NCBI GenBank assembly: GCA_944390005.1
Contig: CALXOJ010000001.1
Span: forward strand, 208,363 to 272,362
DNA length: 64,000 nt
Source: an uncultured Spirochaetota bacterium
Lineage (GTDB): Bacteria > Spirochaetota > Spirochaetia > JAFGXN01
Reading direction: 5' to 3'
In this document: in pieces, positions 1-64,000 of the stretch
Layout of the letters: each line of letters begins with the position of its first letter
Numbering within the stretch: the stretch's first letter is position 1
Notes under the pieces: generated by a model
What the model was told of the DNA's origin: nothing
The model's input: only the letters and a program-made list of their open reading frames with translations
Database searches by the model: none
Translations under genes and position numbers: made by a program

Positions 1-575
1 CCGATGATCGCCAATATCCGAAGGACGCGTTCGCGCGGCGGTTTGCGTTTCAGCAGAATCGCGATGACGGCGGCCGCGGTAAAACCGCTTATCGCAATCA
101 TAGCCAAGGCGTCCATAAAAAGCAGGTTTTCGAATTTCGGAAGAATCCATTCGCTTTGCCGAATCGACGCCGGAATGAGAGTGTCCAGCGTTTCGTTCGG
201 ATCAAACATCGAGGCACTGGAATTTTTCAGTAAAAGCGAAAATACGAAATGAAAGACAATCAGGACGGTCGACGTCAACAATAGCGGTTGAATGACGTTT
301 TTGGCCGAAGAACCGTTTTCGAAACGGCGCAGAGCTGTGAAGGTGTTCGCGGTGACGCTGATGAATGCAAAAAGTCCAGCCATCGGCGAAATCAAAACGA
401 TCGGCGATAAAACTGCCAGCAGTCCGATGGGGACTGTCGCCAACGCGTTGGCGGTACTGTAAAAGACACCGTAAATGAGGCAGTGCGTTAAAACGACGCC
501 TAAAATGGCCAGTCCGCGGAAAAAATCGACGGAAACAATCCGTTTTGAATCCAAAGGAGTCTCTGTTGTTTTCAT
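1..575 (-). CDS. Acyltransferase-like polytopic membrane protein (partial, N-terminal part)
   Basis: The reading frame opens at an ATG at 573-575 on the minus strand and stays open for 191 codons to the left edge, so the C-terminal part is outside the window. The N-terminus carries the stretch VDFFRGLAILGVVLTH (about residues 16-31), which resembles the first membrane helix of DUF418/DUF1624 (heparan-alpha-glucosaminide N-acetyltransferase-like) proteins. Further hydrophobic segments lie at about residues 45-75, 98-118 and 152-175. Those families are inner-membrane acyl transferases of mostly unknown substrate. No promoter is obvious upstream. It is transcribed in the same direction as fba, but a terminator separates the two. 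The frame is well supported; the family is a motif-level guess. Confidence 0.6.
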   Translation of the reverse strand, partial: MKTTETPLDSKRIVSVDFFRGLAILGVVLTHCLIYGVFYSTANALATVPIGLLAVLSPIVLISPMAGLFAFISVTANTFTALRRFENGSSAKNVIQPLLLTSTVLIVFHFVFSLLLKNSSASMFDPNETLDTLIPASIRQSEWILPKFENLLFMDALAMIAISGFTAAAVIAILLKRKPPRERVLRILAII

Positions 576-630
576 ACGGCTATTATAAATGATGTTATCC
601 GGTTTGAAAAGCCCGCCGCGGGTTTATATA

Positions 631-659
631 AAAAAAGGGACGGAAAAACCGTCCCTTTT
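631..659 (-). terminator. Intrinsic terminator of fba
   Basis: A 7-bp perfect stem (637-643 with 649-655, loop of five A) lies 15 bases past the fba stop. Read on the minus strand it is followed by a run of seven T. The plus-strand side has only four T, so the main direction is leftward. Confidence 0.8.
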
Positions 660-673
660 CGGCGTCAGGGTGG

Positions 674-1672
674 TCAGGCTTGACCGGCCGATCCCAAAAC
701 GTTGATGTTTTTCTTTTTGTACAGTTCGCGCAGCGCGTCCCGGGCGGGGCCCAAATACTTGCGAGGATCAAATTCCGCCGGATTATCGTGAAAAACTTTG
801 CGGATGGCAGCTGTCATCGCCAAGCGTCCGTCTGAGTCAATGTTGATCTTGCATACAGCGGATTTGGCTGCTTTTCTCAGTTCTTCTTCGGGAATACCGA
901 TGGCGTCTTTCAGCTTGCCGCCGTTTTCATTGATGATCTTGACCTGATCCTGCGGAACGGAGGAGGAGCCGTGAAGAACAATCGGGAAGCCCGGAATTCG
1001 TTTTTCAACCTCTTCCAAGATGTCGAAACGCAGCGGCGGGGGAATCAAAATTCCGTCGGCGTTGCGGGTGCACTGTTCGGGTTTGAATTTGTTGGCTCCG
1101 TGAGATGTTCCGATGGAAATCGCCAGAGAATCGACTCCTGTCTTTTTAACAAAATCTTCGACTTCATCGGGGCTGGTGTAGTTGGAATGTTCATGGGAAA
1201 CTTCGTCTTCGACGCCGGCCAATACTCCGAGTTCGCCTTCAACCGTCACGTAATCCTTTTGCGAATGAGCGTAATCACAGACTTTTTTTGTCAGCGCGAC
1301 GTTTTCATCATAGGGAAGATGGGAGCCGTCGATCATAACGGAAGAAAATCCGCTGTCAATGCAGTCTTTGCACAGTTCAAACGAATCGCCGTGATCCAAG
1401 TGAAGAACAATCGGAATGGGGTATCCCAATTCGGCCGCATATTCAACGGCGCCTTTTGCCATGTTTTTGAGCAGTGTGGCATTGGCGTATTTACGGGCAC
1501 CCGAAGAGACTTGCAGGATGACCGGAGACTTTGTTTCGACGCACGCCTGAATGATTGCTTGCAGCTGCTCCATATTGTTAAAATTGTAAGCGGGAATGGC
1601 GTAATGACCCGCCATCGCTTTCTTGAACAACTCTTTTGTGTTGACAAGACCCAATTCTTTGTAACTAGGCAT
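674..1672 (-). CDS. fba: Class II fructose-bisphosphate aldolase
   Basis: This 332-residue cytoplasmic enzyme cleaves fructose 1,6-bisphosphate to dihydroxyacetone phosphate and glyceraldehyde 3-phosphate, using zinc. The class II signature HLDHGDS is at residues 91-97 and gives the catalytic Asp and a zinc His; the later VEGELG and ISIGTSHG stretches are also typical. The frame is open up to 1732, but I place the start at the ATG at 1670-1672 because AAGGAG sits 6 bases before it and the protein then begins at the usual family position. A promoter with TATAAT (1704-1709) explains its expression. Its neighbours are a divergent lipoprotein gene and flaA genes; aldolase next to flaA is an arrangement I recall from treponemes. 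The remaining lower-glycolysis genes are at 21-24 kb. Confidence 0.95.
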   Translation of the reverse strand: MPSYKELGLVNTKELFKKAMAGHYAIPAYNFNNMEQLQAIIQACVETKSPVILQVSSGARKYANATLLKNMAKGAVEYAAELGYPIPIVLHLDHGDSFELCKDCIDSGFSSVMIDGSHLPYDENVALTKKVCDYAHSQKDYVTVEGELGVLAGVEDEVSHEHSNYTSPDEVEDFVKKTGVDSLAISIGTSHGANKFKPEQCTRNADGILIPPPLRFDILEEVEKRIPGFPIVLHGSSSVPQDQVKIINENGGKLKDAIGIPEEELRKAAKSAVCKINIDSDGRLAMTAAIRKVFHDNPAEFDPRKYLGPARDALRELYKKKNINVLGSAGQA

Positions 1673-1703
1673 ATGAATGCTCCTTATAAAATAGTTTTGA
1701 TTG

Positions 1704-1732
1704 ATTATAGACCGAAAGGCGCAATTAATCAA
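1704..1732 (-). promoter_or_regulatory. Sigma-70-type promoter of fba
   Basis: Read on the minus strand: -35 TTGATT (1727-1732), 17-base spacer, -10 TATAAT (1704-1709). The predicted transcription start near 1697 leaves a leader of about 25 bases with an AAGGAG ribosome-binding site. Confidence 0.65.
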
Positions 1733-1739
1733 GAAAGAA

Positions 1740-1768
1740 TTGACTGTCCTCCATGATAATGATAAATT
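1740..1768 (+). promoter_or_regulatory. Candidate promoter of the lipoprotein gene at 1780
   Basis: TTGACT (1740-1745), 17-base spacer, TAAATT (1763-1768). The predicted start near 1775 lies about 5 bases before the ATG at 1780, and no Shine-Dalgarno sequence is visible. The -10 matches consensus at four of six positions, so this is a moderate call. Confidence 0.45.
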
Positions 1769-1779
1769 ATTTCCGTGCT

Positions 1780-2817
1780 ATGAAAAAAATTTTTATCGGA
1801 TGGATTTTAACCGCACTTCTTGCTTGTTCCGGAGGAAAGGCTGTTTTTATCTGCGATCAGGTTTACGAGACAACGACGGTTGAGCCGTACCGCATGGAAC
1901 GGAGTTTAAAAAAGGCTCTGGGGCGGGCCGGGTACGGGTACGAATTCCTGTCGGTTCCGGTCACGGCCGTTCTGTCGGAAGCCTTCCCGGAAGCGGCGGA
2001 GGTTGTCGTCTTATCGCCGATTTTGAGCAAACAAGCGGAGGCGTGCGCTGCCGAACATCCCGAAACGCTGTTTATTGTTTTGGAGGAAAAACCGTCAACG
2101 CAGCTGCCGAATTTGACCGGTATTCCGAAAAACGGCGTCCGCGCATATGAAGATTTAGGTCGGCTTTTTGGGCGTATGAGCATGGAACGGATTCCCGATC
2201 CGTTTCCGGAGGAGGAAGACGGCACCGAGGCGGCCGCCGGAAACTCCGTTGCGGAAGAGTCTGTTCCCGAACCGTCTGCCGAAGTCGATGAGGAAATCCC
2301 GCAAGAGTGGCAGCCGTCGGATGCTTCTCTTGAATCGTCTGTTATTCTGAAACCGGCGGTTGTGTTTTCGAAACTTTCTTTAGAGAAAGAAGCTGCGCAT
2401 ATGGCTTTTATGCGGACTTTTTCCGAAATCAATCCCCATTCTCCGCCGCCGCTTCAAGTCGTCGAGGTTCCCTCGGTTCAGGATTCAGCCTCCGTTAATC
2501 GTCTTGCGGACGAATTGGAATCCCATCGATCGAATTTGATCTTTTTGGATGCCGGCTCAATGACGCCTCAGCTGATTGAATTATTGGCGCATGAAGAGGT
2601 TTTGCTGGTTGCTTTTCAAATTCCTCGCGACGATAATCCTCTATGGAGCAATGTAGATCTTGTTTTGGAGTGGAATTATGCCAGTGCTTTCGATTCGTTC
2701 TTTTCCTCTCTGCCTGAAAACAGGGAGAATGAGATTTTTTTTGATTTACAAATAAAAAAATATAAAAAGGACTCAATTTTATATCAATATCATGCCGAAA
2801 AAATAAATGACAAATAG
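1780..2817 (+). CDS. Predicted lipoprotein, possible periplasmic-binding-protein fold
   Basis: The product has 345 residues from the ATG at 1780. Upstream in-frame ATGs at 1753 and 1759 precede the predicted transcription start and would spoil the signal peptide. The N-terminus MKKIFIGWILTALLAC ends in a lipobox (LLAC, Cys16), so the mature protein should be lipid-anchored. Residues about 20-140 read as alternating hydrophobic strands and helices (VVVLSPILS, LFIVLEEKP) and a similar pattern recurs near 225-300, as in two-lobed binding proteins. An acidic Glu/Pro-rich linker (about 143-185) joins the halves. I do not recognise a named family. It lies between fba and flaA, transcribed with the flagellar genes but with its own candidate promoter. 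The ligand is unknown. Confidence 0.7.
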   Translation: MKKIFIGWILTALLACSGGKAVFICDQVYETTTVEPYRMERSLKKALGRAGYGYEFLSVPVTAVLSEAFPEAAEVVVLSPILSKQAEACAAEHPETLFIVLEEKPSTQLPNLTGIPKNGVRAYEDLGRLFGRMSMERIPDPFPEEEDGTEAAAGNSVAEESVPEPSAEVDEEIPQEWQPSDASLESSVILKPAVVFSKLSLEKEAAHMAFMRTFSEINPHSPPPLQVVEVPSVQDSASVNRLADELESHRSNLIFLDAGSMTPQLIELLAHEEVLLVAFQIPRDDNPLWSNVDLVLEWNYASAFDSFFSSLPENRENEIFFDLQIKKYKKDSILYQYHAEKINDK

Positions 2818-2829
2818 TACTAAAACTAT

Positions 2830-2858
2830 TTGACTCAAAACAGGATTTGAAATATAAT
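2830..2858 (+). promoter_or_regulatory. Strong sigma-70 promoter of the flaA pair
   Basis: TTGACT (2830-2835), 17-base spacer, perfect TATAAT (2853-2858). The predicted start near 2865 gives a 14-base leader containing AAGGAAGGAG before the ATG at 2879. Sheath genes of spirochetes are generally read by the housekeeping sigma factor, which fits. Confidence 0.8.
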
Positions 2859-2878
2859 TCCAAAGGAAGGAGACGCTC

Positions 2879-3751
2879 ATGGTAAAAAGGATGTTCTGTT
2901 TGACTCTGATTGCGGCTGTCTGTGCCGTTTCGGGAATTTCGTTGTTTGCTCAAATGAAAAGCAATTACGAAATTACTTATTTGGTTGAAAGTTTTGACCC
3001 GGACGACAAAACGAAAGAGTGGAGTGCCCGCGGCAGTGAATTTTCGGTTGAAGAATTTCCGAAAGTCGCTTACGTAGAAGAAAGGCCGAAACAGTTGGCT
3101 TTGACCGCTGTTGAAGGGAAAACTTACAACGCTCTCGGTGTTCGCGCTCAGTTTGAGAAGAAAGGTTACAACACGATCGAAATTTTCCCGGGAACTGCAG
3201 AAGAAAGCGATCCGATTGTTGTTAACGGAGTTTGTACGACGATTGATGTTTGGGTTTGGGGTGCTGGATACAACTACGATATGGCTGTTTGTGTCCGCGA
3301 TTTCAACGGCATTATGTACACCTTGCCGATGGGAAAATTGAATTTTATCGGATGGCAGAATTTAAAGGTGAAAGTTCCTACATATATTCGCCAGGAATCC
3401 GCACAGCTGCCGGCTAACCGTTATTTGGAAATTGTTAAATTTGTAATTACGACGACTCCCAAAGAACGCGTTGATGATTTCTTTGTTTATCTTGATGAAA
3501 TTACCGTCTCGACGGACCTGAAATACGTTTCTTTCGACGGCGATAATTTAGTCGAACCGGCTGTTGTCAATGAAGCTTGGGGTGCCGGAACCATTAAGAA
3601 AGTTCAGAAAGGCAATCTGGTTGATCCGACTGCAAAAGAAGATTCTCAAGCCGAATCGGACGGAACAACAGATGACAGCGAGGGTGAAGCGGCTGATAAT
3701 GATCAAACCGCTGCGCCTGTACAAGAAACACAAGAGAATGAAGGAGCTTAA
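2879..3751 (+). CDS. flaA: Flagellar filament outer layer (sheath) protein, FlaA family, first paralogue
   Basis: This 290-residue exported protein has a signal peptide (MVKRMFCLTLIAAVCAVSGISLFA, cleavage after FA-Q). FlaA proteins form or contact the sheath around the FlaB core of spirochete periplasmic flagella. Family features include the opening VESFD, the central strand-rich block IDVWVWGAGYNYDMAVCVRD (about 121-140) and the LNFIGWQNLKVKVPTYI segment (about 154-170), which recurs in the next gene as LNFIGWKQLVAYVPP. The last 45 residues are an acidic low-complexity tail rich in Asp, Glu and Thr. The start is fixed by GGAAGGAG 7 bases upstream. It is followed after 2 bases by a second flaA-type gene, so the two are co-transcribed. 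It could correspond to FlaA2 rather than FlaA1 of treponemes; I cannot tell by eye. Confidence 0.85.
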   Translation: MVKRMFCLTLIAAVCAVSGISLFAQMKSNYEITYLVESFDPDDKTKEWSARGSEFSVEEFPKVAYVEERPKQLALTAVEGKTYNALGVRAQFEKKGYNTIEIFPGTAEESDPIVVNGVCTTIDVWVWGAGYNYDMAVCVRDFNGIMYTLPMGKLNFIGWQNLKVKVPTYIRQESAQLPANRYLEIVKFVITTTPKERVDDFFVYLDEITVSTDLKYVSFDGDNLVEPAVVNEAWGAGTIKKVQKGNLVDPTAKEDSQAESDGTTDDSEGEAADNDQTAAPVQETQENEGA

Positions 3752-3753
3752 TA

Positions 3754-4653
3754 ATGAAAAAAATCTGTTTGTTTCTTTTGATGTTTTTAACTTTCGGAAT
3801 TTTTGCGCAGGAAACCGCTCCCGTGCAAACTGAAGAGACGACTGCGGCTGATGCGAATGCAGATGCGCCTGTCGCGACTGATACGGCTACCGATGATACG
3901 GCTGCCGATGATACAGCTGCCGCCGCTTCTTCGGAGGATAATGCTGCTGCTTCTGATGAAGAAGCAAGTGAATCGACAAATTATACCGATCGGTCTGCTC
4001 AAGTGGATGTTTCCAAAGTCGGAACTGATCAGCAAGCCTCTGAAGTGAAAGCTTTCGTGTTGGATCAATTCAATTTGACAACCGGATGGGAACCTGTTGT
4101 GTATCCCGATACGGCAACGGCTGTCATGAAATATCTGGATCGTCCCGACAAGCCGGAATCTGAAGGCGAAAAATATGATTTAACGGGAAATACCGCCGAG
4201 GCGGAAGAACGTTCTACGGTATTGGGTGCAAAAATTAATTTCACTCGCCGTGCTTACGGGGAAGAGTTTTACCTCAAGAGAAGTTCGCCCATCCGTCTTG
4301 AAGGAATAACGAAAGCTTTTTCGTTATGGGTTTGCGGAAGAGGAATGAATCACGAGTTGTATATCCGTGCAAAATCCGCAACGGGAATGATTGTTGATAT
4401 TCCTTTTGAAAATCCCAAATTGAATTTTATCGGCTGGAAGCAGTTAGTAGCTTATGTTCCGCCTACGGTGATTCAGGAGGATTCTTTGGATCCCGATAAT
4501 CCTGGACTCACAGTTTTGGGATTGGTGCTGAAGTTCAATGCCATGGAAATGGTATATGATTACTACATTTATTTCGATGATTTGGAAGCTTACACTGACG
4601 TTGTTCACTTGTCGCAGTACAGCGGCATTGAGAATATGTCGGACGAGTGGTAG
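3754..4653 (+). CDS. flaA: Flagellar filament outer layer (sheath) protein, FlaA family, second paralogue
   Basis: The product has 299 residues with a signal peptide (cleavage near FGIFA-Q, residue 18). Residues about 20-75 are an unusual low-complexity stretch of Ala, Asp, Thr and Glu, including near-repeats of TDDTAAD. The FlaA core follows from about residue 90: FVLDQFNLTTGWEP, then FSLWVCGRGMNHELYIRAK (about 190-208), then LNFIGWKQLVAYVPP (about 224-238) and a C-terminal DYYIYFDDLEAYTD block. AAGGAG lies 8-13 bases before the ATG. It is the last gene before a clear terminator. Sheath composition, and so filament stiffness, is probably set by the ratio of the two paralogues; this is inference. 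The acidic insert is absent from the first paralogue, which instead has an acidic C-terminal tail. Confidence 0.85.
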   Translation: MKKICLFLLMFLTFGIFAQETAPVQTEETTAADANADAPVATDTATDDTAADDTAAAASSEDNAAASDEEASESTNYTDRSAQVDVSKVGTDQQASEVKAFVLDQFNLTTGWEPVVYPDTATAVMKYLDRPDKPESEGEKYDLTGNTAEAEERSTVLGAKINFTRRAYGEEFYLKRSSPIRLEGITKAFSLWVCGRGMNHELYIRAKSATGMIVDIPFENPKLNFIGWKQLVAYVPPTVIQEDSLDPDNPGLTVLGLVLKFNAMEMVYDYYIYFDDLEAYTDVVHLSQYSGIENMSDEW

Positions 4654-4666
4654 ACCATCGTTGATT

Positions 4667-4698
4667 AAAAAGGAGACTTTTTCAGTCTCCTTTTTTTT
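4667..4698 (+). terminator. Intrinsic terminator of the flaA operon
   Basis: Stem AGGAGACT with AGTCTCCT around a short TTTTC loop, followed by a run of eight or nine T, 14 bases past the flaA stop. Confidence 0.9.
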
Positions 4699-4699
4699 A

Positions 4700-4728
4700 T
4701 TGACAAAGGAAGTAATGTGTGTTAAGTT
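4700..4728 (+). promoter_or_regulatory. Promoter of the steroid-reductase-like gene
   Basis: TTGACA (4700-4705, perfect), 17-base spacer, TAAGTT (4723-4728). It abuts the T-run of the preceding terminator, so termination and re-initiation lie back to back. Predicted start about 4735. Confidence 0.6.
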
Positions 4729-4748
4729 AGAGATACGGAGAGGACGCT

Positions 4749-5534
4749 TTGGGGCATTTATTTTACTACTCGCATGCATATCAGATTTTATTGGTTTTTC
4801 AGCTTGTTTCATCAATTTTAGTGCTTCTGTTTTTATTTTATAAATCAGCACCTTACGGTAAATTTGTAACGAATGGGTTTGGTCCTGTGATGCCTGCGCG
4901 TCCCGGTTGGGTGATTATGGAATTCCCTGCTTTTGCCGTCATCCTTGTGATGTTTTATTTGGGGCGTGGTTGGGAAAATCCGGCAATGATTGTTTTTATC
5001 TGCTTATGGGAATTCCATTACGTTTATCGGACTTTTATTTATCCGCTGCGCCTTTCAAAAGGGAGCCGTCCGATGGCAGTTGCTATTCCTCTGACAGGTG
5101 CGTTTTTTAATTCGATTAATGGATACATTAACGGTTATGAAATGTTTCTTTCACCTGATGCGGCAGTTAAATACGATTCATCGTGGTTTTTAACACCATA
5201 CTTTATTGTTGGAACCGGTCTGTTTGTTGCAGGGTGGGTAATTAATCAGCACTCTGACGCCGTGCTGCGTTCTCTGCGTAAACCGGGTGAGACAGGCTAT
5301 AAAATTCCCAACCGAGGATTGCATAAGTGGGTGGCATCTCCTAACTACTTTGGTGAGTTTATGGAGTGGCTCGGATGGGCGGTTTTAACCGCGTCGTGGG
5401 CTGGATTGGCGTTTGCTGCTTTTACATTTGCTAATTTAGGACCGCGTGCTTATAAAAATCTTCAGTGGTATAAAGAGAAATTCGGTGACGAATATCCTTC
5501 TTCGCGGAAGGCGATGATTCCGTTTGTATTCTAA
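4749..5534 (+). CDS. Steroid 5-alpha-reductase-family membrane enzyme
   Basis: The product has 261 residues from a TTG at 4749, the only in-frame start close to the GGAG/AGGA ribosome-binding region. It is highly hydrophobic, with about six membrane segments (near residues 8-30, 50-70, 75-95, 105-125, 145-165 and 210-235). The C-terminal third is the diagnostic part of 3-oxo-5-alpha-steroid 4-dehydrogenases: NRGLHKWVASPNYFGEFMEWLGW followed by ANLGPRA and a KYKEKFGDEYP-like end. Eukaryotic members reduce a conjugated double bond in sterols with NADPH. Bacterial members mostly have unknown lipid substrates, and nothing here suggests sterol synthesis. It is a single-gene transcript between the flaA terminator and a convergent acetyltransferase gene. 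Family assignment is good; the substrate is unknown. Confidence 0.8.
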   Translation: MGHLFYYSHAYQILLVFQLVSSILVLLFLFYKSAPYGKFVTNGFGPVMPARPGWVIMEFPAFAVILVMFYLGRGWENPAMIVFICLWEFHYVYRTFIYPLRLSKGSRPMAVAIPLTGAFFNSINGYINGYEMFLSPDAAVKYDSSWFLTPYFIVGTGLFVAGWVINQHSDAVLRSLRKPGETGYKIPNRGLHKWVASPNYFGEFMEWLGWAVLTASWAGLAFAAFTFANLGPRAYKNLQWYKEKFGDEYPSSRKAMIPFVF

Positions 5535-5539
5535 TCGAC

Positions 5540-6160
5540 TTACGGAGAGCGGAGGCTGTTTTCCGAGGAAGCGGCCGTTTGTGTTTCAATTTGCTTATAA
5601 ACACGGCAGGGGTTTCCGAATGCGATAACATTTTCGGGAATGTTTTTGGTAACAACGCTGCCGGCGCCAATGACCGAGTTATTTCCGATGGCAACTCCCG
5701 GTGTAATGACGGTATTTCCGCCGATCCACACATTATCTCCGATGGTGATCGGTTTGCCGTACTCTTCGCCTTTTAATCTTTCTTGAGGGGAAAGCGGGTG
5801 AGTTGCTGCATAAAGTTGTACATTCGGACCAAGCAAAACATTGCTGCCGATCACAATCGGTGTAACGTCAAGGAAAATACATCCGGCGTTGGCGTAAAAC
5901 GAATCACCGACAGAGATGTTGAAGCCATAGTCGCAGTGAAACGGCGCTTCGATATAAATGTCTTTTCCGCATTTTCCAAAGAGCTTTTTTAATAGGTATT
6001 TTTTTAACGGATAAAAAGGCATAGTGCGGAATCGGTTGATTTTTCGGCAAAGACGTTGTGCGCGCCATCGCAAAAGAACCAGCTCGCGGTCGTTTGCCAA
6101 ATAGCTTTCTCCCGCAACCATTTTTTCCCGATTAGTCTTTTGGTGCTCTTTTTTGCGCAT
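5540..6160 (-). CDS. maa: Maltose/galactoside-type O-acetyltransferase (left-handed beta-helix)
   Basis: The product has 206 residues. An N-terminal helical region (REKMVAGESYLANDRELVLLR) matches the Mac/Maa domain. Hexapeptide repeats follow (about residues 70-185), containing NAGCIFLDVTPIVIGSNVLLGPNVQLYAATHPLS and the active-site-type His of ATHPL. The end VITPGVAIGNNSVIGAGSVVTKNIPENVIAFGNPCRV is typical. Family members move acetyl from acetyl-CoA to sugar hydroxyls. It is the last gene of a leftward operon (tatD-dus-dapB-dapA-this), starting 9 bases after dapA. Because it follows lysine-pathway genes one could think of DapD, but that enzyme has different ends, and the Maa N-terminal domain argues against it. 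True acceptor unknown. Confidence 0.8.
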   Translation of the reverse strand: MRKKEHQKTNREKMVAGESYLANDRELVLLRWRAQRLCRKINRFRTMPFYPLKKYLLKKLFGKCGKDIYIEAPFHCDYGFNISVGDSFYANAGCIFLDVTPIVIGSNVLLGPNVQLYAATHPLSPQERLKGEEYGKPITIGDNVWIGGNTVITPGVAIGNNSVIGAGSVVTKNIPENVIAFGNPCRVYKQIETQTAASSENSLRSP

Positions 6161-6169
6161 CTTTGTCTT

Positions 6170-7051
6170 CTATATCACTTCAGTTTCTTTCAATACTGCG
6201 TCCAACACGGCTTTGCATTGAGCGTTCATTGGACAGAGCGGCAGTCGGTAAACTTCTTTCATCCGTCCTGCTTTGGATAACGCGTATTTGATGGGAATTG
6301 GATTGGTATCGATAAAGAGATTTTTAAAGAGGGCGGAGTATTTCCTGTTGTATTTTCGGGCCGTTTCAAAATCGCCGGAAAGTGCGGCTGCTGTCATTTC
6401 AACCATGGCTTGCGGAATAATGTTGGAAGCGACCGAGATGACGCCGTCGCCGCCGACTGCAATAATTGGTAAGGTCAGACCGTCGTCTCCGGAAAAAATC
6501 ATGAAATCTTCCGGAACGGCATAAACGACATCCGTAACTTGGGACAGAGATCCGGAAGCTTCTTTAATACCAACGATATTTGGGTGTTCGGCTAAACGGG
6601 CGACAGTTTCGGTTTCAATATTGCGTCCTGTGCGGCCGGCAATATTATAAAGAATAATGGGAATCGGGGAAGCGTCAGCAATCGCGGAGAAGTGGCGGAA
6701 CAGTCCTTCTTGACTCGGTTTATTATAATAGGGAGTGACTTGGAGCGAGTAGCTGGCGCCGTCGTCGGCTGCTTGTTTGGTCAAAGCGACAGCTTCGGCT
6801 GTTGAGTTGGATCCGGTTCCGCAGATGACAGGAACCCGCCCCGCCGCTTGCTTGATAACAATGCGGATGACTTCGGCGTGTTCATCATGGCTTAACGTCG
6901 GACTTTCTCCCGTAGTTCCGACGGGCAACAGAGCGGAGACTCCGTTTTCGATTTGAAAATCAACGAATTTTTCCAGAGCATCGACATCCAGAGACCCGTT
7001 TTCAAGAAATGGGGTCGGCAAAGCGGTAATAACTCCCGAGAGTTTTTTCAT
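6170..7051 (-). CDS. dapA: 4-hydroxy-tetrahydrodipicolinate synthase
   Basis: This 293-residue cytoplasmic TIM barrel condenses pyruvate with aspartate semialdehyde in the diaminopimelate/lysine pathway. The Schiff-base lysine is K163 in GIKEASG. The catalytic tyrosine is Y135 in YNIAGRTG, with R140 as carboxylate anchor, and the GTTGE motif is at 45-49. Length is normal. It lies 1 base after dapB in the leftward operon, so the two consecutive pathway steps are made together. Feedback by lysine is common in the family but cannot be judged here. Confidence 0.95.
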   Translation of the reverse strand: MKKLSGVITALPTPFLENGSLDVDALEKFVDFQIENGVSALLPVGTTGESPTLSHDEHAEVIRIVIKQAAGRVPVICGTGSNSTAEAVALTKQAADDGASYSLQVTPYYNKPSQEGLFRHFSAIADASPIPIILYNIAGRTGRNIETETVARLAEHPNIVGIKEASGSLSQVTDVVYAVPEDFMIFSGDDGLTLPIIAVGGDGVISVASNIIPQAMVEMTAAALSGDFETARKYNRKYSALFKNLFIDTNPIPIKYALSKAGRMKEVYRLPLCPMNAQCKAVLDAVLKETEVI

Positions 7052-7052
7052 T

Positions 7053-7811
7053 TTATAACTCCTTTTTGAAGAGATCGTCGATAAAGTCTTCGACGCGGAA
7101 AAAGCCTTTTTTCCCGATCAGCCATTCGGCAGCCATAACTGCACCGAGAGCGAATCCGTCGCGGCTGCGTGCCGTATGTGTCAATTCGACGGTATCGCAA
7201 GGTCCGTCGACTGTTACCGTATGGGTTCCCGGAAGAAAACCGCCGCGAATACCGACAACGTGAAGCTCTTCCGGTTTAATGGCGCGATCAAGTGTTTGTG
7301 TCTGTATAACGGTTTTTCGTCGGTTGTTTTCAAGTACTTTTTCGGCTAATGTCAGAGCGGTTCCCGAGGGCGAATCTTTTTTCATTTTGTGATGGAATTC
7401 ATGTATCATAATATCGTAGTCGGGAAGTTTTTCGGTCAATCTGGAAATTTCGGCTGTCAGTTTAAATAAAAGGTGCGCACCTACGGAAAAGTTGTTTCCC
7501 CATAAAGCGGTTCCGTTGGAGCGGGTGACTAAATCAGCGATCGCTTTTCGGCGATCATCCCAACCGGTGGTTCCGATGACAGCCGGGACACCGGTTTTTG
7601 CGTAAAGCTCCGCATTGGTTTCGATTCCTTGAGGAAGAGCGAATTCAATAACAGCATCAGCATTTTTCAGTAAATCGGGAGTCAGTGTTTTGACAACGCC
7701 GGCGTCTTCTGCAGCAGGATCAACTTTAGCCGTAATCGAATGACCGCGCTGAAGAGCGGCGTCTTCGACTGCCTTTCCCATTCGTCCGTATCCAACCAAA
7801 ATGATTTTCAT
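7053..7811 (-). CDS. dapB: 4-hydroxy-tetrahydrodipicolinate reductase
   Basis: The product has 252 residues. The frame is open much further upstream, but the ATG at 7809-7811 gives the correct N-terminal nucleotide-binding motif (VGYGRMG, residues 5-11), is preceded by GAGGTTGCC, and fits the 28-base gap after dus. It reduces the DapA product with NAD(P)H. The catalytic signature EFHHKMKKDSPSGTA holds the His-His and Lys of the family and the GT(A) phosphate-binding turn; TTGW earlier is also typical. Immediately followed by dapA. Confidence 0.95.
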   Translation of the reverse strand: MKIILVGYGRMGKAVEDAALQRGHSITAKVDPAAEDAGVVKTLTPDLLKNADAVIEFALPQGIETNAELYAKTGVPAVIGTTGWDDRRKAIADLVTRSNGTALWGNNFSVGAHLLFKLTAEISRLTEKLPDYDIMIHEFHHKMKKDSPSGTALTLAEKVLENNRRKTVIQTQTLDRAIKPEELHVVGIRGGFLPGTHTVTVDGPCDTVELTHTARSRDGFALGAVMAAEWLIGKKGFFRVEDFIDDLFKKEL

Positions 7812-7839
7812 GGCAACCTCTTTGTTTATATTATCCGAT

Positions 7840-8862
7840 TTACAGGTGAAAATCAATCGGTAGAGATTCGATTCCTTCCGATTGAAAAAAGTCGCTGAAA
7901 GCCTCTTCGTATTCTGTGAGTGTGGAGCAATGAACAATGCGATTGCGTAAAACAGTTCCGTTGCGAATTCCTTTGGAGTAGGCGCATAAATGTTTGCGGA
8001 TTTCTTTGCAGGCGCGCCGCTCACCGAAAGCGGCGACCGATGCGTGCAGATGCCGCCGCGCCGTTTGGAGTTTCTCCGCGTCGCCGAAAACAGTACGAAT
8101 CTCTCCGGTTGAAAGAAATTCTTTTGTCTGTATAAAAATTTGCGGGTTTCCAACAGCTCCGCGGGCAATCATGACGGCATCGACACCTGTTTCTTCCAAC
8201 ATTCGTTTGATATCCAAAGGGGAGAAAAGATCGCCGGAACCGATGACGGGAACGGATACCGCTTTTTTGACGTTTCGGATGATTTCAAGGTCAGCGGTAC
8301 CGCTGTATCCTTGTGCTCTTGTTCGTCCGTGAATACCGATGATAGCAGCCCCCGCTTCGACAGCGGCCGCTGCCGTTTCCGGGGCGTTGATCTCTTCTGC
8401 GTTCCAGCCGGCACGGATTTTAACCGAAATTGGAATTTTTTTTCCGGCGGCTTCCGTTCCGGCCTTCAGGGCTGCGACCAACTCCTTTAAAAGTTTAAGA
8501 TTGCGCATCAATGCTGCGCCGGCGCCGGTTTTGACCACTTTGGGAACCGGGCAGCCGCAGTTAAAGTCGATGATATTCGGGTTGAGGGCGGCAGCGTTTT
8601 TTGCGGCTTCGAAACATGAATCCGGATTGACGCCGAAAAGCTGGATGCCTCTTTGTTTTTCGGCGCTGCCGCTTTTCATTAATTCGGCGGTCTTTTTATT
8701 GAGTCGGGCGAGTCCTTCGCAGCTGACCATTTCCGTATAACACAGATCGGCTCCGAATTCTGCGCAAAGAGAACGGAAAACAAAATCGGTGTAGCCGGCC
8801 ATCGGCGCTAAAAAAAGATTGCCGGAAATGGATGTTCCCGGCAAGAGGTTGACTTCGTTCAT
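7840..8862 (-). CDS. dus: tRNA-dihydrouridine synthase
   Basis: The product has 340 residues and is a flavin-dependent enzyme reducing specific uridines of tRNA. The N-terminal FMN-binding LAPMAGYTD is at residues 18-26. The catalytic cysteine is C104 in NCGCPVPKV. The phosphate-binding blocks VPVIGSGDL and MIARGAVGNP lie near 215-250. The C-terminal helical domain ends with RKHLCAYSKGI. Overall it is closest to the DusB type by the NCGCPxxKV and MIxRGAxGxPW-like motifs. It starts 1 base after tatD, in a leftward operon with dapBA. No functional link to its neighbours is evident. Confidence 0.9.
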   Translation of the reverse strand: MNEVNLLPGTSISGNLFLAPMAGYTDFVFRSLCAEFGADLCYTEMVSCEGLARLNKKTAELMKSGSAEKQRGIQLFGVNPDSCFEAAKNAAALNPNIIDFNCGCPVPKVVKTGAGAALMRNLKLLKELVAALKAGTEAAGKKIPISVKIRAGWNAEEINAPETAAAAVEAGAAIIGIHGRTRAQGYSGTADLEIIRNVKKAVSVPVIGSGDLFSPLDIKRMLEETGVDAVMIARGAVGNPQIFIQTKEFLSTGEIRTVFGDAEKLQTARRHLHASVAAFGERRACKEIRKHLCAYSKGIRNGTVLRNRIVHCSTLTEYEEAFSDFFQSEGIESLPIDFHL

Positions 8863-8863
8863 T

Positions 8864-9637
8864 TTATTCCGTAATGCCGAAAAATCTCAAAGAGTTTTGA
8901 TAAATGACTTCCGCTAACTCTTCTTCGTTTTGATCAAGAAGTTGGGCAAGAAATTTTAGAGTTTCTTTCAAATAAGACGGACGGTTGCGTTTTCCTCTGT
9001 AGAGAGAGGGAACCATAAACGGAGCTTCCGATTCCAAAAGAATCCTCTCAAGCGGTAAAATCTTGACAGTCTCGTGCAAGTTGCGGGCGTTTTTATAAGT
9101 CAGATTGCCTGCAAACGAAAACATTACATTCATATCAAGGATTTTTTTCGCATATGCCGCATCTTCCGAATAACAGTGAAGTACGGCGCCTTTGGACGGA
9201 AGGTGGGTTTTTAGAATGTTGAAAATATCTTCTCCCGCTTCTCGATTGTGAATAATGACCGGTTTGTCCGTTTTGTCAGCCAGTGCCAATTGACGGCGAA
9301 AAAGTTCAATTTGAGCGTTTTTATTGCCGAATTTTCGATAGTAATCCAATCCCGTTTCACCGATGGCGACAACTTTTTCTTTTGATGCACCGGCGATTAC
9401 CATCTCTTCCCAGTTATAAGGTAAATTCCCGACTTCCGCCGGAGAAATTCCGACAGCATAAAAAATGTTATCGGCAAGCGCCAAATTATCGTAAATTGTA
9501 TAAAAATCTTTTACATTGTTGCAGACGGCGACGATGTGCTTGACGCCGGCTTGTTTGGCTTCTTTGGCGACAATCAACTGTTCTATCGGATCGTCGTGAA
9601 TCAGTCCGATGTGTGCGTGAGTATCAAATAAATTCAT
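8864..9637 (-). CDS. tatD: TatD-family metal-dependent hydrolase
   Basis: The product is a 257-residue amidohydrolase-fold barrel; members act as 3'-5' exonucleases or DNases. Metal ligands visible are THAH (residues 6-9), GETGLD (E94), VIIHNREA (H130) and HCYSE (H154). The fourth-strand motif, usually LETDAP, reads LESEAP here, so the conserved Asp is E204. That is a conservative change at an active-site position and its effect is unknown. It is the first gene of the tatD-dus-dapB-dapA-maa operon, with a promoter at 9680-9708. Confidence 0.9.
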   Translation of the reverse strand: MNLFDTHAHIGLIHDDPIEQLIVAKEAKQAGVKHIVAVCNNVKDFYTIYDNLALADNIFYAVGISPAEVGNLPYNWEEMVIAGASKEKVVAIGETGLDYYRKFGNKNAQIELFRRQLALADKTDKPVIIHNREAGEDIFNILKTHLPSKGAVLHCYSEDAAYAKKILDMNVMFSFAGNLTYKNARNLHETVKILPLERILLESEAPFMVPSLYRGKRNRPSYLKETLKFLAQLLDQNEEELAEVIYQNSLRFFGITE

Positions 9638-9679
9638 ATCGTGTCCTGCGTTGAAATTTCAGGGAAACCCTGTCTAAAA

Positions 9680-9708
9680 ATGGTAACATATAAGAGGAAA
9701 GAGGTCAA
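9680..9708 (-). promoter_or_regulatory. Promoter of the tatD-dus-dapBA operon
   Basis: Minus strand: TTGACC (9703-9708), 17-base spacer, TACCAT (9680-9685). The predicted start is near 9673; the leader of about 36 bases ends with AGGA before the tatD ATG. Confidence 0.55.
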
Positions 9709-9779
9709 GTTTTTTTTCTTTGATTCGGGTGGATCGGATGTGATTTTGGAAAGCGGCGTATTGTTTTCATTGTCATGAT

Positions 9780-9808
9780 TTGACAAATTTTTCAATCCAT
9801 GGTATTCT
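9780..9808 (+). promoter_or_regulatory. Promoter of the M23 peptidase-bactofilin operon
   Basis: TTGACA (9780-9785, perfect), 17-base spacer, TATTCT (9803-9808). Predicted start about 9815; the GTG start at 9849 has GCGAGGA before it. Confidence 0.65.
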
Positions 9809-9848
9809 TTTTCTACCAATTAAGATTATTTGAGAAAGCGAGGATTCG

Positions 9849-10853
9849 GTGTCCTTAACCCATAATTACAGAAAAATCGAAAATCGTTTTTTTTTGAAAA
9901 TATCGGCTTTTTTTTCAACGGCGTTTAAAAGAGTCCGTGTCCGTTTGAATAAGCTTTCCCGATTATTGGGGCGGCGCTACACCGTAATGGTGATTCCTCA
10001 TACGGAAAAAAAGGCAGTCAATTTTAAAATTTCATTTGCGACTGTTTTTGTACTATGTGCTTTTGTCGTGATTCTGTCAGTCGTTACTGCTGTTTTGGGA
10101 ATTTTGTTTGCAACAGGCGGATGGCAGGCGGCGTCTGCCGAATCGCGAATGGCAGCAGCCGAAGTTGAGAATGAGCAATTAAAGGACAGTATATCCGATT
10201 TGAGAAAAACGGCAAGTGAATTTGAATCGGTGCTGATTGATGCTGTTGACTCATTCGGACTCACTTCTCGATTGGATAAATCTCAGGCAGCGGAAGGAGA
10301 TTATGCGTCTTTTTCCAATATAGAAACTCATGACGAACAGGTCATCAAAGAGATTCAAACACTTGAGAATATATCGGGAGTGCTTGAGTCGTCGATGATT
10401 CAACTTTCCCGTATTTCAGGTCTGTTGAATTCAAAAGGAAATCTGTTGGAAGAGATTCCTACCGCATGGCCGGTTGAGAGAGGTGTCGGTTACGTTACAG
10501 CTCCGTTCGGACCTGCGCGTCATCCGATTCGCGGTTACTGGTACCTTCATAATGCGTTGGATATTGCTTATTCCCGCGGAACAGGAATTGTATCGACGGC
10601 AAACGGGAAGGTTGTTGAAGTGGCATGGAATGACGACTACGGCAATTACTTGACCATTCAACATAAGTACGGATTTTTTACGAGATATGCTCACTGTGAC
10701 GCTGTTTACGTGAGAGAAGGCGACACGGTTTCACAAGGACAAAGAATTGCGGCGATGGGGAATACCGGTTTAACAACCGGCCCTCATGTTCATTATGAAA
10801 TCAGGATTGGATCCCAAAATATTGATCCGATTCGTTTTCTGTCGATGGAGTAA
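9849..10853 (+). CDS. M23-family (lysostaphin-type) peptidoglycan endopeptidase, membrane-anchored
   Basis: The product has 334 residues from a GTG start. A basic cytoplasmic N-terminus of about 55 residues precedes one membrane helix (about 62-90). A short coiled-coil follows (about 100-130, AAEVENEQLKDSISDLRKT). The LytM domain occupies about 215-330. Zinc and catalytic residues are present: the first His and Asp in LHNALDIA, the HC pair in YAHCD, and HVH in TTGPHVHYEI. So it should be an active cell-wall hydrolase facing the periplasm. The adjacent bactofilin gene is significant: M23 peptidase plus bactofilin pairs shape curved or helical cells in Helicobacter and other bacteria. The start is by RBS and promoter position. 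Confidence 0.9.
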   Translation: MSLTHNYRKIENRFFLKISAFFSTAFKRVRVRLNKLSRLLGRRYTVMVIPHTEKKAVNFKISFATVFVLCAFVVILSVVTAVLGILFATGGWQAASAESRMAAAEVENEQLKDSISDLRKTASEFESVLIDAVDSFGLTSRLDKSQAAEGDYASFSNIETHDEQVIKEIQTLENISGVLESSMIQLSRISGLLNSKGNLLEEIPTAWPVERGVGYVTAPFGPARHPIRGYWYLHNALDIAYSRGTGIVSTANGKVVEVAWNDDYGNYLTIQHKYGFFTRYAHCDAVYVREGDTVSQGQRIAAMGNTGLTTGPHVHYEIRIGSQNIDPIRFLSME

Positions 10854-10858
10854 AGTTT

Positions 10859-11296
10859 ATGGAACGGGATTTTTTCACCGGGAACCATTATATCAATTCA
10901 ATTATCGGGGAAGGAACGTTTGTTTCCGGAGTGATTGAATCCGATGAATTAATGAGAATCGACGGCTTGTTTCGAGGCCCGATTCATTCAACGGGAAAGG
11001 TTCTTATCGGAAAAAACGGTTGCGTTGAAAGTTTTATCACCGCTGAGACGGTTGTCGTCGGCGGTATCGTAAAAGGAAATATCAAAGCGTCGGAACGGAT
11101 TGTTGTTTTGACCGACGGCGTTGTGATAGGGAATATCAAAACGCCGCGGTTGACGGTAGAGGAGAATGTATTGCTTCATGGACGGTGCACGGTGACTCGG
11201 TCGCCTGAAGCCGATTCGGAAGAGCTGGACGAAACGCAAATTGAAACGGATCCGCAGCGTTTTAATCCGATGAGAAAGACTGCGAAAAATGGCTAA
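10859..11296 (+). CDS. Bactofilin
   Basis: The product has 145 residues with a central right-handed beta-helix (about residues 15-115) of short repeating strands, e.g. GTFVSGVIESDELMRIDG and VVVGGIVKGNIKASERIV. Bactofilins polymerise into filaments without nucleotide and scaffold cell-wall enzymes. It starts 5 bases after the M23 peptidase gene and overlaps the next gene by 8 bases, so the proteins are made together. Likely role: localising the peptidase and setting helical cell shape, an inference from analogous gene pairs. Confidence 0.9.
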   Translation: MERDFFTGNHYINSIIGEGTFVSGVIESDELMRIDGLFRGPIHSTGKVLIGKNGCVESFITAETVVVGGIVKGNIKASERIVVLTDGVVIGNIKTPRLTVEENVLLHGRCTVTRSPEADSEELDETQIETDPQRFNPMRKTAKNG

Positions 11297-11801
11297 AATT
11301 ACAACGTTTTCGTCGTCGTTTCCGGGAGGCGCTCCGGTCGAAACATTTTCCGGCTCCGATAAGACGGAAAAAAGCGGTGCCGACATTTCTACCGGAAGTT
11401 TTTTTTCACGAATTCGGCGCGAAAGCGGTGCGGATGCCGGTGAGCGCCGACGTCATTCCTCTCCCGCTCCTGAAGAATGGGAACAAATGCGCGTAAAAAT
11501 CACAGCGTTGGGAAAAGAGGTGGCAGCAACGCGCAGTCCCGAAGTGATTCGGGAGTATAAAAATCAAATCAGAAAGTTATTGGAAGCGGTCATAGCCGCT
11601 TCTTTGCGGGAAAAAGAGATTCGGTTTACAAGGCGGGTGCGCGGAGGAATGCCTCGGCAGGAGGTATTGAGAACGGTCGAGGTTATCGACGAAAAGCTCA
11701 ATCTTCTGACTGTGGACTTAATGGATGAACAGGCGCGGCCGATTCGGATTCTCAGCCGCATTAATGAAATCGAAGGATTGATTGTCGATCTGTTGAGTTA
11801 A
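11289..11801 (+). CDS. YaaR-family (DUF327) protein
   Basis: The product has 170 residues; the N-terminal 60 are low-complexity Ser/Gly/Arg-rich. Residues about 65-170 match YaaR: EWEQMRVKITALGKEVAATRSPEVIREYKNQIRKLLEAV, then REVRGGMPRQEVLRTVEVIDEKLNLLTVDLM-like text. The function is not established; in Firmicutes yaaR sits near the ricT (yaaT) gene, as it does here. The ATG overlaps the end of the bactofilin gene. Confidence 0.75.
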   Translation: MAKITTFSSSFPGGAPVETFSGSDKTEKSGADISTGSFFSRIRRESGADAGERRRHSSPAPEEWEQMRVKITALGKEVAATRSPEVIREYKNQIRKLLEAVIAASLREKEIRFTRRVRGGMPRQEVLRTVEVIDEKLNLLTVDLMDEQARPIRILSRINEIEGLIVDLLS

Positions 11802-11811
11802 GGAGTTGGTT

Positions 11812-12747
11812 TTGGGAAAAGAGATTGTCGCGGAAGAAGACGGACTGGTCATTGAAGATGATTTCGAAGAGACTTTCGAAAATCGGCAGAGTTCCAACCG
11901 CTGTCAGCTGAAGGATAACGAAGTTCTGCTGATGGTGAAGTTAATGCACTCCGGCGAGACAAGTTATTTGGCGGTTCCGGAAGAAGAGGCTGAAAAGCTG
12001 ATTCAATCCGGAATGATCATTGCGGATGCCCGCTACGGAAAGGATTTGTGCCGCGTTCTCGGAAAAGTTTCACAACGGGAAGTGTCTTCGAAAAATACCG
12101 TCAAATTGATTCGGGTTGCGACGGAAAAGGATCTTGAAAAATACAACCATAACCGAGACGCTGAAAAGGAAGCGTTTGAGCTTTGCCGTAAGAAAATCGC
12201 CGCACTGAAGCTCGATATGAAGCTGATTTCAGCGCATTATTTGACCGATGAACCGAAACTGATGTTTTTTTACACGTCGGAAAACCGCGTTGATTTCCGC
12301 GGACTTTTAAAAGAATTGGTTTCTTCTTTTCGGGAGCGAATTGAATTGAGGCAGGTCGGTGTCCGCGACGAATCGCGCATTGTCGGCGGTTTGGCTGTTT
12401 GCGGCCGTCCATTCTGCTGCGCTTCTGTCAGTGACAAACCGAATGCGGTTTCCATCAAAATGGCGAAGGAACAGAATATGTCGTTGAATGCCATGAAGAT
12501 TTCCGGTCCGTGCGGCCGCCTTCTTTGCTGTCTGGCGTATGAAAACGACTTTTATAAAACGGAGAAAAAGCTCTTCCCGAAAAAAGACGCTGTTGTCCGC
12601 GCCGGCGAACTTTCTTATAAAGTCGGTGAAATTAATTTGCTGCGGAGGCAGGTGCAGCTTATCGGGGAAGATGGAGCAATTCTTTGGGTTCCGTTGAAAA
12701 AACTGAAATACAACGACATCAAAAAACGGTGGAAAGCGTTTTTGTAA
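11812..12747 (+). CDS. ricT: RicT/PSP1-domain protein
   Basis: The product has 311 residues. Two in-frame TTG codons are possible starts (11806 and 11812); the second is 6 bases after AAGGAG (11800-11805) and is preferred. The PSP1 domain covers about residues 65-260. Conserved cysteines are visible in CGRPFCCAS and CGRLLCCLAYE, the positions that bind an iron-sulfur cluster in the Bacillus Ric (YaaT/YlbF/YmcA) complex. That complex acts on RNase Y and on phosphorelay and biofilm control; whether partners exist here is unknown. It follows yaaR by 10 bases. Confidence 0.8.
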   Translation: MGKEIVAEEDGLVIEDDFEETFENRQSSNRCQLKDNEVLLMVKLMHSGETSYLAVPEEEAEKLIQSGMIIADARYGKDLCRVLGKVSQREVSSKNTVKLIRVATEKDLEKYNHNRDAEKEAFELCRKKIAALKLDMKLISAHYLTDEPKLMFFYTSENRVDFRGLLKELVSSFRERIELRQVGVRDESRIVGGLAVCGRPFCCASVSDKPNAVSIKMAKEQNMSLNAMKISGPCGRLLCCLAYENDFYKTEKKLFPKKDAVVRAGELSYKVGEINLLRRQVQLIGEDGAILWVPLKKLKYNDIKKRWKAFL

Positions 12748-12760
12748 AAAGGAGCGGGAA

Positions 12761-13720
12761 ATGGGATTTTCATACAAAGAAGCCGGCGTCGACATCGAAA
12801 AAGGTGATCGGTTTGCGTCGTTTATCGGAAGCATTCGTTCGAAAGCGGTATCGTCCTCCATTGGCGGATTTGCAGGCGGTCTGCCGGTGGATCTGACCAA
12901 ATATAAAAAGCCGCTGCTGTTTTCCTGTACTGACGGAGTGGGGACGAAACTGATGGTTGCCATGAGGTTGAAAAAGTACGATACCGTCGGCATTGATTTG
13001 GTTGCGATGAGCGTCAATGACCTGATTGTCTGCGGAATTGAACCGATTTCGTTTTTGGATTACATTGCCTGCGGACGTTTGAACGAATCTGTTCTGAAAG
13101 ATGTAATTAAAGGCGTTGTCGACGGATGCGAGCAGGCCGAATGCGTTTTGACCGGCGGAGAAACGGCGGAAATGCCGGATCTTTACCGAAACGACGACTT
13201 CGATTTGGCCGGATTTTGTGTAGGAATCGGTAATGAAGCGGCGGTTCTGCCGTTTAAAGAAAAAATGGGCGCGGGCGATCTTCTTTTTGCCTTGCCTTCT
13301 TCCGGAGTTCATTCGAACGGTCTTTCTCTGGCACGCAAAGCGTTGTCCGGTGAAAACGATGCGGTTTGGGAAAAACTGCTGACTCCGACAAAAATTTATG
13401 TTAAAGAAATGAAAGCGTTGTTGGCGACCGGCTGCCTGCTTGGCGCCGCTCACATTACCGGCGGCGGATTGGAAGGCAACACGGTTCGCGTTCTGCCGCC
13501 GCATCTCAAGCCGCAGTTTACTTGGGATTGGCCCGTCCCTGAAATTTTCCATTTGATACAGGAGAAAGGCGGGATCGAAACAGCTGAAATGCGGAAAGTT
13601 TTCAATATGGGATTGGGAATCGTCATTGTCGTCAAAGCCGCCGACGCCGACGCCGTTCTGAAAAAAGCGGCCGCCGAAAAAATTGAACTGATTAAGGTCG
13701 GAGAGCTGGTCAATGGCTGA
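12761..13720 (+). CDS. purM: Phosphoribosylformylglycinamidine cyclo-ligase (AIR synthetase)
   Basis: The product has 319 residues. It closes the imidazole ring in purine synthesis using ATP. The motifs CTDGVGTKL (about 50-58), DLVAMSVNDLIVCG (about 79-92), TGGETAEMPD (about 131-140) and SSGVHSNGLSLAR (about 182-194) are the ATP/substrate loops of the PurM/SelD fold. AAGGAG lies before the ATG. The last 8 bases overlap purN. First gene of a purM-purN-purD-purE cluster. Confidence 0.95.
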   Translation: MGFSYKEAGVDIEKGDRFASFIGSIRSKAVSSSIGGFAGGLPVDLTKYKKPLLFSCTDGVGTKLMVAMRLKKYDTVGIDLVAMSVNDLIVCGIEPISFLDYIACGRLNESVLKDVIKGVVDGCEQAECVLTGGETAEMPDLYRNDDFDLAGFCVGIGNEAAVLPFKEKMGAGDLLFALPSSGVHSNGLSLARKALSGENDAVWEKLLTPTKIYVKEMKALLATGCLLGAAHITGGGLEGNTVRVLPPHLKPQFTWDWPVPEIFHLIQEKGGIETAEMRKVFNMGLGIVIVVKAADADAVLKKAAAEKIELIKVGELVNG

Positions 13721-14285
13721 AGCTGTCGTCTTCACGTCGGGTAATGGTTCCAATTTTCAAGCCATATGCGAAGCAGTCGCCGAAACGGAGCATAAAATCA
13801 CTGCCATGATTTGCAATAAAAAAGATGCGTATTCGTTCGTTCGCGCTGCAAAACTCGGCATCCCGGCGTATCACGTTTCCTATCTCGGGAGGAGCCGGAG
13901 CGAAGCGGAAGCCGAAATTGACGCGTTGCTGACCCGGCTGAACCCCGATTTAATTGTTTTAGCCGGGTTTATGAAGCTTTTGCCGCCGGAAATGACGGAA
14001 AAGTATGCCGGGAAAATCATCAACATTCACCCCGCTTTGTTGCCGAAATATCCGGGAACGCACGGAATTGAGGAGAGTTTTGCTTCTCCCGATAAAGAAC
14101 TCGGCGTGACTGTTCATTACGTTGATGCCGGAATGGATACGGGGAAAGTCATTCGGCAGAAATCGTTTTTTCGAACCGGAGAAGAAACCATCGAGGAAAT
14201 TGAAGAAAAAATTCACGCTTGTGAATACGAAATTTATCCGCAGACGGTCATTGAATTGCTGAATCGCGCGGAGGAGGGAAAATGA
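13713..14285 (+). CDS. purN: Phosphoribosylglycinamide formyltransferase
   Basis: The product has 190 residues and transfers formyl from 10-formyl-tetrahydrofolate to GAR. N-terminal VFTSGNGSNFQAI binds phosphate. The catalytic Asn and His are in INIHPALLPKYPG, and the catalytic Asp is in VHYVDAGMDTGKVI, so it looks complete. It overlaps both purM and purD by a few bases, a sign of translational coupling. Confidence 0.95.
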   Translation: MAEAVVFTSGNGSNFQAICEAVAETEHKITAMICNKKDAYSFVRAAKLGIPAYHVSYLGRSRSEAEAEIDALLTRLNPDLIVLAGFMKLLPPEMTEKYAGKIINIHPALLPKYPGTHGIEESFASPDKELGVTVHYVDAGMDTGKVIRQKSFFRTGEETIEEIEEKIHACEYEIYPQTVIELLNRAEEGK

Positions 14286-15538
14286 AAGTCTTGGTTTTGG
14301 GCTCAGGAGCTCGGGAGCATGCGGTTGTATGGAAGTTTTCAGAGACTTTGGGGAAAGATTCGCTTTTTGCTGCACCCGGAAATGCCGGCATGGCTGAAGC
14401 GGCTACTTTACTCACACTCAGTTCCGAGACGGATAACGAAGCGGTCGTTAAAGTATGCCGCGATTACGGCATTGATTTTGTCTTTGTTGGTCCGGAAATT
14501 CCCTTGGCAAACGGAGTGGTTGACGCTCTGACTGAAGCCGGAATTGCCGCATTTGGTCCTCATAAAGAGGCGGCGCAGTTGGAATCGAGCAAAGTGTTTT
14601 CAAAGGAATTTATGAATCGTCACCGGATTCCTACTGCTGAAGCGCAAGAATTTCAAAATCCCGACGATTTTATTGCGTATATTGAGAAGACAAACGGAAA
14701 AGTTGTTGTCAAAAAAAGCGGTTTAGCGGCCGGTAAAGGCGTTCTTGAATCGGATGACAAAAAAGCGCTTCTCGAATTCGGAACAGAAATCCTCAAAACC
14801 GATAAGTTGCTGGTTGAGGAGTTTTTAAGCGGTTATGAAATTTCGATTTTTGTTTTGATGGACGGAAAGCATTACGCGATTCTGCCGCCGTGCGCCGATT
14901 TCAAAAAGGCCGGCGACGGCGACAACGGACCGAATACCGGCGGAATGGGGGCAATCTGTCCCGTTCCGTGCGTGACTCCCGAACTGAAAAAGGAAATTGC
15001 CAAGAAAATCGTTGAACCGGTTATGGCCGGTCTGCAAAAAGACGGATTGACATACAAAGGACTGCTTTACATCGGTTTAATGATAACGGCTGACGGTCCG
15101 AAAGTGCTTGAATTTAACGTCCGGTTCGGAGATCCGGAAACACAGCCGTTGTTGGCAGCGCTGCCGTGCTGTTTTGAGTTTTTGGCAGCCGCTTTACGGG
15201 ATCAGAAACTTGATGAGTTGGAAACTGAAGGTGCGTTTGATTTGGCGGGAAAGGCGGCTGTCGGAGTGGTTGTGGCGGCGGAAGGTTATCCCGGTCCGTA
15301 CAAAAAAAATTGCGAAGTGACTGCCTTGCCCGAAAACCGCAGCGATTTGACGGTTTTTCATGCTGCAACGGTGCGGGGTGAAGACGGCAAACTGCGAACC
15401 GCCGGCGGCCGCTGTTTTACCGTCGTCGGTGTGGCGGAAACGTTGTCCGAAGCTGCCAAGAAAGCCTACGACGGCGTGCGGCAGCTGCATTTCGAGGGGT
15501 GTTGGAGCCGCAGCGATATCGGGAAAAAATTCTTTTAA
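14282..15538 (+). CDS. purD: Phosphoribosylamine-glycine ligase (GAR synthetase)
   Basis: The product is a 418-residue ATP-grasp enzyme joining phosphoribosylamine and glycine. The opening VLVLGSGAREHAVVWKFS is diagnostic. ATP-grasp elements VVKKSGLAAGKGV (about 140-152), LLVEEFLSGYEISIFVL (about 175-191) and LEFNVRFGDPETQPLL (about 275-290) are intact. It overlaps purN (ATGA) and is followed by purE after 34 bases. Confidence 0.95.
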   Translation: MKVLVLGSGAREHAVVWKFSETLGKDSLFAAPGNAGMAEAATLLTLSSETDNEAVVKVCRDYGIDFVFVGPEIPLANGVVDALTEAGIAAFGPHKEAAQLESSKVFSKEFMNRHRIPTAEAQEFQNPDDFIAYIEKTNGKVVVKKSGLAAGKGVLESDDKKALLEFGTEILKTDKLLVEEFLSGYEISIFVLMDGKHYAILPPCADFKKAGDGDNGPNTGGMGAICPVPCVTPELKKEIAKKIVEPVMAGLQKDGLTYKGLLYIGLMITADGPKVLEFNVRFGDPETQPLLAALPCCFEFLAAALRDQKLDELETEGAFDLAGKAAVGVVVAAEGYPGPYKKNCEVTALPENRSDLTVFHAATVRGEDGKLRTAGGRCFTVVGVAETLSEAAKKAYDGVRQLHFEGCWSRSDIGKKFF

Positions 15539-15572
15539 CAGCTGCCGTTGACTCGGTTTGCGAGGAGAAAAA

Positions 15573-15971
15573 ATGAAACAACTGCTTTTTATTGTCGGAT
15601 CTGAATCGGATCGAGAGCAAATGGCGCCGGCTTTGCAGCTGGCTGACGAAAAAGGTTTGACTTACGACTTTAAAGTTTACTCCGCTCACCGCAATCTGGA
15701 GGAACTGAAGGCGTTTTTAGTGCAGAACGAGGAAAATTACCGCGTGATCATTACAGCGGCCGGTCTTTCCGCCGCACTGCCGGGCGTTGTTGCGGCATTG
15801 GTCAAAAAACCGGTTATCGGGATTCCCCTTGTTGCCGGCTGTCTTTCCGGCGTTGATGCGCTGCTGTCGATTTTGCAGCTGCCAAAAGGAATTCCGTGCG
15901 CTACTATGGGAATCGGTAAACAGGGTGTTCTTAACGCCGTTCATTTGGCTGAACGGATTTTGAACTGCTGA
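15573..15971 (+). CDS. purE: AIR carboxylase, class II PurE-like
   Basis: The product has 132 residues. GAGGAG ends 5 bases before the ATG at 15573, which is better than the upstream in-frame TTG at 15558. The flavodoxin-like subunit carries GSESDREQM near the N-terminus and the SAHRNLEEL substrate loop (about 36-44). The short length and absence of purK in the cluster fit class II PurE, which carboxylates AIR directly with CO2; such an enzyme has been described from Treponema denticola. Assignment to class II is inference from context and length. Confidence 0.9.
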   Translation: MKQLLFIVGSESDREQMAPALQLADEKGLTYDFKVYSAHRNLEELKAFLVQNEENYRVIITAAGLSAALPGVVAALVKKPVIGIPLVAGCLSGVDALLSILQLPKGIPCATMGIGKQGVLNAVHLAERILNC

Positions 15972-16011
15972 AATAACGGCAAAAGCTTTTCGGAATAAAA
16001 CTCTGCTTTTC

Positions 16012-16926
16012 TCATGCATCCTGCAGGAGGGAGGCAAAGTCGTCTATTTTAGAGAGATTTTTTTCCTTCATATAATCGACAATACCGTCGTAAACGGAGT
16101 CGCACAGCCCCGGTGTGATAAAGTTTCCGGTGCCGATTTGAACCGCTTTGGCTCCCGCCAGAAGATATTCGACGGCGTCGTCAGCGCACATGATGCCTCC
16201 CATGCCGATAACCGGAATTTTAACACGGCGAGAGACATTGTAGACGGCAGCCACTCCGACCGGCTTAACAGCGGGACCCGAAAGTCCTCCTGTGCGGTTG
16301 GCTAACTTAAAACGGGCGGTTTTGACGTCAATTGCCATGCCTAGCAACGTGTTAATCAGGCTGACAGCGTCTGCGCCGCCTGCTTCTGCGGCTTCGGCTA
16401 TCGTTCCGATGTCGGTTACATTCGGAGTCAGTTTGATGATCAGCGGTTTATCGGTTTCTTTGCGGAGAAGGGCGGTCAGATTTTCGACATGATGAGGATC
16501 GGTGCCGAATGCGAGACAACCGTGTTTGACATTCGGACACGAAAGGTTGATTTCGAATCCCCAAACGCCGCTGTCGCTTAACCGGCAGAGCGTGCGAACG
16601 TATTCGTCGGGCGAAGAACCGGCAATATTAACGACGGTTGCAAACGATTGCTTTAATAAAAATTCGAGTTTTTTTTCGATGAACGCTTCAACGCCGACAT
16701 TGGCCAGTCCGATGGCATTAAGGATTCCTGACGGCGTTTCTGTCAGTCGAGGCGGCGGATTGCCCTCTCGGGGAAAAAGAGAGATCGCTTTTGTGTAAAC
16801 AGCGCCCAATTTTGACGGATCGTACAAACCGGCAAATTCATCTCCGTAACCGAAAGTACCGGAAGCGGCGCCTGTCGGCGTCGGTAAAACTCCCTTCCCG
16901 ATTTTGACCGTCACATCGATGTCCAT
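16012..16926 (-). CDS. pyrD: Dihydroorotate dehydrogenase B, catalytic subunit
   Basis: The product is a 304-residue FMN TIM barrel that oxidises dihydroorotate to orotate. The motif INLSCPNVKHG (about 127-137) holds the active-site Cys typical of the class 1B enzyme. IIKLTPNVTDI and VIGMGGIMCADDAVEYLLAGAKAVQIGTGNF are substrate and FMN phosphate loops. It overlaps pyrK by 16 bases. Together they form the NAD-linked heterotetramer. Converges on purE, so purine and pyrimidine clusters meet here. Confidence 0.95.
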   Translation of the reverse strand: MDIDVTVKIGKGVLPTPTGAASGTFGYGDEFAGLYDPSKLGAVYTKAISLFPREGNPPPRLTETPSGILNAIGLANVGVEAFIEKKLEFLLKQSFATVVNIAGSSPDEYVRTLCRLSDSGVWGFEINLSCPNVKHGCLAFGTDPHHVENLTALLRKETDKPLIIKLTPNVTDIGTIAEAAEAGGADAVSLINTLLGMAIDVKTARFKLANRTGGLSGPAVKPVGVAAVYNVSRRVKIPVIGMGGIMCADDAVEYLLAGAKAVQIGTGNFITPGLCDSVYDGIVDYMKEKNLSKIDDFASLLQDA

Positions 16927-17669
16927 AAAATCTCCTTCGCGTCAAAAACCGGACCTTCTTTGCAAACTCGTTTGTATCCTCCGCCGCAGATCGGAACAAC
17001 GCACCCCATGCAGGCGCCGAGCGAGCATCCCATCATCGCTTCCAACGAAACAAATGCATCGGCTTGACGCTGCGCAGCCTCAAACGCGAGCGCTTTCATC
17101 ATTGCTGTCGGTCCGCAGGCGAAAAAAAGCGGCTGTTTCGCAGAAATTTCCCGCACGCCGTCAAGAACCGAACCTTTAACGCCGAAAGAACCGTCGTCGG
17201 TGCAGATAACCGTTGAGGCCGGCAGCTGCGAATGCGGAATAAGAGACGCGCTGCGGAATCCGGCAACGAGAAGCGGTTCCCTGTTTTCACGTGACAAGCT
17301 TCGATAAAGGAAGAGAATCGGACCGAGACCGACACCTCCGGCGATTAAAACCGGCTGCCGGGTAGCGATTTTGTCGATCGGAAAACCGTTGCCGCACGGC
17401 AGCAGAATTTGAAACCGGCTGCCCGGTTTTCGCAGTGAAAGCGCGTGCGTTGTTTTTCCTCGAATTTGATAAAGCGCTTCAGCCTCGCCTTTGCCGGCAT
17501 CGGAAAAAGCGAACGGCCGCCGCAACAGCGTTCCTGTCGGCAGTTCGTCTTTTAAAGAAAAAAACGATCCCGGTAAAATTTCGGCGTCCATCGGAACGGT
17601 GAAGCGCAGGCGGTAAAAATCGGGAGCAATCTTTTCGTTAACGAGAATTTCGGATAAAAAGTCGGTCAT
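16911..17669 (-). CDS. pyrK: Dihydroorotate dehydrogenase B, electron-transfer subunit
   Basis: The product has 252 residues. The FAD-binding domain is N-terminal (LLRRPFAFSDAG, about 49-60). The NAD-binding domain follows (LIAGGVGLGPILFLYRSL, about 109-126). At the C-terminus four cysteines of a [2Fe-2S] cluster are visible in CSLGACMGC and the later KRVCKEGP. It passes electrons from PyrD to NAD+. It starts 1 base after the stop of the metal-regulator gene, so the three genes form one transcript. Confidence 0.95.
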   Translation of the reverse strand: MTDFLSEILVNEKIAPDFYRLRFTVPMDAEILPGSFFSLKDELPTGTLLRRPFAFSDAGKGEAEALYQIRGKTTHALSLRKPGSRFQILLPCGNGFPIDKIATRQPVLIAGGVGLGPILFLYRSLSRENREPLLVAGFRSASLIPHSQLPASTVICTDDGSFGVKGSVLDGVREISAKQPLFFACGPTAMMKALAFEAAQRQADAFVSLEAMMGCSLGACMGCVVPICGGGYKRVCKEGPVFDAKEILWTSM

Positions 17670-17670
17670 T

Positions 17671-18105
17671 TCAATCGGTCCCGAGTTGATTCATGCATCG
17701 CGCAAAATCGTCGTTCTTTTTGCAAAAATCTTCGATCAGTTCGGTCAGTCGAGCCCATTTGGAAACCGTTTTCCCGGAAATGTGATGTTCGACAGAGCAC
17801 GCCAGGCGGTCGGCTTCCTCCTCCGGTAAATGCAGAATATTCAGAAAAAAATCTTTGCAGACTTCGTGCTTGCGGATAATCCGCTGCGCCGCTTTTTCAC
17901 CTTCCTGCGTCAGTGTAATGAAAGAATTTTTCTCGTAATCGATCATATTTTTCGATTTCAATACTTTCAGCGCGTTGGTGACGGACGGCATTTTCACATT
18001 GAGTCGAGAAGAGATGTCTTTGACTCGTGCGACTTTAAACTCTTCCTGTAAATGAGAAATCGCTTCCAAATAATCTTCTAAACTTTCAGTTAATTCTTGT
18101 GACAC
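17671..18105 (-). CDS. troR: DtxR/MntR-family metal-dependent repressor (TroR-like)
   Basis: The product has 144 residues from GTG. An N-terminal winged helix (about 8-65: LEDYLEAISHLQEEFKVARVKDISSRLNVKMPSVTNALKVL) is followed by a dimerisation/metal domain (IIRKHEVCKDFFLNIL, EEEADRLACSVEHHIS). Residues of the metal site (E, C, H, H) are present. The SH3-like third domain is absent, so it resembles MntR rather than DtxR. The family senses Mn(II) or Fe(II) and represses metal uptake. Here it heads pyrKD. The best promoter places the transcript start next to the GTG, with no ribosome-binding site, so the mRNA may be leaderless. Manganese versus iron cannot be decided. Confidence 0.85.
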   Translation of the reverse strand: MSQELTESLEDYLEAISHLQEEFKVARVKDISSRLNVKMPSVTNALKVLKSKNMIDYEKNSFITLTQEGEKAAQRIIRKHEVCKDFFLNILHLPEEEADRLACSVEHHISGKTVSKWARLTELIEDFCKKNDDFARCMNQLGTD

Positions 18106-18110
18106 ATTTT

Positions 18111-18139
18111 ATTATATCACAAAATTTGAAAAAAGACAA
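18111..18139 (-). promoter_or_regulatory. Promoter of the troR-like/pyrKD operon
   Basis: Minus strand: TTGTCT (18134-18139), 17-base spacer, TATAAT (18111-18116). Predicted start about 18104, at the GTG start codon (18103-18105). The leader would be essentially absent. Confidence 0.55.
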
Positions 18140-18152
18140 TCATTTTTTCTGC

Positions 18153-18181
18153 TTGCCGAAATCGGGGGGCGGCGGTATACT
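18153..18181 (+). promoter_or_regulatory. Promoter of the M24 aminopeptidase gene
   Basis: TTGCCG (18153-18158), 17-base spacer, TATACT (18176-18181). Predicted start about 18188, which is the A of the ATG. It is divergent from the troR-like promoter; the two -35 elements are 13 bases apart. Confidence 0.5.
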
Positions 18182-18187
18182 GTGAGC

Positions 18188-19861
18188 ATGGATGCAATTG
18201 ACGAAATACGGAATCGGATGGCAGCGGAAGGAATCGATTGGCTGATTCTTTTTTCGGCTGATCCTCATTTATGTGAAAATGTTCCTGACTTTTTCAACGA
18301 ACGGAAGCGGCTGCTTGGCTTCCGCGGTTCGGCTGGAACGGTGATTTTGACGCCTGAAAAGATTTTTTTTCGTACCGATAGCCGTTATTATCTGGAGTGC
18401 GAACAACTTTTTGAAAACCGCGATGTCGTTTTGGTCAAAGACGGAGAAGAGGCGCCGCTGCCGCAGTGGCTGGGAGAGCGATTGACTGCCGGAGAGACGG
18501 TTGCCGTTAATAAAAGCGGAATCTCTCACCCGTTTTACCGGAAGCTGGAATTGGTTTGCCGTGAACAGAAAACCGATTTGACCGATTTTGATTCGGGGCG
18601 GACGCAGAGGTTTTGTCCCGGAGCGGAGTCTCTGGATGCGGTCGTCAAAGATCCTGTGCGTGCTTTTCGGAAAAAAATCGGATTGCTGCGCCGCGATATG
18701 AAGGGAGATGTGCTTCTTTTGACCGCGCCCGACACGATAGCTTGGCTAACCGGTTTCCGACTGTTCCGAGATGCACGCGAAGACGTTTTTTTCTACTCCT
18801 GGGCTTTGATTACATCCGGTCGGATGGAGCTGTTTACCGATCATCCATTGCCGCAGGAACTTCCCAATGTTGAAATTTTCCCGTACGGGGAATTTCTGAG
18901 TCGTCTTGATTCGGTTCGAGAGCAAAAGATTGAATGTTCGTTCAACGATTTAAATGAAAATCTGTTTCGCTTTTTAATCAATCACCGTAATACCGTTATT
19001 GACGACCGACTGCGGATCCGACTGATGCAGACCGTTAAAACACGGGGAGAAATTGCCGCGGTGAAAAAGGCAGCGGCGGCGGATAAACGGGTTTTGCTGC
19101 GTTTTCGGAGGCGGCTGCTGGAAGCGGTTGAGGCTGGAGAACGCTTCAATGAAGCGGATTCAGCACTTCTGCTCGAAGAGCTGCGGCGAAAGGAAAAAAG
19201 TTACCGCGGCGCCTCGTTTGAAACCATTGCCGCGTTCGGAGAAAACGGTGCGGTTGTTCATTATAAACCTGCACCGGAATCGTCTGCTGCCGTTAATACG
19301 GATGGATTGCTGCTGCTGGACTGCGGAACTCATTCTATTAACGGAACTACCGACATCACACGGGTTTTTTGGACCGGCGGCGGCACTCCTCCGCCGCAAG
19401 CGGTGCGCGACTACACCGCTGTTCTGAAAGCCCATATTGCCTTGGCGCGCACACGCTTTCCGCAGGGAACCTGCGGAGCCGCGCTCGACGCGGTTGCCCG
19501 CGGCGAGGCGCGGCGCGGCGGAGCGGAATACGGTCACGGCACAGGTCACGGCGTTGGCTGGATTAACTGTGTTCATGAACCGCCGTTTTCGATTTCTCCT
19601 TCCAATGAAACAGTCGCTGCTTTACCCGGAATGATTGTTTCCATCGAACCGGGGTGTTACCGCAAAGGGGAGTACGGTATCCGGATTGAAAATATTTACG
19701 CTGTTGTCCGCGATGAAACCGATTCCGATTATCTGCGTTTCGAGCGGCTGACCGATTTTCCGTTTGAGTCTCAGTTAACCGACCGCTCTCTGTTGACTGA
19801 TGACGAAAAAAAATGGATCGATGAAAACGGTGGCTTCATCGATCCGCTGATACCGTATTGA
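18188..19861 (+). CDS. pepP: M24B-family Xaa-Pro aminopeptidase
   Basis: The product has 557 residues from the ATG at 18188; a GTG at 18182 is in frame but lies before the predicted transcript start. It releases N-terminal residues preceding proline. Two creatinase-like N-terminal domains (about 1-285) precede the pita-bread catalytic domain (about 290-500). Metal ligands are D and D in LLLDCGTHSINGTTDITR, H in GHGTGHGVG, E in SIEPGCY and E in GIRIENIY, all intact. Length and domain order match eukaryote-type and long bacterial aminopeptidase P. The last 20 codons overlap the galM terminator on the other strand. Confidence 0.9.
   Translation: MDAIDEIRNRMAAEGIDWLILFSADPHLCENVPDFFNERKRLLGFRGSAGTVILTPEKIFFRTDSRYYLECEQLFENRDVVLVKDGEEAPLPQWLGERLTAGETVAVNKSGISHPFYRKLELVCREQKTDLTDFDSGRTQRFCPGAESLDAVVKDPVRAFRKKIGLLRRDMKGDVLLLTAPDTIAWLTGFRLFRDAREDVFFYSWALITSGRMELFTDHPLPQELPNVEIFPYGEFLSRLDSVREQKIECSFNDLNENLFRFLINHRNTVIDDRLRIRLMQTVKTRGEIAAVKKAAAADKRVLLRFRRRLLEAVEAGERFNEADSALLLEELRRKEKSYRGASFETIAAFGENGAVVHYKPAPESSAAVNTDGLLLLDCGTHSINGTTDITRVFWTGGGTPPPQAVRDYTAVLKAHIALARTRFPQGTCGAALDAVARGEARRGGAEYGHGTGHGVGWINCVHEPPFSISPSNETVAALPGMIVSIEPGCYRKGEYGIRIENIYAVVRDETDSDYLRFERLTDFPFESQLTDRSLLTDDEKKWIDENGGFIDPLIPY
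19806..19845 (-). terminator. Intrinsic terminator of galM, inside the aminopeptidase coding region
   Basis: An 11-bp perfect stem (19815-19825 with 19835-19845, loop of nine bases) is followed on the minus strand by one A and eight T. It lies 20 bases past the galM stop but within the last 16 codons of the convergent gene. Confidence 0.8.
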
Positions 19862-19864
19862 GCG

Positions 19865-20887
19865 TTAGTTTTCGATGCTAAAACGGAAAATGATCTGATT
19901 GTGATATAAATCACCCGGTTTCAGAATGATGTTCGGAAACCACGGTTTATTCGGTGAATCGGGAAAGGCTCCCGGTTCCAAGCAGAATCCGGAGCGTCTC
20001 GGATAGGTTTTCCCGTCTTTCGCTTTGAAATCACCCTTCAGGAAGTTGCCGGTGTAGAAGATAAGCGCTTTTTGATTTGTGAAAACATCGAGACGGCGGC
20101 CGCTTTTATCGTCGATGACCGATGCGGCGTGGACGGTTTCGTTTCCTTTTCCGTTGACAACAAGCGCCAAGTCGTATCCGGAACCGAACTGAGTCGAAGG
20201 ATGGTCGGCATCGATTTCTTTTCCGATGGCTTTAAATTCGCGGAAATCGAGCGGCGTTCCGTCGACCGGCGCCACTTCTCCTGTTGGAATCAATCCTTCA
20301 TCTCCCGGAAGAAAGAAGTCGCAGTTTAATTTCAGCCGGTGATCGAGAATCGATGGATTTCCGGCTCCGGAGAGGTTAAAGTAAGCGTGGTTGGTTAAAT
20401 TAACGGGAGTGGCCTTGTCTGTCACTGCATACATATCGATGATGATTTCGTTGGCGTCTGTCAGCGTATAAACTGTGGTAACGGTTAAGTTGCCGGGGTA
20501 GTGTTCTTCTCCGTCGGGACTCAAATAAGAAAAACTGACGGCATTTCCCTTTTTTGTTGTCAGCTCCTGTGCGTTCCAAAAAACCTTGTCGAATCCTTTA
20601 ATGCCTCCGTGGAGGTGGTTTTTTCCGTTGTTGACTGCCAGTTGATACGCGGTTCCGTCAATTTCGAATCGTCCTCCGCCGATTCTTCCTGCGTGCCGTC
20701 CGACTGTCGACCCAAAGAAGTCATTAAACTCAACATATCCTTTTAAATCGTCGAATCCGAAAACGACATCATCGAATTGACCGTCTTTGTCGGGAACTTT
20801 GACTCCCGCTAACGTGGCACCGTAATCAAACAGTTTAATTTCCATTCCGTTTTTGTTTTTTAAAGTGTAGAAACGACCTTGATTCAT
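19865..20887 (-). CDS. galM: Aldose 1-epimerase
   Basis: The product has 340 residues and interconverts alpha and beta anomers of glucose or galactose. The catalytic His is in NLTNHAYFNLSG (about 165-176) and the catalytic Glu in FCLEPGAFPDSPN (about 306-318). The N-terminal LFDYGATLAGVKVPDKDG and NGKNHLHGGIKGFDK are family hallmarks. No export signal, so cytoplasmic. Single-gene transcript, convergent with the aminopeptidase gene. It probably feeds sugars into the glycolytic genes that start divergently at 21 kb. Confidence 0.95.
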   Translation of the reverse strand: MNQGRFYTLKNKNGMEIKLFDYGATLAGVKVPDKDGQFDDVVFGFDDLKGYVEFNDFFGSTVGRHAGRIGGGRFEIDGTAYQLAVNNGKNHLHGGIKGFDKVFWNAQELTTKKGNAVSFSYLSPDGEEHYPGNLTVTTVYTLTDANEIIIDMYAVTDKATPVNLTNHAYFNLSGAGNPSILDHRLKLNCDFFLPGDEGLIPTGEVAPVDGTPLDFREFKAIGKEIDADHPSTQFGSGYDLALVVNGKGNETVHAASVIDDKSGRRLDVFTNQKALIFYTGNFLKGDFKAKDGKTYPRRSGFCLEPGAFPDSPNKPWFPNIILKPGDLYHNQIIFRFSIEN

Positions 20888-21002
20888 CTTTTTTACCTCG
20901 GCATTATTGTAAATCTCAAAGCAGAAATCGGCAACTCTTTTTTTTTGACAGCGGCTTTCAGCAGGCGGAAAACGAAAAAACGGCGGATTGTTTTCTTTTT
21001 TC

Positions 21003-21031
21003 TTGACAACCGCCCGTATTTCGAATATAGT
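21003..21031 (+). promoter_or_regulatory. Strong promoter of the gap-pgk-tpiA operon
   Basis: TTGACA (21003-21008, perfect), 17-base spacer, TATAGT (21026-21031). Predicted start about 21038; the leader of about 41 bases contains AAGGAGA before the gap ATG. Confidence 0.85.
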
Positions 21032-21036
21032 TTTAA

Positions 21037-22140
<1,104 letters not shown>

Positions 22141-22156
22141 TTCCGATTGAAAACGG

Positions 22157-22190
22157 CAGCCTCCTTCCGGAGGCTGTCATTTCCTTTTTT
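22157..22190 (+). terminator. Hairpin with T-rich tail between gap and pgk (attenuator or processing site)
   Basis: A perfect 8-bp stem (22157-22164 with 22169-22176, UUCC loop) is followed by TCATTTCC and six T. The T-run is displaced by about 8 bases, so it may be a partial terminator or an mRNA-stabilising 3' end that lowers pgk expression relative to gap. Confidence 0.5.
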
Positions 22191-22218
22191 ATTTCATTGT
22201 TGCGGAGGAGATTTTCCT

Positions 22219-23403
22219 ATGTTAAGAACTGTTCGAGATATGGACTTGGACAACAAACGGGTTTTGTTGCGCGTTGATTTTAATGTTCCGATTAAAGACG
22301 GAGTGATTACGGATGAAACCAGAATTGTCGAAGCTTTGCCGACAATTGAATATATTTTAGCCAAGCCGGGAACCTCGTTGGTGGTAATGTGCCACCTCGG
22401 CCGCCCGGCGGGCGACGGAACTCGCGAACCGCAGTTTTCCGTGAAACCGATTGCCAAACGGCTGAGTGAGAAGTTGGGCCGTCCGGTTCAGTACATTGAC
22501 GACGTTGTCGGTGATAAAGTGGAAGCTGCCGCGAAAGCCTTAAAACCGGGCGAGATTCTTTTTTTGGAGAATGTTCGCTATTATAAGGCAGAAAAGAAAA
22601 ACGATCCGGAGTTTGCGAAGAAGTTGGCGGCTCTCGGAGAGGTTTATGTTAATGATGCATTCGGAACCGCCCACCGCGCGGAGGCTTCCACCGAAGGCGT
22701 GGCGCATCTTCTGCCGTCGGCTGCCGGATTTTTGATTGAGAAAGAGGTGAAGTTTTTTGCTCCTCTTTTGACGAATCCCGAAAAACCGTTTGTTGCCATT
22801 GTCGGCGGTGCAAAAGTTTCGTCGAAGATCGGTGTTTTGGAATCGCTGCTGAAGACAGCCGATACTTTTATTATCGGCGGCGGTATGGCGTATACCTTTT
22901 TGAAGGCTCAGGGTTTTGAGGTCGGAAAATCGTTACTGGAAAACGATTTTATCGATACGGCAAAGAATTTTTTGGCGGCGGCCGAAAAAGCGGGTGTTAA
23001 AGTTCTTCTTCCCGTTGATAACGTTGTGGCTTCTGAGTTTTCCGAAAATGCCGATGCCGAAATCATTGATTCCGACAATATTCCCGCAGATAAAATGGGA
23101 ATGGACATCGGTCCCAAAACGATCCGTCTCTTCTCCGAAGCGATTATTCCCGCCAAAACTGTCGTTTGGAATGGCCCTATGGGAGTTTTTGAATTCGACA
23201 AGTTTGCGAACGGAACCAAAGAAGTGGCGATGGCTGTGGCTGAGTGTAAAGGAACAACCGTTGTCGGAGGCGGTGATTCCGTTGCAGCGGCAAACAAATT
23301 CGGTTTAACGAAAAAATTGAGTCACGTATCCACCGGCGGCGGCGCCTCTCTCGAATTTCTTGAAGGTAAAAAACTGCCCGGTATTGTTGCGCTGGAAGAC
23401 TGA
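22219..23403 (+). CDS. pgk: Phosphoglycerate kinase
   Basis: The product has 394 residues. The frame is open to 22147, but the ATG at 22219 follows GGAGGAG by 7 bases and gives the standard N-terminus (RTVRDMDLDNKRVLLRVDFNVP). Substrate-binding RVDFNVPIKDG, HLGRP and the nucleotide-binding GGAKVSSKIGVLE, GGGMAYTFL and VGGGDSVAA are all present. Makes ATP from 1,3-bisphosphoglycerate. It is 78 bases after gap and 15 before tpiA. Confidence 0.97.
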   Translation: MLRTVRDMDLDNKRVLLRVDFNVPIKDGVITDETRIVEALPTIEYILAKPGTSLVVMCHLGRPAGDGTREPQFSVKPIAKRLSEKLGRPVQYIDDVVGDKVEAAAKALKPGEILFLENVRYYKAEKKNDPEFAKKLAALGEVYVNDAFGTAHRAEASTEGVAHLLPSAAGFLIEKEVKFFAPLLTNPEKPFVAIVGGAKVSSKIGVLESLLKTADTFIIGGGMAYTFLKAQGFEVGKSLLENDFIDTAKNFLAAAEKAGVKVLLPVDNVVASEFSENADAEIIDSDNIPADKMGMDIGPKTIRLFSEAIIPAKTVVWNGPMGVFEFDKFANGTKEVAMAVAECKGTTVVGGGDSVAAANKFGLTKKLSHVSTGGGASLEFLEGKKLPGIVALED

Positions 23404-23418
23404 GGTAAGGAGTCTGAA

Positions 23419-24171
23419 ATGAGAAAGAGTTTTATTGCCGGAAACTGGAAAATGAATTTGACGGTGACGCAGGCCGTTGAGTTGGCGAAAGCGTTGGTGA
23501 AGTCCGTGAAAGATTGTCCGCATCGGGTGTTAGTTGCGCCGAATTTTACGTGTCTGGATGCCGTCTCGAAAGTTCTGTCCGGCACACCGATTCTGCTTGG
23601 AGCGCAAAACATGGCTTTTGCCGAAGCGGGCGCTTATACCGGTGAAACTTCGGTTTTAATGTTGAAAGATGTCGGCGTTCAGGCCGTGATCCTCGGTCAC
23701 TCCGAACGGCGGTCGATTTACGGTGAAACCGACGAGGTCATTAATCAAAAAGTGAAGCTGGCTCTTCATCATGGACTGGAAGTCATTCTGTGTGTCGGTG
23801 AGACGCTGGAAGAACGGGAGTCCGGAAAAGCGATTGAGGTAGTTAATGCTCAGATTGAAGCAGGTTTGAAGGATGTGACTGCGGAAGAATTATCCAGCGT
23901 AACCATTGCTTACGAACCGGTTTGGGCTATCGGTACGGGGAAAACCGCAACGCCTCAGGATGCTCAGGAAGTTCATGCTGCCGCTCGCGCTAAAGTCGGT
24001 GAACTGTATTGTCCCAAATGCGCTGAAAATCTGATTATTCAGTACGGCGGTTCGATGAATGCCGGCAATGCTAAAGAATTGATGGCGATGCCGGATGTTG
24101 ACGGCGGTTTGATCGGCGGGGCCTCGCTGAAGGCCGAAACCTTTCTGCCGATTGTCAATTACGATAAATAA
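23419..24171 (+). CDS. tpiA: Triosephosphate isomerase
   Basis: The product has 250 residues and interconverts the two triose phosphates. Catalytic Lys in AGNWKMN (residues 7-13), His in LGHSERR and Glu in AYEPVWAIGTGKTA are intact, with the phosphate-binding YGGSMNAGNA near the C-terminus. AAGGAG lies before the ATG. The downstream genes up to map have very short or negative gaps, so they may share this operon. Confidence 0.97.
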   Translation: MRKSFIAGNWKMNLTVTQAVELAKALVKSVKDCPHRVLVAPNFTCLDAVSKVLSGTPILLGAQNMAFAEAGAYTGETSVLMLKDVGVQAVILGHSERRSIYGETDEVINQKVKLALHHGLEVILCVGETLEERESGKAIEVVNAQIEAGLKDVTAEELSSVTIAYEPVWAIGTGKTATPQDAQEVHAAARAKVGELYCPKCAENLIIQYGGSMNAGNAKELMAMPDVDGGLIGGASLKAETFLPIVNYDK

Positions 24172-24182
24172 CGGAGTTTTAA

Positions 24183-24578
24183 ATGGCGGTATTAAGTGTA
24201 ATTTTACTGATTTTGTTTTGTATCGTTTCGGTTTTACTGATGGCCGTTGTTTTGCTGCAGGATTCACAGGGAGATGGACTCGGCGGTATTTTCGGCGGGA
24301 GCAACAACTCTTCTGTCGGACTGCAGTCGGGAAACATCCTTGCTCGTTTTACAGGTATTTTAGCGGTGCTCTTTTTTGTACTTTCTTTGGCGCTGATGAT
24401 GGTTTATACAAAGAGTTACAGCGATGCCAGGGCGCTTGAAGGAGTTGAAGCCGAAGTCAATGCGCAAAGTGCGGCGGAACGGACATGGATTGACGATATT
24501 CAGGAGTATCGTGATCTGGGTGCTTCTTCCGAAGCTGCAGACGCTTCGAGCGAAACAGAAGCTGAAGCTGCGGAATAA
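24183..24578 (+). CDS. secG: Preprotein translocase subunit SecG
   Basis: The product has 131 residues with two membrane helices (about 3-25 and 55-77) and, between them, the family segment LLQDSQGDGLGGIFGGSNNS. The C-terminal 45 residues are an acidic Ala/Glu-rich extension. SecG assists SecYEG-mediated export. A secG gene immediately after tpiA is a common arrangement. The start has GGAG 8 bases upstream. Confidence 0.9.
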   Translation: MAVLSVILLILFCIVSVLLMAVVLLQDSQGDGLGGIFGGSNNSSVGLQSGNILARFTGILAVLFFVLSLALMMVYTKSYSDARALEGVEAEVNAQSAAERTWIDDIQEYRDLGASSEAADASSETEAEAAE

Positions 24579-24600
24579 AATCAGAAACGGGGGCGTCAGA

Positions 24601-25635
24601 GTGAAAAAATCGGTTTTTTGTGGTTTGTTTGCCGTTTTTACGACGGTCGGTTCTTTTGCCGCCGATCGAATCGATAACATTGTGGCAACTGTCGAATTGA
24701 TTCGTCGCGAACCGATTACTCGCGCTTCCGTCGACGCCCGCTATGATGAAATCATGAAGGCGTCGAACAATGCGCTTTCCGTCACAAAAAAAGAGGTTTT
24801 GGATCAACTGATTGACGTCTCTTTGCTGGTGCAGGCGGCCGATCGAGATGAAATTAAAGTCAGCGAAACGTCGTTTAATGCTTTTAAAAGGCAAAAGTTG
24901 GCGGAACTGTCGACTCTTTTGCGCCGCACGGCAACCGATAAGGATTTGGAAACTTACGGCGGTATGACGTTGGACCGCATCAAAGAGGCGTTTGTCAATC
25001 AGGAAAAAATCAAACAATACGTGGCAAAAAAGCGGCCGGATGCGCTGACACCTCCCGAGGTGACAGACGCTGAAGCGCGTGCCGAATTTCAGCGGCAGGT
25101 AAATGCCGGAACATTGAATCTGCCGGCCCGCGTGCGTGTCAGTCAAATTTATATCGATACAACAGGACTGAATGCAGACGACAAAAAAAATGCGCGCAAA
25201 GTTATTGATGAAGCAAAAGCGAAGGTGTCTTCCGGACAGATGAGCTTTGAAGAAGCTGCCAGAACCTATTCGGAAGATCGCGGTACAAAGTACAACGGCG
25301 GAGCGATGGGATGGCTTCTTTACAGTGAAGCGTTTCAGTTACTGGATGCAAAAATTGTGGAAACTTTATTTGCACTGCCGGTTGACGGCGTTACCGACGT
25401 TTTGGAAACAGAACGCGGTTATCATGTTTTCAAAGTGACGGCTAAAGAAGCGGCAGGAATTCCGAAGTACGATGATAAAATTGATCCTGAACAGTCGGTT
25501 ACTTTCGGCGACAGCGTGAAAGATCAAATGCGTACAATGAAAATGTACGGAAATTATAATACCGCGCTTCAGGAGTTGAGCAAAAAATTAAGAGAAGAAG
25601 CGGATATTAAATATTTTGACGAGGACTTGGATTAG
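24601..25635 (+). CDS. Exported parvulin-type peptidyl-prolyl isomerase (SurA/PrsA-like)
   Basis: The product has 344 residues from the GTG at 24601, which directly begins a signal peptide (MKKSVFCGLFAVFTTVGSFA-A). The frame is open upstream but overlaps secG out of need. A SurA_N-like helical part (about 20-165) precedes one PpiC domain (about 175-285) containing VRVSQIYIDT, AAR-TYSEDRG-like text, GGAMGWL and GYHVFKV. Probable periplasmic chaperone for outer-membrane proteins. It overlaps nusB by one base (TAGTG). Confidence 0.85.
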   Translation: MKKSVFCGLFAVFTTVGSFAADRIDNIVATVELIRREPITRASVDARYDEIMKASNNALSVTKKEVLDQLIDVSLLVQAADRDEIKVSETSFNAFKRQKLAELSTLLRRTATDKDLETYGGMTLDRIKEAFVNQEKIKQYVAKKRPDALTPPEVTDAEARAEFQRQVNAGTLNLPARVRVSQIYIDTTGLNADDKKNARKVIDEAKAKVSSGQMSFEEAARTYSEDRGTKYNGGAMGWLLYSEAFQLLDAKIVETLFALPVDGVTDVLETERGYHVFKVTAKEAAGIPKYDDKIDPEQSVTFGDSVKDQMRTMKMYGNYNTALQELSKKLREEADIKYFDEDLD

Positions 25636-26042
25636 TGGGTGTTCGTCATTCCGGGCGGGTTATCGCAGTTCAGACGCTTTACATCTATGAAATGAGTCAA
25701 AATGAACAGGCTCTTTTCGATTGGAGATGGATTTCTTCCGATTTAAAGGAAGAAAGTCTTCTTTTTGCCCGCTTTTTGCTTAATGGAATCTATGCGCATC
25801 TTGATGAAATCGACCGAATGATTGAATCGGCTTCTGATAAAAGAGATTTTGACAGAATTGCAAAGGTTGACTTAGCTGTTTTAAGGGTTTCCGTCTATGA
25901 AATGTTGTTTCAGGCGCAGCCGTTAACTCCGCGGATTGTGATCGACGAAGCGGTTGAAATTTCAAAAAATTTTTCAGCGGATGACTCCTATCGTTTTGTA
26001 AACGGAATTTTGGATAAATTATCGCGAGAGGCTGCCAAATGA
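25635..26042 (+). CDS. nusB: Transcription antitermination factor NusB
   Basis: The product has 135 residues from a GTG overlapping the previous stop. The N-terminal VRHSGRVIAVQTLYIYEMSQ and the C-terminal IVIDEAVEISKNFSADDSYRFVNGILDKLSREA are characteristic. It binds boxA RNA with NusE in rRNA antitermination. It overlaps the next gene by 4 bases. Confidence 0.95.
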   Translation: MGVRHSGRVIAVQTLYIYEMSQNEQALFDWRWISSDLKEESLLFARFLLNGIYAHLDEIDRMIESASDKRDFDRIAKVDLAVLRVSVYEMLFQAQPLTPRIVIDEAVEISKNFSADDSYRFVNGILDKLSREAAK

Positions 26043-27715
26043 CAGGAAGAAAAAAAGGGTTTATTGTTGCCTGCGTTTCCGTTTGTGTTTTTATTGCGGC
26101 TGGCGGTGCTGCCGTTGCGATCACCGAGTGGAGTGTGCGTCAAAAAGCTCAGTCGCAAGTTTTGTATCAACTTTCAACCATTGATGATCAAATAGCAAAA
26201 GGGCATTACGCGCAAGCTGAACGGTTGCTGGATGATTTAAAAGATTTTTCCTATGATTTTTCTTTATATAAGGAAATCATGAAACGGGTCTTTCGTATTG
26301 CCGAAGTGCAGAATCGTTATGAGCGGTTTCTTTCGTTTGCGCAGTCGGCTGCGGAAACTTATCCGAATGAGAAAGAAGCAGAATCGTTATACATCTATGC
26401 TTTATTAAAGAACCATCAAGCGGATAAGGCATGGGAGGCGGCTTCGCTTTCTTTTCAAAATCGGAGGGTGCTGCCGTCGCTTTTTGCAGAGGCGGCTCTT
26501 CGTTCCGGCAACGGCAGTCAGGTAAAAGCTGTGTCTTTGGACGCCTTTAGTCGAGCCGCGCTTTCCATTGCGCTCAGTGATGACCCGAACGGTTATCTTT
26601 ATCTGAAGGATCGAATTGACGACCCCCGTCTTGTAAAAAATTACATCATAAGTTTAGCTCTTTCCGGGAATCTTTCCGGCGCGCTTGATCTTTTTAATGA
26701 AGAGATCGGTATTCAAAATCCGATGCTTGGAAGTTATTTGGCATATGATGCCGGCGATTTTGAAAAGGCATATTCTTATGCTCAGATGCTGGATAAAAAT
26801 TTTTTTATGGAAACCAATCGTGATTGGTATCTGTTCTTAGCCGATTTGTGCATGGAAACAGGGGTTGTTAACGAAGCATCTTCTTTATACGCTGACTTTG
26901 TCAATGCCTATCCTGATTACAGCTTTGTTCCGTATTTTAATTTGGCATGGATTTATAAAGGAACTCCCGATGCAGTGAAATATATGGAACAGGGAGTTGC
27001 AGCTTTTCCTGATATAGCTGTTTTGAATTTAAAATTAGCGCAAGATTACATGACTTTAGGTCAAAACGAAAAGGCAAGAGCGGTTTTAAAGAATTTTTTA
27101 CAGACTGATGCCGATAATGTTGATGCTGTTTTGGCCTACCGTTTTTCGGATACGGCCGCTTCTCCCGAACTGTTCATCGGCGTTTTATGGAATTTGTACA
27201 ATAAGAATAAAAAAGTTAATGAAAAAATTCCCCAAATTTTTCTTTGGTATCTTGTTGGTTTGTCAGATTCGGCTGAAATGGATCGTCTCCTGTCTCACTG
27301 CCGCCGCGATTACGGAGAGCGGGCTTGGATCGATTTTTACACGGGAGTTTCGGCGGTTTTAAAAGAAGATTTTAATGCTGCCTACGATGCTTTTTTGGCG
27401 TGTACCCAAAAGGCTGAGCGTTCGTCTGATTCATTTCCGATGGGGTATCAGCCGTTCTACAACTGTGCGCTTTTGTCGCTTTATTTCGGTCATCCGGATC
27501 AAGCTTTAAAGGAAGCCGATGCGCTGCGTTCTTATATTGATTGGGAAGACGATGCCTTGTCGGCGGCGGTTCATGTTCTTTACGGACGGATCTATCTGAT
27601 GAAGGATGAACGCGAAAAGGCTATGAGATCGTTTCGGTTGGCGCATGACTTAGATCCTGCAAATATCGAGGTTGTTTCTTATTTGGATTATCTGAATTCG
27701 GGGATAGAAAAGTGA
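26039..27715 (+). CDS. Membrane-anchored tetratricopeptide-repeat protein
   Basis: The product has 558 residues. One N-terminal membrane helix (about residues 6-30) follows a basic start (MTGRKKG), with the rest outside. The remainder is almost entirely helical repeats: ALLKNHQADKAWEAASLSFQNR, NLKLAQDYMTLGQNEKARAVLKNFLQ and a last clear TPR at about 515-550 (HVLYGRIYLMKDEREKAMRSFRLAHDLDPANIEVVSYL). No enzyme motif is visible. It is translationally coupled to nusB and to map. Probably a scaffold in the periplasm; partner unknown. Confidence 0.75.
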   Translation: MTGRKKGFIVACVSVCVFIAAGGAAVAITEWSVRQKAQSQVLYQLSTIDDQIAKGHYAQAERLLDDLKDFSYDFSLYKEIMKRVFRIAEVQNRYERFLSFAQSAAETYPNEKEAESLYIYALLKNHQADKAWEAASLSFQNRRVLPSLFAEAALRSGNGSQVKAVSLDAFSRAALSIALSDDPNGYLYLKDRIDDPRLVKNYIISLALSGNLSGALDLFNEEIGIQNPMLGSYLAYDAGDFEKAYSYAQMLDKNFFMETNRDWYLFLADLCMETGVVNEASSLYADFVNAYPDYSFVPYFNLAWIYKGTPDAVKYMEQGVAAFPDIAVLNLKLAQDYMTLGQNEKARAVLKNFLQTDADNVDAVLAYRFSDTAASPELFIGVLWNLYNKNKKVNEKIPQIFLWYLVGLSDSAEMDRLLSHCRRDYGERAWIDFYTGVSAVLKEDFNAAYDAFLACTQKAERSSDSFPMGYQPFYNCALLSLYFGHPDQALKEADALRSYIDWEDDALSAAVHVLYGRIYLMKDEREKAMRSFRLAHDLDPANIEVVSYLDYLNSGIEK

Positions 27716-28455
27716 TTGTCATTAAATCCGAGGCAGAAATTGACGGAATCAGAAAATCCTGCCGCCTTTTGGCCCGATTAATGAGCGAAGTTGAAGGTGA
27801 AATTCGAGAAGGTATCACCACTAAACAGTTGGATCAATGGGTTTACCGATACATTACCGGTCACGGCGGTCGGCCGGCGTTTTTGGGATACGGAGGATTT
27901 CCCGGATCGGCATGTATTTCCGTCAACGACGAGGTGATTCACGGTATTCCCGGAAATCGAGTTCTGCATAACGGGGACATCGTCAGTATGGACCTCGGAA
28001 TTAATTTGAACGGTTTTTTCAGCGATATGGCGAGAACATTTCCGGTCGGAACTGTCAGTGATGAGGCCAAACGGCTGGTGAAAGTCACTTCGGAGTGTTT
28101 AGACGAAGGAATTAAACAGGCGGTTTGCGGTAATCGCGTTAAAGATATTTCGGCGGCTGTATTTTCCCATGCTGGAAAGTACGGCGTTGTTCGGGACTAT
28201 TGCGGGCATGGTGTCGGATTAAAACTGCATGAAGATCCGGAAGTTCCCAACTATTGTTCGCTTTCCGGAAAAAATCCGCGATTGAAAAGCGGGATGGTCA
28301 TTGCGATAGAACCGATGATCAACGCCGGCGGCTGGGAAGTGGATGTTTTGGATGACGACTGGACGGTTGTCACCCGCGACGGATCGCTTTCCGCACATTT
28401 TGAAGATACGGTAGCTATTTTTTCCGATCGGACGGAAATTTTAACTCGTTTATGA
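27712..28455 (+). CDS. map: Methionine aminopeptidase, type I
   Basis: The product has 247 residues from a GTG overlapping the preceding stop. It removes the initiator Met. Metal ligands: D in VSMDLGIN, D in FFSDMART, H in YCGHGVGLKLHEDP, E in IAIEPMI and E in SAHFEDTVAI. No N-terminal zinc-finger extension. Last gene of the run that began with gap. Confidence 0.95.
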   Translation: MIVIKSEAEIDGIRKSCRLLARLMSEVEGEIREGITTKQLDQWVYRYITGHGGRPAFLGYGGFPGSACISVNDEVIHGIPGNRVLHNGDIVSMDLGINLNGFFSDMARTFPVGTVSDEAKRLVKVTSECLDEGIKQAVCGNRVKDISAAVFSHAGKYGVVRDYCGHGVGLKLHEDPEVPNYCSLSGKNPRLKSGMVIAIEPMINAGGWEVDVLDDDWTVVTRDGSLSAHFEDTVAIFSDRTEILTRL

Positions 28456-28517
28456 TTTAATCCGGCGGCGGCTTTTATCTTTCTGTTTTCAGATAATGCT
28501 ATTTTGAGGTGTAAAAG

Positions 28518-30725
28518 ATGCGAATTCTTACAGTTTGGCTTTGTTTAATTTTTTCCGCTTGTGCTTCTATTTCCGAAAAACACAGTTTTTTACAAGAGGT
28601 TTTAAGTTTGGAGGCAACTGCGGACGAAAAAGCGCAAATGATTCTCGATGCAATGACTTACGAGGAGAAAATTCGCTTTCTTTCGGGAGAAGGGTGGAAA
28701 GATCACGGCACAGTCAAACGCTTGGGTTTGCCGACCATACATTTTGAGGATGCTACAGCCGGAATTTTTCTGAACGGCATAAACTACCCGGCGCCGTTGG
28801 TTGCTGCGGCAAGTTGGAATCCGGAACTTCTGCTTGCCATGGGGGAAGCTGTCGCCAAAGAGGGGCGATACTACGGGAAAGATGTCATTTTGGGCCCCGG
28901 AGTCAACATCTACAGAATGCCTACTTGCGGACGGAATTTTGAATATTTCGGCGAAGATCCGTATTTAGCATCTCAATTGGCGATTTCTTATATAAACGGA
29001 GTCCAATCAGACGGCTCTATTGCTGTTATTAAGCATTATGCTGGCAATAATCAGGATTATGATCGTCACACCGTGAGCAGTGATATTGACGAACGGACTT
29101 TACGGGAAATTTATTTGCCGACGTTTGAAGCAGCTGTAAAAGCCGGTGTTGGAATTGTCATGTCAGGATACAATCCCCTCAATGGATTTCCGATGTCGGA
29201 AAACAAACGAATGATCACGGATATTTTAAAAAATGAATGGGGATTTGACGGATTTGTTGTTTCTGATTTTTATTCGGTATACAGCACAGAAGGAGCTTTT
29301 GTCTCCGGATTGGATTTGGAAATGCCGCAAAAGAGCGGAGATTTTGCTGTAAAGAAAATTAAAAATTTGACAGTTCCGGATAAAGATAAATTATTGAACG
29401 AGAAGGTCTTTCGAATACTCAAAACCTATCTCAAATTCGGAGTGTATGATCGGATTGTTGCCGGGGAAAAAGAAATTCCTGATTTTGAGAAATGGAATCA
29501 ATTGGCACAAAAAATTGCCGAAGAGGGGATTATCCTCTTGAAAAACGAGGATAATCTTTTGCCGCTAAAAAAAGATAAGGAACAAACTATTCTTTTAGTC
29601 GGACGCAGCAGTCGGAGGTTCAATACAACCGCAATCGGCGCCTGCACGGTTTTTAACGATCGGATTGGAAGGCTTTTTACTGTGGGGTTGATCGACGGTT
29701 TTAAAGAGTATCGAAGCAAAAACACCAAAATCAGATGGGCGTCTGTAAACGATGTGGCAGCGTTAAAAAAGGCAGACGCGGTTATTTACACAATAGGATT
29801 GGGACCTTTCGGAGAGGGAGAGGTGAATGATCGCTCCTGGGATATGACTCGGCGAAATTTACGGGAAATTGAAAAACTGAAAAAATACAATAAAAATATT
29901 ATTGTTATCAGCAATTACGGCGCCGGGATTGAAACGGAGAGTTGGATTGACGGCGTCAAATGTTTTATCCATGCCGGAATTGCCGGAAAATGGGCGGATC
30001 GCGCTTTGGCTCGCATTATATTCGGAGATGTTAATCCTTCCGGAAAACTGACGTATACGATGGTAAAAGAGTGGGAGGATTTTGCTCCGGTTGCTGCTCA
30101 AATGCAGCATCCTGAACTTTTTGTTGTTCATCCGCGCGACACAAAATATTTAAATTTTCCGCTTGTGGGATTCGGACCTCGAAGAGCGTACGGCGGAATA
30201 TCAAAAATGTTAAAATCGAAAAATCCTGATCAGTTTGAGTACTCGACAGAATCTTACGATAAAATGAAACATATGACTTATGCCGAAGGGCGGTATCTTG
30301 GTTATCGTTATTTGGATAAAGTGGGGAAAAAGGCTCAATTCCCGTTTGGCTTTGGTTTGTCATATACAACGTTTGATTTCAGTCATTTAACTGTTTCTCA
30401 AAAAAGTATTTCCGCAGCGGAGAGTACAAACATCAAAGTAACTGTGACCAATACAGGAGAAATGAGCGGCGCGGAAGTCGTTCAATTGTATGTCAGCGCA
30501 AAGCAACCGCAAACGGATCGAGTGTTGAAAGAATTAAAAGGGTTTGAAAAAGTTTTTCTTCTTCCGGGTGAAAGTCAAACGGTGTCAATCGATTTGCCGG
30601 CGGAGGCTTTCCGTTATTATGATGTCGATGAAAAGAGATGGAGAATAGATCCGGGTGAGTATGAAATTTTAATCGGCAACAGCAGTGAGAATCTGATTTT
30701 AAAAACCGCAGTCACCGTTTTGTGA
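28518..30725 (+). CDS. Glycoside hydrolase family 3 lipoprotein (beta-glucosidase-like)
   Basis: The product has 735 residues. The N-terminus ends in a lipobox-like FSAC (Cys15), so it is probably lipid-anchored. The GH3 barrel spans about 40-290 and contains the substrate KHYAGNNQ motif and the nucleophile Asp in GFVVSDFYSVY (about 243-253). The second alpha/beta domain (about 320-540) and a fibronectin III-like domain at the C-terminus (about 635-735) complete the usual three-domain form. It hydrolyses beta-glucosides or beta-xylosides; specificity is not readable. No PTS or transporter genes are nearby. Followed by pcnB after 9 bases. Confidence 0.9.
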   Translation: MRILTVWLCLIFSACASISEKHSFLQEVLSLEATADEKAQMILDAMTYEEKIRFLSGEGWKDHGTVKRLGLPTIHFEDATAGIFLNGINYPAPLVAAASWNPELLLAMGEAVAKEGRYYGKDVILGPGVNIYRMPTCGRNFEYFGEDPYLASQLAISYINGVQSDGSIAVIKHYAGNNQDYDRHTVSSDIDERTLREIYLPTFEAAVKAGVGIVMSGYNPLNGFPMSENKRMITDILKNEWGFDGFVVSDFYSVYSTEGAFVSGLDLEMPQKSGDFAVKKIKNLTVPDKDKLLNEKVFRILKTYLKFGVYDRIVAGEKEIPDFEKWNQLAQKIAEEGIILLKNEDNLLPLKKDKEQTILLVGRSSRRFNTTAIGACTVFNDRIGRLFTVGLIDGFKEYRSKNTKIRWASVNDVAALKKADAVIYTIGLGPFGEGEVNDRSWDMTRRNLREIEKLKKYNKNIIVISNYGAGIETESWIDGVKCFIHAGIAGKWADRALARIIFGDVNPSGKLTYTMVKEWEDFAPVAAQMQHPELFVVHPRDTKYLNFPLVGFGPRRAYGGISKMLKSKNPDQFEYSTESYDKMKHMTYAEGRYLGYRYLDKVGKKAQFPFGFGLSYTTFDFSHLTVSQKSISAAESTNIKVTVTNTGEMSGAEVVQLYVSAKQPQTDRVLKELKGFEKVFLLPGESQTVSIDLPAEAFRYYDVDEKRWRIDPGEYEILIGNSSENLILKTAVTVL

Positions 30726-30734
30726 GAAAATGAG

Positions 30735-31889
30735 ATGATTCAACGATACGGAACAAATGAAAAAGGACAGCGTGTACCGATTGCTTCCATTTACACGGCG
30801 GGTGAACATCCAATTAAAAAAAATATGATTTCTCCGCAGGCACTTCAAGTGATTGATACGCTTCGAGGAGCCGGATATCGAGCCTACATTGTCGGCGGTG
30901 CGGTCAGAGATCTATTGGCAGGCAAAAAGCCAAAAGATTTTGATGTGGCAACGGATGCTTTGCCAAATCGAATTCGTAAAATTTTCCCAAATGCGTGGAT
31001 TATCGGGAAGAGGTTTAAGCTGGCCCATGTCATTTTCCCTGATCGTTACATCATTGAAGTTGCGACATTCCGTTCCGTTTCTTCCGGGAATTTCAACGCG
31101 GTTTACGGAACCATTGAGGAGGATGTTCGCCGCCGGGATTTTACGGTCAATGCTCTGTTTTTTGATCCTGAAAAAGAGCAATTGATTGATTATGTCGGCG
31201 GCTTTGCTGATTTAAAGGCGCATCGGTTGGTTAATATTCTTCCTTTAGAAACGATTTTCGATTCAGATCCTGTTCGGATGCTGCGGGCTGCGAAGTATGC
31301 GTCTAAGTGCGGACTAAAAATTCCGCGAAAAATGAAGAATGAGATTGTAAAGAAAGCGCCTTTACTGGAAACCGTTTCAGCTTCCCGTTTAACGGAAGAA
31401 TTTTTTAAAATTCTTGCTTCGGGAAAAGCCGAAACGATATTTCGTGAAATTGAAAGATTGAATTTGATGCCGCATTTTTTACCGAGAGCAGCCGCCGAAT
31501 TAAATGCATCCAAATCAAAGAAAAATTTGTTTTATGCGGAGATGAAAGAATTGGACAACCGCGTTTCTGACGGTCATTTTGACGGTTCGGAGCATCGGGA
31601 AATTCTTTTATATCATTTTTTAAAGATTTTTCTGCCTCCTTTCAGAGCTGAGATCGGGTATCACGAAAACTGTGCAGAACAGAAGGTTCGGTATAAAGAA
31701 ATCGAAAAGCCGCTTCAATTTCCCGTTGCTTATGCCGATTCGGCTGTTAAAATGATTTTTGAAATTCGCGACGGAATTCAACCGAAATCTCGCAGAATCG
31801 GAGTTGAAAAAAAAAGACCGAGACGCCGTCATCGTTCCGGTTCTAAGAAAAATTCCACAATAAAAAAATCGGCGGATAACGATCAGTAA
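30735..31889 (+). CDS. pcnB: Poly(A) polymerase / tRNA nucleotidyltransferase family protein
   Basis: The product is a 384-residue class II nucleotidyltransferase. The head domain carries YIVGGAVRDLLAGKKPKDFDVATDA (about 52-76) with the GG and DxD catalytic residues. KIFPNAWIIGKRFKLAHVIF and IIEVATFR are closer to PcnB than to the CCA enzyme, as is the RRDFTVNALFFDP block. The C-terminal tail (about 352-384) is strongly basic (KKRPRRRHRSGSKK), which also fits RNA-binding PcnB. It would add poly(A) to RNA 3' ends. It could still act in CCA repair. Its last 23 bases are shared with the terminator of the opposite gene. Confidence 0.85.
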   Translation: MIQRYGTNEKGQRVPIASIYTAGEHPIKKNMISPQALQVIDTLRGAGYRAYIVGGAVRDLLAGKKPKDFDVATDALPNRIRKIFPNAWIIGKRFKLAHVIFPDRYIIEVATFRSVSSGNFNAVYGTIEEDVRRRDFTVNALFFDPEKEQLIDYVGGFADLKAHRLVNILPLETIFDSDPVRMLRAAKYASKCGLKIPRKMKNEIVKKAPLLETVSASRLTEEFFKILASGKAETIFREIERLNLMPHFLPRAAAELNASKSKKNLFYAEMKELDNRVSDGHFDGSEHREILLYHFLKIFLPPFRAEIGYHENCAEQKVRYKEIEKPLQFPVAYADSAVKMIFEIRDGIQPKSRRIGVEKKRPRRRHRSGSKKNSTIKKSADNDQ

Positions 31890-31904
31890 TCGTTTCCGCC
31901 GATT
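31860..31904 (-). terminator. Intrinsic terminator of the leftward operon ending at 31915, overlapping the pcnB 3' end
   Basis: A long imperfect stem (31867-31883 with 31889-31904, CAGTA loop) is followed on the minus strand by seven T. The left arm lies in the last codons of pcnB. In the plus direction the T-run is weak, so it may stop both transcripts but mainly the leftward one. Confidence 0.75.
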
Positions 31905-31914
31905 CGATTTTCAA

Positions 31915-33363
31915 TTAGTTCAGAAGAATATACTCTCCCGTATCTTTATCCAATCTTAACCGACTGATTTCTTCTTCCGGAGTCGGTTCCGGATAGACCG
32001 GTTCGGAGACTGTCTCTTCTGTCGGCGGAGTTTCCGGCTCTTCCGCTGCCGGTTCAGCCGGAGCGACTTCTTCAATCGATGTAATGGTTATTTCCGGATT
32101 GATAGCAATTTCTTCTTCCTCTGCCGGAGCAACGGGGTAAGGTTCAATGGCGTCAATGTCCATCGTGCGGTTTTGTAATCTTAAAATGGTTCTGATATTT
32201 TCGATAATTTTATCGACTCTCTCCGTGTACTCTTGCGAATAGGCAATAGCAGTTTTTAAGCACTTAATTGATTTTTCGTAATCTTGCTCCGCAAACGCAT
32301 TGACTCCCAGCGCATAATAACAAATTGCTTTGTCGCCATCCATTTGAATCGCTGAATTATAATAAAAATCAGCCATAGCGTAATCTTCTGTATTGTAATG
32401 AATCAATCCCAAATAGTAGTAAGGAATATAGTTTTTGTCTTCCATTGTTATAGCTTTAATCAACGGAATTTTGGCTTCATTGTATTTTCCTTCTTCATAA
32501 AGAGCAATTCCGTTGTCAACTAACTGCGGGAAAGTTTTTAAAGCGGTAATGTATTCGTAAAAGTCTTTTGAAAAACGAGTCGCGTTGAGCCAAACAAACG
32601 GCCGTTTGGCATTCTCTTCGTTTTCCTCTTTGGAAGCGTCGCGAGTTAATTTGTTAACGGAATCCCAAATAACGCGATTGTAGACGGCTTGCTGATTTTC
32701 GATCAAAAATTTGATCAATCCCCATGATTGAGCGTAAAAGAGATCGCTGTTTTCGGAAACTTCCGCAGAGTCCATTGAGAAAAGAGTGTTCAGATCGATT
32801 AATGCAGGTGGATCAGCGTCCAAATAAGATTTCAATGTGTTCAACCAAGTCAGATTTTCTTTGTAAACAACCGCATTTTTTACCGGAGAGTAGAACGACT
32901 TTCCGAAATAGACGGCAAATCCTTTTTCCAACCACAAAGGAGGATTGGTAATAAAGTTTCTGAAGAACTGAATAAAACTGTAGTGGCTCAAAGTGTCTTC
33001 GAAATCCGGATTATCGTTTTTGTATCCGATTAACTCACTTTTAGTAGAGTCTTGATATTGAACAAATAAGAAAGAAGAAACCGGATCGGAAACGGTGGTT
33101 GTGGCCGAAACATAGTCGATGTAGGCTGATTTTGAATCAAGAAGCTTAACCTTTAAGCGCTCTGTCATATGAGATGTGTCAAAGTGAAAGTAGCTGTTAT
33201 AAAAATCAAAAAGGGAGTCAAGTTTTTGTGCAACGACAGCCGCTTCTTGTTCATCGCTTTGAAAAAAGACCTGATAATATTTGCTTTCAATAACTTTGTC
33301 GGAAAATTGAGCAAATCCGGCGGTTGAAATGAGTGTCAGGGCTAAAAATAGAAAACGTTTCAT
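31915..33363 (-). CDS. Exported protein with peptidase-MA-like domain lacking its zinc motif, TPRs and acidic tail
   Basis: The product has 482 residues with a signal peptide (cleavage near FAQF, residue 19). Residues about 25-250 resemble peptidase-MA/DUF1570-like domains. LSHYSFIQFF (125-134) lies where HExxH is expected and PPLWLEKGFAVYF (141-153) where the WxxEGxA motif is expected. The first His is kept but the Glu and second His are not. Three TPR-like repeats follow (about 295-400, e.g. YIPYYYLGLIHYNTEDYAMADFYYNSAI). The last 70 residues are Pro/Glu-rich. It starts 4 bases inside the end of the upstream ATPase gene, so they are coupled. Probably a periplasmic scaffold rather than an enzyme; inference. 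Confidence 0.65.
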   Translation of the reverse strand: MKRFLFLALTLISTAGFAQFSDKVIESKYYQVFFQSDEQEAAVVAQKLDSLFDFYNSYFHFDTSHMTERLKVKLLDSKSAYIDYVSATTTVSDPVSSFLFVQYQDSTKSELIGYKNDNPDFEDTLSHYSFIQFFRNFITNPPLWLEKGFAVYFGKSFYSPVKNAVVYKENLTWLNTLKSYLDADPPALIDLNTLFSMDSAEVSENSDLFYAQSWGLIKFLIENQQAVYNRVIWDSVNKLTRDASKEENEENAKRPFVWLNATRFSKDFYEYITALKTFPQLVDNGIALYEEGKYNEAKIPLIKAITMEDKNYIPYYYLGLIHYNTEDYAMADFYYNSAIQMDGDKAICYYALGVNAFAEQDYEKSIKCLKTAIAYSQEYTERVDKIIENIRTILRLQNRTMDIDAIEPYPVAPAEEEEIAINPEITITSIEEVAPAEPAAEEPETPPTEETVSEPVYPEPTPEEEISRLRLDKDTGEYILLN

Positions 33364-34241
33364 GTTCTTTTCCTCTTTTCTGTGAATGATTGAGACATAC
33401 TAACTATATTAATATCGACTTTTTGCAGAAGAATTCCAGTATATTTTTCAATATTTTTAATAATAAAATTGCGTAATTCCGTCAATCGGAACGGAAGGGA
33501 AGAGTGCATTGGTATCTGCAGATCGATTTTAAGGGAGAAGGCGGAGCCGTTTTCTTTGATAATCAGTTTTTTGATTTCGACGGATTGATCAAATTCGTTT
33601 GCGCAGTGGAGAACCATCTGCGTCAATGCTGCTTTGGAAATAGTAATGGTTCCCGCCGGTGATTCGTAATCGGGTTGAACAATGGTTTTTTCGATGAACC
33701 GTTTCTTTGATGAAAAAATGTTTCTTGAAAACGAAAGCAGCAGTGCGCTGATGGTGGAAGAAGGATAGCGTTTCTCTACTTCAATAATAGGGACGGGAAT
33801 GACGTGTTTCCCGCTTTTGCGCGCATTGACAGCTTTTTCTATTTCTTCTTTTGAGGCGACATCTCCGATGTTGATAGTCAGAAAAGGCAGCGGAATTCCC
33901 AGTCGATTGCAGATACGGGTAATCATTTTCTCGCTGGTGCCCAAAACCAAAATCGATTTCGGCTTTTCTTTTGCAATCGCATTTCGGACATCTTCTCGGT
34001 GTTCGGGATCTTCAAAAATGGCAATTCGGACCGCTTCCAAGTACGATTCGGCTTTTTTTGCGGAGATTCCTGCTAAAATCTGCCGATTTTTAATTAATAA
34101 TCCGTCGTCAATGATCATGTCGATGCTGTGTGAATCGGCGACCAACTTAGCGCGGAAACTTTTCCCCGTTCCCGCGGGACCGACCAAGGCGTAAATTTTT
34201 ATTTTTTTTCTTTGGAACAGAGCGGGTAATCGAATTTTCAT
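33360..34241 (-). CDS. P-loop ATPase-like protein with C-terminal Asp23/Gls24-like domain
   Basis: The product has 293 residues from the ATG at 34239-34241. The frame is open upstream, but the promoter puts the transcript start near 34244. The N-terminal part has a Walker A motif, GPAGTGKS (about 21-28), then an IIDDGLLI strand and SILVLGTSEKM, as in a small nucleotide-binding domain of about 150 residues. The C-terminal 110 residues resemble Asp23/Gls24 proteins: GTITISKAALTQMVLHCANEF and later ELRNFIIKNIEKYTGILLQKVDINIVS. I do not know a characterised protein with this pairing. It precedes the degenerate peptidase-TPR gene and is divergent from the Rnf-linked membrane protein. Function unknown. 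Confidence 0.6.
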   Translation of the reverse strand: MKIRLPALFQRKKIKIYALVGPAGTGKSFRAKLVADSHSIDMIIDDGLLIKNRQILAGISAKKAESYLEAVRIAIFEDPEHREDVRNAIAKEKPKSILVLGTSEKMITRICNRLGIPLPFLTINIGDVASKEEIEKAVNARKSGKHVIPVPIIEVEKRYPSSTISALLLSFSRNIFSSKKRFIEKTIVQPDYESPAGTITISKAALTQMVLHCANEFDQSVEIKKLIIKENGSAFSLKIDLQIPMHSSLPFRLTELRNFIIKNIEKYTGILLQKVDINIVSMSQSFTEKRKRT

Positions 34242-34250
34242 TGCATAAAA

Positions 34251-34279
34251 ATTATAATTCGTTTTTGTGAAATTGTGAA
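34251..34279 (-). promoter_or_regulatory. Promoter of the P-loop/Asp23-like gene
   Basis: Minus strand: TTCACA (34274-34279), 17-base spacer, TATAAT (34251-34256). Predicted start about 34244, three bases before the ATG; no Shine-Dalgarno sequence fits. Confidence 0.6.
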
Positions 34280-34288
34280 TCATTTTTC

Positions 34289-34317
34289 TTCACTCAATCG
34301 TCTTTTTTTTATATAAT
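34289..34317 (+). promoter_or_regulatory. Promoter of the Rnf operon
   Basis: TTCACT (34289-34294), 17-base spacer, TATAAT (34312-34317). Predicted start about 34324, about six bases before the ATG at 34330. It is divergent from, and nearly mirror-symmetric with, the promoter at 34251-34279. Confidence 0.6.
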
Positions 34318-34329
34318 CATTTTCGTATT

Positions 34330-35817
34330 ATGGGAAGTTTTTCGGCTCATCTCAATCCGCAGGCGTTTTTTCGGCGGACAATTATTTTTACGATTGTCTC
34401 ATTGATTGTTTTGTTTGTCTCGAGTTTAACACTGTTTTTGATATCGGCGAAAGGAACGAAAGCGCTTTTTATCGGAATTCCGGTTGAAAGGATTGACGAT
34501 TGGATTCACTTTGCAGATGAAAACGGTATTTCCTATATAACAACGGACGGAATCGTTGTTCGGTTGGATCATTATAATCCCGAACAGCTGACAGTCGATG
34601 AATTAAAAGAGCGGTTTTTGCCGGATGACGATCGGTTCACTCCGTTTTTGAAAGAATTGCCAAAGCTTTTTGATTACGAAAGCGATGGTCGGAAAATGCG
34701 GTTGATTATCTTGGAAAAACCTTTTCCTTTTGAGCAATTGCGGAAGTGGGATGAAACAGCTTCCATTGGGTTGATGTTTGCCGGTGATTCGCAATCGAAT
34801 TTGTTTGAACGAATTTTCTTTTTTTCAGTGACGCTCGCCTGCTTTGCCCTTTCGGTCGCGATTCAACGGAAAGCACGCTTTGGATTAATTTTTCTGGCAA
34901 CGGTTTTTGCCGCGGTTTTTTTGTCCGGCAGTCTCCTTGTTTTAAACGCGGCGGTTTTTATCGGCAATGTGTTTTTAGCCTTGTGGAGGAAGTGGCAGCC
35001 GCACCGCGAGTATTTTATTGTTTACGGTGAGGATTTATTGGAACGGCGAGATAAAATTTTTATCGGAGTGGAGGCGGCAGCGGCGGTTTGCTGTGCTGCC
35101 GTTCCGCCGTTTTGGTTTCCGGGAGAGCGTTTGGCATCGGTTGCGGCGATCGCGATGGCATGCTTCGGAATTTTTTGGGGTGCGGCGGTTGTGTTTCGAG
35201 CGATGTCCCAACCCAGAAAATTTCATTTTGTGATGAGACCGTTGATCGGGCAATCTTATAAATTGCCGTTTAAATCAGCCGGAGTTGAAATTGCGCTGGG
35301 ATGTGTTGCGGCAGTCATTCCGTTGGTTTCGTTGCTCTTTTTTCGGACTCCGTCGATCGAGACGCCTCTTCCTTCCGCCCCCCTTTCATTTGATTCAATT
35401 TCATATGAAGAAATTTATGAAGAGGCTCAAAATCAACCGCGGGGAACCTTAAACGCTGTCGGTTACCTTGAAGAAAAGGTGTTTCAGTACTGTTATCGTT
35501 ATGAAAAATTGGAACGCTTGCCGCCGCCAGGATATGAGGTGACGGTTCCGCGCTTTTTTTATGATGCGAATTCCGTTCAAAACGAAAAAATCACAATTGA
35601 AATATTTACAGAAGACGGTTTCAAGAGTATAATAGAAAAAGTCAAATCAGATCCGCTCTCTGTTTATTTTAGCGGAGGTTTGATTGCTCCCGGAGCCGCG
35701 CCGAAGGCTTACGCGGTTTGGATTGTTGCTTCGGCTTTCTATTTTATACTGTTAATGCCGTTTTTTCGAATCTCTGTTAAGAAAAATCGGATTTTCGAAT
35801 ATAAGGGAAGAGTATGA
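34330..35817 (+). CDS. Polytopic membrane protein, first gene of the rnf operon
   Basis: The product has 495 residues. Membrane segments are near residues 14-37, 160-178, 184-220 (probably two), 237-255, 262-290, 315-335 and 460-480. An extracytoplasmic domain (about 40-150) lies between the first two. A second soluble stretch (about 340-455) precedes the last helix. I recognise no family. It overlaps rnfC by 4 bases (ATGA), so it is translated with the complex. It may be an assembly factor or extra subunit of the Rnf complex; that is inference from position. Start by promoter and absence of a better ATG. Confidence 0.65.
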   Translation: MGSFSAHLNPQAFFRRTIIFTIVSLIVLFVSSLTLFLISAKGTKALFIGIPVERIDDWIHFADENGISYITTDGIVVRLDHYNPEQLTVDELKERFLPDDDRFTPFLKELPKLFDYESDGRKMRLIILEKPFPFEQLRKWDETASIGLMFAGDSQSNLFERIFFFSVTLACFALSVAIQRKARFGLIFLATVFAAVFLSGSLLVLNAAVFIGNVFLALWRKWQPHREYFIVYGEDLLERRDKIFIGVEAAAAVCCAAVPPFWFPGERLASVAAIAMACFGIFWGAAVVFRAMSQPRKFHFVMRPLIGQSYKLPFKSAGVEIALGCVAAVIPLVSLLFFRTPSIETPLPSAPLSFDSISYEEIYEEAQNQPRGTLNAVGYLEEKVFQYCYRYEKLERLPPPGYEVTVPRFFYDANSVQNEKITIEIFTEDGFKSIIEKVKSDPLSVYFSGGLIAPGAAPKAYAVWIVASAFYFILLMPFFRISVKKNRIFEYKGRV

Positions 35818-37136
35818 GATTGCGTTTAAAAACTTTCGGAAGAGGCGGTGTTCACCCGGACGATAAAAAGAGTTTGGCGGCGGAACGTCCGATCTGCAAC
35901 AGTTATTTCGGACAATGGGCCATCATTCCGATGGGGCAGCATTTGGGAGCGCCGGCTGAGTGTCTCGTTCAGCCGGGCGATACGGTGGCGGAAGGAGAGT
36001 TGATTGGACGGGCGAACGGATTGATTTCCGCTCACGTTCATTGTCCGTTTCCCGGCGTCGTCGAAAAAATCGAATCTCTGACATTACCCAATGGTTCATC
36101 CAGCCAGGCTGTTTATTTAAAGATTGAAGGCTTCTTTGAATCTGTTGAAGATGAGCGGATTAATGACAGGTGGGTCGGTTTATCCCGAGAGGAATTGACA
36201 GGGCAGATTCGGGAAGCCGGTTTGGTCGGTTTGGGCGGTGCGGCTTTTCCCGTTCACGTTAAAATTGCTGTGCCGAAGGGAAAGAAGGCTGAATATTTGA
36301 TTATTAACGGCGTTGAATGCGAACCGTATTTGTGTGCCGATTATCGCATTATGATTGAATATACCGACAAAGTCTTGGAAGGTATCGATATTTTGGCTCA
36401 AATTACGGAGGCGGACAAGGTAATCATCGCCGTTGAGGCCAATAAGCCGGAAGCTGTTCGCAGATTGCGCGAAGCGATAGTGCATTCAAAGCGGCCGTAT
36501 ACGGTAGAGATTTTGAAAGTCCGTTATCCGCAGGGCGACGAAAAGCAGCTGATTCAGGCTTTGATTGGAAGAGAGATTCCTTCCGGCGCACTGCCGATTG
36601 ATGTCGGCTGTGTGGTTTGCAATGTTGCGACAGCCAAGTCGGTTTTTGATGCCGTTGTTTTAAAGCGGCCGCTGACGGAGAGAATCGTGACCGTTTCCGG
36701 AGGAGCAGTCGGTGAACCGGCGAATCTGAAAACGCGCATCGGTGTGCCAATCCGGGATTTGTTGACCGAATGCCAAACTGATTTTTCGAAGGTTGAAAAG
36801 ATTGTCGTCGGAGGACCGATGATGGGTTTTGCGGTTGCCGATTGGGATACGCCTGTCACAAAAGGTACCGGCGGCGTTTTGGCTTTGACCGCCAAGGAGG
36901 TTCGCAATAAGCCTCAAACCGCATGCCTTCACTGCGGCAGTTGTGTTTCCGTCTGTCCGATGGGGCTGCCGCCGGCAATGATGTACAAACTGATTCAGGC
37001 CGGAGAGTATGAAAAAGCAGCGGCGGTCGGATTGCCCGACTGTAAGGAGTGCGGTTGCTGTGCTTACGCTTGTCCGGCAGGCATTTATCTTGTGCAAGCC
37101 TTCAAAAAAGGGAAAAGAATGGGGAGAAAGAAATGA
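35814..37136 (+). CDS. rnfC: Rnf complex subunit C (NADH-binding, iron-sulfur)
   Basis: The product has 440 residues. The complex couples electron transfer between ferredoxin and NAD+ to ion (Na+ or H+) pumping. The N-terminal domain (about 1-110) is a biotinyl-like fold. A flavin/NADH domain follows, with GLGGAAFPVHVKI (about 138-150) and INGVECEPYL. Two [4Fe-4S] motifs are C-terminal: CLHCGSCVSVCP (about 371-382) and CKECGCCAYACP (about 410-421). It overlaps its neighbours on both sides by four bases. Confidence 0.93.
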   Translation: MRLRLKTFGRGGVHPDDKKSLAAERPICNSYFGQWAIIPMGQHLGAPAECLVQPGDTVAEGELIGRANGLISAHVHCPFPGVVEKIESLTLPNGSSSQAVYLKIEGFFESVEDERINDRWVGLSREELTGQIREAGLVGLGGAAFPVHVKIAVPKGKKAEYLIINGVECEPYLCADYRIMIEYTDKVLEGIDILAQITEADKVIIAVEANKPEAVRRLREAIVHSKRPYTVEILKVRYPQGDEKQLIQALIGREIPSGALPIDVGCVVCNVATAKSVFDAVVLKRPLTERIVTVSGGAVGEPANLKTRIGVPIRDLLTECQTDFSKVEKIVVGGPMMGFAVADWDTPVTKGTGGVLALTAKEVRNKPQTACLHCGSCVSVCPMGLPPAMMYKLIQAGEYEKAAAVGLPDCKECGCCAYACPAGIYLVQAFKKGKRMGRKK

Positions 37137-38284
37137 AACAGGAAAAGCAGGAATTTCAATTTTCGGTCGCCTCTTCTCCTCAGATTCGAACTCCGCGTTC
37201 GACGGCTCGAATCATGATGTACGTGATTTTGGCGCTGCTTCCGGCAGCGCTGTGGGGCGTGTATCAGTTCGGATGGTACGCAGCGGCGGTTCTGGCCGTT
37301 TCCATTGCGGCGGCGGCAGCAGGCGAGGGAATTTTATGCCTCATCCGAAAAAAAAATACGCTGTCCGACGGCTCAGCTGTTCTGACAGGATTGCTGGTCG
37401 GAATGAACATGCCTCCGTCGGTTCCGCTTTACATTCCCGCGGTTGCCTCGTTGGCGGCGATCATTGTTTTTAAAGGCGCGTTCGGCGGTTTGGGCTGCAA
37501 TATCATTAACCCCGCTTTGGGAGGGCGGCTTATTGCGTTTTTTTCGTGGTCGTCGGCAATGTTTACTTTTCAGACGCCGCGTACAATTTTGGAATCGGGC
37601 GTCACCGTCGCCGGCGCAACGGGAGATGCGATGACTTCGGCCACTCCGCTGACATTTCTGAAAAGCTCAGTCCCCGAATATATCGGTTCGATTGCCAATG
37701 AGATGGAGGTGTTTTCGCTGAAGCATTACTCGCTTTCCGAATACGATGTCGCCGTCACCGACAAAATCAACTCGCTTTTCGGTGAAAATTTTTGCTACGG
37801 CTATTTTGACGCGTTTTTCGGTATTAAAGGCGGCTGTATCGGGGAAATTTCAACGTTTTTGCTTCTGTTGGGAGGATTGTTCCTGATTGCGAAAAAAATC
37901 ATTCACTGGGAAATTCCGGCTGCATTTATCGGTTCGTTTGCGGCGGCCGTTTGGGTTTTCGGGGGATTGCGCGCGGGAACCGGCTTTTTCTCCGGCGACG
38001 TAATCTATCAGATTTTCAGCGGCGGTCTTTTCCTCGGCGCTTTTTTCATGGCAACCGATATGGTGACATCTCCGTTTCGCCGCGGTTCGATGATTCTTTT
38101 CGGTATCGGATGCGGTCTGCTGACTTTTCTGATTCGATTTTACGGATCTTTTCCGGAAGGAGTTTCATTGGCGATTGTTTTCATGAATTTGACCGTACCG
38201 ATGTTGGATCGGCTTTTTATTCCCCGCCGTTATGGAGTTAAAAAGAAGCGCAGGGTTGGAGTCGGAAAAGGAGGCAATGCATGA
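37133..38284 (+). CDS. rnfD: Rnf complex subunit D (flavinylated membrane subunit)
   Basis: The product has 383 residues from the ATG at 37133 (ATGA overlap with rnfC); upstream frame is not used. About nine membrane helices. The covalent-FMN motif appears as GDAMTSATP with Thr171 the likely attachment site. FGGLGCNIINPALGGR (117-132) is a family hallmark. Works with RnfG in periplasmic-side flavin transfer. Next gene overlaps by 4 bases. Confidence 0.92.
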   Translation: MKQEKQEFQFSVASSPQIRTPRSTARIMMYVILALLPAALWGVYQFGWYAAAVLAVSIAAAAAGEGILCLIRKKNTLSDGSAVLTGLLVGMNMPPSVPLYIPAVASLAAIIVFKGAFGGLGCNIINPALGGRLIAFFSWSSAMFTFQTPRTILESGVTVAGATGDAMTSATPLTFLKSSVPEYIGSIANEMEVFSLKHYSLSEYDVAVTDKINSLFGENFCYGYFDAFFGIKGGCIGEISTFLLLLGGLFLIAKKIIHWEIPAAFIGSFAAAVWVFGGLRAGTGFFSGDVIYQIFSGGLFLGAFFMATDMVTSPFRRGSMILFGIGCGLLTFLIRFYGSFPEGVSLAIVFMNLTVPMLDRLFIPRRYGVKKKRRVGVGKGGNA

Positions 38285-38940
38285 AACTGACGAAAGCCGA
38301 TCAATTGGAAATCCTGCGAATTTCAGGAACGCTGGCGCTGATTTGCGCGGCGGCTGCTCTGCTTTTGGGCTTTGTTTACAAGTTTACAAAACCGCTGATC
38401 GACCGCAATACGGAGCTGTCAACCGAACAGTCGCTGAATGCGTTGGTCAACGGAGGCAATGAAAGCATCGACACGTATTACGCTGTCGGTTTCCATAAAA
38501 TCGAGACGCGTGCCAAAAACCCAAACGGCAGTGCTTCCGTTCGCAACGGACGTTCCGTTGAAAACCGCGCCGGTATCAGCCGGATTTACAACGTGTATGA
38601 CGGCGGGCAGATGCTCGGTTATGTGCTGGAGTTGACCGGAAAGGGATACGGCGGCGATATGCTGATTTTGGCGTATTACGCGCCGGACGGAAGTGTGAAA
38701 GACGCGATGGTTGTCAGCGACTCTGAAACGCCCGGAATCGGAAAAAAAGCGGCGCTTCCCGGCTATATGGATAAATTCAAAGGATTCGGATCTTCCGGAA
38801 AGCCGGTTCCGCAAAGCCGCGAAGAGCTGCCGAAATCGGAATCCGATGCAGTGGCCGGCGCCACTGTGACTTTTAAGGCCGTGGCAGCCGCATTGGCTTC
38901 GGGAGCCGCTTTTATCGTTGAAGGAGGAGCCGATGATTAA
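38281..38940 (+). CDS. rnfG: Rnf complex subunit G (periplasmic flavoprotein)
   Basis: The product has 219 residues. One N-terminal membrane helix (about 15-37) anchors an FMN-binding domain. The flavinylation motif near the C-terminus reads DAVAGATVTFKAV (about 191-203); the Ser usual before GAT is Ala, but the modified Thr is present. ETPGIGKKA earlier is typical. It overlaps rnfD and rnfE. Confidence 0.9.
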   Translation: MKLTKADQLEILRISGTLALICAAAALLLGFVYKFTKPLIDRNTELSTEQSLNALVNGGNESIDTYYAVGFHKIETRAKNPNGSASVRNGRSVENRAGISRIYNVYDGGQMLGYVLELTGKGYGGDMLILAYYAPDGSVKDAMVVSDSETPGIGKKAALPGYMDKFKGFGSSGKPVPQSREELPKSESDAVAGATVTFKAVAAALASGAAFIVEGGADD

Positions 38941-39583
38941 AGAACTGACGAAAGGAATTTTTCGCGAAAATCCGGTTCTGATGCTGCTTTTGGGATTGTG
39001 TCCGACCTTAGGCGTTTCCGGAAAGTTTTTTAACGCCATCGGTATGGGGCTCGGTGTTATTTTTGTTTTGGTTTGTTCAAACGCTGTCATCAGCCTGATG
39101 AAAAAAATCATTCCGAATCAGGTGCGTATTCCCGGTTATATTGTCATTATCGCAACGTTTGTTACAATTGTCGAATTGATGCTGCGCGCGTTTTCGCCGG
39201 TACTGTACAGCGGATTGGGAATTTTTATTCCGCTGATTGTCGTTAACTGCATCGTTTTGGGACGAGCCGAAGCGTTTGCCGGAAAGAATAAACTTCTTCC
39301 GTCGATTTTGGACGGTTTGGGGATGGGAATCGGTTTCACGCTTTCGTTGATGCTGATTGCGTTTATTCGCGAAATTTTGGGCGCCGGAACGCTGACGCTT
39401 TGGGAATCGGGATCGACTGTTTACCGCTTCGTCATTCCCGGATTGAGCGAAGCGCCGGTTTCGGTTCTGGCTACGCCGGCCGGAGCACTTTTTGTGGTCG
39501 GCTTTGTGATAGCCGGCATCAATGCTATTAAACAGTACCGCAATCGCCCCGGTAAAGCTGCCCGGAAAGGAGCTTCCGTATGA
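38933..39583 (+). CDS. rnfE: Rnf complex subunit E
   Basis: The product has 216 residues from the ATG at 38933, which has AAGGAGG 6 bases upstream; the upstream in-frame TTG is not needed. Six membrane helices. Family pieces: NPVLMLLLGLCPTLGVS (about 12-28), IPLIVVNCIVLGRAEAFA. RnfE pairs with RnfA, each giving half of a membrane iron-sulfur site; the Cys of GLCP and of NCIVLGR are kept. Confidence 0.93.
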   Translation: MIKELTKGIFRENPVLMLLLGLCPTLGVSGKFFNAIGMGLGVIFVLVCSNAVISLMKKIIPNQVRIPGYIVIIATFVTIVELMLRAFSPVLYSGLGIFIPLIVVNCIVLGRAEAFAGKNKLLPSILDGLGMGIGFTLSLMLIAFIREILGAGTLTLWESGSTVYRFVIPGLSEAPVSVLATPAGALFVVGFVIAGINAIKQYRNRPGKAARKGASV

Positions 39584-40179
39584 TGAATTTGGTTGTCATT
39601 TTCTTTTCGTTTGTATTGGTCAACAACTTCATTTTATCGAAATTTATGGGGCTTTGCCCGTTTATCGGAGTTTCCCGCAATCGGGAGTCGGCAATCGGAA
39701 TGGGTTTTGCTGTTATTTTTGTTATGTCGATTACTTCGGTATTGACGTGGGTTATATATCACGGAATTCTGGCACCGCTGGGAATCGAATTTCTGAAAAC
39801 CATTGTCTTTATTTTGGTAATTGCTTCTTTGGTTCAGCTGGTTGAGCTGGTGATCCGTAAATTTTCACCGGCGCTTTATAAAGCTCTGGGAATTTATCTG
39901 CCTCTGATCACGACAAACTGTGCGGTTTTGGGAATCGCCATTATCGCGGTCGACGAAAATTATGGACCTCTGGAGTCGCTTGTGGCCGGAATGTCCGGCG
40001 GAATCGGATTTTTGATGGTATTGATCATCATGTCGTTTTTAAGGCAGAAGCTGTCGCTGGAAAAGGTTCCGGCGCCGTTTAAAGGGGTTCCGATTGCGTT
40101 TGTTACGGCCGGCGCTATGGCTTTGGCGTTCATGGCGTTCAGCAGCTCCATGATTACCAATCTGTTTCCGGTAGAGTGA
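39580..40179 (+). CDS. rnfA: Rnf complex subunit A
   Basis: The product has 199 residues with six membrane helices. FVLVNNFILSKFMGLCPFIGVS (about 9-30) and ITTNCAVLG (about 108-116) hold the conserved cysteines of the intramembrane cluster shared with RnfE. It starts 4 bases before the rnfE stop and is 9 bases before rnfB. Confidence 0.93.
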   Translation: MMNLVVIFFSFVLVNNFILSKFMGLCPFIGVSRNRESAIGMGFAVIFVMSITSVLTWVIYHGILAPLGIEFLKTIVFILVIASLVQLVELVIRKFSPALYKALGIYLPLITTNCAVLGIAIIAVDENYGPLESLVAGMSGGIGFLMVLIIMSFLRQKLSLEKVPAPFKGVPIAFVTAGAMALAFMAFSSSMITNLFPVE

Positions 40180-40188
40180 GGGCGGCGT

Positions 40189-40995
40189 ATGAGTTTTCTG
40201 ATTCTGTTTGCATCCGTCATGATTGTGTTAGCCGTCGGACTTCTGCTCGGCTTTATCATTTCGCTTGCGTCGCACTTTTTGTCGGTTCCGAAAGAAGAAC
40301 GGATTGAACAAATCGAAGAGCTTCTCCCTGGAGCGAATTGCGGAGCCTGCGGTTTTGCCGGCTGCGCCGCTTACGCCGAGGCGATTGTTTTAAACGGCGC
40401 TCCTTTAACGCGGTGCACGTCGTTAAACGCCGACGGACTGCAAAAAATCGGTGAAATTATGGGGCAAAAAGTAGAAGCGCAGACGGAGCCGGAAAAGGCC
40501 TTCATCGCCTGTCACGCCGCACCGTTTGACAAAGAGGCAACTCAATTCCTTTACGGCGGTTTGGCTGACTGCAACAGCCGTGCTCTTTTTTACAAAGGTC
40601 CGAAAAAGTGCAAATACGGCTGCCTTGGAGGCGGTAGTTGTATCGAAGTTTGTCCCGTCAACGCTATTTATCGCGATAAACGAAATCGGGTTGTCATCGA
40701 TCGGAAAAAGTGTATTTCCTGTTGGAAGTGTCTCGAAGTGTGTCCGATGAATGTCATTCGCATGATTCCCGAATCGGCGAATTACGCGGTAGCGTGTTCC
40801 CATCCCGGGAAAGGCGTGCAGACGAAAGCGGATTGCGGCGTCGGTTGTCTGGGATGTTCTTTATGCGTCAAAAATTCTCCCGAAGGCGGATTTTTCATGG
40901 ACGGTTTTTTGGCAAAAATCGATTATACCTGCTCCGGGGATCGGGCAAAAGCGGCGGAAAAGTGCCCTGTTCACTGTATTGTCGAGATAAAGTAG
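40189..40995 (+). CDS. rnfB: Rnf complex subunit B (ferredoxin-type electron entry)
   Basis: The product has 268 residues. An N-terminal membrane helix (about 3-25) is followed by the CGACGFAGC cluster motif (about 51-59). Two ferredoxin-like pairs are visible: CIEVCP and CISCWKCLEVCP (about 185-195), and another, CGVGCLGCSLCVKN, near 215. It accepts electrons from ferredoxin. It completes the order C-D-G-E-A-B. Ion specificity cannot be read. Confidence 0.93.
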   Translation: MSFLILFASVMIVLAVGLLLGFIISLASHFLSVPKEERIEQIEELLPGANCGACGFAGCAAYAEAIVLNGAPLTRCTSLNADGLQKIGEIMGQKVEAQTEPEKAFIACHAAPFDKEATQFLYGGLADCNSRALFYKGPKKCKYGCLGGGSCIEVCPVNAIYRDKRNRVVIDRKKCISCWKCLEVCPMNVIRMIPESANYAVACSHPGKGVQTKADCGVGCLGCSLCVKNSPEGGFFMDGFLAKIDYTCSGDRAKAAEKCPVHCIVEIK

Positions 40996-41005
40996 GAGAA
41001 CAGGT

Positions 41006-42961
41006 GTGAGCAACGTTCGTTTGATTGTAGGACTGCATTTTTCTCTGCCTCCATGTTTCAAAGAGTCGGAAGCGGAAGAACTTTATCGGCAATCCGTTTT
41101 TCCTTTAATCGAACTGTTGCTGCGATTCCCGAAATTCAAAGTGACGCTTTATTTCAGCGGCAATTTGATGGCGTGGCTGAAAAAGCGGCATCCTGAGAGT
41201 TTGCTTCAGTTGCGGACCTGTTGCTCCAAACATAAACAAATCGAATTTCTTTCAAACGGATACTATGAACCGCCTCTGCAGCTGATTTCGCGCCGCAGCT
41301 GCGCATATCAAATCGAAAAACACTTTACCGCTGTCAGAGATTCGGTCGGTAAAGGCATCCGTCCGAAAGGGTTTTGGCTGAACGACGGAAATTGGGAAAC
41401 GTCGTTTCCGTCAATTTTAAGCGCGATGGGATTTCTTTATACGTTCATCGACGATTCGGTTATCCGTGCCTGTGGGTTTTCTCCGAAAGATATGTTTGAC
41501 GTTTTTGTGACTGAAGAGCAAGGTCATTCACTGCATCTTTTTCCGATTATCGAATCGCTTTCGAGTCCGTTTTGCAAAGTCCCCGTTAACGGTTACGTTG
41601 ATAATTTGAGTCGGCTAAGTTCCACTTGTCATGATGATACGGTAACAGTTTTTAAAAACGGATTCTCATTGAATGCTGCCGATTATGAGTGGATGGCCCG
41701 CTTTATCGGATTGTGCGGTGACGCCTCACTTTTTTTTGCGCATCCGGGGAATGTTATCAAAAAAGCAAAAGATTTGAAATTGGTATATATTCCGGATTCC
41801 GTCGGCGACGAGTGCGCCGGCAGAATGTTTTTTGACGGACAGTGGCGCAATTATGATCTTTTTTCCCGTCAATTTGATTCCACCGACTGCAAAACGCTGT
41901 TCAGACGGGGGGCTTTCCGCAACTTTTTAATTAAATACCGAGAATCGGCTCATCTCTATCATCGTATTCGTTACATCGAGGCGTATTTGAAAACCCTTCC
42001 GAAAGTTGAGCAAAAACAGTGTGCCGACGTTTTGGCGGAAGGACAGACTGCCTATCCGATGCGCAAAGCTGATGACGCCGGCGTTTTTGATGCGGCCGCG
42101 CGTCAAAAATCGTACACAGCGTTGATTTCGATTGAGAAGGTTTTGAAAAAAAACGCCGCTGTTAGAGAAATCGATTTCGACAACGACGGGTTGACCGAAA
42201 TTTTTCATTATGGACCGACACTGCTTGCTCTGTTTCACCGAAAAGGAGCGTCGATCCGCGAATTGGACTACCTGCCGTCGTCGTTTAACTACGTCAATAC
42301 TTTTTGTGATTATGACGAAAATTGCGAATTCAGTCGGTTTTTACGACGCGGCGCCGCCTGTTTTCAAGATTTTTTCATTCTTTCGGAGGATTACGGGAAA
42401 GTCGACAGAGTGTTGGAACCGTCTGCGTTTCAATATGATTTAAGCGATTTTTCCTATGAGTCAGAATCGATTAATGAAGCAAAACGCGTTTTGCGGTTTG
42501 CGCTTTCGCTTCCCGATAACATCGAGATGAGTAAGGATTACCTTCTCAAACGTAACGATGTAACTGTCGAATATCGTTTTGACAGCACAGGAAATCAAAA
42601 TCTTTCCCGGTATTTCGGAACAGAGCTCAATTTGTCCTTCAGCGACTGTTCTCTCTGTTCGGCCGAAGTTTTCGAGTCTCAGGATCTTCATCCGCTCGAT
42701 CAAACACATCGTTTTAGCCGACCGAAGAGTTTGAAGCTCAATGACGGCGCAAACGACACAACGCTGACTTTGAGTTTTTTCGGCGCACCGTGCGATGTTT
42801 TTATGATGCCGATTTACGCTGAAACGGACGTTTTTGGAGAGCGGCGTTCTTTGTATCAGCATGTTTCCGTTAAGATTGTTTGGGAGCTTGATTTAAAGGC
42901 CGAGTCCTCATGTTTTTTCGGTGTTGCTCTGAATATTGTCCGATCTGTTGCCCGCGGTTGA
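41006..42961 (+). CDS. GH57-family protein, probably catalytically inactive
   Basis: The product has 651 residues from a GTG 10 bases after rnfB. The whole layout follows GH57 4-alpha-glucanotransferases with DUF1925/1926-type C-terminal domains. Matching landmarks are VTLYFSGNLMAWL (46-58), NGYYEPPL, KGFWLNDGNW (121-130), YTFIDD, LVYIPDS and NFLIKYRESAHLYHR. Key residues differ. The N-terminal HxHQP-type motif is HFSLP. The nucleophile motif WLTERVW is WLNDGNW, with Asp127 in place of Glu. The acid/base motif FxDDGEKFG is FKNGFSLN (216-223). So transglycosylation is unlikely; carbohydrate binding may remain. Its position suggests co-transcription with rnf. Confidence 0.7.
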   Translation: MSNVRLIVGLHFSLPPCFKESEAEELYRQSVFPLIELLLRFPKFKVTLYFSGNLMAWLKKRHPESLLQLRTCCSKHKQIEFLSNGYYEPPLQLISRRSCAYQIEKHFTAVRDSVGKGIRPKGFWLNDGNWETSFPSILSAMGFLYTFIDDSVIRACGFSPKDMFDVFVTEEQGHSLHLFPIIESLSSPFCKVPVNGYVDNLSRLSSTCHDDTVTVFKNGFSLNAADYEWMARFIGLCGDASLFFAHPGNVIKKAKDLKLVYIPDSVGDECAGRMFFDGQWRNYDLFSRQFDSTDCKTLFRRGAFRNFLIKYRESAHLYHRIRYIEAYLKTLPKVEQKQCADVLAEGQTAYPMRKADDAGVFDAAARQKSYTALISIEKVLKKNAAVREIDFDNDGLTEIFHYGPTLLALFHRKGASIRELDYLPSSFNYVNTFCDYDENCEFSRFLRRGAACFQDFFILSEDYGKVDRVLEPSAFQYDLSDFSYESESINEAKRVLRFALSLPDNIEMSKDYLLKRNDVTVEYRFDSTGNQNLSRYFGTELNLSFSDCSLCSAEVFESQDLHPLDQTHRFSRPKSLKLNDGANDTTLTLSFFGAPCDVFMMPIYAETDVFGERRSLYQHVSVKIVWELDLKAESSCFFGVALNIVRSVARG

Positions 42962-43003
42962 ATTTTCCTTTAAAATACGGTAAACTGAACACGAGGTGAA
43001 ATT

Positions 43004-44113
43004 GTGCTGGATGATCTCAAAGCAGCGGTTCGTTCTCTTGGAACAAAAATTGATGAAATTCGAGGGGATCTTGATTTATCCGTATCTGAAGCAAAAATCG
43101 CAGAGAAAGAAGCGCTGACATGTGCGCCCGATTTCTGGAATGATCGGGAAAAGGCTGAAGCTGTTCTAAACGAATTGACGGCAATGAAAAAACGCGTCGA
43201 ATCCTGGAAAAAACTGTTTGGCGATTACGACGACATCATCGAGCTTCTTCAAATGGCGGAAAGCGACAGCGACCCGTCGTGGCAGGAGGAGTTGAGCCGT
43301 TCTTTGTCTGCGGCTGAAAAATTATATGAAGAGCTGCGATTGATTGAACTGCTTAACGGTGAATTCGATCGGGCGGATGCGTATTTGACCATCCATTCGG
43401 GAGCCGGCGGAACGGAGGCGTGCGATTGGGTTTCCATGCTTTACAGGATGTATTTGCGGTGGACCGAAATGCGCGGCTACAAGACCGAATTGCTGGATAT
43501 TTTGGAAGCCGAAGGCGGATTAAAATCGGTGACGGTTCAGATCAAAGGTCTTTACGCTTACGGTTACCTGAAAGGCGAGACCGGTATTCACCGCTTGGTG
43601 CGCATTTCGCCGTTTGATTCCAACGCGCGCCGTCATACGTCGTTCGCCTCTGTTTTTGCTTCACCCGTCATGGATGAAAACATTGAAGTCGACATCCGCC
43701 CCGAAGATTTACGGATCGACACCTACCGTTCGTCGGGCGCAGGCGGTCAGCATGTCAACACGACTGATTCCGCCGTTCGAATCACCCATTTGCCGACAGG
43801 AATTGTCGTTCAGTGCCAGAATGAGCGCAGTCAAATCAAAAACCGTGCGACAGCCATGAATATGCTCCGTTCGCGGCTTTACGATCTTTACAAAAAAGAG
43901 CAGGACGAAGAACGGGAGAAGCAAAACGGCGAGAAAAAAGAGATTTCTTGGGGAAATCAAATCCGCTCGTATGTGTTTCAGCCGTACACAATGGTCAAAG
44001 ATCATCGTACAAAGTACGAAAAAGGCAATATTCAAGCGGTGATGGACGGAAACATTACCGAATTTATGGAAGCGTTTTTGAAATGGGACGCTAAGGGAGA
44101 GTCGGTCGGGTGA
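43004..44113 (+). CDS. prfB: Peptide chain release factor 2, without programmed frameshift
   Basis: The product has 369 residues in one frame from a GTG that follows GAGGTG. It ends translation at UGA and UAA. The stop-recognition tripeptide SPF (202-204) marks RF2, and GGQ (248-250) is the hydrolysis motif. Most bacteria need a +1 frameshift near codon 25; here CGA GGG GAT CTT GAT (codons 20-24) runs through without it, resembling that site minus one T. So the UGA-based feedback is absent. The end overlaps the next gene by 4 bases. Confidence 0.95.
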   Translation: MLDDLKAAVRSLGTKIDEIRGDLDLSVSEAKIAEKEALTCAPDFWNDREKAEAVLNELTAMKKRVESWKKLFGDYDDIIELLQMAESDSDPSWQEELSRSLSAAEKLYEELRLIELLNGEFDRADAYLTIHSGAGGTEACDWVSMLYRMYLRWTEMRGYKTELLDILEAEGGLKSVTVQIKGLYAYGYLKGETGIHRLVRISPFDSNARRHTSFASVFASPVMDENIEVDIRPEDLRIDTYRSSGAGGQHVNTTDSAVRITHLPTGIVVQCQNERSQIKNRATAMNMLRSRLYDLYKKEQDEEREKQNGEKKEISWGNQIRSYVFQPYTMVKDHRTKYEKGNIQAVMDGNITEFMEAFLKWDAKGESVG

Positions 44114-45570
44114 GAATGCGGCGATTACTGTTTTTGGGAATTTTTTCCCTCATGTGCGCCGGCGCTCTGTTTGCCGAAGAGACCGATTACGTCGAGACAC
44201 TCTCATTAAAAGACGGAACAGCCGAGTGGAACGTCGCAGTCTCTTTTTTTGATACACAGAATATCTCGTTGGAAAACCGCTACCTTGCCTCGAGTCTGCC
44301 GCTGAAAATATATACAACGCTTTTGAACTATCAGACGCATATTTTTTCCGACGAAGAGAGGATGAAGTACGCCGAAAAAATCATTGAAAATGCCCGTCAG
44401 ACGATTTTAAAGGAGGCAGCTGATCTGCGTAAGTCGTTTGATGAATTGGATTTCGAAGTTTTCAAGTCGTCAATTTTAAACGCCAGGCAAACGAAAGAGT
44501 GGGAACTTCTTCAAAAAAGAGACGAACTGAACAAAAAAATTCGGTTTTTGGCGGAATTTAAACCGGAAGATATTAAAATTAATCCGGAACGGACCATCGT
44601 TGTTCTGAGAGAGAGTGACAGCAGTGAACTGTTTGCGCCGGTCATTGATAAACAGAAGCAGTTTGCCGAAGAAAAAAAAGCGGATTTGCTGATTTTCGGA
44701 CAGTTGGAAGAGATGGCCGGTTATATTTATTACCGCGTGGGAGCCTATTCGTCGATTTTGGATCGAATCGTTTTTGAGGTTGAAGGTGGCGGCTCTCCCG
44801 ATATCATTGAAGGACAAATTATTGAACATTTAAACGATTTGATTACGGTTGTGATAGGACACGAATGGGCCGATTTGACGGTTGCCGTACTGCCGATTAC
44901 CGCGTCGATTCAAATCGGAGAAAAGTACAGCGGTTCCGGAGTTTTCCGCAACAATAGTATCGAGCCGGGAACTTATGTGATGACCGTTGAAGCTCCGGGA
45001 TATATCGGCGAAGAGGTCGAGTTGGTTCTGAATCCGAAGGAAACCAAAACCCTCTCGGTCGCTTTGATTCGCAATACGGTTCCGCCGGTTGTCATCAATA
45101 CCTATCCTCCCGGAGCCGACGTTTATCTGTCGTCGCTTTGGGTCGGCGCTACGCCGTTTTTGGTTGAAAACGGCGGTTTGAATGAGCCGCTGATGTTGAA
45201 GAAAGACGGTTACCTTGACCTGGTGTCGGCGCTGACTCCCAGCGGAAATACCAATCTCGATTTTGTGATGAAGTCAACGGCGTTCAACCGTGATGAATAC
45301 CTGAAACAGAAGCGAAAGGATTTTTACTTCAATATTGCCGGTCTGGCGATTTCTATTCCGATGACGCTTTTGTCGAGCGGTTATCAAACACGGTTTTTAA
45401 ATTCGATTCCCGACGCGACTGAGGACAACGCCGTTCAGCGGCAGCAGATCATATTTGGATACAAAGCAATGACGATGCTGTTCACCGTCGGTATTGTGCT
45501 CGATGCGATGATGGCTGCCGGGTTAATTATCGATATGATTGATTATATTAAAGTTTATGACAATATGTGA
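44110..45570 (+). CDS. Exported PEGA-domain protein with C-terminal membrane helices
   Basis: The product has 486 residues from a GTG overlapping prfB; an ATG two codons later is also possible. A signal peptide ends near LFAEET (residue 19). Residues about 25-255 are mixed helices and strands without a known motif. Two PEGA-like surface domains follow: one near 265-325 (IEPGTYVMTVEAPGYIGEEVELVL) and one near 330-395 (INTYPPGADVYLSSLWVGATPF). Two membrane helices lie near 415-430 and 455-478. Possibly an envelope protein presenting PEGA repeats. It overlaps an upstream alternative start of ftsY. Confidence 0.7.
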   Translation: MRMRRLLFLGIFSLMCAGALFAEETDYVETLSLKDGTAEWNVAVSFFDTQNISLENRYLASSLPLKIYTTLLNYQTHIFSDEERMKYAEKIIENARQTILKEAADLRKSFDELDFEVFKSSILNARQTKEWELLQKRDELNKKIRFLAEFKPEDIKINPERTIVVLRESDSSELFAPVIDKQKQFAEEKKADLLIFGQLEEMAGYIYYRVGAYSSILDRIVFEVEGGGSPDIIEGQIIEHLNDLITVVIGHEWADLTVAVLPITASIQIGEKYSGSGVFRNNSIEPGTYVMTVEAPGYIGEEVELVLNPKETKTLSVALIRNTVPPVVINTYPPGADVYLSSLWVGATPFLVENGGLNEPLMLKKDGYLDLVSALTPSGNTNLDFVMKSTAFNRDEYLKQKRKDFYFNIAGLAISIPMTLLSSGYQTRFLNSIPDATEDNAVQRQQIIFGYKAMTMLFTVGIVLDAMMAAGLIIDMIDYIKVYDNM

Positions 45571-45578
45571 GGTTGTAT

Positions 45579-46496
45579 ATGGGGATTTTTAATCGAAATA
45601 AAAAAACGGACAGCGAAAAAGAGCATCCGCAGTCAAAAGGATTCCGGCTCTTTTCGTTTCTGAAAGGCGGCGGTCTTTCAGAGGAATTTTACGAACAGTT
45701 GGAAGATTTGATGATTGAAGGCGACGCAGGAGTAAAAACCGCTGTTGAAGTGAGCGAAGAGCTGCGCCGCCGCGTTAAAACCGGAAAGATTGAAGATGAA
45801 GCCGGAGCTCGGCGGTTGCTGCGGGAAATTCTGAAGGAGTCGTTGATTGCCGGCGGCGGTGATTTGGAACCCGATCGTTTAAATGTCGATTTGATTTTAG
45901 GCGTCAACGGCGTCGGTAAAACGACGACAGTCGCCAAAATGGCGCATTTTTACGGAAAACAAATCGGCAGCGACCGTATCGTGTTGGCGGCCGGCGATAC
46001 ATTTCGGGCCGCTGCCGTTGAACAACTTGAACGTCACGGAGAGCGTTTGGGTGTGCGGCTTGTCAAACACGCGGCCGGTGCTGACCCCGGAGCGGTGATT
46101 TACGACGCGGTAGAGAGCGCCAAAGCGCGTAACGCCGCCTTGATTCTCGCCGATACAGCCGGACGGATGCATACAAAATCGCACTTGGTTGAGGAGCTGA
46201 AAAAGATCAACAAAATTCTGGAATCAAAAGGCGGCGATTACCGTTTGCGGAAGTTTTTGGTTTTAGACGCGACAACCGGTCAAAACAGCGTCAGTCAGAC
46301 AGAAGTTTTCAACGATGCGGTCGGCGTCGACGCCGTTATTTTGACGAAAACCGATTCGCTTTCCAAAGGCGGGAATTTGTTTGCGATTTGCCGCCGTTTT
46401 AAACTGCCGATTGCGTTTATGGGAACAGGGGAAAGACTTGATGATTTTCATCCGTTTGATGCCGACTTTTTTTTGAATCGGTTTTTGGGAGAATGA
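45579..46496 (+). CDS. ftsY: Signal recognition particle receptor FtsY
   Basis: The product has 305 residues from the ATG at 45579 (GAGG 7 bases upstream). The N-terminal helical N domain starts almost at once, so the acidic A domain is nearly missing. The GTPase motifs are GVNGVGKTTTVAKMA (about 108-122), DTFRAAAVEQL, DTAGRMHT, and TKTDSLSKGG. It docks SRP-bound ribosomes at the membrane. It overlaps the next gene by 4 bases. Confidence 0.95.
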   Translation: MGIFNRNKKTDSEKEHPQSKGFRLFSFLKGGGLSEEFYEQLEDLMIEGDAGVKTAVEVSEELRRRVKTGKIEDEAGARRLLREILKESLIAGGGDLEPDRLNVDLILGVNGVGKTTTVAKMAHFYGKQIGSDRIVLAAGDTFRAAAVEQLERHGERLGVRLVKHAAGADPGAVIYDAVESAKARNAALILADTAGRMHTKSHLVEELKKINKILESKGGDYRLRKFLVLDATTGQNSVSQTEVFNDAVGVDAVILTKTDSLSKGGNLFAICRRFKLPIAFMGTGERLDDFHPFDADFFLNRFLGE

Positions 46497-47680
46497 AGCG
46501 TTTTTCTTTGTTGTTAACGATGATGTTGTCCGCCTTCTCTCTGTTTGCACAAACAACGTATTATCGAGCCGACAAGTCAGGTGCGGTCTTTAATCAGATC
46601 GGTGTTTCTAGAATCGACGAATTCGAATACGTTTTATCGGTAGAGGATCTCGATAATGCCGTCATTCGTCAGCTTTTTGAAAATCAAAAGGAGATCCGCC
46701 GCTGGGAACGAATTTATGAAGATCGAAAAGCTCGCCCGGGGCAGTGGCAGGAGACAGAGTTGGTCGGTGCAAAAAAACTTTCGACGTCATATTTTGAAAA
46801 CTTCCGCTTGGTAAAAGAGGAAATTTATTTCGAAAACAGAGTTTCGGAAGTCAGAGAGTACCGTTATTCAGGAAGAGATCTCATTTCAACGATTGTCAAA
46901 ACTCCTGACGAGAAGGTGATTTACACGACGACGTATACCCGCGGTTCCAACGGAAGGCTGCTGCGGGCGACCAATACTTTCGAAGACGGCGGAGTCACGT
47001 ACTCCGTTTACGGATTTTTGGATTTCGATTTACGCAACCAAATTCACAATTATAACGGCTATTCGTTTCAATACAACTATTTTAAAGGAAAGTTGACCTC
47101 TTCCGAAGAGTGGATTGGAACCGATTTGGTTTACCGAAAGGTAGAACAAGACGAAAATGGAGAAGCGGTGGAAGAAGATTTCACGCAAGATAAGAAAATT
47201 GTTCGGAGTTTTGATGAGGACGACCGCGTTATTAAAGAGGTTACTTATATCGGTTCGTCGAAAATCGTTATTGATTATACGTATAATGATGATGATCTCG
47301 TTTCGGAAAAATATATCAGCTCCGACGGACGGCGGGAGCGGGTAACTTACGAATACGATGAGGAGGGAGAACTGAGCAAAAGTGTTGTTTTTATTAACGG
47401 TGTTTTGACAAGGGAGTTGGTGTACGCTGAATCGGCTCAGGACTACACCGAGACCGTTTACCGCAACGGCGCACCGTTTATCCGCATCGTTTTTAAAGAC
47501 AACATTGAGGTGGAAAACGAATTGCTTTTTACCGCTTCTTCGTCAGCTCAGACCGCCGCAGAAACCTCAAACGAAGGTGAAACCTCAAACGAAGGTGAAG
47601 CCTCAAACGAAGGTGAAACCTCAAACGAAGGTGAAACTTCAAACGAAGGTGAAACTTCAAACGAAGGTGAGAGTTTATGA
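46493..47680 (+). CDS. Exported protein with YD-like repeats and a tandem-repeat acidic C-terminus
   Basis: The product has 395 residues; signal peptide cleavage near SLFAQ (residue 20). The body (about 100-340) is rich in beta-strand hairpins of the form YTYNDDDLVSEKY and VTYEYDEEGELSKSVVF, reminiscent of YD/RHS or MORN-like repeats. The final 38 residues are six copies of ETSNEG encoded by an 18-base tandem repeat. No enzyme motif. It sits between ftsY and lolC, overlapping both. Possibly a surface or periplasmic protein handled by the Lol export system; inference only. Confidence 0.7.
   Translation: MKRFSLLLTMMLSAFSLFAQTTYYRADKSGAVFNQIGVSRIDEFEYVLSVEDLDNAVIRQLFENQKEIRRWERIYEDRKARPGQWQETELVGAKKLSTSYFENFRLVKEEIYFENRVSEVREYRYSGRDLISTIVKTPDEKVIYTTTYTRGSNGRLLRATNTFEDGGVTYSVYGFLDFDLRNQIHNYNGYSFQYNYFKGKLTSSEEWIGTDLVYRKVEQDENGEAVEEDFTQDKKIVRSFDEDDRVIKEVTYIGSSKIVIDYTYNDDDLVSEKYISSDGRRERVTYEYDEEGELSKSVVFINGVLTRELVYAESAQDYTETVYRNGAPFIRIVFKDNIEVENELLFTASSSAQTAAETSNEGETSNEGEASNEGETSNEGETSNEGETSNEGESL
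47561..47668 (+). repeat. Six tandem copies of an 18-base unit in coding sequence
   Basis: The unit GAAACCTCAAACGAAGGT occurs six times end to end (copies begin at 47561, 47579, 47597, 47615, 47633, 47651). Copy 3 has a G change (Ala for Thr) and copies 5-6 a silent C-to-T. It encodes ETSNEG. Length changes by whole units keep the frame. Confidence 0.95.
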
Positions 47681-48921
47681 GTTCGTCGGCGCTGTTTCGT
47701 TCTCTTTACATTGCTTACCGCATTCTTTTTCGCAGTCGTTCACGAGGGAAACGGCTGCTGAGTCTCCTTTTGACCGGAACATTGGCGTGCGGCATCTTTG
47801 CGTTGATTTTGATTCTCAGCATTATGAACGGACTGCAGTCCGGTTATATCGATGCCATAGTCGAAGTCTCTTCGTATCATATGAGAATCGGAAATATCAG
47901 TTTGAGCGAAGAGCAATCGGAGCAAATTCGTGCGCTGCCGAACGTTGCTTCGATCATTCCGTTTTGTGAAACACAAACTGTCGCAATCGGCAAAAACGGG
48001 CGTTTTTTCGGCTATCTGCTGCGCGCCGTTCCCGAAAATTGGCAAGAGGCGGATCCCGGAATGGCAAAGCAGTTGACCGAAGTGAGAGGCCGTCTCTCTT
48101 TCGGTCGGCCGAACGCGGTTTTTATCAGCCGAACCGTCGCGCTGAACATGGGGCTTTTGATCGGCGATGAACTGCAGCTGATTTCGTTGAGCGCTCCGGA
48201 ATTTTCGCTTTTAAAGCCGCCGATTCAGACGTTTACTGTCGCCGGAATTTATGAAACCGCCTTTCACGAAATTGATGAGCTTCTGATTTTAACCGAATCA
48301 GAGAGTCTGAATTCCGATTTTTCACTCAATCCGACGGTTTACGGTATTAAATTGAAAAACCGTTTTGCCGATGAGCGAACAGCAGCCGCTTTAAAGAAAA
48401 TTGTGCCTCCGCAAGCGCAAATCGAAAGCTGGCGCAGCTTTCATCGTTCGTTTTTCAGTGCTCTGAAAATTGAAAAATTTGCAATGTCGTTTTTACTCAG
48501 TTTGGCGGCGGCCGTTGTCGTTCTGAATCTCTACTTCATGATTAAACGGCTGGTTTTCGAAAAGCAGAAAGAGATTGCCGTTTTCAAAGCGATGGGAATT
48601 TCTCCGCGGGAAATTCGCCTTTCGTTTTTGTTTGTTGGGATTTTAATGGGAACGGTGGCTGTGCTGCTCGGCGTTTCTCTCGGATTGTTGGCGACAGTTC
48701 GCTTTTCCGAGCTGATTTTGTTTATCGAGGCGCTGTTTTTTTCGATTCCGGGCGGTTTTGTTCCCGATTTTCGATTTTTTTACGATTTGCCGATCCGAAT
48801 CGATTTTGCCGAGGTGGCGTTCATTGCCGGTCTGAGTTTGGCGGCGGCAGCGGCGGCTTCCGGAGCGGCGACGGCGCGCATAACAGCCGTCAAACCGTGC
48901 GAGGTGATGCGTTATGAGTGA
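47677..48921 (+). CDS. lolC: Lipoprotein-releasing ABC transporter permease, LolC/LolE type (first)
   Basis: The product has 414 residues with four membrane helices (about 25-50, 270-300, 315-345 and 375-400) and a large periplasmic domain between the first two, as in LolC/E. LLTGTLACGIFALILILSIMNGLQSG at the first helix and the FtsX-like C-terminal block (EIAVFKAMGISPREIRLSFLFVG) are diagnostic. It releases lipoproteins from the inner membrane toward the outer membrane. ATG overlaps the previous stop; the end overlaps lolD by 8 bases. Confidence 0.88.
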   Translation: MSSSALFRSLYIAYRILFRSRSRGKRLLSLLLTGTLACGIFALILILSIMNGLQSGYIDAIVEVSSYHMRIGNISLSEEQSEQIRALPNVASIIPFCETQTVAIGKNGRFFGYLLRAVPENWQEADPGMAKQLTEVRGRLSFGRPNAVFISRTVALNMGLLIGDELQLISLSAPEFSLLKPPIQTFTVAGIYETAFHEIDELLILTESESLNSDFSLNPTVYGIKLKNRFADERTAAALKKIVPPQAQIESWRSFHRSFFSALKIEKFAMSFLLSLAAAVVVLNLYFMIKRLVFEKQKEIAVFKAMGISPREIRLSFLFVGILMGTVAVLLGVSLGLLATVRFSELILFIEALFFSIPGGFVPDFRFFYDLPIRIDFAEVAFIAGLSLAAAAAASGAATARITAVKPCEVMRYE

Positions 48922-49603
48922 TAACAGCGAAATTCTCCTTTCTGTTGAGAACCTGTCGAAAATTTACGAACCGGGAGAAGAGCGAATTTCGATTTTAAAC
49001 GGCGTCAGTTTTCAGTTGAAACGGAAAGAAAAAATAACCGTTACGGGAACCAGCGGCTGCGGAAAGACGACGCTGCTGAATCTGATTTCCGGATTGGATT
49101 CGGCAAGCGGCGGGGAAGTGAGGATGGAGAATCTCCGTCTTTCGCAGATGAATGAATCGCAGTTGACCGAATACCGGCGAAAATACATCGGTTTTGTTTT
49201 TCAATTCCATCACTTGCTGGAGGATTTTACTGCATTGGAGAACATTTTCCTTCCCGCTTATTTAGGAGGAGAACCGTTTAAAAGCGCCAAAAAGCGCGCG
49301 CAGACCTTGATAGAAAAGGTGGGACTCGCTTCCCGTGCCGATCACTTTCCCGCTCAGCTTTCGGGCGGAGAGTGTCAGCGGATCGCCGTTGCCCGCGCTT
49401 TGATCAACAATCCGCCGTTGATTTTGGCCGATGAACCGACCGGAAACCTTGACGAAACGCATTCCGAAAAGGTGGAAGAGCTGCTTTTCGATATGGTAGA
49501 AAATGAAGGGAAAAGTTTGATTTTGGTAACTCATGATCTTCGCCTGGCAGAAAAGGGAGATGCCCGTTACGTTTTAACCCAAGGGCAGCTGTATTCGCGA
49601 TGA
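48914..49603 (+). CDS. lolD: Lipoprotein-releasing ABC transporter ATPase
   Basis: The product has 229 residues. Walker A GTSGCGKTT (about 43-51), Q-loop, signature LSGGECQR (about 149-156) and Walker B LILADEPTGNLDE (about 170-182) are complete. The YIGFVFQFHHLLEDFTALENI text is typical of LolD/MacB-type ATPases. Flanked on both sides by its permeases, with overlaps of 8 and 4 bases. Confidence 0.92.
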   Translation: MSDNSEILLSVENLSKIYEPGEERISILNGVSFQLKRKEKITVTGTSGCGKTTLLNLISGLDSASGGEVRMENLRLSQMNESQLTEYRRKYIGFVFQFHHLLEDFTALENIFLPAYLGGEPFKSAKKRAQTLIEKVGLASRADHFPAQLSGGECQRIAVARALINNPPLILADEPTGNLDETHSEKVEELLFDMVENEGKSLILVTHDLRLAEKGDARYVLTQGQLYSR

Positions 49604-50901
49604 AAACCGGTGCTTTTTTTTACGCTTTTCGAATGCTCTTTGTTCCGCTTGGCGGCCGCCGTGATTCGGGAAAGGTTCGCGGGGCTGTTTTTGGTATTGT
49701 TTTGTCGCTGATTCCGGTTGTGGTGGTAATTCAAACCGCATCCGGAATGATCGACGGAATCATTAAACGTTATTTGGAAATCGGTTCGTTTCATATTGTC
49801 GGGCAATCTTATTTGAGTGATTTCAACGCAAACGCCGCCGCTGTCGCGGCGGCCGTCAGCGAAGTTCCGGGGGTCAAATCAGCGGTTCCGATCGGAGAAA
49901 GCCATTGTCTTTTGGCCGTCGGCGCTCGTCGAAGCGCCGCTGCCGTTAAAGGCGTACCGCCGTCGTTGTATGAAAACGACGCAGGGTTTGCGCATTATTT
50001 TAAAATTCTTGATGGGGCGTTTGATTTAACCGATGGTTCGGATCTTTTGCTCAGCGATGGGTTGGCGCAAACCCTCGGCGCGGCTGTTGGAGATACGGTG
50101 CGGCTGTTGACTGCGGCAGAGGCGGCAGGTCGTCCTATATTAAAATCGGCGGTTTTTACCGTTTCGGGGATTTTTTCCACCGGTTACTACGAACTGGATC
50201 AAATGACTGCATACATCAGCCGGGATCGGATGAAGGAGCTTTTCAGTTCTCAAGTACGGACGGCAGTCGCAATCAAGTTGACCGATTTGACAGATGAAAC
50301 GGCGGCGCAAATTTCTTCCGAATTGAACAAACGCTTTGGCGGAGAGGGAATTTTTTTTCGTACATGGAAAGAAAAAAACCGCTCTTTGGTAGAAAATCTT
50401 GAAAGCACATTTTTTTTCGTTTCGGTGATTGCCGTGCTGATTGTTTTTTTGGCAGCAGTCAACATTTTTTCCATTATGGTAGCTCTTGAATTGGAAAAAC
50501 GAACAGCAGTCGCCATTTTACGCAGTCTTGGTGTTCCAAAACAGACAATTTTTACCGCCTTTTTATCTGTCGGACTGCTTGTCGGCATTTGCGGCGCTTT
50601 TGTCGGATTGAGTCTCGGTCTCTTGGCTGCTGTCAACCTCAACACTTTGATGGAAGCCGCCGACGCTGCCGCCTCTTTCTTTTTCGGATTGCTGAGCGGA
50701 ATTAACGGCGATGGTTTTTTTCAGCGCGGTATTGAAATTCTGAATAAAGATTATTATCTTGAAGATATACCGTTGGTTATCCAATGGAAACAGGTGTGCG
50801 CAGTCGCGGTTCTGGCTGTTGTCGTTTCAGGTGCGGCAGCTTTGATTCCGGCTGTAGCGGCTGTCAGTCGGAAACCATCGGACGTCATAAAGGATATTTG
50901 A
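49600..50901 (+). CDS. lolE: Lipoprotein-releasing ABC transporter permease, LolC/LolE type (second)
   Basis: The product has 433 residues with the same four-helix FtsX/LolC architecture, about 20 residues longer than the first permease. The C-terminal module reads VALELEKRTAVAILRSLGVPKQTIFTAFLSVGLLVGICG. Two different permeases around one ATPase suggest a LolC-LolD-LolE heteromer. It is followed after one base by mcsA. Confidence 0.88.
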   Translation: MKTGAFFYAFRMLFVPLGGRRDSGKVRGAVFGIVLSLIPVVVVIQTASGMIDGIIKRYLEIGSFHIVGQSYLSDFNANAAAVAAAVSEVPGVKSAVPIGESHCLLAVGARRSAAAVKGVPPSLYENDAGFAHYFKILDGAFDLTDGSDLLLSDGLAQTLGAAVGDTVRLLTAAEAAGRPILKSAVFTVSGIFSTGYYELDQMTAYISRDRMKELFSSQVRTAVAIKLTDLTDETAAQISSELNKRFGGEGIFFRTWKEKNRSLVENLESTFFFVSVIAVLIVFLAAVNIFSIMVALELEKRTAVAILRSLGVPKQTIFTAFLSVGLLVGICGAFVGLSLGLLAAVNLNTLMEAADAAASFFFGLLSGINGDGFFQRGIEILNKDYYLEDIPLVIQWKQVCAVAVLAVVVSGAAALIPAVAAVSRKPSDVIKDI

Positions 50902-50902
50902 T

Positions 50903-51400
50903 ATGAAGTGCGATATTTGCAAAAAAAACGATTCGGTTGTCCACATCAAACAAACACGCGGTAATCATACAATTGATTTGCATTTGTGCGCTTCTTGCGC
51001 GGCGGAACGAGGTATCGAGCAAAAAAATCCTCAGTTGGAAAAGGCTCTGGATACGGTTTTTCATAGTATAGGGGCACTGAAAAATTCGTGGCTTCTGTTC
51101 ACCGGAGAGTCCGAGTGCCCCCACTGCGGGATGGCTTTGAGTCTTCTTTTTAAAAAAGAGGCTGCCGGCTGTCCGCAATGTTATGAGGCTTTTGAAAAAG
51201 AGTTGAACGACAACCATTTTCATGATAAAATTTATTCCGGTCGGATTCCTCAATCGATGGGAATTTATCGAACCGTATTATCGGAAATTCCTGATCGAAA
51301 AAAACAGCTGCAGAAGGCTGTTGCTGCGGAAGATTATGCCGAAGCGCAGCGTCTGAAAGAGGAAATTGAGCAAAAGCAAGAGGCTTTACGCTATGAATAA
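50903..51400 (+). CDS. mcsA: McsA-type zinc-finger, UVR-domain protein
   Basis: The product has 165 residues. Four CxxC pairs are visible: CDIC (3-6), CASC (31-34), CPHC (about 73-76) and CPQC (about 91-94). They suggest two zinc sites. A UVR motif is C-terminal (LQKAVAAEDYAEAQRLKEEIEQKQEAL). In Firmicutes McsA activates the arginine kinase McsB and links it to ClpC. The zinc ligands here are complete, unlike the catalytic residues of its partner. AAAGGA precedes the ATG; it overlaps mcsB by 8 bases. No ctsR gene is present upstream, its place being taken by lolE. Confidence 0.85.
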   Translation: MKCDICKKNDSVVHIKQTRGNHTIDLHLCASCAAERGIEQKNPQLEKALDTVFHSIGALKNSWLLFTGESECPHCGMALSLLFKKEAAGCPQCYEAFEKELNDNHFHDKIYSGRIPQSMGIYRTVLSEIPDRKKQLQKAVAAEDYAEAQRLKEEIEQKQEALRYE

Positions 51401-52460
51401 AAAAATTGATGTTTCACGAGATCGGGAATTTGTTTCTTTTGGCGATTGCGTCATCCGTTCCCGTGTTTCTCTTTTTCGCAGTATGACGGATTTTTCGTTT
51501 CCTTTAAAGATGTCGACTGCGGATTCCCAACGCTTCATGACCCGCGTAAAAGAACGGCTGTCGCGGTTGTCCGATTCGCAGCAGAGTCTTTTCCGCGCGG
51601 AGAAGATCAACGGAGCGGATTTTGATTATTACCGAGATCGAGGAATTCTTTCCGAGGAGTATAGCCGTTTAGCGCAGACGGCGTTTTTTTATCTGTACAA
51701 TAATGCTACGGCGTTGCTCTTATTAGGTCGGGAGCAAATAGAATTGCGGTCAGTCGTTCCCGAATTCGAACTGTTTCATGCGGCGGAGACCGTTATCGAA
51801 TGCGATCGCCTACTGGAAACAGTCTTCCCGTATGCGGTTTCGTTGCGTCACGGCTATTTGAACAGCCGTTTGGATTTGACAGGTGCGGGAATCGAGGCAG
51901 AGGTTCTGCTTTCACTTCCGGCTCTGAATCAAACCGACGAAGGTGATCGCTTGCTGAAAATTGCACTCTCTGAGAACTTGAAAATCGCGCCGTATCGGTG
52001 CCCGGCTCTCAAAGAGAACATTCCCGGTGTTTTGACAGTAACGGCCGTTGCGTTGGACAGTGAATCAGAAGAGGAAATGTTGAGTCGATTCGCAAAAAAT
52101 TTAAGCACCATTATTAAAATGGAACGGTTGAAACGAAGGGAGTGGAAGCCGGAACAAATCGATCAAATTTCTGCACGTTACCGCGAGGCGTTGGAGAGAA
52201 TTCACTCTTCTGTCAAGATGACCCTTTTGGAATCTTATCAACTTTTGGATATTATTCGAACCGCAATTCTTGCCGGAGTGGCTGATTTCTCTTGTTCAAC
52301 GCTCAATCGACTTTTCGATTTTTTGAAGGAGAGTTCGCTTACCCGATTCCGCCGCCAATTTTCGAAAAGTGATGAGCCGGTTCTCTGCGATCATTTACGT
52401 GCAGGGGTTTTAAAAGATATTTTTTGCGGAAAAGCGGAGGTTTTGTGTCTCAAAGATTGA
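51393..52460 (+). CDS. mcsB: McsB-family protein (ATP:guanido phosphotransferase fold), predicted pseudokinase
   Basis: The product has 355 residues from the ATG at 51393. The family is recognised from its place between mcsA and clpC and from colinear matches: VIRSRVSLFRS (20-30) for SSRIRLARN, VVPEFEL for LFPGFQL, and HGYLNS...LPAL (153-178) for RGYLTSCPTNVGTGLR...LPAL. Active McsB needs an NEEDH acid cluster, the Cys of SCPTN and the Arg of GTGLR. Here these are GREQ (112-115), Arg159 and Glu168, and no GEGSEA motif remains. Arginine phosphorylation is therefore unlikely. A non-catalytic adaptor role between McsA and ClpC is inference. It overlaps clpC by 16 bases. Confidence 0.75.
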   Translation: MNKKIDVSRDREFVSFGDCVIRSRVSLFRSMTDFSFPLKMSTADSQRFMTRVKERLSRLSDSQQSLFRAEKINGADFDYYRDRGILSEEYSRLAQTAFFYLYNNATALLLLGREQIELRSVVPEFELFHAAETVIECDRLLETVFPYAVSLRHGYLNSRLDLTGAGIEAEVLLSLPALNQTDEGDRLLKIALSENLKIAPYRCPALKENIPGVLTVTAVALDSESEEEMLSRFAKNLSTIIKMERLKRREWKPEQIDQISARYREALERIHSSVKMTLLESYQLLDIIRTAILAGVADFSCSTLNRLFDFLKESSLTRFRRQFSKSDEPVLCDHLRAGVLKDIFCGKAEVLCLKD

Positions 52461-54904
52461 ATTACGACGCTGAGCAGCTGTTGCTCAATGGAGTTCGGGA
52501 AACTGCTGTCCGCTTTGCATCAAAGTCGATCGAACCCGAACATTTGCTTTTGGCAATTTTAGAAAAATACAAATTGAAAGAATGTTTTGATTCCGACCGT
52601 TCGCGTCAAAAGTTAACAGAGACGTTGAAAAAATCATTAGAAGCGATTCGTTCAGACGAGGCGGAACACTCCGTTCCGCTGCCGCCGTCCCCACGGTACC
52701 TTGAGTTTCTCACGCGACTCTCTGAGAAAATTTCTTCGGCTCCCGAGGATTTTTACGGCGATGTTTTCTTTCTTTTTCGCACGGCAGCCGAAACGGAAGA
52801 TTCGCTGTGTCGTCCTTTTATTGCGAACGGCCGTCTTTTTTTTCCTTCCGCAGTCAAAAAGCAAGCGGCAGAGCGTATAAAGACGCCGAAGGAGCTGGAA
52901 GAAGAAAAGCGGAAAAACGATTTTCTTCTTCTGCATACGAAGGAGATGGTTGCCCAGGCGCTTGCCGGGGATTTTGATCCGATTGTCGGCCGCGAAAAAG
53001 AGATCGAACGCATGATTAAGATTTTAAGCCGACGGCGCAAAAACAATCCGCTGCTGCTTGGAGAAGCAGGAGTCGGAAAAACCGCACTGGTAGAGGGATT
53101 GGCGCAACGGATTGCGGACGGAACGGTTCCTGATGGACTTGAAGATAAGAAAATTCTCCGAGTGGATATGGGCTCTATTTTGGCAGGTACAAAATATCGC
53201 GGAGAATTCGAAGATAGGTTAAAAAAATTACTTCAAATCGTAATGGAACGGAAAAATATCATTCTTTTTATTGATGAAATTCACACCATTGTCGGAGCTG
53301 GGGCTTCGGAAGGGGCGATCGACGCAGTCAGTCTTCTGAAACCGCCTCTCAGTCGAGGTGATTTTCAATGTATCGGAGCGACAACTGTTAAGGAATACCG
53401 CCGTTGGTTTGAAAGCGACGCCGCCTTAGTTCGCCGTTTTCAAAATATTTACGTCGAAGAACCGGACGAAAAAATGACGATGGAAATTTTACAGGGAATT
53501 GTCCGCCGTTACGGTGAGCATCACCAGGTCGTATACACACACGAGGCACTTGAAACCGCCGTTTTTGTTTCAAATCGCTATCTGACCGATCGGTTTCAAC
53601 CCGATAAAGCAATCGACTTGATTGATGAAGCCGGTGCTGAAAAACGGATGAACCGCAGTGAAAAACCGAAGGAAATTCTCAATTTGGAAGAGAAAATTCA
53701 AGCGCATAATTTGAAAAAAAATCGTTTTGTCGAAGAACAGCGTTTTGAAAAAGCTGCCAAAGAACGGGATGCCATATTGCGGTTGAAATCGGAGAAAACG
53801 GCTGCTGAAGCATTGTGGAAAAATCGAAGCGAACAGGAATTCAGTGTTATTACAACTGACGACATCCTTCACGCTGTTTCCGTTGCTGCCGGAATTCCTG
53901 CCGAAAAGTTGGCTGAAAGCGAAATGCATCGTTTGCTTCATTTGGAAGAGGAGCTCAAGCGCATCGTTGTCGGTCAGGAGGCAGCTGTAGCGGCGATTTC
54001 CTCCGCTATTCGTCGTTCCCGCGTCGGATTGACGTCGCAGCAGCGGCCCACCGGTTCATTTCTTTTTTTGGGACCGACCGGCGTCGGTAAAACTTATCTG
54101 GCAAAAACGTTGGCAGATAAGCTTTTTGGCACTCCGGAAGCGTTGATCCGCATCGATATGTCCGACTATATGGAAAAACACAACGTCTCTAAATTGGTTG
54201 GCGCGCCTCCCGGATTCGTCGGATTCGAAGACGGCGGTATTCTCTCCGGAGCGGTGCGCAGGCGTCCGTACTGCGTTGTTTTGTTGGACGAAATCGAAAA
54301 AGCTCATCCCGATGTTTTTCATTTGTTGCTGCAGGTGTTGGAAGAGGGGGAATTGATTGATAGTCTCGGTCATAAAGTATCGTTTCGCAACGCTGTTATT
54401 ATCATGACGAGCAACCTCGGTTCGAAAGATCTGAATAAAGACAGCCGAGTGGGTTTTTCGACGGAAAAAGGATGGAAAAGTTACTCCGAAATTAAGCAGT
54501 CGGCGATGGCAGAAGCCAAACGCTTTCTGTCGCCGGAATTTATCAATCGTTTGGACGAGATCGTCGTGTTTGATACGCTGAAAGAGCCGCAGATTCGCGA
54601 AATCGTTGATCTTCTTTGCAGCGAGATCATCGAGCGGATGAAAAATCTCGGTATTCGATTGAAAATCGATGCAGCCGTCCGCGACGAATTGGTAAAAACC
54701 GGATTTGATCCCGCTTACGGAGCGCGGACGATGCGCCGTGCATTGAGGACTCAAATCGAAGATTCGCTGGCAATGGAGATTCTGACTCATCCGGAAGCAT
54801 CCGCTTTTGAATGCCGACGAGTGAAGGGAAAAATCGTCTTCCGGATCACTGCCGTTAAAACAGAAGACGAAACGCAGCGGGAGCATGCCATTTATGAGCT
54901 TTGA
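52445..54904 (+). CDS. clpC: ATP-dependent protease ATPase subunit ClpC
   Basis: The product has 819 residues from the GTG at 52445 (GGAGG 5 bases upstream). The N-terminal Clp domain (about 1-140) keeps EPEH (30-33) in its first half, but its second half (YGDVFFLF, 104-111) lacks the usual GTEH. The first AAA+ module has GEAGVGKT (206-213), ILFIDEIH and KYRGEFEDR. A short M-domain with UVR-like VEEQRFEKAAKERDAI follows. The second AAA+ module has GPTGVGKT, GAPPGFVGF and VVLLDEIEKAHP. RVGF near 690 is the ClpP-binding loop, so it should feed ClpP encoded elsewhere. Both ATP sites look active. Confidence 0.93.
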   Translation: MSQRLNYDAEQLLLNGVRETAVRFASKSIEPEHLLLAILEKYKLKECFDSDRSRQKLTETLKKSLEAIRSDEAEHSVPLPPSPRYLEFLTRLSEKISSAPEDFYGDVFFLFRTAAETEDSLCRPFIANGRLFFPSAVKKQAAERIKTPKELEEEKRKNDFLLLHTKEMVAQALAGDFDPIVGREKEIERMIKILSRRRKNNPLLLGEAGVGKTALVEGLAQRIADGTVPDGLEDKKILRVDMGSILAGTKYRGEFEDRLKKLLQIVMERKNIILFIDEIHTIVGAGASEGAIDAVSLLKPPLSRGDFQCIGATTVKEYRRWFESDAALVRRFQNIYVEEPDEKMTMEILQGIVRRYGEHHQVVYTHEALETAVFVSNRYLTDRFQPDKAIDLIDEAGAEKRMNRSEKPKEILNLEEKIQAHNLKKNRFVEEQRFEKAAKERDAILRLKSEKTAAEALWKNRSEQEFSVITTDDILHAVSVAAGIPAEKLAESEMHRLLHLEEELKRIVVGQEAAVAAISSAIRRSRVGLTSQQRPTGSFLFLGPTGVGKTYLAKTLADKLFGTPEALIRIDMSDYMEKHNVSKLVGAPPGFVGFEDGGILSGAVRRRPYCVVLLDEIEKAHPDVFHLLLQVLEEGELIDSLGHKVSFRNAVIIMTSNLGSKDLNKDSRVGFSTEKGWKSYSEIKQSAMAEAKRFLSPEFINRLDEIVVFDTLKEPQIREIVDLLCSEIIERMKNLGIRLKIDAAVRDELVKTGFDPAYGARTMRRALRTQIEDSLAMEILTHPEASAFECRRVKGKIVFRITAVKTEDETQREHAIYEL

Positions 54905-55832
54905 AGTTTTTGTTCTCGGAACCGGCGGCATGATGCCGCTTCCCAATCGATTTTTAACCAGTGTTCTGCTGCGCCGTGAAGGCTCGCTCTTTCTCTTTGA
55001 TTGCGGAGAAGGAACGCAAATTTCACTCCGTTCCCTCAATCTCAAGTGGAAGAAGGTTTCAGCTGTTTTTGTTTCTCACACCCACGCCGATCACATCACC
55101 GGTATTCCCGGATTATTGATGCTTTCTGCACAAGTTGACCGCGACGAACCGCTGATTATTGTAGGACCGCCGAAGATCAAGGAGTACATTGAAACCAGCC
55201 GTCGTGTTTTGGACATGTACATCAATTATGAAATCATTGTCAAAGAGATTGCCGATCCATCGATTCCCGGAGAGGTGTTTCGCGGCGATGACTTTTCGGT
55301 TTATTCATTTCCGCTCAATCATTCAAAAGTGTGCGTCGGCTATAAATTAATAGAAGATCCCCGTCCGGGGGTTTTTGATCCTCAGAAAGCCGAAGCTGCC
55401 GGTGTACCGCGCGGTCCGCTTTGGTCCCATTTACAGAAAGGAGAAACGGTTGTCAATCTCCGGTCGGAGACGGTAAGACCGGATCAAGTTCTCGGACCGC
55501 CTCGCCGCGGCTGCCGTTTTTCGTTTGTCACCGATACGGCGTATCTGCCGACGATCGCCGGAGAGGTGAGCGGTTCGGATCTTTTCATCTGTGAAGGAAT
55601 GTTTACTTCAGATTTAACCGAAAGCGCTGCCGAAAAGAAGCATTTGACCGCGGTTCAAGCGGCGCAAATCGCTTCTGAAGCCGGAGGGATCAGGCAAATG
55701 GGGTTGATTCATTATTCGCCGCGCTTTACAAATCGCGATTTGCAGCAGCTTTTAAATGAAGCCAAAGCCGTTTTTCCGCAAACGTTTTTAACAAAAGACG
55801 GAATGAATCTTTCTATAAAAAATAGAGATTAA
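54894..55832 (+). CDS. rnz: Ribonuclease Z
   Basis: The product has 312 residues from the ATG at 54894; an in-frame ATG at 54885 is also possible. It trims tRNA 3' trailers. The metallo-beta-lactamase motif HTHADH is at 62-67. Further ligands are in FPLNHSKVCVGY, VTDTAYLP and LIHYSPRF. The tRNA-binding exosite arm (DPRPGVFDPQKAEAAGVPRGPLWSHLQKG) is present. It overlaps clpC by 11 bases. Confidence 0.93.
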   Translation: MSFEVFVLGTGGMMPLPNRFLTSVLLRREGSLFLFDCGEGTQISLRSLNLKWKKVSAVFVSHTHADHITGIPGLLMLSAQVDRDEPLIIVGPPKIKEYIETSRRVLDMYINYEIIVKEIADPSIPGEVFRGDDFSVYSFPLNHSKVCVGYKLIEDPRPGVFDPQKAEAAGVPRGPLWSHLQKGETVVNLRSETVRPDQVLGPPRRGCRFSFVTDTAYLPTIAGEVSGSDLFICEGMFTSDLTESAAEKKHLTAVQAAQIASEAGGIRQMGLIHYSPRFTNRDLQQLLNEAKAVFPQTFLTKDGMNLSIKNRD

Positions 55833-55900
55833 TTGTAACAAATTGACTGCTTCTTTGTTTTTAAGAAAAGTATTAGAATCGAGAGGGAAAATGCGTTTCT

Positions 55901-56833
55901 ATGATTGAAGTAAAAGATTTAACGAAAAATTACGGTACGTTTCCCGCCGTTAAAAGAGTCTCTTTTTCCATTGGAAAAGGAGAAGTCGTCGGACTGCTTG
56001 GTCCTAACGGAGCCGGGAAGACGACAATCATGAAGGTTTTGACTTGTTATCACTATCCTGACGGCGGAACAGCGACACTCAACGGTTTCGACGTGGTTCG
56101 GGAACCACTGGCGGTAAAGCGGCAGATCGGTTATTTGCCGGAAATGGCTCCGGTTTACACCGATTTGAATGTGTACGAGTATTTGAATTTCATCGCCGAA
56201 GCGCGCGGTATTGATGCGGCAGAACGGAAACGACGGATTGAGGAGACGGCTGCCGAGTGCGGTTTGTCTTCTGTTTTATACAAGGAAATCGGCAATCTGT
56301 CAAAGGGATACCGCCAACGGACAGGATTAGCACAGGCGATCATCCATAAACCGGAAATCCTCATTTTGGACGAACCGACGACCGGATTGGATCCGAATCA
56401 AATTATCGAAATCAGGAATTTGATTCAAAATATCGGGAAAGAGAAGACCGTTTTGCTCTCCACTCACATTCTGCAAGAGGTGGAAGCGGTCTGTGATCGG
56501 GTTTTAATTGTCAATGACGGATTGATTGTTGCCGAAGGAACCACAGAGGAGATCGGCAAAAGCCTCAAAGGAGAACCGACGCTTCATCTCGTATTAGCGA
56601 CCGCTGCCGACGGCGTTGCGGAGAGTCTGAAAGAGTGTGCGGCGGTAACGGCCGTCCGTTCCGCAGAAGCGAAAAACGGTCTGACGGCTTTCACCGTTCA
56701 GCTGACGTCTGAAGACGCAGCTCCGGAAGTTTTCGATTGGGCGGTGAAAAATCGCTGTCGAATTGCCGAAATGTATTTGGAAAAAATCGGACTGGAGGAT
56801 ATCTTCATCCGTCTGACACATGAAGGAGTTTGA
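55901..56833 (+). CDS. ABC transporter ATPase, GldA/NatA type
   Basis: The product has 310 residues. Walker A LLGPNGAGKTT (about 30-40), signature LSKGYRQR (about 133-140) and Walker B LILDEPTTGLDP are complete, with an 80-residue C-terminal regulatory part. With the three following genes it forms a Gld-type exporter set (ATPase, permease, GldG, DUF4340), widespread in non-gliding bacteria and of unknown cargo. GAGAGGG lies before the ATG. A TTGACT at 55843 may be its -35, but I find no good -10. Confidence 0.9.
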   Translation: MIEVKDLTKNYGTFPAVKRVSFSIGKGEVVGLLGPNGAGKTTIMKVLTCYHYPDGGTATLNGFDVVREPLAVKRQIGYLPEMAPVYTDLNVYEYLNFIAEARGIDAAERKRRIEETAAECGLSSVLYKEIGNLSKGYRQRTGLAQAIIHKPEILILDEPTTGLDPNQIIEIRNLIQNIGKEKTVLLSTHILQEVEAVCDRVLIVNDGLIVAEGTTEEIGKSLKGEPTLHLVLATAADGVAESLKECAAVTAVRSAEAKNGLTAFTVQLTSEDAAPEVFDWAVKNRCRIAEMYLEKIGLEDIFIRLTHEGV

Positions 56834-56834
56834 G

Positions 56835-57560
56835 ATGCGCGACACCATTCGACCGATTGTGAAAAAAGAACTGAAAACTTATTTTAATTCGCCGATTGCC
56901 TGTATTGTATTTGTTGTATTTTTGACGGCGACCGCGGTGTGGTTTTTTCTGTTTAACGGTTTTTTTACGATGAATTACGCCTCGTTTCGCGCTTATTTCT
57001 CCTCGTTTCCGTTTTTGTTTATTATTGTGATCCCGACTCTGACAATGCGCTTGTGGGCGGAAGAGAAGAAAATGAAGTCCGATGAAATTCTGTTGACGCT
57101 GCCGTTTGGTGAGTCTCAGTTGGTTCTCGGAAAATTTTTCGGCGCTTTTGTTTTGTTTCTGATTATGATTGCCTTGACGGTGTTTGTTCCGTTTTTGGTT
57201 TCGTTTACCGGCCGTTTTGAACCCGGTGAGCTGATCGGGCAGTATTTGGGAACCGCCCTTTTTGGAGCGCTCTGTATTGCAGTCGGAATGTTCTTTTCGG
57301 CTCTTTCATCCAATCAAATCAGCGCTTTTCTTGTTTCGATTTTGGCGCTGGCGTTTTTGGTGCTCAGCGGCTATTTCCCGATGATGATCGATGTGCCGGA
57401 TATTGTTGCCCGCGTCATTAACACGCTGTTTGCGACCCATCACTTTGAAAGCTTCAAAAAGGGAATTCTCGATTCCGGAGATTTAATCTATTTTGTGGGA
57501 ATGACGGCGCTTTTTCTTTATTTGAATGTCCGCGTTTTAGTCTTAAAAAAATGGAAATAG
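56835..57560 (+). CDS. ABC transporter permease, GldF type
   Basis: The product has 241 residues with six membrane helices. The ATG at 56835 follows AAGGAG by 7 bases and one base after the ATPase stop; the in-frame ATG at 56820 overlaps the ATPase. The opening RPIVKKELKTYFNSPIACIVFVVFL and MRLWAEEKKMKSDEILLTLP are typical of GldF. It should form the membrane channel with the preceding ATPase. Confidence 0.88.
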   Translation: MRDTIRPIVKKELKTYFNSPIACIVFVVFLTATAVWFFLFNGFFTMNYASFRAYFSSFPFLFIIVIPTLTMRLWAEEKKMKSDEILLTLPFGESQLVLGKFFGAFVLFLIMIALTVFVPFLVSFTGRFEPGELIGQYLGTALFGALCIAVGMFFSALSSNQISAFLVSILALAFLVLSGYFPMMIDVPDIVARVINTLFATHHFESFKKGILDSGDLIYFVGMTALFLYLNVRVLVLKKWK

Positions 57561-57570
57561 GAGGACGGAT

Positions 57571-59205
57571 ATGAATATGAAACAAAATCAAATCTTGCTG
57601 ACCGTTCTCACCGTTTTATTGATTTTTCTGATCGGATTAAACAGTCTTGTTTACGGTTTTCGGGCAGACCTGACGTTTTCGCGGATTTATTCGCTCTCTT
57701 CCGTCACAAAACAGACAGTACGGGAAATTCCGGAACATCTCAATCTTACTTATTATCTTTCTTCGAAGTTGAAAGACCGTGTGCCGGTTTTCGGAGAAAT
57801 TGAAGATATGATAAGGGAATACGCATCGGTTTCGAAGGGAAAAATTTCAGTGGAGGTGATCGATTCCGATAAGTTTGGAGCTTCTCAGGAGTTGTCTCAG
57901 AAAGGACTGATGCCTCTGCAAATCAGCGAAAACAATGTTACGGAATTCTCCCGATCGGTAGCGTATTCCGGATTGATTCTTTCATATATGGGCGAACAGA
58001 GCGTGATTCCGGCTGTGACACAGACGGAGACATTGGAGTACGATTTGGATCGCCGCATTAAAGAGTTGGTTTACAAAGAAGAACGCAAAGTCGGACTGCT
58101 GCCGCTGACGCCCGGTTTGACTCCCGATAACCAACTGGCGGTTTTAAACCAGGTTCTTGGCGCTTTATATACCGTAGAAGTGATTGAACCGGAACGGAAG
58201 ATTGATCCTTCATTTAATGCTGTGGTTGTTATCGGCGAAAGCGAAAGCGCTTATCAGCAGCTGGTGCTCGATCAATATCTTCTTCAAGGCGGAGCGCTTT
58301 TAATGCTTGTTGACCGCCATCAAACGCAGCTGTCGCCTTACGGAATGAGCGGTTCGGCCGTTTCCGGCTCCGCTGTTTCCGATTGGCTGGAAGCGTGCGG
58401 CGTTCGCGTTGAAGAAGAGCTGCTGCTCGATACTTCCTGCAATGCGGCGCTGATGCCGACCGGCAGGGCGTTTTCGATTGTTCAATATCCGTATTTTGTT
58501 AAAATTCCGGGAACAGGCGGAAACCGCAACCATCCGGTGACTGCCGCTTTTAACGGATTGAATTTGCTGTGGGCCTCTCCGTTGACATTGACCGATGCGA
58601 TTTCAGACAACGGGAAGGTAAATGCGGTTTCTCTGGTTCGAACGACGGACGGAGCATGGATGACCGGACTTGACAGCGGAATTGATTTCGAACAGGCAAT
58701 GATAATGGCTGCAGGCGCCGAAGATCAGCTGCGCACTTCGTATTCTGTTGCCATCGCTTTATCCGGCGAATTTGACAGTTACTTTAAAGGAAAAGCACTT
58801 CCCGAAAGACCGGGGGAGGAGAGCGAATTTCCGCAGCCGCTGAGCGAATCGTCTTCTGTCGGGCGGATTTTGGCTGTCGGCGATACCGATTTTGCCGTTA
58901 TCGATCAGCAGAATCAGATGACGGTTCAGTTATACAACTTATTCAACATTAATTTGGATCAAAATTTTACGTTTATTCAGAATGCCGTCGAATGGCTGAC
59001 AGCCGATGAAGATTTGTTACAGCTGCGCACTCGCGTTCAGCGCAACACGCAGTTGGATCAAATTCAGGATCCGCAAGCGCGCCGCGCTTATTTTATCTTT
59101 GTTCAAGTTTTTGTCTTGGCGGTGGTTCCTCTGTGCATCATCGCTTTCGGCGGTGTGCGGATCTTTATGCGGAAACGGAGAGCGGGAAAAGGAGGCAGTC
59201 GATGA
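57571..59205 (+). CDS. GldG-type ABC auxiliary protein
   Basis: The product has 544 residues. A membrane helix lies near residues 8-27 and another near 505-528; the large middle part is extracytoplasmic. DLTFSRIYSLSSVTKQTVREI (about 30-50) and the RRIKELVYKEERKVGLLPLTPG segment match the GldG/DUF7088 family. AGGAGG lies 6 bases before the ATG. It overlaps the DUF4340 gene by 4 bases. Probably a periplasmic domain of the exporter. Confidence 0.85.
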   Translation: MNMKQNQILLTVLTVLLIFLIGLNSLVYGFRADLTFSRIYSLSSVTKQTVREIPEHLNLTYYLSSKLKDRVPVFGEIEDMIREYASVSKGKISVEVIDSDKFGASQELSQKGLMPLQISENNVTEFSRSVAYSGLILSYMGEQSVIPAVTQTETLEYDLDRRIKELVYKEERKVGLLPLTPGLTPDNQLAVLNQVLGALYTVEVIEPERKIDPSFNAVVVIGESESAYQQLVLDQYLLQGGALLMLVDRHQTQLSPYGMSGSAVSGSAVSDWLEACGVRVEEELLLDTSCNAALMPTGRAFSIVQYPYFVKIPGTGGNRNHPVTAAFNGLNLLWASPLTLTDAISDNGKVNAVSLVRTTDGAWMTGLDSGIDFEQAMIMAAGAEDQLRTSYSVAIALSGEFDSYFKGKALPERPGEESEFPQPLSESSSVGRILAVGDTDFAVIDQQNQMTVQLYNLFNINLDQNFTFIQNAVEWLTADEDLLQLRTRVQRNTQLDQIQDPQARRAYFIFVQVFVLAVVPLCIIAFGGVRIFMRKRRAGKGGSR

Positions 59206-60179
59206 ACGATCGTAAAAAAATCACCGTTACGGCGGCGTTATGTGTATTTTTTACTTTTACATTGATTATCGGAACGGTTTTTTCTGCCGGTAATCGCAGC
59301 GAGCGCGAACAAAGCGGGGCTCTTTTGTCTCATTTTCCGAAAGATAAAATAACCTCGATTACGATTCAAAGCGGCGATCAGAGTGTTGCGCTTACTGTTT
59401 CCGCTGATTCGCTGACTGTCGATTACGACGGAACAGCCGCAGCTGCCGATAAAACTGCCGTTGACGAATTTTTTGAAACCGTTGCCGGATTGCCGCGAGG
59501 AAAGAAAATTACTTCAAATGAAGAACGCTACAACGATTTCGGTGTTGCCGATGGAGCTTCGGAAATTTCTGTTCGAATGACGGCGGCTGATGCCGAAGAG
59601 TGGAATCTGCTGATCGGAAAGACAACGGCCGATGGCAAGCGTTATGTAAGAGCGGAAGGCGACTCTGTCGTTTACGAAACCGATGATCCGGGCTGGACTC
59701 TTTATACCCGCCGCTCTCATTGGGTGAAACTTGCGCTTTTTGACGATCCGTCTGTCAGCGCAGAGATTCAATCGGTTATTGTCAAAGGTACTTCGCCGAC
59801 GGACGGTGAAACATTTGATTATACATTGATGAAAACAGCCGGAGAATCGGATGGAACTTTGATATGGAAGGCTGAGGGACACGAGGAAGCGCTTGATACG
59901 GTCAAAATCGATTCGTTTTTGCGTCAAATCACTGAATTGCGCGGAGCTGACTTGATTGTTCCTCCGGTCGGATTGACTTCCGAGACAGCTGCTGTGACAA
60001 TTGTTCTCGGTTTCCGAGACGGCAGCAAACAAACGCTGTGCATTTCTTCGGATCCTGCAGGAGAGGACCGTTACGGAGTCACGTTGGCCGGCAGCGACCG
60101 CGAATACGCTGTCAGTCGTTATGCTCTTGGCAATCTTCTTAAACCGCTTGAAAATTTTTTCCGAGCAGAAGAGAAATAA
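59202..60179 (+). CDS. DUF4340-family exported protein
   Basis: The product has 325 residues from the ATG at 59202 (GGAGG 6 bases upstream; ATGA overlap with the GldG-type gene). One N-terminal membrane helix (about 9-28) leads into a repeated fold: FPKDKITSITIQSGDQSVALTV, then VDEFFETVAGLPRGKKI and IGKTTADGKRYVRAEGDSVVYE, then again VKIDSFLRQITELRGADLI. Such DUF4340 proteins regularly accompany Gld-type transporters. Last gene of that operon. Confidence 0.85.
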   Translation: MNDRKKITVTAALCVFFTFTLIIGTVFSAGNRSEREQSGALLSHFPKDKITSITIQSGDQSVALTVSADSLTVDYDGTAAAADKTAVDEFFETVAGLPRGKKITSNEERYNDFGVADGASEISVRMTAADAEEWNLLIGKTTADGKRYVRAEGDSVVYETDDPGWTLYTRRSHWVKLALFDDPSVSAEIQSVIVKGTSPTDGETFDYTLMKTAGESDGTLIWKAEGHEEALDTVKIDSFLRQITELRGADLIVPPVGLTSETAAVTIVLGFRDGSKQTLCISSDPAGEDRYGVTLAGSDREYAVSRYALGNLLKPLENFFRAEEK

Positions 60180-60279
60180 CCGTTAACGCCGGATAGTCAA
60201 TTTCCCCTTTATCGATAGAGGTCATTTGGGCAGATTAAGTTGATGCAGTCGCTGATTTTGCATCTATTGGAGGTTGAAA

Positions 60280-60624
60280 ATGAATTTATTTGGGTTTCTC
60301 AATGGCGGAGCGGATCTGACTCCGGAAGCGGCTGCATCTCGGATAGCCGCCGATTCCCGCAGCGTCATCATTGATGTCCGGTCTCCGGAGGAATTTGGCG
60401 AAGGTCATGTCAAAGGCGCATTGTTGCTGCCGGTTGACCGTCTTGATGAAAAAATTGAAGCAGCGGTAACCGATAAGAATACTCCGATCTTTGTCTACTG
60501 CCACAGCGGAGCTCGTGCGGCAGCGGCAGTTCGCCGATTAAAAGCCGACGGCTATACCTCGGTTTTCAATATCGGTGGCGTTGCTAACCGCGGTTTCACG
60601 AAGACTTTTCCTCTTGTTCGATGA
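60280..60624 (+). CDS. Single-domain rhodanese-like sulfurtransferase
   Basis: The product has 114 residues. The rhodanese core VIIDVRSPEEFGEGHVKGALLLPV (about 31-54) leads to the active-site loop CHSGARA (about 74-80), so the catalytic Cys is present. It transfers sulfane sulfur to thiols or cyanide. GGAGG ends 6 bases before the ATG at 60280. It has a 100-base gap to the previous operon and may be monocistronic; a weak TTGATG/TCTATT pair at 60240-60268 is a possible promoter. No signal peptide is evident. Confidence 0.85.
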   Translation: MNLFGFLNGGADLTPEAAASRIAADSRSVIIDVRSPEEFGEGHVKGALLLPVDRLDEKIEAAVTDKNTPIFVYCHSGARAAAAVRRLKADGYTSVFNIGGVANRGFTKTFPLVR

Positions 60625-61045
60625 AAGATAGAAATAATTTTCGGTAAATTTCAAACAGAAACACAATTTATTATGGACTCTTTTCTACATACGGTCCGAC
60701 TGTGATGATAAAATCAGAGTTTGAATGCACTTCTGCAGAGACGATCGATTGATTCCGAAACGCAGTCGAAAGATGTATTCATTAGCGGCAAGCGTTGAAA
60801 CAGCGGAGCAGAGAATCGGTTCCAAATCTTTGTGACAAGTGTCAGTTATTTGTCGAGCGGGAGAGGTTTAAGGCTCGCAAGAATGAGATTATTGAAATCG
60901 AATCATCTGCTTAAAGAATCGATTTTCATGAAATCAAAGATCTGAGTTTCGGTTTTTTCATGATCTTGCATCGTGAAAATTGAATAAATTATATTTTATA
61001 ACAAGTAAAAACAATTCTTCTTACTTTAATTTTTTGCTAAATATG
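60625..61045. other. Non-coding region with no recognised gene
   Basis: About 420 AT-rich bases after the rhodanese stop. I find no open frame with a ribosome-binding site and no tRNA-like fold. A short imperfect palindrome near GATTTTCATGAAATC (about 60922-60937) and a CGAGC/GCTCG pair (about 60855-60878) are seen but not convincing. The right end leads into the small-RNA promoter. Confidence 0.5.
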
Positions 61046-61073
61046 TTGACTTTTTCCCGAAATATGCTATAGT
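61046..61073 (+). promoter_or_regulatory. Promoter of the candidate small RNA
   Basis: TTGACT (61046-61051), 16-base spacer, TATAGT (61068-61073); upstream AT-rich tracts. Predicted start at about G61080. Confidence 0.75.
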
Positions 61074-61079
61074 AATAAT

Positions 61080-61162
61080 GTCAGCTGGCTGAAAGTTCAG
61101 TAAGCAGATGGCAAAAAGTATATCCTCCTTTTGCTCCGCGGCGGGTGCCGCGGAGTTTTTTT
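61080..61162 (+). ncRNA. Candidate stand-alone small RNA (about 83 nt) with an anti-Shine-Dalgarno loop
   Basis: The promoter 6 bases upstream and a perfect terminator define a transcript of about 83 nt with no room for a meaningful protein. By eye it folds into three hairpins. The first is a small stem (about 61084-61105, inner pairs CTGA/TCAG around AAGT). The second has stem GCAAAA/TTTTGC (61111-61116 with 61129-61134) and a 12-base loop AGUAUAUCCUCC. The third is the terminator. The loop is complementary to GGAGG-type ribosome-binding sites used by nearby genes. The next gene to the right is on the other strand, so it is not a leader. Comparison with SRP RNA failed (no GGAA tetraloop or GGAAGCAGC). 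Confidence 0.65.
61134..61162 (+). terminator. Intrinsic terminator of the candidate small RNA
   Basis: Perfect 9-bp GC-rich stem (61134-61142 with 61147-61155, loop GGGT) followed by seven T. On the minus strand there is no T-run, so it serves the rightward transcript only. Confidence 0.9.
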
Positions 61163-61201
61163 ATCCGTAAACATAAGGATCAAAAGGAAGCGTTTGAACC
61201 G

Positions 61202-62023
61202 TTAAAAGTCACGGCTCCAAGCGTTTTCACCATCGATTTCAGACGGGGTTAAATGAAACTTTTCGGAAATGCGGGCTGCTTCTGTCCGATCATCTGTCGG
61301 TACTCCGAAAAGCGTTTTGGCTTCGAACGAGCCTTCAAAGGCGGCGGCCGTTTCAAACGGTGATTTTGCGGCAGCAAAAGCACTCTCTTGAGACGGCAGC
61401 TCTTTTTCCCGTTTGCGTAAGCTCCAATCGCGTCGCAGGAGCAGGGATACCAGTTGCTGAGCGTCCCGTTTGGTTCCGCGGATAGCGTACAGTTGTTTGG
61501 AAAGGCTGACCGCTGTGCTGCGGTTGCCGAAAGTGATCAGTTCGGGCATGTGCCCGTAAATTCCGGAAAGTTCTGCCAGACTGCCGAAATGATTCGGATC
61601 AGCATTGATGGCGCGAATAAAATCGTCTTTTGCCGCGGTAATAGCTTCCAGTGAGGAAAATTCCCGAACCATATTGGCGGCAAACATGCGGTTCAACGCC
61701 CGCGCGTACCAAGCATCTGCACAAACCGGATCGCTTGTTGCCGCTTCTTCGGCAAGCAGCAGACAGGCATCTAATCCGGTGCGTTTTTCCCGTCCGGAGA
61801 GAGTGGTATCCGTTAAAAATCGGCGCATTTCCAAGTAAGCGGAGACCGCTTTTTTCTGAGAAGCGCTTTGATTCGGATCGTTCAGAACTTTTTCGGCATA
61901 AACGGAGGCGGCTTCAACGTCTCCGTCAAAGTAAAGTGAATCCAACCGGTTTAACGGTGTCTGAGCATAAGCGGTGAGAAGCGCGGTTGTCAAAAGCGGC
62001 AGAATAAAAAGGTGTTTTCTCAT
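61202..62023 (-). CDS. Exported helical-repeat protein linked to an RND exporter
   Basis: The product has 273 residues with a signal peptide (MRKHLFILPLLTTALLTAYA-Q). The rest is alpha-helical with TPR-like pairs (LYFDGDVEAASVYAEKVLNDPNQ; AWYARALNRMFAANMV; FIRAINADPNHFGSLAELSGIYGHMP). No enzyme motif. The start overlaps the stop of the RND gene by 4 bases, so it is made with the pump. Likely a periplasmic accessory; inference from coupling. Confidence 0.7.
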   Translation of the reverse strand: MRKHLFILPLLTTALLTAYAQTPLNRLDSLYFDGDVEAASVYAEKVLNDPNQSASQKKAVSAYLEMRRFLTDTTLSGREKRTGLDACLLLAEEAATSDPVCADAWYARALNRMFAANMVREFSSLEAITAAKDDFIRAINADPNHFGSLAELSGIYGHMPELITFGNRSTAVSLSKQLYAIRGTKRDAQQLVSLLLRRDWSLRKREKELPSQESAFAAAKSPFETAAAFEGSFEAKTLFGVPTDDRTEAARISEKFHLTPSEIDGENAWSRDF

Positions 62024-64000
62024 TTTTCGGCCTCATTTTCAGCCTTTATTCGGCGTAATTTACGGATTTCCAGTCCTTCGTACAGAATGGGAATTAAGAC
62101 AAGGGTGATCAGCGTTGAGGTCAGCAGACCGCCGAAAATGGCTTGCCCAAGAGGGGCATATACCTCTGCTCCGTTTCCTTTCGAAAACGCGAGCGGCAGA
62201 ACGCCGAAGAGAGTCGTTAAAGTCGTCATAAGAATCGGGCGCAGACGGTTCTGGCAGCCGGCAATGACAGCTTGACGCAGCTCCATTCCTTTTTCGTCAC
62301 GAAGAAAATTGATATAATCGACCAACACGATGGCGTTATTGACGACGACGCCGGCCAAGGCGATGATTCCCAACAGCGCAATCAGCGAAATTTGAGAACC
62401 GAAAATCATCAGTCCCAAAATAACACCGATGAGACAGAACGGAATTGACAGCAGAATGATAAACGGCTGACTGAAACGGTTAAACTGAATAACCATGACG
62501 GCGTAGACAAGAAAAATAGCGACGCCGAGCGCCAGCAGAACATCTTTCAGCATATCCTGGACCAATTTTCCCGCTCCCGTTGTTTGCCATGAAACGCCGT
62601 AGGGGAGATTCATCTTCTCAAGATGGGCGTCCATGCGCGACTGAATGCCGCTTAAATCGTTGGTGTCGGCGAAACCGGTAATCGTAATGACGTTTTTTCG
62701 GTCTTTACGGTCAATTTTTGTGGCAACATTTTCAAAGCTGATATCGGAGAAGGTGGCCAGTGCCGAAAAGCCGTTCATCATGTTTCGAATGTAGATATTC
62801 TCGAGTGATTCCGGCGTGATCGGTTTCTGTCCGTAATCGCTGCTCAGATACATATCGTAAAGCATTCCGTTCTGACTGAAAACGCCGACGTTGGTGCGGC
62901 TGAAGAGAATGCGCGTCGTAAAGGCGGCCTGTTTGCTGTCGATTCCCATCGTTCCCATCCGGTCGGGATCCAGACGGATGACAGCCTCTTTGCTCCCCAG
63001 ATCCATACTCTTTTTTGTCTTGTAAATTTCGGGATCCTGTTTCATTAGATTTTCGATTTGAACGGCAGCCTTGTACATGATATCCAAATCGTTCCCTTCG
63101 ATGCTGACGGAGTAGATTTTATCGCCTCCGGTCACGTAACGCAGCAGATAATCAAGTCCTCCGTTGGTAAAAACCACTTCGCAGTCGGTAATTTCGTCGC
63201 TGATCACCTCTTCCAACTCTTCGATCCACTCCAAAGCTCCTTTTTCCCGTTCCCCGACCGGTTTCAGGAAGAGGGTAGCGGTAATGGGAGCTGCGTTCAT
63301 GAAAAAAACGTTGTCGGTGCGTTCGTTGTTGACGAAGAAGACACGGCGCATTAAGTCTTCTCCCATAATTTCAACGATTTTATTTTCGACTTCTCGGACT
63401 TTTTCTTTCGATTGTTCGAAAGTGTAACTGCCGGGGACCGTCATTTCCATTTTAATGTTAGAGTAGTCTGTCGGCGGAAGGAAGATGACGCCCATCATTG
63501 AGATTAGTAATGCGCTGATCACCAGAATCAATACGGCAAACGCCAAAACTGTTTTACGATGCGTTAGAGCAGCTTCCAAGGCGTTTCCGTAGAAGCGGGA
63601 GAGGCGCTGCAGTCCGGTTTCCACCCAATCGCTGACAATTGTCAGAAACCGGGGCGCTTTAAAACGGTTTTCGCCGCGCAAAAATCGCGCACACATTGCC
63701 GGCACAATTGTCAAAGCACTGACCAACGAGGCGACAATCGAAAAAACCAGTGTCAGTGAAATGTCCTTAAAAAAGATGCCGGCAATGCCTCCCAAAAACA
63801 GCAGCGGGATAAAAACGCAGGCTGTCGTTGTTGTCGAAGCCAGAATAGCGCCGCCGACAATGCGGCTCCCTTCGGATGCCGACTTTTCCGCATCCATTCC
63901 TTTATCGCGTTGAGTAAAAATGCTCTCATACACAACAATCGAGTTGTCGACTACCATTCCGAGAGCAACGGTAATTCCGCACAAGCTGAGAAAGTTGATG
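62020..64000 (-). CDS. RND-family efflux transporter (partial, C-terminal two thirds)
   Basis: The frame runs off the right edge, since the codons before 63984 continue as INFLSLCGI. At least 660 residues are visible. The segment SLCGITVALGMVVDNSIVVYE is the conserved helix-4 region with the proton-relay Asp. The second porter region and the last helices follow, ending in GGLLTSTLITLVLIPILYEGLEI. It belongs to the AcrB/HAE-type family (proton-driven export of drugs, lipids or metals). Substrate unknown. Its membrane-fusion partner and the N-terminus are outside the window. Confidence 0.9.
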   Translation of the reverse strand, partial: INFLSLCGITVALGMVVDNSIVVYESIFTQRDKGMDAEKSASEGSRIVGGAILASTTTTACVFIPLLFLGGIAGIFFKDISLTLVFSIVASLVSALTIVPAMCARFLRGENRFKAPRFLTIVSDWVETGLQRLSRFYGNALEAALTHRKTVLAFAVLILVISALLISMMGVIFLPPTDYSNIKMEMTVPGSYTFEQSKEKVREVENKIVEIMGEDLMRRVFFVNNERTDNVFFMNAAPITATLFLKPVGEREKGALEWIEELEEVISDEITDCEVVFTNGGLDYLLRYVTGGDKIYSVSIEGNDLDIMYKAAVQIENLMKQDPEIYKTKKSMDLGSKEAVIRLDPDRMGTMGIDSKQAAFTTRILFSRTNVGVFSQNGMLYDMYLSSDYGQKPITPESLENIYIRNMMNGFSALATFSDISFENVATKIDRKDRKNVITITGFADTNDLSGIQSRMDAHLEKMNLPYGVSWQTTGAGKLVQDMLKDVLLALGVAIFLVYAVMVIQFNRFSQPFIILLSIPFCLIGVILGLMIFGSQISLIALLGIIALAGVVVNNAIVLVDYINFLRDEKGMELRQAVIAGCQNRLRPILMTTLTTLFGVLPLAFSKGNGAEVYAPLGQAIFGGLLTSTLITLVLIPILYEGLEIRKLRRIKAENEAEK

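Follow-up and report, generated by a model that had tools for sequence, protein, structure and literature searches.

A glucanotransferase-like protein of Spirochaetia encoded beside rnf: a possible non-catalytic accessory factor of the Rnf complex

Why should a protein with the architecture of a 4-alpha-glucanotransferase, yet without its catalytic residues, be encoded directly behind the rnf genes, which specify an ion-translocating complex? The question is raised by a gene in the window, by which we mean the whole analysed stretch of 64,000 nucleotides from an uncultured Spirochaetota bacterium. We followed this gene through its class, asking where it stands, what it has lost and what it keeps.

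A GH57-like gene behind rnfB

The gene lies at 41006–42961 on the plus strand, and Pfam, PDB and alignment assign its 651-aa product to the GH57 4-alpha-glucanotransferase-like proteins, without catalytic residues. The gene order on this strand is rnfC-D-G-E-A-B, then the GH57-like gene, then prfB. Pfam/NCBIfam recognise rnfC (35814–37136), rnfE (38918–39583), rnfA (39580–40179) and rnfB (40189–40995); rnfD is given as its listed frame (37049–38284), whose true start may be further in, and rnfG (38281–38940) carries an FMN_bind domain and scores 84 bits, below the NCBIfam rnfG cut-off of 102. The GH57-like frame is open over 651 codons plus stop, begins with GTG and starts 10 bases past the rnfB stop codon, which is overlapped by its likely ribosome-binding site (AGGAGA, 40994–40999, plus strand, read by eye). 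Both the intact frame and the position behind rnfB are as the first-pass annotation described them. The next gene, prfB (release factor 2; 43004–44113, plus strand), we judge to be a bystander. On the other flank, directly 5' of rnfC (34330–35817), a 495-aa protein has no Pfam or NCBIfam match; its compared part is 55% identical in the sister species, far below the rnf genes.

The fold assignment covers the whole chain. Pfam detects the GH57 domain (3.3e-16) and the AmyA/4-alpha-glucanotransferase middle (3.6e-06) and C-terminal (8.2e-14) domains in the window protein, and all three are present in 25 of 25 family members scanned. The sole PDB match at E <=0.001 is the Thermococcus litoralis 4-alpha-glucanotransferase 1k1w (E 4.8e-29), and a profile built from the 25 members matches it at 655 of 674 profile positions (E 2.4e-131). 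In line with the colinearity claimed at first sight, the protein has the full architecture of GH57 4-alpha-glucanotransferases. AlphaFold2, run on two rows (the window protein and its sister-species homologue L034), gave a useless model (mean pLDDT 29.6, pTM 0.22).

Against this background, three signature motifs are changed; Glu123, Asp214 and His13 follow T. litoralis (1k1w) numbering throughout. In CSR-1 (residues 11–15; 41036–41050, plus strand), HNHQP becomes HFSLP, so that His11 is retained and His13 replaced by Ser. CSR-3 (residues 124–130; 41375–41395, plus strand) reads WLNDGNW for WLTERVW, which places Asp127 at the position of the nucleophile Glu123 and also replaces Arg124. CSR-4 (residues 216–223; 41651–41674, plus strand) reads FKNGFSLN for FHDDGEKFG, with Lys217 for Asp213 and Asn218 for the acid/base residue Asp214, and the alignment to 1k1w puts no acidic residue at the acid/base position. 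Tyr356/Trp357/His358 are Met/Arg/Lys. Set against an active enzyme of this type, the protein has the domains, and its sequence lacks the nucleophile Glu, the proton-donor Asp and HxHQP. A sister species (L005/L034, 86% identical) carries the same three changes, which are therefore not sequencing errors.

Two further GH57 proteins are encoded in the same genome on contig C1. One (~36 kb; L001:1483-3048) is of the branching-enzyme type with a BE_C domain and reads WLPDMGY where branching enzymes carry Glu, and so, like the rnf-linked protein, has Asp in the place of the nucleophile. Head to head with it lies the gene of the other (~34 kb; L002:109-2376), a GH57 domain joined to DUF3536, which reads WLAETAV and seems to retain Glu.

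Linkage to rnf across the class

The protein is widespread, with a match in 53 of 60 relatives by protein search and in 254 of 297 genomes of the class by profile search; a scan of viral contigs for its relatives found none. Neighbourhoods were read for 96 loci (about one to two per genus) and 16 further ones, pooled with the loci from the protein search. This sampling is tilted to the best matches, since about 30 loci are the top protein-search matches and the remainder were hand-picked at about one to two per genus. Before counting we dropped L009 (TAG in frame), L031/L132 (one gene, split frame), L033 and L129 (partial), L003, L034, L035 and L036 (duplicates or pieces), and L143, L144 and L148, of which L143 and L144 belong to a different GH57 branch. 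All clade counts rest on the remaining 120 members. The outgroup comprises 12 sequences, namely 1k1w, L088 (a second copy in genome G111) and L133–L142, which are ten full-length homologues from classes elsewhere in the phylum. In a 57-row mixture-model tree the branch that sets the clade apart has 100/100 support; its SH-aLRT value is 100 in a tree of 132 rows.

An rnf gene stands directly upstream on the same strand in 108 of the 120 members, and this arrangement is seen in 36 of the 40 groups at family level and in 91 of the 102 genera; it is found at none of the 11 outgroup loci with a readable neighbourhood. The first-pass annotation had regarded a pseudoenzyme placed with an energy-conserving complex as unusual: a broken GH57 protein does stand beside Rnf, but with 108 of the 120 sampled clade members so placed the arrangement is the rule in this class. 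The upstream gene is rnfB in 74 cases, rnfA in 30, rnfD in three and rnfC in one, this last (L021/L146) being a weak RnfC-like match (E 2e-6). Since the upstream gene varies between members, the GH57-like gene stays with the cluster even where the cluster itself differs. Measured at 99 loci, the distance to the upstream rnf stop codon has 18 bases as its median; 60 of these gaps fall within -20 to +30, and many are overlaps. Such close spacing suggests translational coupling with rnf.

Twelve members are not rnf-adjacent, 11 with enough upstream sequence to tell and one (L016) at a contig end. They are the members in f8, f27 and f38 and some of those in f9, f24, f28 and f42, and all 12 genomes carry Rnf family genes elsewhere; in G295, PF02508 is present at a contig end and PF03116 was not found. 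Rnf family genes are present in every gene-bearing genome among the subset searched for them. In f10, f15 and f21, PF03116 is present without a clade match.

The f38 genomes (G109, G137, G131, G253) have four to five RnfD/NqrB-family genes each, and in the two whose loci were read (L049, L054) none of these adjoins the GH57-like gene. Of all clade members, the most diverged is L128:1393-3132 (genome G168). Its Pfam GH57 match lies under the cut-off (E 6.7e-4) and its neighbours are a HAD hydrolase gene and prfB, while the Rnf genes of G168 lie at another place. In 15 small genomes of f20 (among them G021, G043 and G060), which we guess to be Borreliaceae, proteins of ~770 aa match RnfD/NqrB weakly (PF03116, E 1e-9 to 1e-16), their genes lying mostly near 67–80 kb of contig 1; from its sequence, this protein is possibly an overlooked, enlarged relative of RnfD.

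Loss in the catalytic site, constraint elsewhere

Glu123, Asp214 and His13 are intact in 12 of 12 outgroup sequences. In the clade, Glu123 is kept in 52 of 120 members and Asp214 in 35, both in 23 and neither in 56, while all three residues survive together in only four (L052, L056, L057, L062). By motif pattern, HxH occurs in 7 of 120 clade members versus 12 of 12 outgroup sequences and [DE]DGE in 3 of 120 versus 12 of 12. A loose nucleophile-motif pattern (82 of 120) was set aside in favour of alignment counts because it also matches elsewhere. In other lineages the nucleophile is replaced by Gly, Asp, Ser, Asn, Ala, Lys, Tyr and others, and the replacements at the catalytic positions vary between and even within families. 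The survey of spirochaete GH57 proteins that the first-pass annotation had proposed, looking for the same changes, thus finds other lineages equally without catalytic residues but with different substitutes. Its three signature changes are confirmed against 1k1w, and the observation is correct and broader than its author saw.

To count the changes, we left the three catalytic columns out of tree building. The fewest changes required are then 16 for Glu, 23 for Asp and 11 for His on the 132-row tree and 7, 13 and 7 on the 57-row tree, counts that are rough because some branches, the window's own among them, are long. Glu is retained in the outgroup and in the rows that branch deepest within the clade, so most changes are best read as losses. 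Genome G111 carries both kinds of gene, an intact, unlinked one (L088) and an rnf-linked one without Asp214 and His13 (L087). As judged from these alignments, the catalytic site looks like one that has been repeatedly released, with no new shared catalytic set in its place.

The substrate cleft has been eroded as well. Among residues invariant in the 12 outgroup enzymes, W221 is kept in 6%, W313 in 3%, R124 in 10%, H11 in 21%, H13 in 17% and W357 in 57% of the 120 members. Other positions persist, namely Glu79 (93%), Trp126 (95%), Trp120 (71%) and Tyr356 (63%), and the retention of Glu79 indicates that the pocket is still under some constraint.

Compared with the sister species (Nei-Gojobori), dN/dS is 0.090 for the GH57-like gene, 0.119 for rnfB and 0.019–0.070 for the other rnf genes; the GH57-like gene is therefore under purifying selection and not a pseudogene. 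The best-conserved columns of the clade (window numbering, n=120) are K510 (100%), D390, R111 and F453 (97% each) and E104 (96%), joined by W130, D455, G173, N428 and E80, whereas Glu123 and Asp214 rank 316th and 335th of 641 columns. Conservation at E104, T107/T108, R111, R119, G173, Y318 and F453 is a property of the clade that the intact outgroup does not share; the window protein deviates from the clade at residue 107. Moreover, residues 390–398 (DFDNDGLTE; 42173–42199, plus strand) form a DxDxDGxxE loop of the predicted Ca2+-binding type. By pattern count this motif occurs in 88 of 120 clade members and 6 of 12 outgroup sequences, against 0.05 per 120 shuffled proteins, and the loop is predicted to fit a Ca2+-binding loop. 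Rate covariation with rnfB, which we do not count as support, is suggestive in the largest set of loci and not in the smaller ones: the partial correlation is 0.55–0.57 in 66 loci, 0.16–0.30 in 34 loci and 0.22–0.25 in 19 loci, where the prfB control gives 0.02 to 0.37.

A candidate role at the Rnf complex

The reading we favour, at a probability of about one half, gives the GH57-like protein a cytosolic, non-catalytic task at Rnf, as an accessory or assembly factor. On this view, an ancestor of the spirochaete class would have recruited a GH57 4-alpha-glucanotransferase to its rnf operon, and the former enzyme would have become an accessory of the complex that acts in the cytosol without catalysis. 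Produced along with Rnf, it would dock on the cytosolic face. RnfB and RnfC are cytosolic subunits and would be the likeliest contacts; RnfB is perhaps not the sole partner, as rnfA and not rnfB stands upstream in about a quarter of the members. Once docked, the protein would aid Rnf assembly, stability or regulation, with assembly or stability the more plausible. The linkage, the apparent coupling, the dispensable catalysis, the gene pair of G111, the dN/dS value, the conserved sites elsewhere in the chain and two genomes without glycogen genes (G075 and G013, below) together suggest such a role, and the most economical reading of these comparisons is that the fold rather than the reaction has been retained, and retained with Rnf. 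Counting against it are the families with Rnf and no clade match (f10, f15, f21), the 12 of 120 members away from rnf, the 23 of 120 that keep both catalytic residues, the 93% retention of Glu79, and the fact that gene order alone can persist.

This last point is the core of a rather unlikely rival, in which the GH57-derived protein does some unrelated work in the cytosol and owes its place beside rnf to slow gene-order change in the class. Indeed prfB, which has no known tie to Rnf, lies directly downstream in 27 of 119 rows, three loci (L120, L121, L128) have the GH57-like gene next to prfB with rnf elsewhere, and the f8, f38 and f27 members are off rnf. Yet in those 119 rows the gene adjoins rnf 107 times, starts that overlap or nearly overlap are frequent, and the adjacency survives differing cluster layouts. 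Far less credible is a decaying pseudogene or sequencing artefact: the long branch would fit, but the frame is intact, the dN/dS contradicts decay, both species share the changes and the gene has been retained through the depth of the class. Also very unlikely is an ordinary active 4-alpha-glucanotransferase using Asp127 as its nucleophile. Asp nucleophiles are established in other retaining glycosidases, but here Asn stands in for the acid/base Asp, with His13 and Arg124 replaced too.

Less improbable than these two are readings in which the pocket still works. The first-pass annotation had proposed a glycan-binding or sensing role, and a barrel that still binds maltodextrin or another sugar and reports to Rnf would fit the persistence of Glu79, Trp126, Trp120, Tyr356 and Trp357 to the extent given above; the window's own genome has both glycogen synthase and phosphorylase. 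However, Trp221, Trp313, His11 and His13 are mostly gone and Tyr356/Trp357/His358 are substituted in the window protein, and a sensor is not the best reading because the substrate-binding residues have mostly been lost too. Glycogen genes further weaken it. Among 36 genomes searched, PF08323 (starch/glycogen synthase) occurs in 33 and PF00343 (phosphorylase) in 34, but G075, probably Treponema pallidum, and G013 have neither and still carry the GH57-like gene behind rnf. We consider such a sensor unlikely, and an enzyme of altered chemistry, acting on another substrate through other residues of the same pocket, slightly more so. The conservation of Glu79 and Trp126 would suit the latter, and 23 of 120 members keep both catalytic residues, so some may be active; against it, the replacements vary between and within families, and no new conserved acid appears at the two catalytic positions.

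At the G075 locus (L097), Pfam sees rnfC and rnfD upstream of the GH57-like gene and has no match at the G, E and A positions; those of rnfE and rnfA are recognised only by class-built profiles.

A bolder form of the accessory role, which we offer tentatively and with more doubt than confidence, is an unrecognised seventh Rnf component of Spirochaetia: a glucanotransferase-fold pseudoenzyme that would sit on the cytosolic side, attached there perhaps by a C-terminal domain stabilised by Ca2+, and that the pump, the divergent Rnf of T. pallidum included, would need for its assembly or regulation. For that bacterium, it has been proposed that a divergent Rnf acts as a redox pump and contributes to driving ATP synthesis and motility (PMC7512555, excerpt). 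A gene beside rnf in 36 of 40 sampled families whose catalytic site has been dropped repeatedly points to an Rnf helper, one that would go unnoticed under its fold-based annotation as an amylase or glucanotransferase. If this is true, the Rnf parts list changes, and these genes should not be tallied among the starch enzymes of spirochaetes.

Martinovicova and Janecek 2018 (PMC6037648, excerpt) gave the name '4AGT-like' to GH57 proteins that are catalytically incomplete, and this group very likely includes members of the rnf-linked clade. The available part of that paper does not mention Rnf, and 'spiroch' occurs in it only for the Spirochaeta thermophila amylopullulanase and in a reference. 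Our full-text literature search for Rnf with glucanotransferase or GH57, in which subscription papers are thinly covered and which does not prove novelty, found no paper on the link; in a 2025 RNF/NQR review the terms spiroch-, Treponema and accessory are absent, and a paper on NQR evolution names Spirochaetes once, in a table.

Among the closest known systems is the T. litoralis 4-alpha-glucanotransferase (PDB 1k1w, 1k1x, 1k1y), with which the family is colinear over its whole length and from which the clade protein differs by the loss of Glu123, Asp214, His13 and most cleft aromatics and by being encoded with rnf. ApbE/Ftp and RseC resemble the GH57-like gene as single-gene helpers of the Rnf system, and neither is known to have a GH57 fold. 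Ftp/ApbE is a periplasmic flavin transferase that helps Rnf (PMC4767422, excerpt), and autotrophic growth of C. ljungdahlii requires RseC (PMC9124969, excerpt). A precedent in the way of working, for which we claim no homology, is given by rBAT and 4F2hc, the heavy subunits of heteromeric amino acid transporters. Their fold is GH13. They differ from the GH57-like protein in being extracellular, membrane-anchored and found in vertebrates. Their alpha-amylase-fold ectodomains serve the stability and trafficking of the transporters (PMC8537225, excerpt), and if the accessory role proposed here is true, the GH57-like protein would be, after rBAT/4F2hc, the second amylase-type fold to serve a membrane transporter.

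Follow-up and report, generated by a model that had tools for sequence, protein, structure and literature searches.

The interval 61046–61162 of the window (the 64,000-nt stretch of DNA from an uncultured Spirochaetota bacterium analysed here) combines promoter-like and terminator-like sequences with a UCCUCC motif between them, which raises the question of whether it encodes an independent small RNA (sRNA) and whether such an RNA would act by pairing with Shine-Dalgarno (SD) sequences. From its conservation and its promoter-terminator cassette we infer, with a probability of about 0.93, that the locus is a real independent sRNA gene; action mainly through anti-SD pairing is somewhat better than an even bet.

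Promoter, terminator and gene context

The sequence-only reading had described a TTGACT-16-TATAGT promoter and a perfect 9-bp terminator with seven T, with no coding frame in between and no downstream gene on the same strand, and this anatomy was found in place. The boxes at 61046–61051 and 61068–61073 are 16 nt apart, with an extended -10 TG in addition, and the terminator has arms CUCCGCGGC and GCCGCGGAG forming nine perfect pairs (61134–61142 with 61147–61155), followed by T at 61156–61162. The start of the RNA would lie 6–8 nt past the -10 box (61078–61081) and its end at the last T, the GC-rich terminator stem beginning some 54 nt past the likely start. The features, compared with the sister species G001 (an uncultured Spirochaetes MAG and the only congener in the genome collection), are the following:

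61046–61051, + strand: -35 box TTGACT (TTGACA in G001)
61068–61073, + strand: -10 box TATAGT with extended -10 TG (same letters in G001)
61080–61162, + strand: candidate sRNA of about 83 nt, putative start (G001 copy 100% identical)
61080–61112, + strand: predicted 5' hairpin, 33 nt
61113–61132, + strand: predicted mostly single-stranded linker AAAAAGUAUAUCCUCCUUUU, 20 nt
61123–61128, + strand: anti-SD UCCUCC, inside CCUCCUUU, unpaired probability 0.98 to 0.56
61133–61162, + strand: intrinsic terminator with a 10-pair stem (9 Watson-Crick), GGGU loop and T7

The locus shows a general feature of trans-acting sRNAs, being intergenic with its own promoter and intrinsic terminator, and it is single-copy, any other match in the genome being 19 nt or shorter. 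A stringent scan of both strands of the 374,587-bp contig (promoter match of at least 10/12, terminator stem of at least 8 perfect pairs, at least 6 T) produced one promoter-terminator cassette, whereas 10 contigs simulated with a first-order Markov model all had none. The one ATG frame, starting at 61108, runs across the terminator; it has no evident SD ahead of it and extends differently in the two species (125 aa in G001, about 20 codons here), and therefore does not count as a conserved gene. No convincing gene follows the sRNA on the + strand, either here or in G001, and the next gene (61202–62023, 273 aa, no Pfam match) is convergent to it.

Conservation in the sister species and range

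Selective identity with G001 argues most strongly for a real sRNA. From the -10 box through the last T (61068–61162), 95 of 95 nt are identical, while the identity is 82.1% at 60990–61045, 81.8% at 61046–61067, 31% (ungapped, barely alignable) at 61163–61204 and 83.3% at 61205–61300. The loss in close relatives that the earlier reading had reckoned with was thus not seen in this congener, which keeps the -10 box, transcript region and terminator unchanged; the -35 box differs towards the consensus. Long aligned stretches of both genomes average 87% identity, and the upstream ABC/GldG block 84.6%. In about 80 kb of aligned DNA, no other wholly noncoding stretch of at least 60 nt is an exact match isolated by diverged DNA on both sides; longer exact runs exist outside called genes, but without diverged flanks. 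Higher conservation than in the flanks is another general feature of trans-acting sRNAs, seen here with one relative only. The sRNA is kept although the genes directly upstream differ between both species. Those in G001 (L038 9514–11805) have relatives in the genome under study (G000) at contig C1 191–2500, with 72% DNA identity; these relatives sit at the contig start, so the neighbourhood appears to have been rearranged while the sRNA stayed.

The range of the sRNA looks restricted to this spirochaete genus. BLAST against 60 genomes and a covariance model run on 395 genomes of the class recovered the two congeners only, with 116.7 bits for each and 24.5 bits for the next best match; those of the weaker matches (24.5 bits or less) that were inspected turned out to be coding DNA, a tRNA-like end or terminators without relation to the sRNA, and were rejected. 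There was no sRNA match in G002, which represents the family's other genus, and no exact match in viral contigs, and the neighbouring protein, searched in the genome contigs, was found in G001 only. A loose seed pattern was uninformative, matching nearly every genome. The match to a known Rfam family of other function that the earlier reading had considered did not appear: cmscan returned none at the gathering cut-off and nothing significant at E ≤ 10.

Other observations concern the two genomes at large. At 61301–62500 of the window the 273-aa gene and the RND gene end are 98–99.4% identical, against about 85–87% for the two species otherwise, which suggests that this DNA was exchanged recently, the breakpoint lying near 61290. 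Outside the window, G000:C1 carries a dispersed repeat of about 120–170 bp with copies 81–89% identical (276600–276800, 306955–307123, 140823–140979 and 96877–97004), which also occurs near G001:C7 2050–2210.

Predicted fold and anti-SD pairing

The minimum free energy (MFE) of the candidate sRNA is -32.8 kcal/mol (z = -3.35; no shuffle was equally good), and its MFE layout consists of the 33-nt 5' hairpin, an unpaired 20-nt linker and the 10-pair terminator. The 5' hairpin plus linker without the terminator had modest stability (z = -1.14). Both known sequences are identical, with no covariation between them, and the hairpins are predicted ones. A GCAAAA/UUUUGC hairpin, proposed earlier to hold UCCUCC in its loop, was not favoured by folding: it is a minor conformer forming about 15% of the time (pair probabilities 0.13–0.17; -31.8 versus -32.8 kcal/mol), and much of the other pairing within the linker is probably due to a shifted AAAAG/CUUUU helix. 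The exposure of UCCUCC itself was borne out by the predicted fold, with the linker as its site: the motif is largely unpaired in the MFE fold and in the GCAAAA/UUUUGC conformer, and UAUAUCCUC is predicted to be open in both of these and in the shifted AAAAG/CUUUU form.

Target pairing was scanned on contig C1, where GGAG lies upstream of 180 of the 361 mechanically called genes. The linker paired with leaders at a mean of -9.84 kcal/mol versus -7.65 kcal/mol with coding interiors, as any anti-SD sequence would. At -16 kcal/mol or below it reached 11 leaders, compared with 13.2 ± 3.6 for flank-shuffled controls keeping UCCUCC, and conserved pairings among the 74 alignable leaders numbered 6, compared with 11.05 ± 2.3 for UCCUCC controls. 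The extended seed complement was not enriched either (11 genome matches versus 15 for the reversed control). GldG, suggested before as a target, proved a weak candidate: its leader pairing of -16.0 kcal/mol (rank eleven) falls to -11.0 in G001 and so is not conserved, and the linker did no better on leaders than the UCCUCC-only controls. Of the orphan spirochaete anti-SD sRNA first proposed, the sRNA and its exposed UCCUCC are supported, while the hairpin-loop placement is not favoured and the GldG target is weak. Three copies of AAAAGCAGGATATACCT at G000:C3 230064–231989 lie in an apparent protein repeat (KAGYTFEGWY-like, resembling Listeria-Bacteroides repeats); they were rejected as targets, the seed-complement match in this coding repeat being probably coincidental. 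The anti-SD mode is plausible, the modelled pairing of the linker being generic and singling out no target.

The usual bacterial 16S rRNA 3' end carries CCUCCUUU. The likeness of the sRNA to this tail is 8 nt only and refers to the textbook sequence; 16S rRNA was not found in assemblies G000–G002. Such a match at an exposed site is, judged post hoc, unlikely to be accidental, and the anti-SD stretch is the most exposed stretch in the prediction; both points speak against the foremost alternative, a real conserved sRNA that works through its 5' hairpin loop, through AU-rich linker pairing or by binding a protein, with UCCUCC being incidental. This alternative agrees with the equal conservation of all 95 nt, in which UCCUCC is not singled out (the RNA being identical in both species, conservation does not distinguish the seed from the rest), and with the lack of target preference past the generic UCCUCC core. 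It is possible, at clearly lower odds than the anti-SD mode.

Less favoured alternatives, known small RNAs and proposed mechanism

It is unlikely that the sRNA acts on the convergent RND-efflux operon, whose minus-strand readthrough would be fully complementary to it, forming a cis antisense pair or a sponge. In favour of it, 40 nt separate the sRNA from the end of the 273-aa gene at 61202, the sites listed for 61046–61204 include no terminator-like one on the minus strand, and G001 has the same convergent arrangement; however, the stretch that separates the two lacks conservation. Slightly less likely still is that, in a bacterium with neither Hfq nor ProQ, the sRNA imitates the 3' tail of 16S rRNA and, by competing for SD sequences generally, slows translation initiation globally instead of regulating a few mRNAs. 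Some orphan short RNAs are tracrRNAs or what is left of an attenuator. A decaying leader or attenuator, a tracrRNA-like RNA or a short protein gene is nevertheless very improbable here: the ATG frame at 61108 would fit the last of these, but its end is not conserved, no + strand gene lies downstream in either species, the missing second genome match leaves no CRISPR repeat partner in sight, and perfect conservation argues against decay. Least probable of all is that the identity marks no functional RNA but a short gene-conversion tract beside the exchanged block, which begins about 140 nt away (61301–62023 is 99.4% identical), as the identical stretch runs exactly from the -10 box to the last T, the DNA on either side of it is diverged, and the promoter and terminator greatly exceed chance expectation.

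The candidate anti-SD sRNA has counterparts of similar design elsewhere. AbcR1/AbcR2 (alpha-r15, Rhizobiales) resemble it in the exposed anti-SD UCCUCC(C), the intrinsic terminator and the stand-alone gene (PMC3712013), and in Agrobacterium the UCCUCCC in their 5' loop has been shown to mediate target recognition (PMC3712013). However, these alphaproteobacterial RNAs come as two tandem copies, carry Hfq-binding signatures and have three hairpins with the anti-SD in the 5' loop, in contrast to the spirochaete RNA, where UCCUCCU lies in the linker that joins its two hairpins; the AbcR/alpha-r15 covariance model gave no match at gathering score and no significant one at E ≤ 10, and their partner Hfq had no model match in the spirochaete genome. 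The C-rich regions of RoxS and FsrA in Firmicutes bind mRNA targets, and RsaE/RoxS and FsrA act in species for which no RNA hub protein of the Hfq kind is known (PMC8216469). The resemblance to RsaE/RoxS drawn earlier would be one of function and does not extend to family membership: the spirochaete sRNA has one UCCUCC site, located in the linker, and no Rfam match, RsaE/RoxS having no cmscan match at gathering score and being absent among the matches at E ≤ 10. Ref84 (RF02846), an Enterococcus sRNA, similarly has a CUCCUU-containing linker directly ahead of a GC-rich terminator; as a family assignment it was rejected, since the match is not significant (28 bits, where the cut-off is 52; E = 0.2). 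By this comparison the RNA plausibly represents a new family of a known kind, working like AbcR and RoxS and belonging to neither. Catalogued spirochaete sRNAs are few, one review table listing 6 distinct annotated ones for the phylum (PMC9029176), and among the papers searched none joined anti-Shine-Dalgarno, small RNA and Treponema.

In the proposed mechanism, a sigma-70-type promoter would drive a stand-alone trans-acting sRNA of about 83 nt specific to the spirochaete genus, with the 5' hairpin protecting its end and the terminator both stopping and stabilizing it. The linker GUAUAUCCUCCUUUU would offer the anti-SD seed to purine-rich ribosome-binding sites, and seed pairing would lower translation of one or several mRNAs. 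Neither the Hfq nor the ProQ model had a match in the 97%-complete genome, while two proteins passed the KhpA/B KH cut-off (KH_KhpA-B); the sRNA may need neither Hfq nor ProQ, and may act with KhpA/KhpB or with no chaperone at all. Conserved and clearly bounded, and located in a lineage where the searches for Hfq and ProQ came up empty, this candidate would let the independent origin of anti-SD sRNAs, and their action without these two proteins, be tested.
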